From IMG/VR virus record IMGVR_UViG_3300030110_000630, positions 1 to 25,634 of that record: DNA of 25,634 nucleotides. The stretch is one strand, 5' to 3'. The notes beneath the pieces are model-generated. The model did not search any database. It saw only the letters and a list, made by a program, of their open reading frames with translations, and was not told where the DNA came from. This DNA is from a virus. The position numbers were made by a program, and so were the translations under genes. This document shows, one piece after another, positions 1-25,634 of the stretch (positions are counted from its first letter, which is position 1; each line of letters starts with the position of its first letter).

Positions 1-182
1 ATTGTAGGTATTACCTCTGATGATACTAATTCTACTTTTCTTTTCATCTCTTTATATTCTTGTTCTTTAACTAAAAGTTCTGCTTCCAGTTCTTGTAGTT
101 TAACCACTTGATCAGATAATTTATTGGCATCATTTGCACCATCTAAATCTTCTCTTTGGTCTTTTTCAAAATCAATCGACAT
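1..182 (-). CDS. Partial coiled-coil phage protein (N-terminal 60 residues)
   Basis: The protein begins MSIDFEKDQREDL and runs off the left edge, so its C-terminus is missing. Residues about 20-52 are rich in Leu, Glu, Lys and Val in a heptad-like arrangement (KLSDQVVKLQELEAELL), which predicts a coiled coil; the part visible ends VSSEVIPT. The start at 182 is supported by AAGGAG about 8 bases upstream. The gene overlaps the end of the preceding minus-strand gene by 11 bases, so the two are probably co-transcribed. Small proteins with an N-terminal coiled coil followed by an EE/SE-x-IPT segment are familiar from marine and T7-like phage genomes as conserved proteins of unknown role; that resemblance is from memory. 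No function is assigned. Confidence 0.75.
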   Translation of the reverse strand, partial: MSIDFEKDQREDLDGANDANKLSDQVVKLQELEAELLVKEQEYKEMKRKVELVSSEVIPT

Positions 183-534
183 TGATTTCTCCTTTCTCAT
201 GTAAGTTTATTTTTAAAGGATAATACATTTTTTCTTGTCTATCCCATTTTAGTAAATTAAATTTACCATTTGTTATTTCAGAAACAATAGAGCATGCAAT
301 ACCAATAATAGCTGGATCACCAGTTAATAATAAATAGTCTTCTGGAGTGTAGTCTCTTAAAAGTTTTCTTAATTTAAAAACTAATGGTCCAGGAGAAAAA
401 ATTATTTGAGAAAATTCTGGTAATAAAAAATTAAAATCACCATACTCTCTTGCACTCATAATATTAATTTTAGGAGTACCGGCTTTAGTTCCAGGCAATT
501 CCTGTATTACGTAAACTTTTCTTCTTTCTGACAT
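172..534 (-). CDS. Conserved marine-phage protein of unknown function, 120 aa
   Basis: The product starts MSERRKVYVIQELPG and contains LRKLLRDYTPEDYLLLTGDP and NLLKWDRQEKMYYPL. This is the pattern of a small conserved family often seen beside replication genes in uncultured marine phages; no biochemical role is known to me. It looks like a soluble alpha/beta protein without signal peptide or membrane segment. A longer reading from TTG at 570 would add 12 residues, but the family-like sequence begins at the ATG at 534. Neither start has a Shine-Dalgarno motif, and the promoter proposed for it would give an almost leaderless message starting within a few bases of this ATG. It is first of the leftward pair and diverges from the helicase gene. 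Confidence 0.75.
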   Translation of the reverse strand: MSERRKVYVIQELPGTKAGTPKINIMSAREYGDFNFLLPEFSQIIFSPGPLVFKLRKLLRDYTPEDYLLLTGDPAIIGIACSIVSEITNGKFNLLKWDRQEKMYYPLKINLHEKGEINVD

Positions 535-562
535 TGACAAACAATATAGGAGGTTATATATA
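534..562 (+). promoter_or_regulatory. Sigma70-like promoter for the helicase gene
   Basis: A perfect TTGACA at 534-539 is followed after 17 bases by TATATA at 557-562 (four of six matches). The expected start near 569 leaves a leader of about 20 bases before the helicase ATG at 589, with a weak AGAAAG ribosome-binding motif at 573-578. The promoter fully overlaps the leftward one, so the two would compete for RNA polymerase. Confidence 0.45.
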
Positions 563-570
563 GATGTCAA
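543..570 (-). promoter_or_regulatory. Sigma70-like promoter for the leftward genes
   Basis: On the minus strand a perfect TTGACA (570-565) is followed after 16 bases by TATATT (548-543), five of six matches to the -10 consensus. Transcription would start about 6-8 bases further on, at or just before the ATG at 534. It lies on top of the rightward promoter at 534-562. This is a motif match only. Confidence 0.45.
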
Positions 571-599
571 CTAGAAAGAAAAAAAATTATGAATTATAG
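564..599 (+). other. Possible 11-codon leader ORF ahead of the helicase
   Basis: A perfect AGGAGG (548-553) lies 10 bases before an ATG at 564. That ATG opens a frame reading MSTRKKKNYEL and then stop (597-599), overlapping the helicase start at 589 in another frame. If transcripts begin upstream of 548, this short ORF would carry the strong ribosome-binding site and the helicase would be translated by coupling. If transcripts begin near 569, as the overlapping promoter suggests, the AGGAGG is only promoter spacer and the ORF is not expressed. Confidence 0.2.
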
Positions 600-2022
600 A
601 TTTAAGACTAAGCCTTATGCGCATCAATTAAAAGCGTTAGAGCTTTCCTGGGAAAAGCCATACTTTGCTTATTTTATGGAAATGGGTACTGGTAAATCAA
701 AAGTATTGATTGATAATATTGCTATGTTGTATGACGCCGGTAAAATCAATGGTGTTTTAATTGTGGCACCAAAAGGTGTTTATAAAAATTGGTATGATAG
801 TGAAATACCTACGCACATGCCAGACCATGTAGAATATGAGGATTGTTTATGGCAATCTATGATTACTAAAAAACAACAAACAGCATTAGATAAAGTTTTT
901 GTACCTGGAGAAGACCTACATATTTTAATTATGAATGTGGAAGCTTTCTCTACTAAAAAAGGTGTAGAGTTTGCAGCTAAATTTTTACGTTGTCATAGAA
1001 CTATGATGGCTATTGATGAGTCTACAACTATTAAAAATCCAGATGCTAAAAGAACTAAACACATATGTTCTCTTGGTGAATATGCACCCTATAAAAGAAT
1101 ACTTACAGGTTCTCCTGTGACAAAGTCACCATTAGATTTATACAAACAATGTGAATTTCTTAAAAAAGAATTACTAGGACATAGCTCTTATTATACGTTT
1201 AGAACCAGGTATGCTAAAATGAAAACGGCAAACTTTGGTGGTAGGTCTGTACAAATTGTAACCGGCTACCAACACCTTGGAGAACTATCAGAAAAACTAA
1301 AAGCTTTTTCTTATCGTGTATTAAAAGATGATTGCTTAGATTTACCTGCAAAAACATTTATTAAACGTATAGTCCAGCTTACACCAGATCAAACTAAACT
1401 ATACAAACAGATGAAAGTCTTAGCTCTTGCACAAATGGACGGTAAGATAATGACTACAGCCACTGTATTGACCCAGTTAATGCGATTACAACAAATAACT
1501 TGTGGTCACTTTACTGCAGATGATGGTACTATAAAAGAAGTAGACTCTAATAGATTACCAGAACTTATGAATGTATTAGAAGAGATAGAAGGTAAAGTTG
1601 TTATTTGGGCCCATTGGCAGCGAGATGTTAATAGGATAATCCGGGAGATATCTAAAAAATTTGGCGAAAATAGTTTTGTAGATTACTACGGTTTAACACC
1701 AATGTCCGAGCGTCAAAAAAATATAGAAAAATTTCAAGATCCAAACTCACCAGTCAAATACTTTATTGGTACTACACAGACAGGTGGTTATGGTATTACA
1801 CTTACCGCAGCTAGTAATATGATTTATTATTCTAATGGTTATGATTTAGAAAAACGACAACAATCAGAAGCTAGAATAGATCGTATTGGACAACACTATC
1901 CTATGACCTATATTGATATTATGTGTGAGCATACTGTTGATGAAAGAATTGTAAAAGCTTTAAAAAAGAAAGTAGATATAGCTAGCCAAATTATGGGTGA
2001 AGAACTTAAAGATTGGATTTAA
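589..2022 (+). CDS. SNF2-family (SF2) DNA helicase/translocase
   Basis: A 477-residue two-domain superfamily 2 ATPase. A Q-motif-like YAHQLKAL is at residues 10-17 and Walker A EMGTGKS at 31-37. Motif II reads DEST at 143-146, the DExx box typical of SNF2-like phage enzymes, and motif III LTGSP is at 172-176. In the C-terminal domain, GTTQTGGYGITLT lies near 394-406 and motif VI QSEARIDRIGQ at 425-435, with the arginine finger. All catalytic motifs are intact. By family it should be an ATP-driven double-stranded DNA translocase or helicase acting in replication or recombination. It is the only plus-strand gene in the window and ends in a 4-base TTAA overlap with the convergent peptidase gene. 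The ATG at 589 places the helicase motifs at the usual distance from the N-terminus. Confidence 0.93.
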   Translation: MNYRFKTKPYAHQLKALELSWEKPYFAYFMEMGTGKSKVLIDNIAMLYDAGKINGVLIVAPKGVYKNWYDSEIPTHMPDHVEYEDCLWQSMITKKQQTALDKVFVPGEDLHILIMNVEAFSTKKGVEFAAKFLRCHRTMMAIDESTTIKNPDAKRTKHICSLGEYAPYKRILTGSPVTKSPLDLYKQCEFLKKELLGHSSYYTFRTRYAKMKTANFGGRSVQIVTGYQHLGELSEKLKAFSYRVLKDDCLDLPAKTFIKRIVQLTPDQTKLYKQMKVLALAQMDGKIMTTATVLTQLMRLQQITCGHFTADDGTIKEVDSNRLPELMNVLEEIEGKVVIWAHWQRDVNRIIREISKKFGENSFVDYYGLTPMSERQKNIEKFQDPNSPVKYFIGTTQTGGYGITLTAASNMIYYSNGYDLEKRQQSEARIDRIGQHYPMTYIDIMCEHTVDERIVKALKKKVDIASQIMGEELKDWI

Positions 2023-2504
2023 CCAACAACTTTACCACCTGACCATTTCATTTCTGGTAGGCCTTCGGTATATTTTTTACCATCAAAAGTAAGAACTTGT
2101 TTTCTATTTGAACCAGACTCATGATAACTTATGTGAACCCATCCACCGGCTGGATCATCTGGATCATAAAATTCCATAATTAATTGATCAAAGTCTACGT
2201 TGTTTTGTAGCCAGTAAGCTGTCTTAATGTTGGGCACGCCAAAAATTTCTAGGTCGACCGCCTGGCCTTTCGCATGTTGCGACGTCTTCTTCGATCCAAT
2301 AGCTTCACATAACGCTTCGGAACGGTAGCCAGAGGTAATAGTAACGGGTTGATCAAAATGTGCGCGAAGCGGTTCCAAAACTTCATAGCATAAATCTCCT
2401 AAACTTTTAATTTCTCCAGATCCTGGAGTATTGTCTATTCCTTTCCGCGTCGCTGTCATCGACTTGGTCATCTCTTTAAGAGTAAAGTGTTTACTAAGCT
2501 GCAT
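2019..2504 (-). CDS. M15-family zinc D-Ala-D-Ala peptidase (probable endolysin)
   Basis: The 161-residue protein has the M15 (VanY / M15_3-like) signature. SGYRS is at residues 58-62, SQHAKGQAVDLE at 75-86 supplies zinc ligands His77 and Asp84, and GWVHISY near 121-127 supplies the third ligand His124. Glu111 in LIMEF is a candidate catalytic acid, less certain. The family cuts peptide bonds in the peptidoglycan stem or cross-bridge, so this is the best lysis candidate in the window; a virion-associated wall enzyme is the alternative. There is no signal peptide, so it would need the adjacent membrane protein or another holin for export. It is the last gene of the leftward virion operon. The middle of the gene is unusually G+C-rich (about 47% over 2221-2400 by hand count). 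Confidence 0.9.
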   Translation of the reverse strand: MQLSKHFTLKEMTKSMTATRKGIDNTPGSGEIKSLGDLCYEVLEPLRAHFDQPVTITSGYRSEALCEAIGSKKTSQHAKGQAVDLEIFGVPNIKTAYWLQNNVDFDQLIMEFYDPDDPAGGWVHISYHESGSNRKQVLTFDGKKYTEGLPEMKWSGGKVVG

Positions 2505-2510
2505 GATTTT

Positions 2511-2699
2511 TTATCTAATAATTAACGCAAATATAACATATGCCATACCCGAGATCAACGCTCCAGTAGACACTAATAAGATGCTTTCTACGCGGTTAAT
2601 TTGACGCTCAAGCTTATGTATCTTGTCATGCGTTTGCTTCTGCATGATTCGACAAAGCTTTTCGTGGTCTTCTATTTTTTGTAGTGCATTTTTAGCCAT
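2511..2699 (-). CDS. Small one-helix membrane protein, holin/XhlA-like
   Basis: A 62-residue protein. Residues about 5-40 are charged and heptad-like (ALQKIEDHEKL, DKIHKLERQINRVE), predicting a coiled coil. Residues 41-61 form one hydrophobic segment (ILLVSTGALISGMAYVIFAL) with a single Arg at the C-terminus. Coiled coil followed by a C-terminal membrane anchor resembles the XhlA/haemolysin-type lysis accessory family. It lies 6 bases upstream of the M15 peptidase and 1 base after the large virion protein, which supports a lysis role. It could instead be a spanin-like or membrane-tethering factor; one helix alone does not prove a holin. Confidence 0.75.
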   Translation of the reverse strand: MAKNALQKIEDHEKLCRIMQKQTHDKIHKLERQINRVESILLVSTGALISGMAYVIFALIIR

Positions 2700-2700
2700 G

Positions 2701-5700
2701 TTATCCTTGTGGAAATAGTATTGATAATTTTTGTTCTGTTGTCAAGTTATTAAAATTACCGCCTTGTACTTGAGCTGACACAGCATTAGCATCAATGTTA
2801 GGTAAATTAAGTGTTGTTGGACCAAGTGGTGTATCTTCCATAATAGTTTCTAATGGGTTTTCAAACACAGGAAACTCAGCTAAATCTAAACTTAAATCTG
2901 CAAACTGACCTTCTAATTCTGAAATTACATCTGCAGCAGCGTCAAAAGGATTTGCAATACCTATTTTTGCTGCGTTTTGTTCAAACGCATCTCTAACTTC
3001 TTTTGATATCCTATAAGGTCGATAAACATTTCCTTCAATTGCGTTTACTTCTGCATTAGATATTCTATCTAATGCACTATAAAAACCATCTTCAGAAATA
3101 TTTAATAATCTTGCTGCCTCCATGTCACCTTTTAAAGTTTTCTTTACATCAAACAATGCACGGTTAGCGTTTATATATGCATCTACAATTTCTTTAGGTT
3201 CAACAGGTCCACCTTTCAATGCAACTCTAGTAAATAATGATCTTGAATCCCTTACACCTTTTTGAAAGTTTGCAACTTTAAAATTCATTGCTCTATCAGG
3301 ATTTACTTTTACAGATCTAAAACCAAACAATCCTTGAAACTCATCACCAAATTCAAACTCTTGACCATACTCATCAAACTTACCTTTTGTAATTACATCA
3401 ACAGATTCTATAGATCTATCTAATCTTTTTAATTGATCAAAAGAGAAAGGCATTTGTGCTCTAACTAAGTGTGCAAATATTTTGCTATTACGATCTCCTG
3501 CTGTATCTTCTGGACTGTAAACTTGGAAACCTTCTCTTGTTCTACCGCCTCTAGCTATAATATCTAATGCAGCCTCAGTCCAAATAGACTCTGATATAAA
3601 AGGCTGACCAAATTCTGACATAGCTGTAAACATACCTTTTGCAAAGTCATCCATCATGCCGTCTTCATCTGTTCTACCGTCTTGAACAGCATTAACGATT
3701 GATTGTAATGGTCTAATTAATGTGTCGTATGCATTAGCGTGACTAAAATCTATGTATTTAAAACTACCATCTTCTTGTTTGATAGGTAACAATGTAGAGT
3801 TTTTTGACCATTGGGCTGCAAATCTACGGATAGCCTCTCTTTCCTCGTCTGTGACGTCGTATAGGGCCTGGAATGCTGCTGTTGTAGCCACTGGTACTGC
3901 CGCAACTGTAGTCGTAAATCCAAATAATCTAGTATATCCAATACCTTGCATAGGTTTTACAACTGTACCATCAGCTAAAGTTATTGATTCATTTATTTCT
4001 CTTAATGCTCGTCTTACAATATTTGTACCTGTTCTAGCTATCTCTGCTGGGAAAGATACGAAATTACCAATAGGTAATTTTCTTAAACCTTTTACAAAGT
4101 CAGAAACATAATCGTAGTTAGGTATATTATTTCTTACAATGTCAGCTGCTTCTTGTTTAAAAAATTGTTCGTCTAATCTAACATCAACACCATTACGTTT
4201 AAAAGATTGTCCTCTAACTAATCCAACTTTTTCATATGCTTTTTCTAATCTAGATTTTTCTATAGCCCAAGAATATATTTTCCAAAAGTCATCTTCAGCT
4301 GTGTATAAATCTTGTGATACTTGTTTTAATTTTGATAATGGTTTTAATAGTAATCTCATTCCTTTGTCAGACGTCATAGTTTCACCAAAGTTTACATCTT
4401 TTAATAGTCTAGATAAATCTCCAAGTCTTACGTTAGAATTTACAACACCTAACTCTAATAGTTCTTGATACAAATCATTCTGTTGTCTTGTGCCTTTTAA
4501 TGGTGTCTGTAATGCTTGATATGCTTGTTTAATTGCACTTAAGTCTGCTGCTGGTAAAATACCATTTGCTGCAGCAAAAGCTCCAGCACTTACAAAGTTA
4601 CGTAAGTGTGTTACAGGTGATAAAATTGTTTTAGCAATCTGTGATGTAGCTTTAGGATACAATACTAAACTTTCATATATTCTACCAAGAATACCTGAGC
4701 CTTGTGTTGTTAACGAAGTTTGTTCCATAGCATCAGCTACCCCAGATCTTGCAAAAAATGGTTTAGAAACATCACCAAAAGGATTACTTGAACCTGACGC
4801 AATGTTTACGTTTAAAGTTTGCGCAGGATCAATAGGTTGTATTCTTCTATAGTCATCACCAAAAAATGCTCTAGCTTCTTGCTCTGATCTAGCAAACATG
4901 GGTTGCGATACAGTTCGTTTGTCAGCGGCAGCTGTCCAATTAGCAACAACCTCATCATTCTTTTTTATAAGATCGTCATAAAATAAATTACGTCTTGTAA
5001 TTAAAGATAACTTAGCCATACCACCTATCATTGTTTGCATAGGATTTTTTTGTTTACCAAATAAATCATCAATTACTTTTCTATCTGCAGCAGATTCTAA
5101 ATCTTTAATTGATATTCTAGCAATACCACCACGTTTAACTGCATCATCTAATGCAGTTCTGTTTACAAAAAAGTCTGGTATGTTAAATAATGCATCAGAA
5201 GGTTTATCCATTCGTAAACCTTTAGGTAGTCCTGAAGTTTTTAATACATTGTTAACAATTTGTTCTGCTTCTAAATCTGTAATATCTTTACCCGCTTCTC
5301 TTGCACTAGATTTAAATAATGTTTTAGCATTTTCTACAGCTTCAGCCGCAGGTTTATATCTTAACCATGGTAAAATACTTTTGTCTTGAAAGATATCATA
5401 TGTAGAACCAAGGTAATTTTTAAATTTACCACCAAACAATTGTTTAAAAGATTGTATGTCCGCAGCATCTAAGGTTCCACCTAGTTTAGAAAATAATTTA
5501 GACCAAGCTGTCCTCATATTTGATAGTCCGCCAAGAATAGAAATTTCTAATTCTTTTGCTTTGTCTGCGTTAGGTGCAAATTTTCGTATTTGATCTTTTA
5601 CTTTTTGTATCATAGCAGCATCCATATCACCAAACGCTGCGACACCATCATCACCTAGTCTTGCTTCACCAGATAATAACGCATCATTTACATCTCCTAA

Positions 5701-6612
5701 AAATTGTGTTCTTTCTTTTGCAGATTGTTTATTAAATACTGTACGCATAGGTGGAAATAATTTATCTATATCAACATCAAGATCTCTAGATAAGTTTCTT
5801 GCAACGTTTGCATCAGCTGCTTGCGCACCAATTGATTGTCTTTCTATATCAAAAAATTCTTGTGTCTTACCACTACGTGCTCTAAATTTTGAAGCAACAG
5901 TATCAATCCATCTATCTAATTGTGAGTTAGCTGTGTCTAATCCCTTGTTCCTGTTTGTTATTTTTTTAATAACTGTACCTGCACCACTTAAAATACCTGT
6001 AAACAATGCACCTTCTGTACCAAACTTAATTCTATTTAATATTTCTCTTGTTGCATCTGGGTCAGTGTCGCTTCTATCTATTTTAGTTGGACCACCTAAC
6101 AGATCTCCGAACGTACCAATGGCTTCTGCATCACCTACAAACACACCTTCTGCAATACCACCACCAATTGCACCTGCTATAAACTGTCTACCTTTACCCT
6201 TGGCTGTAAGTTCTAATGCTTCATCAGCTGCATCAACTAATTTTTTATTTCCTAATCTAACATATTTATTATTTTTACCTGCAAGCATTGCAGTTTTTGC
6301 CATACCGCTAGCAGATTTAAATGCTAGACCACCAGGTATACCTATGTTTACTAATGCTTCTGTAATTTTTCCTGCAGCTGTTGCCTCTGCTTTCTCATCA
6401 AACTCTGTAAGGTCATCAAACCATTGCTCAACTGCAGCAGCTTTACCACTGTTGACACCAAGATCCATTAGACTTGCACCTAAAGAAAAAAAACCTTTTG
6501 GTATTGCAATTAAACCTGATGCTACACCTGATAGCATAGATTCAATTGTACCTACCTTACTAGCCTTATCTGCTGTGTTAAAGTATGCTGAATAATCAAA
6601 GTTTGAGGCCAT
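2701..6612 (-). CDS. Giant internal virion / DNA-ejection-type protein, 1303 aa
   Basis: The longest gene in the window. The N-terminal quarter alternates hydrophobic Gly/Ala-rich segments (for example SGVASGLIAIPKGFFSLGASL near 28-48, and FIAGAIGGGIAEGVFVG near 144-160) with charged helices. Further hydrophobic stretches occur near 653-690 (ILSPVTHLRNFVSAGAFAA) and in GFTTTVAAVPVATTAAF in the last third. The protein ends in LTTEQKLSILFPQG. Large, late-transcribed proteins of this kind directly upstream of lysis genes are typically internal virion proteins injected into the host to extend the tail through the envelope. I could not identify a transglycosylase or other catalytic motif. A run of AAGAGGT about 8 bases before the ATG supports the start. 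Function is inferred from size, composition and position. Confidence 0.72.
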   Translation of the reverse strand: MASNFDYSAYFNTADKASKVGTIESMLSGVASGLIAIPKGFFSLGASLMDLGVNSGKAAAVEQWFDDLTEFDEKAEATAAGKITEALVNIGIPGGLAFKSASGMAKTAMLAGKNNKYVRLGNKKLVDAADEALELTAKGKGRQFIAGAIGGGIAEGVFVGDAEAIGTFGDLLGGPTKIDRSDTDPDATREILNRIKFGTEGALFTGILSGAGTVIKKITNRNKGLDTANSQLDRWIDTVASKFRARSGKTQEFFDIERQSIGAQAADANVARNLSRDLDVDIDKLFPPMRTVFNKQSAKERTQFLGDVNDALLSGEARLGDDGVAAFGDMDAAMIQKVKDQIRKFAPNADKAKELEISILGGLSNMRTAWSKLFSKLGGTLDAADIQSFKQLFGGKFKNYLGSTYDIFQDKSILPWLRYKPAAEAVENAKTLFKSSAREAGKDITDLEAEQIVNNVLKTSGLPKGLRMDKPSDALFNIPDFFVNRTALDDAVKRGGIARISIKDLESAADRKVIDDLFGKQKNPMQTMIGGMAKLSLITRRNLFYDDLIKKNDEVVANWTAAADKRTVSQPMFARSEQEARAFFGDDYRRIQPIDPAQTLNVNIASGSSNPFGDVSKPFFARSGVADAMEQTSLTTQGSGILGRIYESLVLYPKATSQIAKTILSPVTHLRNFVSAGAFAAANGILPAADLSAIKQAYQALQTPLKGTRQQNDLYQELLELGVVNSNVRLGDLSRLLKDVNFGETMTSDKGMRLLLKPLSKLKQVSQDLYTAEDDFWKIYSWAIEKSRLEKAYEKVGLVRGQSFKRNGVDVRLDEQFFKQEAADIVRNNIPNYDYVSDFVKGLRKLPIGNFVSFPAEIARTGTNIVRRALREINESITLADGTVVKPMQGIGYTRLFGFTTTVAAVPVATTAAFQALYDVTDEEREAIRRFAAQWSKNSTLLPIKQEDGSFKYIDFSHANAYDTLIRPLQSIVNAVQDGRTDEDGMMDDFAKGMFTAMSEFGQPFISESIWTEAALDIIARGGRTREGFQVYSPEDTAGDRNSKIFAHLVRAQMPFSFDQLKRLDRSIESVDVITKGKFDEYGQEFEFGDEFQGLFGFRSVKVNPDRAMNFKVANFQKGVRDSRSLFTRVALKGGPVEPKEIVDAYINANRALFDVKKTLKGDMEAARLLNISEDGFYSALDRISNAEVNAIEGNVYRPYRISKEVRDAFEQNAAKIGIANPFDAAADVISELEGQFADLSLDLAEFPVFENPLETIMEDTPLGPTTLNLPNIDANAVSAQVQGGNFNNLTTEQKLSILFPQG

Positions 6613-6615
6613 GTG

Positions 6616-7980
6616 TTACCTCTTAATATCTGTTACTTGACCTTCTGTAATAGTAACTAAAACATCACCTACAGTGTAATCACCATCAGGTAAATTTTTA
6701 CCTTTTATAATTTCTGTAGTAGCTTGTATAATTATATCTTGTTCTGATATTTCTCCAGACTTTTTAGCTTTTTCCATTACGTCTGTTAGTTGTGTTTTTG
6801 TAAGTATGTTTCCTTTAAAGTTGTCTGATGCAACAGATGCTGCAGCATCAATTGCTGATTGACCTGATAAATTTTTAGAAGCTGCTATCTTAGCTTCTGC
6901 AAAACCTGTGTTTAAATCTTTATCTATTTTTTCCATTTGTTTTAATCTGTACTCATTAAGAAGTTTAGCACTTGGATCAGAAGCTTTAATATCTTTTTCA
7001 ATCTCACCTTTAAGTATAAGAGTATCAATAGCATCTTTAGTTTTCTTAGGTTTATCAAATGCTTTACTAGTTGATTGTATAATTTGATTAATTAAACTAC
7101 CATCTTTTATAGCTCCTTTTAAATCTCCACCTGCTTGGTTAACAGCTTGACTAGCTGCGATTAAAGAATCATAAGCAGCTTCTTTGTTCATACCCTTAAT
7201 GTCCATGATGTCTCTGTATTTTTCTACTTGAGCTGCACGTTTTTCTTTTGGACTTAATTCTACACCACTACCTGCAGCACCTTTGTTGTCAGTGTCAGTT
7301 AATAGTTTTTCTAAGCCTCCTGGAGGTGGTGGACCTTGCATTTCTAATTCTTCATCTGATTTAGGTGTACCATCTGGATAAAAATAATATGCAGCAGAAG
7401 CTATTGTTATAGGATCTTTTGCAACAGACCAAATAGCTTTACCTGCTTTTTGTGTCAAGCCAACAGCTGTTGGAGATGTTGCTCCTTTGTATAAACCAGT
7501 TACAGCTTTACCAGACATAGTTCCTGATAAATATTTACCAAATGGATTAGGTACAAATTCATTAACTGTTTGTGGTCCTGTTCCTGGACCAATGGGTTGA
7601 GTTCTAACTTGCCCTGAATACGGGCCTGAATATTTAGTAACTAAACTACCTTGACTTGTTGGACCTTGTTTTGCAACTTGAACTGTTTTAGGTACGTTTT
7701 TACCAAATATATTTTTAAACGCTTGAACACCTTTTTTACCATATCTCATTGCTGCAGGACCTGCTCTCATTGCAAGAGGTGCTAATCTTGCTAGTCCCAT
7801 ACCTACACCAGCAACAACTGGTACAAAGTGTTTTTCTCTACCACTTGCATCTTTAAATCTATTTGGATGTTGACCAACTAATAACATACCGCCATTTTTT
7901 TTTGGTTCCCTAATGCCTGACATAACACCCTCTTTGATAGGGCCGCCGTATCTAAACATTGGTCTATTTAATGGTCTCAT
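6616..7980 (-). CDS. Probable internal virion protein, 454 aa
   Basis: The N-terminus is proline- and glycine-rich and basic (MRPLNRPMFRYGG). A hydrophobic segment follows near residues 53-75 (VPVVAGVGMGLARLAPLA), then a basic stretch, a low-complexity linker (YSGPYSGQVRTQPIGPG) and a long helical, Lys/Asp/Glu/Ala-rich C-terminal half. No enzyme motif was recognised. The gene sits between two other internal-protein-like genes, 3 bases before the giant protein and 6 bases after the Q/A-rich one. Proteins opening with an MFR-x-GG motif are recurrent in marine phage virion operons. The most likely role is a minor internal or ejected protein. Confidence 0.65.
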   Translation of the reverse strand: MRPLNRPMFRYGGPIKEGVMSGIREPKKNGGMLLVGQHPNRFKDASGREKHFVPVVAGVGMGLARLAPLAMRAGPAAMRYGKKGVQAFKNIFGKNVPKTVQVAKQGPTSQGSLVTKYSGPYSGQVRTQPIGPGTGPQTVNEFVPNPFGKYLSGTMSGKAVTGLYKGATSPTAVGLTQKAGKAIWSVAKDPITIASAAYYFYPDGTPKSDEELEMQGPPPPGGLEKLLTDTDNKGAAGSGVELSPKEKRAAQVEKYRDIMDIKGMNKEAAYDSLIAASQAVNQAGGDLKGAIKDGSLINQIIQSTSKAFDKPKKTKDAIDTLILKGEIEKDIKASDPSAKLLNEYRLKQMEKIDKDLNTGFAEAKIAASKNLSGQSAIDAAASVASDNFKGNILTKTQLTDVMEKAKKSGEISEQDIIIQATTEIIKGKNLPDGDYTVGDVLVTITEGQVTDIKR

Positions 7981-7986
7981 AATTAT

Positions 7987-8889
7987 TTACCCAAATATTT
8001 TTCCGTACAATCCACCAACACCTAAAGCTGTAGATAATGCAGTAGAGAATGGACTTGCTGGAGCAGGTTCTGTGTACTGTTGTCCTGCTACACCACCTGC
8101 TAAACCAGTTAATGTGTTGCCGTATTGTGAAAGTCTTCCGTAAGGTTCGTAAGCTGCGGTTTGTTCTGCTTGTTGGTCAGCAGTTAACTGAGCTTGACTT
8201 AGACCTTGTCTTAATGCACCAAGAGATCCTAGTGCAGAAACGTCTTGACCCATACCTTGTCTTTGGAAATTAGATAAACCGTACATGTTTTGTGCTTGTT
8301 GTCCGTAAGCGTTAGCTAAATTTGATTGCATGTTAGCAATAGCGCCTTGATTAGCAAAATTTTGTTGAGCTGCTTGTTGTGCCTGACCAAAACCTTGCGC
8401 TAATAATTGTGCTTGAAGAGCTGCTCTGTCACCTAATACATCTGACTGGTATTGACCAAGTTGTGCTCCTTCTCTACCACCACCAAAATTACCAGACATA
8501 ACTGCTGCATCTCTAATTTGTTGTGCACCTGCTTGACTTTGTTTGTCATACTCTGCAAGAGTGGTATCAATAACTTGTTGTTGATACGGTGACATAAAAG
8601 GTTGATATGCTTGTGGCCCAGTCAACGCACCTAATCCACCAACAGTAGTTGCTGCGCCGCCTATTTGTTGTGCTCCTAAACCTTGTGCTGCTTGTGCTGC
8701 AGATAAAAATGGTTGATAAGATCCTACACCTTGTTGTGCAATATTAATTGCTTGTGTTTGTAATGGATCTTCGCCAGCTACAAATTGTCTACCAGTAAAT
8801 TTACTTGTATCAATAGGTGCCGAGTAAGTGGCCGTTGCCTGTGTTGCGTAATCTTTTATCGCCGGTTCTATAAAATCTGAAATTGCCAT
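7987..8889 (-). CDS. Gln/Ala-rich virion protein, probable ejection protein
   Basis: A 300-residue protein dominated by Ala, Gln and Gly in long predicted helices (QQVIDTTLAEYDKQSQAGAQ, AQLLAQGFGQAQQAAQQNF). It has a small hydrophobic C-terminal tail (STALSTALGVGGLYGKIFG). The central GNFGGGREG motif is shared by many marine phage proteins of this class. Composition resembles P22- and T7-type ejected proteins, which stay partly unfolded for passage through the portal. Its ATG shares one base with the stop codon of the upstream gene (TAATG), indicating translational coupling. No catalytic motif was seen. Confidence 0.7.
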   Translation of the reverse strand: MAISDFIEPAIKDYATQATATYSAPIDTSKFTGRQFVAGEDPLQTQAINIAQQGVGSYQPFLSAAQAAQGLGAQQIGGAATTVGGLGALTGPQAYQPFMSPYQQQVIDTTLAEYDKQSQAGAQQIRDAAVMSGNFGGGREGAQLGQYQSDVLGDRAALQAQLLAQGFGQAQQAAQQNFANQGAIANMQSNLANAYGQQAQNMYGLSNFQRQGMGQDVSALGSLGALRQGLSQAQLTADQQAEQTAAYEPYGRLSQYGNTLTGLAGGVAGQQYTEPAPASPFSTALSTALGVGGLYGKIFG

Positions 8890-10205
8890 TATATCATCCT
8901 CGATTGTAACATTTGTTGTTGGTCATACATTGCTTGCGCACCTTCTAATCCTTGTGACTCTTCAGAAACTTCACCACCTTGTTCTAAGTTATTCATTAAA
9001 TTTTCCATAACTTCAGCGCCTTTATCTATATCACCGCCTCCTGCATTTCTAACAGCATCTGCTGTAAATACAAACTCATTTTTTGATAATCTAGCTGGTA
9101 CATCGTCTGCTCTTTCTTCACCACCCATTGCTACAAAACCACCTTCATTTCTATAATCTTTTTCCATGCCACCCATGTCAATCATTTCTGATGCTTCTTC
9201 AGTTTCCATAATTCCACCTTCTTGTGCTCCTACTCTTACAGGAACTCCGCCTGATCTGTAATCAAACTTATTATATCCTGCTGGTGTAGTGTATCCTGCA
9301 ACTGTTGAATCTGGTACAGGTCCACCATTTGCTGCCATCATAACTGGTTCTGGTTGTTCCATACCTGCACCTTCAGGTGCTTGTTGCTGTTGCATTACTG
9401 CTTTTACAAATTGTTCAAAAGATAGTGTGCCACCTTTGTTTTTGTATTTAACAAATTCTGCCATAAGCATTTGTTCTGCTTGAGCTTGACCTGCGCCACC
9501 ACCCATATTTAAAAATGTTTTTGGCTGTCTAAATCTTTGACCAGCCGCTGATCTAATAAATTCTTCTTCTTCATCTTCAACCATCATTCCATCAGCGTAT
9601 CCAACTCTGCCACCATCAGCATTAGGTTGATAAAAATTTTGCATTACATATTTTTTCTGTGGCATAAACGCTAAATTTTTTCCGCCAGTTCCCATGTAAT
9701 AATCTCTTGCACTTTGTCTAATAGCTCCGATATCCATTACATCAACATCTTCTTCTACTTCTTCGTCACCAAAAGCGTTTGCTATAAAAGGTGCTGCAGT
9801 TGCTAAAGCACCTGCTGTAAGAAATGCATTCTTGCCACTAAAGTTACCACCAAAAGGATTTAATGAACTAAGAAAACCTACTTTGCCAGGACTAGATCTT
9901 GCAGCATTAAATGCTAATCTATCTGTAACAGCAGGTGCAAATCTGTTTGCAAGTGCTGCTCTACCTGCACCCAAAGTAGCAGCTATTCCTTTTTGTCCAA
10001 ATAAACCTGTGGCTCCTCCACCTAAACTAGCTCTACCAAAAAGACCACCTATACCTGTTCCAGGTATACCAAACATTAAAGCACCACCAATAGCTGCCTT
10101 ACCTAATGGACTTTTAGCGATTTTCTTAACACCTCGTACCGCTTTTTTAACGATACTACCTAATCCATATAATTGTCTGGGTTCTTGCATTCTAGATATT
10201 GCCAT
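8889..10205 (-). CDS. Virion-associated protein with repeated GG motifs, 438 aa
   Basis: Residues 16-57 form a cationic helix followed by a Gly-rich hydrophobic stretch (VKKAVRGVKKIAKSPLGK, then GGALMFGIPGTGIGG). The middle carries short glycine-glycine motifs separated by acidic linkers (NADGGRVGYADGMM, MAANGGPVPDS, DYRSGGVPVRV, YRNEGGFVAMGG). The C-terminal part has the block ADDVPARLSKNEFVFTADA, near residues 366-384, followed by AVRNAGGG and an acidic, Gln-rich tail. This C-terminal block recurs in many marine phage structural operons, where its function is unknown. The protein may be an internal virion or scaffold-like component; this rests on position and composition. Confidence 0.68.
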   Translation of the reverse strand: MAISRMQEPRQLYGLGSIVKKAVRGVKKIAKSPLGKAAIGGALMFGIPGTGIGGLFGRASLGGGATGLFGQKGIAATLGAGRAALANRFAPAVTDRLAFNAARSSPGKVGFLSSLNPFGGNFSGKNAFLTAGALATAAPFIANAFGDEEVEEDVDVMDIGAIRQSARDYYMGTGGKNLAFMPQKKYVMQNFYQPNADGGRVGYADGMMVEDEEEEFIRSAAGQRFRQPKTFLNMGGGAGQAQAEQMLMAEFVKYKNKGGTLSFEQFVKAVMQQQQAPEGAGMEQPEPVMMAANGGPVPDSTVAGYTTPAGYNKFDYRSGGVPVRVGAQEGGIMETEEASEMIDMGGMEKDYRNEGGFVAMGGEERADDVPARLSKNEFVFTADAVRNAGGGDIDKGAEVMENLMNNLEQGGEVSEESQGLEGAQAMYDQQQMLQSRMI

Positions 10206-10227
10206 AATTTTACCTTAATTCCTATGT

Positions 10228-10395
10228 TTACTTGGTTTTTGAGAACAAATCAAGAGGTGGCATTATAACTTTTACATCTTGTGCCATGTCTTCGTTCTTA
10301 AAACCTTTGCTTTCCCAGTCTTTTCTTTCCTTAAAAAGCTCGCCAGTTTTTTTATGTCTATAAGTTGTCTCTACTTTTGCTTGTTTTATTTCCAT
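10228..10395 (-). CDS. Small conserved hypothetical protein, 55 aa
   Basis: A short gene encoding MEIKQAKVETTYRHKKTGEL and ending KVIMPPLDLFSKTK. The ATG shares one base with the stop of the upstream gene (TAATG), the same coupling used by its neighbours. The protein is charged and soluble-looking; TYRHKKTGELFKERKDWE followed by a DV-K-VIMP-LDLF segment resembles a small family I associate with marine phage virion operons. No function is known. If it were not translated, the stretch 10206-10394 would be an unexplained gap in a gap-free operon. Confidence 0.65.
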   Translation of the reverse strand: MEIKQAKVETTYRHKKTGELFKERKDWESKGFKNEDMAQDVKVIMPPLDLFSKTK

Positions 10396-10730
10396 TAGTT
10401 TATTACATCCTTTTTAATGTTTAAATAGCTAATAGCTACGTCAAATGAATCCGAGCTACTAGATTGAATTGTGAAGGTTGTACCACCTTCTACTATTAAT
10501 GGTTGGTTTAATAATTCTGTTGTAGTGTTAGCGGTCAAAGCTGCCGATTTAATAGTTGTAATACTATTGTTTAAAATTGTAACTGTTGGAGTTCCAGCAG
10601 ATGTGACTAAAATAGATTTAACAACATAAGTTTCATTTATTAACGGATTACTTGCACCAAATGGAGTTAAAGCGCTTCCAGTTGTGCTGTTATCTATACC
10701 TACAAATTTGTATTGGTTTACTACTGCCAT
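10395..10730 (-). CDS. Small beta-rich virion protein, 111 aa
   Basis: The 111-residue product is rich in Thr, Ser, Val and Ile in alternating patterns (VVKSILVTSAGTPTVTIL, TTFTIQSSSSDSFDVAISYL), predicting a small beta-sandwich. It resembles in size and texture the 121-residue protein at 20562-20927; both could be decoration or tail-surface subunits. It has no enzymatic motif. It is coupled by TAATG overlaps on both sides (10395 and 10730). Confidence 0.68.
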   Translation of the reverse strand: MAVVNQYKFVGIDNSTTGSALTPFGASNPLINETYVVKSILVTSAGTPTVTILNNSITTIKSAALTANTTTELLNQPLIVEGGTTFTIQSSSSDSFDVAISYLNIKKDVIN

Positions 10731-10894
10731 TATTCTAAAAAGAAACTTCTAGCTTCTATCTCCTGTTTTAATTCTTCTTGAAACGTTGTGTTTAATTTAT
10801 TTATAACTCCATCTAAATCTCTAACTAAAGATTGAAATGTAGTTTGATCGTATTCCTCACTTGCTCTAGTTAATGATTGTACAATTTTTGCCAT
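10730..10894 (-). CDS. Small helical hypothetical protein, 54 aa
   Basis: A short gene encoding MAKIVQSLTRASEEYDQT and ending EELKQEIEARSFFLE. It is predicted to be almost entirely alpha-helical and amphipathic, consistent with a small assembly or chaperone-like protein. The ATG overlaps the stop of the upstream gene by one base and its own stop overlaps the next ATG, so it fills the space between its neighbours exactly. I associate similar 50-60-residue proteins with marine phage virion operons, without known function. Confidence 0.65.
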   Translation of the reverse strand: MAKIVQSLTRASEEYDQTTFQSLVRDLDGVINKLNTTFQEELKQEIEARSFFLE

Positions 10895-12105
10895 TATAAA
10901 ATACTTGCTAGTCCTCCTCTTGCATAAAAACCTGCGTCTGAACCATAACCATAATCAGCTTCTTGTTGAGTTGTTGGTCCTGAGTCTCCTTTAAAATCAT
11001 TATCTCCACTACGTATAGTACCGGCACCACTTATATCAATACCACCGCCGCCGCCACCAGTTTTCTGCTTTTTAGTGTCGGTTTTAACATCTACAATTTT
11101 GTCTGTATTAAGTACCGTGTCTTTAAAATTTTTCTTAGCAACACCTACATTAATATAATTAGATATTAAGTTTGTTGTACCATCCATTGTTTCATTAAAT
11201 CCTTTTGCTTTCATATCAGCAGTAACAATACCTTTATTTAAATTATCCATATCGTCATCATTAAAACTATATTTATTTCTTAATGTTTTTTCTATACCAG
11301 ATTGTCTTTTGTCAAAAGTTTTCTCAGTCATTTGATTGTAATTATATCCAGCCATAATACCTTGTGGCGTATCGTATGCTTGTCCTGGTCCTAATACAAT
11401 TTGACCAATATTATTAATCCTTACGCCATCAAGACCTGCTTGATTTTCCATTATTGCTCTTCTGTTTATAGGCATGTACGGACTTATAACGTTTGATAAA
11501 AATTCAGCTCCTCTTTTAACAGTTCCTATACCTGGTATAAAATTTATTCCTCTTGATATAAGTTTTTGAAATTCTGTAGGTTCTTTATCTTTTCGTGCAG
11601 CTGCATCTAATCCATAATACTCTGGATACATTTCCATGTTTTTTATTGCTTCTGTTCTTGTTGAATAAAGAGAGTTACTTGGAATACTTGGATCACCTGG
11701 AAAACTAAATCTTTCTTCACCTGGAATAGTTCTTTCTTTTCCTAAACTATCAGTAAAAGTTTTTGGTCCAAACACTTCATCAAAATTTGCTATTGGTATT
11801 ATGTTTGGATTTGCAGGTTGATTTTTTTTTCCTACATAAGATAATTCATTAGCGTACCTTGCATCTTGTAAAGCGTACTTATTAGGGTTCATGTTTGTTA
11901 TTGTATTAGGGTCTGCATTGTAAACACTAAAATTATCTCCACCACCAGTAAAAGCATTAGTTGCAGGTATTCCAAAACTAGCAGTAACAGAACTTATATC
12001 TTGTTCTGTTTTTGGTAGATTAAGACCTAATCTATATTTTTCTTGTGGAAGATATTGATATGTTTTGTAAAGCTCTTGATCAGCGGGATTATAAAATGCT
12101 ACCAT
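10894..12105 (-). CDS. Virion-associated protein of unknown function, 403 aa
   Basis: The N-terminal half is rich in Pro, Asn and Tyr (NPADQELYKTYQYLPQEKYR). A hydrophobic GINFIPGIGTVKRGAEFL segment lies near residues 185-203, followed by a YMPINRRAIMENQAGLDG block, which is the most conserved-looking part. The C-terminal region is charged, then a six-glycine run (KTGGGGGGIDIS), and the chain ends YARGGLASIL. The terminal ARGGLAS motif recurs in marine phage structural proteins. The gene directly follows the tail-hub gene (TAATG overlap), suggesting a tail-tip or internal component. No catalytic motif was recognised. Confidence 0.65.
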   Translation of the reverse strand: MVAFYNPADQELYKTYQYLPQEKYRLGLNLPKTEQDISSVTASFGIPATNAFTGGGDNFSVYNADPNTITNMNPNKYALQDARYANELSYVGKKNQPANPNIIPIANFDEVFGPKTFTDSLGKERTIPGEERFSFPGDPSIPSNSLYSTRTEAIKNMEMYPEYYGLDAAARKDKEPTEFQKLISRGINFIPGIGTVKRGAEFLSNVISPYMPINRRAIMENQAGLDGVRINNIGQIVLGPGQAYDTPQGIMAGYNYNQMTEKTFDKRQSGIEKTLRNKYSFNDDDMDNLNKGIVTADMKAKGFNETMDGTTNLISNYINVGVAKKNFKDTVLNTDKIVDVKTDTKKQKTGGGGGGIDISGAGTIRSGDNDFKGDSGPTTQQEADYGYGSDAGFYARGGLASIL

Positions 12106-14279
12106 TATCTTCTTCCTCCAGGATGTATATCTAATCTAAATGTACCTAATTTCCAGTCTTGACTTGCTGCAGTATTAGATACTTTTAATGCTATAGATCT
12201 TGCTCGTAATCTTGTATCTTTTTTTGTCGTGCTTGATGTTATATCAAAATTTGAAGTAGTTGAAGAACTATTTGGGTATGTCCTAGTTACAAAACTTACT
12301 CTAGTCGAACCGGTCTGTGAAATAAAGTCTGGTATAAATCTACTAATTCTCATAATAAACTCACCGTCTCCTCGAGTATCTGGCATACCTACAGTTGCTC
12401 CGGTGTTACTTCTTCTTTGTGTAATATCAAAATCTCCAGAAGTAATGTTAGCAGTAATAGCCGTTACTACTCCTCCAGCGTCAATTTGATCGGTCCCTGT
12501 TTCATGTTCATAGTATATTGAAGTACCGTTTGTATTTCCAATAACATCGTAAGATGCATTGTCTCCATTATTATAAGCTGCTGCATGTGGTTTGTCAAAA
12601 ACAGCAGAGTCTCGCCAAGCTGTTCTAGCTAAACTCCCTGTTGTCCATATAGGACGTTTAGGTGATGACTCCAGATAATTATAAGTAACCACTCTATCAA
12701 TTACATTTGAACCATCTTGTGCATAAAACCAACTGACTTCAGTAAACAAATTATTTAATCCACAATTAATTAAATCTCTAGCTATAGTATTAAGATCGTC
12801 ATAAACATAGTCTTCTACTAAACAAGGCAATGATTTTAATTGTCCATCATAAGTAAAGAAACCATTCTCTGACATCCAATAAGCTTTACCATCTACTTCA
12901 ATACAAGCATTCTTACCTATTAATCCACAGTTAGTTCCTGCTTGTTCAAAAGAAAATGTAAATGGTTGGCCTACAAAACGCATTAAAAACAATGCTGTGT
13001 CGGTCCATACATAAATTGCATCTCTCCCTTTAATAGCGCCCATAATTTTAGATCCATCAGCAAGTCTTTGGGTACCTGCAGTATTATTTGCAGTTACAGT
13101 ATAAGAATTAGTTTGATCAATGTTTTCTTGATCTGAAAATCTTATAAACATATCATCTTGTGTAGTCTCATCACCTACAGTTGTTTCAGTTCCAAAAAAT
13201 ACTAAGTGTCTGTCGGGTGTAGATACTAATACATGTCTTGAAGCTGTGGGTGCATTAGCAAGTAGAGTAGCTCTATTATCTGTAGCATTTGTAGGTGAAG
13301 AATCCCATTCAAAACAAGCACCATTATAAATTAAGGCAATTAATTTAGTTCCAAAATTATCTAATACCCATAGACCTGGATCTAATGTTACATCATCTGT
13401 AGAAGATTCACCCCATGCTACATAATCAGAAATGTTACTTACTGTTACTCCAGCTGTATGGGCTGCTCTTGTAGTTCCGTTAACTGCTCGCGCTCCTCCA
13501 CTTAAAGTTCCTGTTGCGGTGTCATTATTTGTATAACTAATATCTTCTGATCCAATTCTAATTTCTCCTGAAGTAGGAAATGCAGTTGAATCAGCTACAA
13601 CTACAGTCGTAGTAGGATCGTCTGGAAGTGTTGTCGATAAAGTAGTCGTTGCAATACCTGCGGCAGTTCCACCATAGTTTGCTGTACCCCAACCAAAACC
13701 CCCTAACTGTTGTTCGGGACCTACTGTATAAAAAATTTTTGCTGTAGCGGTTCCCACATTATTTGTGGTTCCTGATGCGTTAGAATCCATCGTAATGGTA
13801 ATAGTTGTAGCGGTAGGGATAGATGCTGCCATAAATTTTTTATCTTCAAAAGCTGCATCGTTATAGCCTGAACCTGGAGGCGCGGTAACTGCATCTAAAA
13901 GAACAATATCGTCAACGTCCATTCCATGTGATGATGGAAACGTAATTGTAACTGTTGGTTGTCCGCTTACAGTAGAAAAATCACAGCCTGCTAGGGTAAG
14001 TCTAATCGGAGTAATATCATAGTAAGTACCACCAGAATATACGTACAACATTCTGTTAGTTCCAATAGCGGCATATTTAACACCTGCGTTATTATCAAAA
14101 TGATGTATTGCTCTGGCTGAACCAGTCAATTTGTCTTGGCCTAATTGGTCCCAACCCCCTATTTTTTCAGGAGTGCCGTATCTAAAACGAACATTATCCC
14201 CATCAAACCACTGTCCTTCAGCGCCTGTTTCGGTAACCTGTTTATTAAATCCTGGAGCAAAGCCTAATTTTTGTAGCAT
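12105..14279 (-). CDS. P22 gp10-like tail hub / DNA-stabilization protein, 724 aa
   Basis: The N-terminus (GFAPGFNKQVTETGAEGQWF, then VRFRYGTPEKIGGWDQLG) has the arrangement typical of phage P22 gp10-type stabilization proteins: a short leader, then 'W-D-x-x-x-VRF-x-x-G-PE-K-x-GGW'. Repeated beta segments with Tyr/Trp-rich turns (RAIHHFDNNAGVKYAAIGT, GVTVSNISDYVAWGES, HVLVSTPDRHLVFFGTE, AIYVWTDTALFLMRF) fit the beta-propeller hub fold of that family, which closes the short tail and prevents DNA leakage. Residues about 211-283 form an inserted beta module (TAFPTSGEIRIGSEDISY) that also occurs in two neck proteins of this window. The start has AAAGGT 6-7 bases upstream. The gene follows the oxygenase island after a 65-base gap. 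Confidence 0.78.
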   Translation of the reverse strand: MLQKLGFAPGFNKQVTETGAEGQWFDGDNVRFRYGTPEKIGGWDQLGQDKLTGSARAIHHFDNNAGVKYAAIGTNRMLYVYSGGTYYDITPIRLTLAGCDFSTVSGQPTVTITFPSSHGMDVDDIVLLDAVTAPPGSGYNDAAFEDKKFMAASIPTATTITITMDSNASGTTNNVGTATAKIFYTVGPEQQLGGFGWGTANYGGTAAGIATTTLSTTLPDDPTTTVVVADSTAFPTSGEIRIGSEDISYTNNDTATGTLSGGARAVNGTTRAAHTAGVTVSNISDYVAWGESSTDDVTLDPGLWVLDNFGTKLIALIYNGACFEWDSSPTNATDNRATLLANAPTASRHVLVSTPDRHLVFFGTETTVGDETTQDDMFIRFSDQENIDQTNSYTVTANNTAGTQRLADGSKIMGAIKGRDAIYVWTDTALFLMRFVGQPFTFSFEQAGTNCGLIGKNACIEVDGKAYWMSENGFFTYDGQLKSLPCLVEDYVYDDLNTIARDLINCGLNNLFTEVSWFYAQDGSNVIDRVVTYNYLESSPKRPIWTTGSLARTAWRDSAVFDKPHAAAYNNGDNASYDVIGNTNGTSIYYEHETGTDQIDAGGVVTAITANITSGDFDITQRRSNTGATVGMPDTRGDGEFIMRISRFIPDFISQTGSTRVSFVTRTYPNSSSTTSNFDITSSTTKKDTRLRARSIALKVSNTAASQDWKLGTFRLDIHPGGRR

Positions 14280-14344
14280 ATTGACCTTTTATTATAAAAT
14301 TAAAGCTTTGAATATACTATATTTTACTATTTAACGCTATATTT
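14280..14344 (-). promoter_or_regulatory. AT-rich gap with a weak -10-like site before the tail-hub gene
   Basis: This 65-base spacer separates the oxygenase island from the tail-hub gene, in an operon where genes normally touch. On the minus strand a perfect TATAAT (14296-14291) lies 11 bases before the hub gene's ATG, but no good -35 hexamer is at the right distance, and the site would give a nearly leaderless message. An AAAGCTTT palindrome is present, but there is no G+C-rich stem with a U-run, so no intrinsic terminator. It could be a weak promoter or simply an insertion scar. Confidence 0.2.
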
Positions 14345-14830
14345 TTAAAACACATCGTACCAAATAGCAAGAGTATATCGTTTTCCTTTAGTGACTGGAT
14401 TAACTTTATGCCAAACCACATCTTTAAAACTAACGACACTTCCCTTTTTTGGCTTATGTATTTTTCTAGTTGAAGAAAAAGCCTCTGAATAATCGGTAGC
14501 AGTGACTAATTCTCCCCCTTCAAAATCGTCGTTTAAAAAAAGTATAGATGTTCCTTGATATATTGGATAATCTCTATGCCAATCCATACCTTGACCTTCA
14601 CCCCACTCTACAACTTCCATATTTTTAATGTAAAAAGATGTATCTATTTCTTGATGAGAATAGTTATGTATAAAAGGAATTAATTGTTTAATAGTTTCTT
14701 CTTTATTTATTAAATCATAAAGTCTTAATACTTTTTTATTATTAAATACTTGTTTAGCTTCATCATTATTATGGTACAGGTCTATGAACCATTGGCACAT
14801 TTTATCATGAAAAAAATTTTCTTTATTCAT
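14345..14830 (-). CDS. 2OG-Fe(II) oxygenase, prolyl-hydroxylase-like (island gene 8)
   Basis: A 161-residue jelly-roll oxygenase. The iron triad is visible as DWHRDY (His85, Asp87) and VVWHKVNPV (His141); KRYTLAIW supplies the 2-oxoglutarate-binding Arg151 ten residues later. The GGELVT segment between them is the usual beta-turn of prolyl-4-hydroxylase-like enzymes. At 161 residues it is close to the minimal catalytic core. Such enzymes couple oxidative decarboxylation of 2-oxoglutarate to hydroxylation of a protein, nucleotide or small molecule; the substrate is unknown here. It is the last gene of the island; its ATG overlaps the preceding stop (TAATG) and it has no Shine-Dalgarno motif. 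Confidence 0.85.
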   Translation of the reverse strand: MNKENFFHDKMCQWFIDLYHNNDEAKQVFNNKKVLRLYDLINKEETIKQLIPFIHNYSHQEIDTSFYIKNMEVVEWGEGQGMDWHRDYPIYQGTSILFLNDDFEGGELVTATDYSEAFSSTRKIHKPKKGSVVSFKDVVWHKVNPVTKGKRYTLAIWYDVF

Positions 14831-15453
14831 TATTTACAATCGTGAAAAAAATTAGTTAAAGCAAATCTACCTAAACCTTTGTTTCTGTTTTCGGGTTCAA
14901 TAGATAGAGGGGTCACAGAATGCAAATAATAACTTGGAAAAAACACCATACGATTATGCTTACATTCTATAGTTTGATTAATTTGAGGAAAGACAAAGTC
15001 TCCTCCATTAAATTTTTTAGGTTGCTTATAAAACCAAATAATACTTGTAAATTGTCTACTATCATAATGTGGTTTATATTCTTGACTGTTATCATAATAA
15101 CTAATCATTGTGTGTATTTTATCAGCACCTTTAAACTGAATACCTTGAGGCATTAAGTCTTCAACAAACTGTTTAAATTTAGGTGTAAGGTATTTTTGAA
15201 TAGAAGACACAATTGTAGAATATTTTAAATACTCTTTATTAAAAATAGCCATAGGATATATTCTCCAACTGTTGCTTAAAGCCTCATAGTTTTCCATAGC
15301 AGAATTTAATGCAGATGATTCTAAATTTTGAGGTTTATAATAAAAATCCAATTCTTTCCAAATTAATTGTTCTTCTTCTGGTGAATACCAATTATCTGCA
15401 ACGATAAATGGAAACACACTATCTTTACCTACACCTTTAACTTCTTGTCTCAT
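14830..15453 (-). CDS. 2OG-Fe(II) oxygenase, prolyl-hydroxylase-like (island gene 7)
   Basis: A 207-residue protein. The catalytic half contains EYKPHYDSRQF (His129, Asp131), then FNGGDFVFP, then FFPSYYLHSVTPL (His178), and GRFALTNFF, where Arg196 is the expected 2-oxoglutarate ligand. The FPS-x-x-x-H-x-V-x-P spacing is typical of the P4H/PiuC group. The N-terminal 110 residues hold no recognisable domain. Its stop overlaps the next ATG (TAATG) and its own ATG is inside an ATGA overlap. It is the one downstream island gene with a good ribosome-binding site (AGAGGAG about 6 bases before the ATG), so it may be independently initiated. Confidence 0.85.
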   Translation of the reverse strand: MRQEVKGVGKDSVFPFIVADNWYSPEEEQLIWKELDFYYKPQNLESSALNSAMENYEALSNSWRIYPMAIFNKEYLKYSTIVSSIQKYLTPKFKQFVEDLMPQGIQFKGADKIHTMISYYDNSQEYKPHYDSRQFTSIIWFYKQPKKFNGGDFVFPQINQTIECKHNRMVFFPSYYLHSVTPLSIEPENRNKGLGRFALTNFFHDCK

Positions 15454-16064
15454 TTTGACTCCTCTGGCACTCCTACAAATTCTCTATTGTCAAATTTGTT
15501 TTTTATAGATTCTTCGTTTTCAACATTGTAGTGAAGAAAAACTTGCGCACAGTTTTCACCTTTAAAAGGCTCTCTCCAATGTTCTAATAAACAACCTTTA
15601 TAAAGTAACATATCACCTGGATCTAAATCTATCTGTATTCCTTTAGAATTTATTTTACCAGAAGGTTCTAAAAAAATTGGCCATGGATCACCACCTAGAT
15701 TTAATGTAGTAGATATTTCACAAGACATCCTATCTTTGTGTCTGTGTAAGATATCGTCTTTTTTATATATTCTACAATATGAATACATTTCGATTAATTT
15801 ACTTTCTGTTTCTTTCTCCATCAAAGGTTTTAATTTTGATAAAAGTATTTCCATAGCTGTATCGCTGTATACTGAATATGTATTTAAAACTTGTGGATCT
15901 CCCCAATGACCAAATTGTTTATTAAAAGGAGATATTATTTTATTTTGAAACATGTAATTAGCTATCCTTCTTCTTAAACAAATATAATCATAAATAAAAT
16001 TACTCATTTCTTTTGAAATAACTTTTTTTATAACTGAATAATTATGCGTGTTAAACTGGTTCAT
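15450..16064 (-). CDS. 2OG-Fe(II) oxygenase-like protein (island gene 6)
   Basis: A 204-residue protein with YCRIYKKDDILHRHKDRMSC, giving His109-x-Asp111 as first and second iron ligands, and LEHWREPF, giving His162 as the third. LNLGGDPWPIFLEP and DLDPGDMLLYKG are the intervening core strands. The residue that usually binds 2-oxoglutarate (Arg, about ten residues after the distal His) appears as Gln174 in NCAQVFLHY, so co-substrate binding may differ or use another residue. This subtype is distinct from the prolyl-hydroxylase-like copies beside it. Start and stop lie in ATGA overlaps; there is no Shine-Dalgarno motif. Confidence 0.78.
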   Translation of the reverse strand: MNQFNTHNYSVIKKVISKEMSNFIYDYICLRRRIANYMFQNKIISPFNKQFGHWGDPQVLNTYSVYSDTAMEILLSKLKPLMEKETESKLIEMYSYCRIYKKDDILHRHKDRMSCEISTTLNLGGDPWPIFLEPSGKINSKGIQIDLDPGDMLLYKGCLLEHWREPFKGENCAQVFLHYNVENEESIKNKFDNREFVGVPEESK

Positions 16065-16663
16065 ATGGTAAAGTCAAAGTTTATAACATATCTATGTTTA
16101 TATTTAATAGGAGAATTTCCCGCATGGTATTGATGTCCATCAAAATAAATAGCATCTCCTTGTTTAGGTGTATTTTGAAATATAATTTTTTTATCAATGT
16201 CTTTTAAAACATTATCTAAATTGTTTTCTTTATTAAAAAATTTATCAAATATAAAAGTGTCTCCGTCAGAGTCATTTATATAATATACTAAAGTTTTATA
16301 GGGTTGATCAAACTCAAATAAATCTGTGTGTGGTTTATTAAATAAAAATTCATTTCTATCTGGGTGTTGAAATGTAAGTCGTAATCTTACACGAACAACT
16401 TTGTTAACTTTAACACCTGTTTTTTGTGTAAAGAAATATAAAATAGGTCTAAACAAACTCCAATACATAGAATCCTCTTGGCCCTCTATTACCAATCCAT
16501 GACTAAATCCTATATTATCTAAAAATTTTATTCCGGCTGTGGGCAAACTTGTAGAATTATATCCAATACTAGGTGTGTAATAAAACGGTATTTCTTCTAC
16601 TGTTTGTTTTAGTTCTTCTTGATATACCTCTGGTACTAGGTTTGTTAATAATTGTGGCTTCAT
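16061..16663 (-). CDS. 2OG-Fe(II) oxygenase-like protein (island gene 5)
   Basis: A 200-residue protein. Arg-rich core strand VVRVRLRLTF is followed by NKPHTDLFEF (His112, Asp114), YKTLVYYINDSDGDTFIF, and FDGHQYHAGNSP, where His180 is the likely distal iron ligand, with HRYVINFDF supplying Arg191. The H-x-G-x-SP context after the distal His resembles phage and cyanobacterial oxygenases of unknown substrate. Motif layout is complete, so the protein is predicted active. It is joined to both neighbours by ATGA overlaps and lacks a Shine-Dalgarno motif. Confidence 0.8.
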   Translation of the reverse strand: MKPQLLTNLVPEVYQEELKQTVEEIPFYYTPSIGYNSTSLPTAGIKFLDNIGFSHGLVIEGQEDSMYWSLFRPILYFFTQKTGVKVNKVVRVRLRLTFQHPDRNEFLFNKPHTDLFEFDQPYKTLVYYINDSDGDTFIFDKFFNKENNLDNVLKDIDKKIIFQNTPKQGDAIYFDGHQYHAGNSPIKYKHRYVINFDFTI

Positions 16664-17271
16664 TTTAATTTTAAATCCGATACATAAAAATTGTGTTTAA
16701 TGTCTCCTTTTAAAAAAGTATTAAAAGATAATGATACTCTAGTGTTAGGTGAATTATTGACATCAACGCTGTGCCATACGCTTGAAGGAAATAGTATCAA
16801 CATATTTTTTTCTACTAATATTATTTCTCCTAATGTGTTTTCATTTGTCCATTTTTTTCTTTTCCAACAAAGAGGCCACAAATTAGTTTGAGAGCTTTGA
16901 ATTGTAAAATTAGGCATGTCTTTATCTACGTTTATAAAATAAACTCCAGATAACATACTATTTGAATGATGGTGCATAGCATGTCTACTACCGGTTTTTA
17001 AAAAATTAACCCAAGAATTTGTAATGTACAATTCGTCTTCACATTGCATAACATCTTCTTTGTATTCATTGATACATTTTTGTATGTTGTTTTTTAAGTT
17101 TTTTACTTCAGGTTTGTCTAATACATAATTATCGTCGGAAGCAATATGGCTTAAATATTCATTATTTTTATCTTTTGTTTCTATATTTAATAAAAAATTT
17201 TCTTCTTCTTGATTTAACTTATCAAGTTTAAATAAAGCTATAGGTGTAGGAAATAAATTTATCTTTATCAT
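16660..17271 (-). CDS. Putative 2OG-Fe(II) oxygenase, TIGR02466-like (island gene 4)
   Basis: A 203-residue protein that starts INLFPTPIALFKL, a typical opening of the TIGR02466 / 2OG-FeII_Oxy_5 group. ITNSWVNFLKTG precedes MHHHSNSMLSGVYF, where His100 and His102 align with the H-x-H of the sister gene at 17891-18442. The distal motif is FPSSVWHSVDV (His167), followed by NTRVSLSFN with Arg178. The acidic ligand of the canonical H-x-D is absent; this is a feature of the family rather than obvious decay. Biochemical function of the family is not established to my knowledge. ATGA overlaps join it to both neighbours. Confidence 0.8.
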   Translation of the reverse strand: MIKINLFPTPIALFKLDKLNQEEENFLLNIETKDKNNEYLSHIASDDNYVLDKPEVKNLKNNIQKCINEYKEDVMQCEDELYITNSWVNFLKTGSRHAMHHHSNSMLSGVYFINVDKDMPNFTIQSSQTNLWPLCWKRKKWTNENTLGEIILVEKNMLILFPSSVWHSVDVNNSPNTRVSLSFNTFLKGDIKHNFYVSDLKLK

Positions 17272-17894
17272 TTTAATATTTCTATTTTTTCTATAAAAGA
17301 AATAAGAACCAAACGTTCTTTATCTTTTTCTTGTATTTCAGAAGCATGAAACATCTGTCCATCAAACGCTACGAGTCTATTATATTCACCAGTAAAAGAC
17401 ACAGTTTTATAAAACATAGAATTATTTTTTATTTTTAATTCTTGAATTTCTGTTTTTTCTTTTTCAGAATATTTATCATGATTTTTAAAATAATCCTGTT
17501 TACGATTTTGATCTAAGGACCATCCTAAATTGCTTTTTAAAAAATCATCGCCTCTACAGTTTTCTTTTATATTATATAAAGAAGTTCCAGAAGTGCTGTC
17601 TGGGTCTAAATAAACAATACCTGTAATTAAACAATCATCTTTATGAACCCAACCATCATTAATATCATAATCATTTTTTTGAAAATATGTTCTTGCAAAG
17701 AAATTTACTTTACTGCCTGGATAAAAACAGCTTAATATTTTCATATTAAAAGAGTCAAACAGGTCATTATTTATTTCATGAAGAGGCTTAGATCGAACTC
17801 CGCGTATGTATCCTACATTTGAGTAGTCAATTGAATTTGCTAATTTAACTAATTTATTTGGGTTTTTAAAAATACCGTCTCTAGATGCAATCAT
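17268..17894 (-). CDS. 2OG-Fe(II) oxygenase-like protein, DUF6445-like (island gene 3)
   Basis: A 208-residue protein. NFFARTYFQKN precedes DGWVHKDDCLITGIVYL (His84, Asp86), and FDGQMFHASEI supplies distal His183, with KERLVLISF supplying Arg194. Between them is a long, charged, lysine-rich insertion (about residues 110-165) not seen in the sister genes. The layout resembles the DUF6445 group of phage and bacterial proteins, recalled without a search. The DNA here is very AT-rich (10 G/C in 17401-17460 by hand count). ATGA overlaps join it to both neighbours, and there is no Shine-Dalgarno motif. Confidence 0.75.
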   Translation of the reverse strand: MIASRDGIFKNPNKLVKLANSIDYSNVGYIRGVRSKPLHEINNDLFDSFNMKILSCFYPGSKVNFFARTYFQKNDYDINDGWVHKDDCLITGIVYLDPDSTSGTSLYNIKENCRGDDFLKSNLGWSLDQNRKQDYFKNHDKYSEKEKTEIQELKIKNNSMFYKTVSFTGEYNRLVAFDGQMFHASEIQEKDKERLVLISFIEKIEILK

Positions 17895-18442
17895 ATTATA
17901 TTAAAGGATATAGATATCCTCTCCTCTTGGTTTAAGTTAGGCATGACATAATGTTTTAACCAACTAGGAAATAAAAATAATTTATTTATACTAGGAGTAA
18001 ACCACCAGGAAGAACTATACTTATTATATTCTTGCCAATCACAATTATCCCAATCATACACCATGACGTCTTTTGCAGGGTGGATAAAGACTAGATTGCC
18101 ACTGTTATCACTTACTTGACTATAATAAACGCCTGAAAGTATTGAACCTGGATGGGTATGTTCTATGTTATAATCTTTATAATTATTAATATTAATCCAC
18201 ATATTTTCTATAGATAAAGTTTTTTTAATTTTAAGGTCTTTATTAAAAATATTTACATGCTCCATAATTTTATCAACAATATTAATTTTATCCTGAACGT
18301 TAGAGGATTGCCAACCAGTTAAATTACTTTTAATTACTCCGTTAGATTTGTGTTTTATATCTAAACAATTTAATGATATTGCTTTGGCATCTAAATCTAG
18401 TTGAGATTCATAGACCGGACACGTAAATAAATTATTAATCAT
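17891..18442 (-). CDS. Putative 2OG-Fe(II) oxygenase, TIGR02466-like (island gene 2)
   Basis: A 183-residue protein starting MINNLFTCPVYESQL. Residues 81-107 carry MWININNYKDYNIEHTHPGS and then ILSGVYY, the hallmark of the TIGR02466 family. WLKHYVMP (His164) and ERISISFN (Arg175) give the distal half of the site. H-x-H (His95, His97) followed by PGS replaces the canonical H-x-D. The gene could start 24 bases further upstream at 18466, but the ATG at 18442 lies in an ATGA overlap with the preceding stop, exactly as in its neighbours, and gives the usual family N-terminus. It is most like the gene at 16660-17271, although one gene lies between them. Confidence 0.8.
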   Translation of the reverse strand: MINNLFTCPVYESQLDLDAKAISLNCLDIKHKSNGVIKSNLTGWQSSNVQDKINIVDKIMEHVNIFNKDLKIKKTLSIENMWININNYKDYNIEHTHPGSILSGVYYSQVSDNSGNLVFIHPAKDVMVYDWDNCDWQEYNKYSSSWWFTPSINKLFLFPSWLKHYVMPNLNQEERISISFNII

Positions 18443-19056
18443 TTCCAAGGGGGACCTAAACACCAAAGAACTAATGAAGTTCTTTCTCCACTTAATACAG
18501 GTCTTACTTGATGAGGGACAAAAGAAGGAAACACCACTACAGTTCCCTTTGGTTTTATTCTATCTAAAGTTATAACGTTTCGACCATGCTCATTATTTCT
18601 AAGATCTATTTCAAAATCACCACCAGTATATTCGCTAGGATCTGTAAGATTTATAGTTGCAGATAATTTTCTAACCTTGCCCTTATAATTAGGATGAGAC
18701 TGATCCCCAAAAGGTTCTGGTAAATCATCAGAATGCCAACCGTAAAATTGATCTCCATCTTCAGTATCTGATCTATACTTAGTAAACTGCATAGATTCAC
18801 TCCAATCCCAATTAAAATTCCAACCTGCGTTTTTGTTTGCTGTATGAATATAAGGAAGGACTTCATCGTAAATCCATTTATCATCTAAAAAACAAATATC
18901 AGATTTTCTTATATTTGCATTGTCAGACACTTTACCTTCTGGCCCAATCAAACCTTTTTGTAATACTTGTGAGTTTCCATATTTTACAATTTCATCACAA
19001 ATTTTTTCAGGAATTGCTTTTATAAAGCACCAATAGTATTCTTTCAATCCAATCAT
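18439..19056 (-). CDS. 2OG-Fe(II) oxygenase, P4H/PiuC-type (island gene 1)
   Basis: A 205-residue enzyme and first gene of the island. FYGWHSDDLP (His108, Asp110), KLSATINLTDPSEYTGGDFE, KGTVVVFPSFVPHQVRPV (His182) and GERTSLVLWCLGPPW (Arg192) form a complete prolyl-4-hydroxylase/PiuC-type site. This is the best-conserved member and closely follows the type found in many cyanophages and marine phages. The product should hydroxylate a protein or peptide side chain, with substrate unknown. A sigma70-like promoter lies 15-42 bases upstream, and only a weak AAAGA precedes the ATG. Its stop overlaps the next start (ATGA). Confidence 0.9.
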   Translation of the reverse strand: MIGLKEYYWCFIKAIPEKICDEIVKYGNSQVLQKGLIGPEGKVSDNANIRKSDICFLDDKWIYDEVLPYIHTANKNAGWNFNWDWSESMQFTKYRSDTEDGDQFYGWHSDDLPEPFGDQSHPNYKGKVRKLSATINLTDPSEYTGGDFEIDLRNNEHGRNVITLDRIKPKGTVVVFPSFVPHQVRPVLSGERTSLVLWCLGPPWK

Positions 19057-19070
19057 TCTTTATGATTGAG

Positions 19071-19098
19071 AGTATAGATTAAATTTTAAAAATGTAAA
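19071..19098 (-). promoter_or_regulatory. Sigma70-like promoter of the oxygenase island
   Basis: On the minus strand TTTACA (19098-19093, five of six matches) is followed after 16 bases by TATACT (19076-19071, five of six). The -10 ends 14 bases before the ATG at 19056, so the transcript would have a leader of about 7-8 bases, with room only for a weak AAAGA. It lies in a 48-base AT-rich gap after the tail-adhesin gene. No terminator stem is visible here, so read-through from upstream is also possible. Confidence 0.45.
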
Positions 19099-19104
19099 GT
19101 TAGA

Positions 19105-19929
19105 TTAAGACCACTCGCCGGCTTTAACATACGTATAAACAGCTTCCATATTCCAAACACCAGAACCGTAAAAACTAAATGGTTGTGCAGGTGCTTTAAT
19201 ACGAACAACTCCTGATCCACCAGCTCCTCCTGGCGTACCTGATGAGTGTCCGTCACCGCCTTGTCCTGAATTAGCAGAACCAGAACTTCCACTAGCACCA
19301 CCTGGGCCACCTTGACATTTAGGTGCTCCTGGAAAAAGTGTAGGCTCTACAGACGGTCCGCCTGAAGTTCCTGAAGCCGCGCCTCCCGCGCCGCCTCCAC
19401 CGCCTCGTCCGTTTGGCGTAGCCGTTCCTGGATTTCCTTGTGGTGGACTAAAAGGAGGTGTATTTCCTGTTCCTTGAGATCCCGCTCCTGGGCCTCCTGG
19501 ACCTCCCGATCCTCCTCCGCCTGATCCTCCCGGACCGCCGGAATCGGTTGCATTTCTTCCTGCTTTTCCACCACCTGTTGCAGTGTACATTGTTGAACCT
19601 TCACTGCCACCAGGATTAAAAATTGAATCTGCTCCTTTAGTATTACCGCTAGTAAAACCACCTTGGCCACCAGCTCCAACCGTTATAGCGACTGGTCCTG
19701 AAATAGGAACACCAGTTATTTGACGAATTCCGCCTGCGCCTCCTCCGCCACCGGACTGGCCCATTGCTCCGCCGCCGCCGGCTATGACACAAATATCAAC
19801 AGAACTTACCGCAGCTTGAGGTAAAGTATAAGTTCCATCAGAGTTAAAAGTTTCAGTAGCTTCAGTAGTTTGACCACTGTTTTTAACTGATGCTCCTGTT
19901 ACTCCACCGTTTAATCTGTTAGTTGCCAT
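19105..19929 (-). CDS. Glycine/proline-rich tail adhesin-like protein, 274 aa
   Basis: After a Thr/Ser-rich start, TFNSDGTYTLP and DICVIAGGGGAMG open a Gly-rich domain of the type used in phage tail-fibre tips and adhesins (Gly_rich_2-like). Residues about 50-245 are mainly Gly, with Pro, Ser and Ala in stretches such as GGPGGPGAGSQGTG and PPFSPPQGNPG. Such domains can pack as polyglycine-II helices. The C-terminus (VYTYVKAGEWS) is a short conserved-looking cap. The glycine/proline codons make this an island of high G+C (about 58-70% in 60-base blocks near 19321-19440). It is the last structural gene before the oxygenases. A GGGAG about 8 bases upstream supports the start. Receptor binding is inferred. 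Confidence 0.75.
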   Translation of the reverse strand: MATNRLNGGVTGASVKNSGQTTEATETFNSDGTYTLPQAAVSSVDICVIAGGGGAMGQSGGGGGAGGIRQITGVPISGPVAITVGAGGQGGFTSGNTKGADSIFNPGGSEGSTMYTATGGGKAGRNATDSGGPGGSGGGGSGGPGGPGAGSQGTGNTPPFSPPQGNPGTATPNGRGGGGGAGGAASGTSGGPSVEPTLFPGAPKCQGGPGGASGSSGSANSGQGGDGHSSGTPGGAGGSGVVRIKAPAQPFSFYGSGVWNMEAVYTYVKAGEWS

Positions 19930-19931
19930 AA

Positions 19932-20552
19932 TTAATCTCCCGTGTAATTTGTATCTAAAAATTGTGCAAATGTAAACCCACTATCTGACCACGTGCCACT
20001 AGCTGGATCCCATGCATACAATGTTACTTGATCATCGCTTGGTCTTGGTTGACCTTCTGCAGCTCCACCATCCTCTAATTGACCAACATGTCTTTGTTTA
20101 TGTTCGTCCCAAGATAAAGCAGTTGCTTTTCCATCAATTTGATAATTGTCTGGATGACTTTCATTAGGCCATTGTATAGGTGCTTTCCATTGACATGTAT
20201 CTTCATCAAGAGTCCAAGAATCATGCGTTATTGCAAAATTACATTTCATTGGTCTTGGTGGTATGAAAGCATCTTTTGTTGCATCATAGGTGTGACCTAT
20301 TCCTGCGTAATTTTTTCTAAATGCTTTTGTTTGATCAGCACTTTCTGAAGGAACTCCTTCTGAATCAAAGGTATAGTGTTTACCAGCTCTAGTTCCGAAA
20401 GAAGTTTTTTTCCAATAGTTTGGAGAAATATCTCCATGAACTGATGTTAAAAAAGATATTGCGTTTTCTTCAGATCCATTTTCATCAGAGTCGCTTACAA
20501 CATGAACTGAAACAACTGTGTTGTTTTCATCGATTTTAGCATAATGTGCCAT
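19932..20552 (-). CDS. Conserved phage virion protein, tail-fibre-associated type
   Basis: A 206-residue protein beginning MAHYAKIDENNTVVSVHVV, with FRKNYAGIGHTYDATKDAFI and PPRPMKC in the middle and DSWTLDEDTCQWKAP afterwards. This layout is common in T4-like cyanophages and marine phages, in genes next to tail fibres. The protein is beta-rich, acidic and Trp-rich, with no catalytic motif. It may be a fibre or baseplate-surface component. A GGAG about 8-10 bases upstream supports the start; the Gly-rich gene follows after 2 bases. Confidence 0.75.
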   Translation of the reverse strand: MAHYAKIDENNTVVSVHVVSDSDENGSEENAISFLTSVHGDISPNYWKKTSFGTRAGKHYTFDSEGVPSESADQTKAFRKNYAGIGHTYDATKDAFIPPRPMKCNFAITHDSWTLDEDTCQWKAPIQWPNESHPDNYQIDGKATALSWDEHKQRHVGQLEDGGAAEGQPRPSDDQVTLYAWDPASGTWSDSGFTFAQFLDTNYTGD

Positions 20553-20561
20553 AATCGTCTC

Positions 20562-20927
20562 CTACGCGTCGTTTAGAATTTCGTAATTAACAGTTATAAC
20601 AGCGTCTGAGTTAGCACTTGCGCCACCCTCAAGATTATCACCTTCTTCAAGATAGATAGTAGAGTTTTTATCAAATGCAATCAATGTAGAATCTGCTGGC
20701 ACAGATACTGTGCTTGCGATTGCAATTGGTGATCCACCTGATTTAGTTATAAAAAGTGAAACGTCTACTGAACTTGAACCGTCAATGTTTGCAATTATAA
20801 TGTTATTAATTTTAACAAGTGTATCTGATGCTGCTGCTAAAATCTCTGTAGTAAGAGTAGTAGTCAAAGCCGCTTGTACCGACTCACCTGTTATCGATGT
20901 TACGTTTACTAGATTTGGGTTTGCCAT
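20562..20927 (-). CDS. Small beta-rich virion protein, 121 aa
   Basis: A 121-residue Ser/Thr/Ile-rich protein (TLVKINNIIIANIDGSSSVD, DAVITVNYEILNDA) with the alternating pattern of a compact beta-sandwich. It resembles in texture the 111-residue protein at 10395-10730. It lies among the tail genes, suggesting a decoration or tail-surface subunit. A GGAGAAA ribosome-binding motif precedes the ATG. No enzymatic residue pattern was seen. Confidence 0.7.
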   Translation of the reverse strand: MANPNLVNVTSITGESVQAALTTTLTTEILAAASDTLVKINNIIIANIDGSSSVDVSLFITKSGGSPIAIASTVSVPADSTLIAFDKNSTIYLEEGDNLEGGASANSDAVITVNYEILNDA

Positions 20928-20951
20928 AGTTTATTTTCTCCTGTTTGTTTT

Positions 20952-21692
20952 TTATCCGAAAACTAATGCCATTGCAATAGATTTTCCAACTGTTGCTGCG
21001 GTATTTCCGTTAATTTGCACTTGACCTGTTCCTTTTGGAACAAGATTAAGACTAACATTAGTTTCTCCAGAAGCCGTAAGACTTGGGGCATTTCCTGAAG
21101 CAGCGTTAGCTAGCGTAATTTCATTAACTGCTGAACCTGTAGCTGTTAATAAAAATAACTCATTGCCATTTGTATCTAAAATAGATGTACCAATTTTAGG
21201 ACTAGTTAAAGTTTTGTTTGTTAATGTTTGTGTGCCTGTAAGTGTTACGTCTCCACTTCCAAAACCAGTGTCATAAACACCAGTGTTTGTTGCTACACCA
21301 TCAAGATAAATAATTTTATGTGACTTATCTGTTGTTGCAAAAGTAACCGTTGCACCTGAACCAGATGCTGCTTTTAATTGTACTGTGTAAGCACCTGAAG
21401 TTGCGTTTTCAATAATATAAAACTGTTCTGTAAGTAATGGAAAAGTTACAATTCTATTTCCAGTAATACTTCCTGTTAATTTAAGAACTCTTTGTTGAGC
21501 GGTACCTGTTAAAGCACCATTGTCAATATCTAGAGCTGTTGTTCCAGCACCCCCTGCAATAGATACTTCTAAAAATCCACCAAGAAGTTGTTCTGCAAGT
21601 TGTAAATTAGCGTTTGTTTTGTTTCCCCATGTACCGGCGTTTTCACCAGTAGCCATTAATTCTAGGCCAAGATCCGTATAAGTTGATGCCAT
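20952..21692 (-). CDS. Tail-fibre-like structural protein, 246 aa
   Basis: The N-terminus (YTDLGLELMATGENAGTWGN) and following KTNANLQLAEQLLGGF have the layout I associate with the virion-attachment part of fibre-like proteins in marine podoviruses. The middle is beta-rich, and the TLTGTQTLTNKTLTSPKIG motif (near residues 150-168) is a widespread phage-fibre repeat. The C-terminal part (ETNVSLNLVPKGTGQVQING) is another typical fibre segment. There is no lyase, sialidase or chaperone domain, so the protein may be a short fibre or adaptor for a separate tip. GGAGAAAAATT before the ATG supports the start. Confidence 0.75.
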   Translation of the reverse strand: MASTYTDLGLELMATGENAGTWGNKTNANLQLAEQLLGGFLEVSIAGGAGTTALDIDNGALTGTAQQRVLKLTGSITGNRIVTFPLLTEQFYIIENATSGAYTVQLKAASGSGATVTFATTDKSHKIIYLDGVATNTGVYDTGFGSGDVTLTGTQTLTNKTLTSPKIGTSILDTNGNELFLLTATGSAVNEITLANAASGNAPSLTASGETNVSLNLVPKGTGQVQINGNTAATVGKSIAMALVFG

Positions 21693-21717
21693 AATTTTTC
21701 TCCTGTGCTCTTTTCGG

Positions 21718-22680
21718 TTAAGCTACATCTGTATAAGATGTATTACCTGTTATGTCAATATCATTATAATTTGTATTTCCAGTAATATCAATATCAAAAT
21801 AACCTAATGGGGATACACTTCCTACTGCAGTTGTAGCTTCTACACCACTTAGTCCTACACTCATTTCTGTAGGGGATATTGACCCTACGGCGGACGTTGC
21901 ATTTTGGCCAGATATTAAATAAGCTGTTTCAATAATAACTGAACCAACACTAGTTGTGGCTCCAACACCATCAACGTCAACTAATAAAACAGAATCAATT
22001 GTAATAGCTCCAACTTCAGTTGTTAAAGCACTTGGTGCTGTTAATCCAACTACATCTGCAGGAGTTAACGCTCCTACTGCAGTTGTTGCAACTCCTGCAC
22101 TACTTATTCCAACAGCCATTTCTGTAGGAGATATTAAACCCGCAGAAGAAGTTAAAGCACTTGGTGCTGTTAATGTTCCAACAAAATCTACAATAATGGT
22201 AGGCGATCCAACAGAACTTGTTGAAGTTTGTCCTGATAATCCTTGTACGTCTGCAGGATTAAGGGTGAACATTCCCCAACCATTGTTACCCCAACTTACT
22301 TCTCCCCAACCAGAAGCACCAATATTGGTAATTAATTCTCCACTTGATTCTACATCTACAACAACTGTTAAACCAGATTGTCCCCAATTTTCTTGACCCC
22401 ATGCATCTTGGCCCCAACCAACATTAACTGCGGCTGTAATTGTAGGTGTACCTACTGATGCTGTTAAAGCACTTGGTGCTGTTATAACTTCATCAAGACC
22501 AGATTGTCCCCAGTTTTCTGTTCCCCAAGTATCAGATCCCCATCCTTGTTCAGGAAAAGCAAGTGGTGTTCCTAATGATGTTGTAAGATCAAAACCTGTT
22601 AATGAAATTGTAGTTACGTTTTGTTGACCCCAATCTCCTTGCGACCAGGTGCTACCGGATTCGTTCCAAGTGTTAGCCAT
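21718..22680 (-). CDS. Trp-Gly and PSALT repeat virion protein, 320 aa
   Basis: A repeat protein. The first 140 residues carry three Trp-Gly boxes (WGSDTWGTENWGQSG, WGQDAWGQENWGQSG, WGEVSWGNNGWG), each with three Trp. The rest is built from roughly 20-residue units with the consensus LT-x-PSALT/ATTAVG followed by S-x-SPTEM, and it ends in two IDITGNT units. Alternating small hydrophobic and Thr/Ser residues suggest a solenoid or stack of beta-hairpins. Such proteins occur in marine phage tail modules, probably as fibre or tail-surface components. No catalytic motif. The gene is the immediate upstream neighbour of the fibre-like gene. Confidence 0.72.
   Translation of the reverse strand: MANTWNESGSTWSQGDWGQQNVTTISLTGFDLTTSLGTPLAFPEQGWGSDTWGTENWGQSGLDEVITAPSALTASVGTPTITAAVNVGWGQDAWGQENWGQSGLTVVVDVESSGELITNIGASGWGEVSWGNNGWGMFTLNPADVQGLSGQTSTSSVGSPTIIVDFVGTLTAPSALTSSAGLISPTEMAVGISSAGVATTAVGALTPADVVGLTAPSALTTEVGAITIDSVLLVDVDGVGATTSVGSVIIETAYLISGQNATSAVGSISPTEMSVGLSGVEATTAVGSVSPLGYFDIDITGNTNYNDIDITGNTSYTDVA
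21721..22660 (-). repeat. Intragenic direct repeats in the Trp-Gly/PSALT gene
   Basis: A 22-base segment that encodes TAPSALT occurs essentially unchanged at 22022, 22151 and 22463 (plus-strand left ends). Trp-Gly-box copies occur near 22270-22320, 22378-22425 and 22500-22550, and two IDITGNT-coding copies near 21735-21795. Identity at DNA level, not just protein level, suggests recent duplication or gene conversion of units. Confidence 0.65.
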
Positions 22681-22693
22681 AAGGAGTTACTCC

Positions 22694-23134
22694 TTATGCT
22701 ATTCGAACTATAGCTGTTGTTGCTGCTGCGGCTGGAAACTGAACTGTAAAAGTTCCAGAAGAAACTGTTTTGTCTCCTCCAAAAGCTACTGCACAAACGG
22801 CAGGATCTCCTGTTGCAGTGTCGTTAAAAATTAAACAACCGTTAGCTGTAAAAGATGCAGATGTCCATGAGATATCAGCAAAATCACAAACCGCAGTTGA
22901 TGAATCTAAAACTGGTGTAACACTAGTCAAAGCTTTTCCTTTTGGCTGATAAGCAGATCCAGATGAATTTGTTATTTCGTTTCCTGAACTGTAAGCAGTA
23001 GTTCCTGCACCTAAAGTTGCAGAACTTGTGTACAATGCGATGTTGAAAGTGTTTCCAGTCGAAGCTGTAAAATTGTGTACAGCTTTTAAAATTTCTGTTT
23101 TAAAACTGTTACATATTGCCGATGTTATTGCCAT
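22694..23134 (-). CDS. Conserved small virion protein, 146 aa
   Basis: A 146-residue protein starting MAITSAICNSFKTEILKAVH, with NTFNIALYTSSATLGAGTTAY and NGCLIFNDTATGDP. This pattern of an N-terminal helix then an all-beta core belongs to a family I recognise from many phages as an uncharacterised structural protein, possibly decoration or tail-associated. A GAGGAG ribosome-binding motif precedes the ATG. No catalytic motif. Confidence 0.72.
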   Translation of the reverse strand: MAITSAICNSFKTEILKAVHNFTASTGNTFNIALYTSSATLGAGTTAYSSGNEITNSSGSAYQPKGKALTSVTPVLDSSTAVCDFADISWTSASFTANGCLIFNDTATGDPAVCAVAFGGDKTVSSGTFTVQFPAAAATTAIVRIA

Positions 23135-23151
23135 AATTTTTTCTCCTCAAT

Positions 23152-23901
23152 TTACGGAGACGGTGACTTAACTTGTATTCTAACTGTTCCGTCAGTATAA
23201 TCATCTCGTCTTCGTCTTCCTAGCTGCATACCTGCAAACTGTTGTATAGCATTTTTATATCTATTTTCGTAGTATGTCAACATATCCGTTGGACCTTTTA
23301 AAAACGCAAATGCCTCTACTAGACATGCATATAATAGACCTTGTGGAAAGTATGTGCTTAAATAAGTATTGTTATTAAAACCAGTGCCTGACCCAAGTCC
23401 ATTTGGCATTTTATTATAATATATTCTAAATTTGTAATTAGCATCAGGTGTAGGAGCAAAATACATACCTCCAGATGAAGTATCTGTAGTATTATCAGCA
23501 CCACCAAACATTGCATAATATTTAGGAAAACCTGTTACATCTTGTGCTGTCAAGTCGCCTTCTGTTCCTGTCAGTCTATCTACATATTCAGATAAATATG
23601 TTTGATCTTTTTTTTCTAACCAAATTCCATTACCTTCAGTATTAACTGTAGACTCAAAAACTTCAATTCCTCTTACAAAAAGACATCCTGCTGGTGCATT
23701 AAGAGTATTATCATCAGACGCTAAAGCACCTTCTTGCACATGTCTTTGAGCATCCATAGGAAGCTCTTGATAGATTCTAAATTCAGCCGCCATTATAAAT
23801 TCATCAATAATAGCTTGTGTAAAAACACCATCATCTACTTCAGTATAATTTCTTATTGCTGCAGTTAATGTGCTGTAATCGTATTTTTTAACTCCTGACA
23901 T
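23152..23901 (-). CDS. Probable neck/head-tail adaptor protein, 249 aa
   Basis: A helical N-terminus (YDYSTLTAAIRNYTEVDDGV, then QAIIDEFIMAAEFRIYQEL) leads into a beta-rich middle with a Gly/Tyr-rich segment (FRIYYNKMPNGLGSG). The helical C-terminal part is LLYACLVEAFAFLKGPTD then NRYKNAIQQF, ending in basic QLGRRRRDD. This order resembles phage adaptor/neck proteins that bind beneath the portal, and the gene is in a neck-gene cluster. The exact homologue cannot be named. Confidence 0.65.
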   Translation of the reverse strand: MSGVKKYDYSTLTAAIRNYTEVDDGVFTQAIIDEFIMAAEFRIYQELPMDAQRHVQEGALASDDNTLNAPAGCLFVRGIEVFESTVNTEGNGIWLEKKDQTYLSEYVDRLTGTEGDLTAQDVTGFPKYYAMFGGADNTTDTSSGGMYFAPTPDANYKFRIYYNKMPNGLGSGTGFNNNTYLSTYFPQGLLYACLVEAFAFLKGPTDMLTYYENRYKNAIQQFAGMQLGRRRRDDYTDGTVRIQVKSPSP

Positions 23902-23903
23902 AA

Positions 23904-24719
23904 TTAAGCCCTATCATTTATCGGTCCAATTGTACACTGTAAACCGCCTCCTGTTTCTGTGCTACTAGCATTACTTACTAACTCAAATGTAAAACCTGTT
24001 TGAATAGTGTTGTAGGCAGGATTACCAGCACTGTCATTATATCCTGCTAATTCTTGTTTTGTAGAAAGAGTTGCTATTTTATATGCCCCAAATACTTTAG
24101 CTCCAGTTGCATGTGAGTTTGCAGTTGTATTTACAGGACTAACTCCTCTGTAGGGAGCGCTTGTTCCTCTAGTACACCCTGTTAAATCATTTGAAGATTT
24201 TCCAGTATATTCAATAACTTCGTTTTCAAATAAACCTGAAACTGCATTTACTTTTTCAATAACTATAAAACCAGATGTTGGAAATGCGGAACCATCTGTT
24301 AATGTAATTGTTGTAACAGAATCTGTTAACGCACCATTTAAAGTTGTAGATAACTGTAAAGTAGTTATAGCAACACCACCCACTGGAGATTTAACATCTC
24401 TTAATCTAACAAAATCATTTACCTGCATAGCACCATTTTCAAAAGCTATAGAAACAGTTGCATCAGCAGCTGCAGTTGTAATTGGATTATTTATTAAAAA
24501 ATCTTCTGTTGGAAATTCTGTTCTTGCAGTTCTAGCTCTTTGTAAAGCTTGTGGATCTGCACTTGTTGGTTTAGGATCTAATTGTGGTTGTTTAGGCTCG
24601 TACTCTGATATGTGCACAAACGCACCATTCCATTCTCTAACCATTTCATTGTATGGAAATGCCATACCAGATCTGTCAGATATTGCTAAAGCATATTTAC
24701 CTTGTGAAAAAGTAGTCAT
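23904..24719 (-). CDS. Neck/tail-associated structural protein, 271 aa
   Basis: The N-terminal 70 residues (GKYALAISDRSGMAFPYNEM, followed by a PKQPQLDPKP stretch) have the layout I recall from marine phage neck genes. A beta module at about 121-210 (LTDGSAFPTSGFIVIE, DLTGCTRG, HATGAKVF) is shared with the flanking gp4-like protein and with the tail-hub protein at 12105-14279. The C-terminal part is beta-rich (TIQTGFTFELVSNAS). It overlaps the preceding gene by TAATG, so the two are translated together. No catalytic motif. Confidence 0.68.
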   Translation of the reverse strand: MTTFSQGKYALAISDRSGMAFPYNEMVREWNGAFVHISEYEPKQPQLDPKPTSADPQALQRARTARTEFPTEDFLINNPITTAAADATVSIAFENGAMQVNDFVRLRDVKSPVGGVAITTLQLSTTLNGALTDSVTTITLTDGSAFPTSGFIVIEKVNAVSGLFENEVIEYTGKSSNDLTGCTRGTSAPYRGVSPVNTTANSHATGAKVFGAYKIATLSTKQELAGYNDSAGNPAYNTIQTGFTFELVSNASSTETGGGLQCTIGPINDRA

Positions 24720-25634
24720 TAACCAATACCAGGGTAATATATTTTAGGAGATATATATGTAGAGTTAGAAGACCCATCTTCATCTTCTGCTCTTAACAAT
24801 TCATCTTCGTATAATAATTTTAATTCTTGAACTCTTTGTGGTGCATATTTAACAGCTAAATAATATGCTAGACCTGAAATCATACATGGAACAAATCTAT
24901 AGGGTACATCAGTTGCATTTGTATAAGCACCCACATCGTCAATTCTTTTTGTATAATAAAAATTAATATAGTTTCCATCTTGAGCTGCACCTGGAGTTAA
25001 ATATAAAGTCATTGTAACTTTATCTATAAATCTTTGAACCCAATACTGTGTAGGTAAACCTGTTGAAGTTTTATTTGAAAAACCTTGATATTGTGATCTA
25101 CTAATTTTTGTCATTGGTGTATCAACTGAAGTAGATTTAACTCTATAGTCTGCTTCTTGAATATCTGTCATACCAATTGGAAATTGTAAAACAGCGTCGC
25201 CAGTATTATGTGTAGCAGCCGTGCTACCATTAACTCCTCTTACACATCCAGTTAAATTTAATGAAGAAATACCTGTGTAAGTAATTTGTTCAGTTCCAAT
25301 AATAATTATTCCGCCAGTTGTTGGAAGACCTGTAACTGAAGCAACTCCAATTGTAGTAACGCTTGTATTTATTCCTGCAGATAATGTAGTTGAAATACCA
25401 GAAGAAGTGCCATCAGAAGGTGAACGATAAAAAGTATATACCGCTTGTCCATCTACTAATGTAACGTTTTGATTTTTTACTTCCCAAAACTGAAGTCCTC
25501 TATTTCCCCATTCAGAAAATAAAATATTTAAAGATCGTTTAGCAGTTTTTAATTGATAGCCAGAAGTTCCTTGAATGCCGATACGCTCGTACGCATCTTC
25601 AATAATTTCATCAATGCCTAGGTTCTTATCAAAA
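24719..25634 (-). CDS. Partial gp4-like neck/adaptor protein (C-terminal 304 residues)
   Basis: The frame is open from the right edge to a stop at 24719; an internal ATG at 25171 is not a convincing start because conserved sequence continues upstream of it. Near the window edge the protein reads IDEIIEDAYERIGIQG, LKTAKRSLNILFSEW, GNRGLQFWEV, the pattern of P22 gp4-like head-completion proteins (a helix pair then LN-W-x-x-x-G-LW). A beta module (about 25190-25399, containing GLPTTGGIIIIG and LTGCVRG) follows, then YTKRIDDVGAYTNATDVP, and the helical tail YAPQRVQELKLLYEDEL. This layout supports a neck protein bound beneath the portal. The true start lies outside the window. Confidence 0.75.
   Translation of the reverse strand, partial: FDKNLGIDEIIEDAYERIGIQGTSGYQLKTAKRSLNILFSEWGNRGLQFWEVKNQNVTLVDGQAVYTFYRSPSDGTSSGISTTLSAGINTSVTTIGVASVTGLPTTGGIIIIGTEQITYTGISSLNLTGCVRGVNGSTAATHNTGDAVLQFPIGMTDIQEADYRVKSTSVDTPMTKISRSQYQGFSNKTSTGLPTQYWVQRFIDKVTMTLYLTPGAAQDGNYINFYYTKRIDDVGAYTNATDVPYRFVPCMISGLAYYLAVKYAPQRVQELKLLYEDELLRAEDEDGSSNSTYISPKIYYPGIG

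Follow-up and report, generated by a model that had tools for sequence, protein, structure and literature searches.

Introduction

Among the genes of marine phages that still lack an explanation, those for 2OG-Fe(II) oxygenases are some of the most common. In the closest described system, the HTVC023P-type pelagiphages, eight non-orthologous 2OG kinds occur across the group and are co-located with 'ferrochelatase' genes; the 2OG genes are described as 'not adjacent', and the ferrochelatase is taken as a heme/iron partner (Wittmers et al. 2022, PMC9599517). Two further reports give 24 2OG oxygenase genes for S-SCSM1 (PMC9602691) and 10 for S-CREM1 (PMC9964418). A cyanophage cluster of halogenase, carbamoyltransferase, methylase and 2OG oxygenases has been interpreted as serving to decorate a secondary metabolite or the capsule (Iyer et al. 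2021, PMC7824862), and drainage of 2OG in cyanophages was proposed by Sullivan 2010 (PMC3037559). The papers cited here on these phage oxygenase sets report neither an oxygenase activity nor a modified residue, and our search found no paper on hydroxylated phage tail fibres.

We analysed a window of 25,634 nucleotides, the whole stretch taken from IMG/VR record IMGVR_UViG_3300030110_000630. It represents part of the genome of an HTVC023P-type podovirus. Its host is probably a SAR11 bacterium, SAR11 being the host of the cultured HTVC023P-type relatives. An initial annotation of the window took single or paired oxygenases as the known state in marine phages, which understates it in view of the S-SCSM1 and S-CREM1 counts and of the eight kinds in HTVC023P-type phages.

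Layout of the oxygenase array

Eight overlapping ORFs occupy the minus strand at 14345-19056, from Ox8 (first) to Ox1 (last). They are listed below with their neighbours from the upstream side, with ORF lengths as first called.

phrog_7759 protein: 19932..20552, minus strand, 206 aa; phrog_7759 E=2e-32
Glycine-rich adhesin-like protein: 19105..19929, minus strand, 274 aa; PF21722 Gly_rich_2 E=2.5e-12
Ox8: 18439..19056, minus strand, 205 aa; PF13640 E=2.5e-12, phrog_61 E=1.8e-35; motif HSD...H...R; H108, D110, H182 and R192 each kept in 95% or more of 61 members
Ox7: 17891..18442, minus strand, 191 aa; PF13759 E=4e-24, phrog_81; H-x-H first pair; H103, H105, H172 and R183 conserved in relatives
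Ox6: 17268..17894, minus strand, 208 aa; DUF6445 (PF20043) E=4e-9, above the cut-off, phrog_1644 E=1e-23; motif HKD...H...R, with distal H183 and R194
Ox5: 16660..17271, minus strand, 203 aa; PF13759 E=3e-19, phrog_81; H-x-H first pair; H100, H102, H167 and R178 conserved in relatives
Ox4: 16061..16663, minus strand, 200 aa; no Pfam match, phrog_274 E=3e-28; motif HTD...H...R; H112 and D114 invariant, H180 and R191 at least 90% conserved (37 sequences)
Ox3: 15450..16064, minus strand, 204 aa; no Pfam match, phrog_2954 E=5e-50; invariant HxDR...HWR, kept in 75 of 75 sequences
Ox2: 14830..15453, minus strand, 207 aa; PF13640 E=1e-10, phrog_61; motif HYD...H...R; H129, D131, H178 and R190 conserved in relatives
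Ox1: 14345..14830, minus strand, 161 aa; PF13640 E=8e-13, phrog_2297 E=3e-19; motif HRD...H...R; H85, D87, H141 and R151 conserved in relatives
Conserved tail/stabilisation protein at the downstream end of the slot: 12105..14279, minus strand; phrog_3287 E=2e-93, 80 relatives

The glycine-rich gene lies directly upstream of the array across a gap of 48 bases, and together with the tail/stabilisation protein downstream it places the oxygenases within a structural operon, as initially proposed. For Ox7, the ATG at 18442 (183 aa) is a likelier start than the TTG at 18466, and with this start the 1-4-base start/stop overlaps noted earlier hold at all junctions of the array. Matches to internal promoters or terminators that would divide the operon are no commoner than in shuffled sequence.

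Pairwise identity among Ox1-Ox8 is negligible except for Ox5/Ox7 and Ox1/Ox8, which rules out recent tandem duplication as the origin of the array. An assembly artefact or a run of decaying genes can also be dismissed, since every ORF is open and constrained and the same gene order, with one or two members extra or missing, is found in the related loci L090-L095. The dN/dS values of approximately 0.1-0.45 for each of the eight genes indicate purifying selection.

Superfamily assignment

By profile or by predicted fold, all eight genes are members of the 2OG-Fe(II) oxygenase superfamily, with catalysis predicted; the initial annotation, which had described eight adjacent oxygenase-like genes of 161-208 residues, was correct in this respect. 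Six of the eight exceed Pfam gathering cut-offs, namely Ox1, Ox2 and Ox8 (PF13640), Ox5 and Ox7 (PF13759), and Ox6 through DUF6445, a family tied to the 2OG profiles by the Ox7 profile, which picks up Ox6 at 4e-16. Ox3 and Ox4 were identified by AlphaFold2 and Foldseek. The double-stranded β-helix is present in the models of these two; the remaining six are assigned by profile.

The iron-binding pattern is also as first described: its first pair reads H-x-H in Ox5 and Ox7 and H-x-D in the other six, and a distal His follows in each. The H-x-D and distal His are at least 90-95% conserved among orthologues of Ox1, Ox2, Ox3, Ox4, Ox6 and Ox8. The conserved H-x-H of Ox5 and Ox7 is, on sequence grounds, a family variant of the metal triad, which is also seen in the PF13759 structures 3bvc and 2rg4. 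An Arg stands 10-12 residues past the distal His in seven genes, again as first noted, Ox3 being the exception with invariant R98, R112 and R164 instead. Of shuffled oxygenases, 33% match a loose HxD/E/H...H...R/K pattern, as do 15% of unrelated ORFs of the same size. The motif by itself is therefore weak evidence, and we rejected the regular expression as proof of identity, which is decided by profiles and folds.

The Ox3 profile finds no relative among PDB sequences, so that a fold search was required. Its AlphaFold2 model (pLDDT 95.2) predicts that all 204 residues form one 2OG-type double-stranded β-helix. The best Foldseek match is the prolyl-4-hydroxylase (P4H) of P. putida, one such match being in complex with EF-Tu, and comparison with SnoN, P4H and PHD2 gives Z of 16-17.5 with 162-178 residues aligned to oxygenases. 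The likeness to prolyl-4-hydroxylases is a resemblance of predicted fold, which makes protein-proline hydroxylation a candidate activity. The closest solved folds of Ox3 include protein-prolyl hydroxylases, which speaks for an adhesin substrate; SnoN, AsqJ and FtmOx1, which are small-molecule oxygenases, fit the folds equally well, which counts against such a substrate. The Ox4 model (pLDDT 84.5) has 562 PDB matches at E<=0.001, and among the matches listed, including the top ones, all are Fe/2OG oxygenases. For Ox8 the nearest solved relative is the PKHD-type hydroxylase 3dkq (E=2e-8).

Mislabelled families

Several of these families carry other names in PHROG. The 'ferrochelatase' phrog_2954, the 'DNA endonuclease V' phrog_274 and the 'minor coat protein' phrog_1644 are 2OG oxygenases, and phrog_2297, the family of Ox1, is labelled 'DNA endonuclease'. 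Ox3 is not a ferrochelatase: it has no ferrochelatase Pfam match, and its model is a one-domain 2OG-type β-helix rather than the two-domain α/β chelatase fold. Likewise, Ox4, with a β-helix model and HxD...H...R, is not a T4 DenV-type endonuclease V, which is a small helical pyrimidine-dimer glycosylase. The S-SM1 gene named denV has no Pfam match and scores 1e-38 with the Ox4 profile. Such names partly hide comparable arrays in the cultured cyanophages S-SM1, S-RSM4, Syn9 and S-CREM1. Correcting phrog_2954, phrog_274, phrog_2297 and phrog_1644 matters: the published ecological readings in PMC9599517 and PMC11561400 depend on phrog_2954 being a ferrochelatase.

Number and turnover of oxygenases in related loci

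The survey that the initial annotation had suggested was anchored on the tail/stabilisation protein and its 80 relatives. Across 33 complete related loci, 3-11 oxygenase genes (median 6) from approximately 93 subfamilies occupy the equivalent slot, with eight or more in 8 loci; the core members are Ox3 (subfamily 0, 77 ORFs) and Ox8 (subfamily 1, 62 ORFs). About nine oxygenases also form arrays in the cyanophages S-SM1, S-RSM4, Syn9 and S-CREM1; in the last, nine oxygenase-like genes stand in a row, one of them labelled JmjC. Eight is therefore not an exceptional number. What stands of the original interpretation is that the oxygenases are real, distinct and maintained within a structural operon.

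The content of the slot changes rapidly: locus pairs with a similar anchor (bit ratio >=0.8) have a mean oxygenase-content similarity of just 0.23. Co-turnover of oxygenase content with fibre genes beyond descent was not significant (partial Mantel r=0.15, p=0.11). Tryptophan halogenases, whose nearest solved relative is VirX1, and O-carbamoyltransferases are sometimes interleaved among the slot oxygenases of the relatives, and both are found in the slot of L014 and of L040. The array is thus one example of a widespread, fast-changing enzyme set in marine phages.

The adhesin neighbour

Of the 33 complete loci, 31 encode a glycine-rich protein no more than two genes upstream of the array; L032 and L061 lack it. 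The trio of PF21722, phrog_7759 and an oxygenase cluster recurs in unrelated phages, namely HTVC023P-type podoviruses, the pelagimyophage HTVC008M and the cyanomyoviruses S-SM1 and S-RSM4, with phrog_7759 homologues at the equivalent place in S-SM1, S-RSM4, HTVC008M and HTVC023P. The freshwater phage DSL-LC04 has the same trio but with just one oxygenase. Two PF21722 proteins of Sf-CH11 enclose two oxygenases, a halogenase, a third oxygenase and a 'ferrochelatase', and in S-CREM1 a PF21722 'collagen-like protein' is followed by a halogenase and then by the oxygenase row.

Proximity was evaluated on related genomes, in which both partners lie in the variable tail-fibre region. In 15 complete phages, the distance from PF21722 to the largest oxygenase cluster is shorter than under circular shifts (Fisher p=2.8e-5); when all oxygenases are counted, in nine genomes, the same test yields just p=0.013. 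Part of the association may reflect shared location. HTVC027P lacks PF21722 and carries three oxygenases, Melnitz has PF21722 and phrog_7759 far from its oxygenases, and many cyanophage oxygenases sit elsewhere. No convincing trend linked the composition of the glycine-rich protein to the number of oxygenases (of ten residues Gln came out best, with an uncorrected p=0.03) or its Trp count to the presence of a halogenase.

Possible roles of the array

We tentatively favor, at a probability of roughly 0.45, the explanation that the array is a hypervariable tailoring island whose enzymes would act on adhesins of the virion, the candidate substrates, by hydroxylating them. The eight genes would represent one allele of such an island, probably co-transcribed late from the structural operon with the PF21722 adhesin and its phrog_7759 partner. 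The products are all small single-domain 2OG-Fe(II) oxygenases with a prolyl-hydroxylase-like architecture, which may jointly hydroxylate several side chains (putatively Pro, Asn, Asp or Lys) during tail building. The presumed target is mainly the glycine-rich adhesin or else neighboring fibres; tail proteins, the first candidate named initially, are the putative substrate best supported by gene context. The wider proposal, that a rotating pool of about 90 oxygenase subfamilies, with halogenases and carbamoyltransferases, chemically diversifies the glycine-rich adhesin post-translationally across several families of abundant marine phages, is more speculative. In the relatives, tryptophan halogenases, O-carbamoyltransferases and a methyltransferase could supply further decorations, and member swaps would give the receptor-contacting surface a different chemistry, just as fibre-gene swaps give it a different sequence, with a possible effect on adsorption.

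A dedicated modification system, as initially suggested, is still the most economical reading. The way members come and go between relatives speaks against a fixed eight-step series and in favor of a rotating set directed at one target class.

It is rather unlikely that the oxygenases, with halogenase and carbamoyltransferase, make a decorated metabolite or modify a capsular sugar. The cyanophage cluster of Iyer et al. and the halogenases and carbamoyltransferases inside the island of the window's relatives favor this possibility, as do antibiotic-pathway oxygenases such as SnoN among the top fold matches. However, by ORF and profile annotation the window's island consists of tailoring enzymes alone: no scaffold-building enzyme is present, and the halogenase and carbamoyltransferase that mark the Iyer cluster are both absent. 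Moreover, the island lies within a structural gene run adjoining the adhesin in nearly all relatives, and free rotation of members would be odd for an ordered pathway.

Small single-domain oxygenases of the P4H-like class modify proteins, and the first Foldseek matches of Ox3 are P. putida P4H, including its EF-Tu complex. Host translation factors or surface proteins might be hydroxylated in the phage's favor, much as EF-Tu is a target of the P. putida P4H. We regard this as improbable: the location among structural genes suggests production with virion parts rather than early takeover, oxygenase content turns over whereas host translation factors do not, and the adhesin association is left unexplained.

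Turnover of 2OG by 2OG oxygenases can proceed in the absence of a prime substrate, and burning 2OG to succinate, as in the Sullivan 2010 model and as the initial annotation also mentioned, could shift nitrogen signalling or yield energy. This is very unlikely as the role of the array, since a single active enzyme would be enough; eight unrelated genes under constraint imply distinct substrates, and drainage explains neither the need for so many unrelated enzymes nor their position and partner genes. AlkB- or TET-like modification or repair of nucleic acids, which the 'DNA endonuclease' labels of Ox1 and Ox4 and the adjacency of some oxygenases to replication genes in other phages might suggest, is highly improbable, since none of the eight has a significant AlkB or TET/JBP match in Pfam (Ox1 has one sub-threshold Oxygenase-NA match, E=0.019), the DNA-labelled families here are plain oxygenase folds, and the genes lie among tail genes.

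If modification of the adhesin is correct, a large class of 'auxiliary metabolic genes' would be host-recognition machinery rather than metabolic, and the receptor-binding surface would be varied by chemistry, not by sequence alone. The idea is open to test on phages already in culture.

Comparison with known systems

The large T4-like cyanobacterial myoviruses S-SCSM1 and S-CREM1 resemble the window in carrying many divergent PF13640/PF13759 oxygenases per genome, but differ in phage type and in being read as host metabolic reprogramming; the available passages on them do not mention the neighbouring adhesin. The Iyer cluster has the same enzyme mix as L014 and L040, whereas the window has oxygenases alone. 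Ox3 shares fold and metal-site layout with the P. putida P4H (4j25/4iw3), the chlorella virus vCPH (5c5t) and PHD2, at a sequence identity of 10-18% and without their Arg/Lys past the distal His; with ferrochelatase it shares the name alone. The phages of PMC9599517 are of the same type as ours, but here the genes adjoin and overlap one another, as many as 11 of them, and the 'ferrochelatase' itself has an oxygenase fold of the 2OG type. Marine phages were thus already known to carry multi-2OG sets; new here are the contiguity, the re-identification of families and the link to the adhesin.

Layout of the array and family identity

The array of eight adjoining oxygenase-like genes claimed in the initial annotation is real. 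The ORFs, each of 161-208 aa, follow one another with no intergenic space and are transcribed in the order Ox8, 7, 6, 5, 4, 3, 2, 1. With ATG 18442 taken as the Ox7 start, all junctions from Ox8 to Ox1 are 1-4 base overlaps, a pattern that would typically be expected for translational coupling. The ORF finder had started Ox7 at TTG 18466; ATG 18442 gives a 4-base overlap, as at the other junctions. GC content per kilobase is 25-32% in the array versus 34-47% on both sides, and the survey-wide medians are 0.296 for oxygenase genes versus 0.375 for flanking structural genes.

Features of the window around the array
12105-14279: conserved tail/stabilisation protein, downstream of the array (gap 65 bases)
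14345-19056, minus strand: oxygenase-like genes Ox1 to Ox8, numbered up from the low coordinate
17891-18466, minus strand: Ox7, as called from TTG
19105-19929: Gly-rich protein, upstream of the array (gap 48 bases)
19932-20552: phrog_7759 gene, accompanying the Gly-rich gene
21718-22680: structural protein of 320 aa, rich in Trp (12 residues) and carrying WGxxxWG repeats; conserved upstream of oxygenase islands

Pfam bears out the oxygenase assignment over cut-off for six of the eight (Ox1, Ox2 and Ox8 as PF13640, Ox5 and Ox7 as PF13759, and Ox6 via DUF6445), whereas Ox3 and Ox4 had no match in the Pfam profile search. At the sequence level, iterated profiles tie all eight genes together: the Ox1 profile finds every member but Ox6 (Ox3 weakly, 6e-5), and the Ox7 profile reaches Ox6 at 4e-16. 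The PHROG naming across these families is inconsistent. While phrog_61 and phrog_81 are labelled '2OG-Fe(II) oxygenase', the labels read 'ferrochelatase' for phrog_2954 (Ox3), 'DNA endonuclease V' for phrog_274 (Ox4), 'minor coat protein' for phrog_1644 (Ox6) and 'DNA endonuclease' for phrog_2297 (Ox1). We replace these last four labels, the members here being 2OG-Fe(II) oxygenases.

Metal site and predicted folds

The metal site proposed initially is conserved among homologues, as HxD with a distal His in orthologues of Ox1, 2, 3, 4, 6 and 8, and as H-x-H in Ox5 and Ox7. Decay is rejected as the origin of the latter, since the PF13759 structures 3bvc and 2rg4 show H-x-H as normal. The Arg noted in seven members is likewise found, 10-12 residues past the distal His in all but Ox3, where the other invariant arginines R98, R112 and R164 are candidate 2OG binders. 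The catalytic motif by itself is unconvincing, because the loose pattern also matches 33% of shuffled sequences. The dN/dS values of the eight genes against relatives are about 0.1-0.45, implying that each is maintained for its own sake.

Structure prediction, suggested at the outset as a check, agrees with Fe/2OG oxygenase folds for Ox3 and Ox4. AlphaFold2 models built from family alignments reached pLDDT 95.2 (Ox3) and 84.5 (Ox4), and the Foldseek matches listed for both are Fe/2OG oxygenases, the best among them being Pseudomonas putida prolyl-4-hydroxylase for Ox3, with SptF, AsqJ and PHD2 leading for Ox4. VIA-align of Ox3 to SnoN, P4H and PHD2 gave Z of 16-17.5. Therefore, the Ox3-family 'ferrochelatase' of pelagiphages and cyanophages is rejected in favor of a predicted 2OG-type oxygenase fold. 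HxDR...HWR is present in 75/75 Ox3 relatives.

Variation of the slot among relatives

The window is an IMG/VR fragment of 25.6 kb, and its nearest named relatives are HTVC023P-type podoviruses (023Pt_psg01, HTVC027P, HTVC023P). Those of them in culture infect SAR11 strain HTCC1062, and SAR11 is probably the host here as well. We retrieved 80 IMG/VR loci with the tail/stabilisation protein as anchor and 16 with Ox4; gene numbers for the slot, the oxygenase island bounded downstream by the tail protein, rest on the 33 loci where it is whole. These carry 3-11 oxygenase genes (median 6; at least eight in 8/33), so that the survey foreseen in the initial annotation places the window array as one member of a widespread class, not a singular system. 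Grouping at 40% identity sorts the 448 oxygenase ORFs into about 93 subfamilies, with a core of the Ox3 (77 ORFs) and Ox8 (62) families around which the remaining subfamilies rotate. The nearest relatives (L090, L091, L093, L094) have nine genes, the additional one between Ox3 and Ox2, and L092 has ten. Among locus pairs with similar anchor proteins, oxygenase-content similarity averages 0.23; the slot changes its genes far more quickly than the anchor diverges. Two 167-aa proteins adjoining oxygenases (L085:4536-5039, L021:5166-5669) resemble the last 2OG-fold strands at the C-terminus (FIMFPS...) and lack the distal His; they are possibly inactive oxygenases.

PF04820 halogenases occur in 12 loci (E to 1e-107), their closest solved relative being the cyanophage enzyme VirX1; in L098 and L102-L105 the halogenase stands at the position of Ox7 and Ox6. 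NodU-type carbamoyltransferases (PF16861) are found in three loci, and a methyltransferase-like gene in one. The Trp-rich protein is a conceivable halogenase target, though it is present with or without a halogenase. In S-PM2 (NC_006820, 121319-122608), a tryptophan halogenase frame holds a single internal TAA stop and is perhaps a decayed copy.

Other tailoring genes in the slot of podovirus relatives
VirX1-type flavin-dependent tryptophan halogenases: L098:2920-4485; L014:7181-8719; L040:5292-6830; L048:6567-7949; L038:3862-5397
NodU/CmcH-type O-carbamoyltransferases: L014:5725-7185; L034:6623-8098; L040:3974-5305

Link to a putative adhesin and proposed function

The gene directly upstream of the array carries a PF21722 glycine-rich domain (E=2.5e-12); this domain and its place among tail genes suggest an adhesin. 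In 31/33 complete loci, all but L032 and L061, a Gly-rich protein (at least 36% Gly across a 60-residue stretch) is encoded no more than two genes ahead of the array. PF21722, phrog_7759 and an oxygenase cluster also occur together in HTVC008M, S-SM1 and S-RSM4, and with a single oxygenase in the freshwater phage DSL-LC04. In S-CAM8 phrog_7759 sits within the cluster; in Sf-CH11 two PF21722 proteins flank a halogenase-containing oxygenase set; in S-CREM1 the PF21722 protein, annotated 'collagen-like protein', is followed by a halogenase and nine oxygenase-like genes. Melnitz has the PF21722-phrog_7759 pair with no oxygenases nearby, and HTVC027P has oxygenases and no PF21722. Across 15 complete phages the distance from PF21722 to the largest oxygenase cluster is shorter than expected from circular shifts (Fisher p=2.8e-5), and nine genomes gave p=5e-4 for phrog_7759-oxygenase, p=2e-6 for phrog_7759-PF21722 and only p=0.013 for PF21722 to any oxygenase. 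All these values treat the data as more independent than they are, since the genomes are related and PF21722, phrog_7759 and the oxygenases all lie in the variable tail-fibre region.

We propose that the oxygenases would decorate the Gly-rich adhesin during tail production; collagen-type proline hydroxylation is the simplest guess for the P4H-like members. Such decoration fits the presence of tailoring enzymes only, the position in a structural run, the near-constant Gly-rich neighbor across phage families and the fast rotation of members. In the surveyed loci, neither the coupling test of oxygenase content against fibre-gene change nor the composition signature in the Gly-rich protein was significant, and we therefore hold this substrate assignment at about 0.45, slightly below even odds. 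Two other roles have been proposed. Iyer et al. 2021 (PMC7824862) interpreted a cyanophage halogenase/carbamoyltransferase/2OG cluster in terms of secondary metabolites or the chemistry of the capsule, a reading that might extend to the slot, and 2-oxoglutarate modulation was put forward for phage oxygenases (Sullivan et al. 2010, PMC3037559). With adhesin decoration as the working proposal, the old question of what phage 2OG oxygenases do becomes a virion mass-spectrometry experiment on already cultured phages.

Comparison with known systems

Oxygenase arrays of cultured cyanophages are as large as that of the window. In S-SM1 (NC_015282; L107:11393-17646) nine oxygenases adjoining tail fibres form one run interrupted by just two other genes, largely masked by annotation as one DNA endonuclease, one DNA endonuclease V (denV), two ferrochelatases and hypothetical proteins. 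Profile matches and annotation give about nine in S-RSM4 and Syn9 and nine in S-CREM1; published accounts count ten 2OG genes in S-CREM1 (PMC9964418) and 24 in S-SCSM1 (PMC9602691). In a Western English Channel time series, phrog_61 and phrog_2954 were enriched in seasonal viruses, phrog_2954 being read as ferrochelatase (PMC11561400). For HTVC023P-type phages, Wittmers et al. 2022 (PMC9599517) reported eight 2OG genes that are non-orthologous and have 'ferrochelatase' partners, whereas here the Ox3-family 'ferrochelatase' itself has the 2OG-type fold. New here are the contiguous overlapping layout, the re-identification of four families that carried wrong labels, the range of array sizes at a single slot and the putative adhesin as a recurring neighbor.
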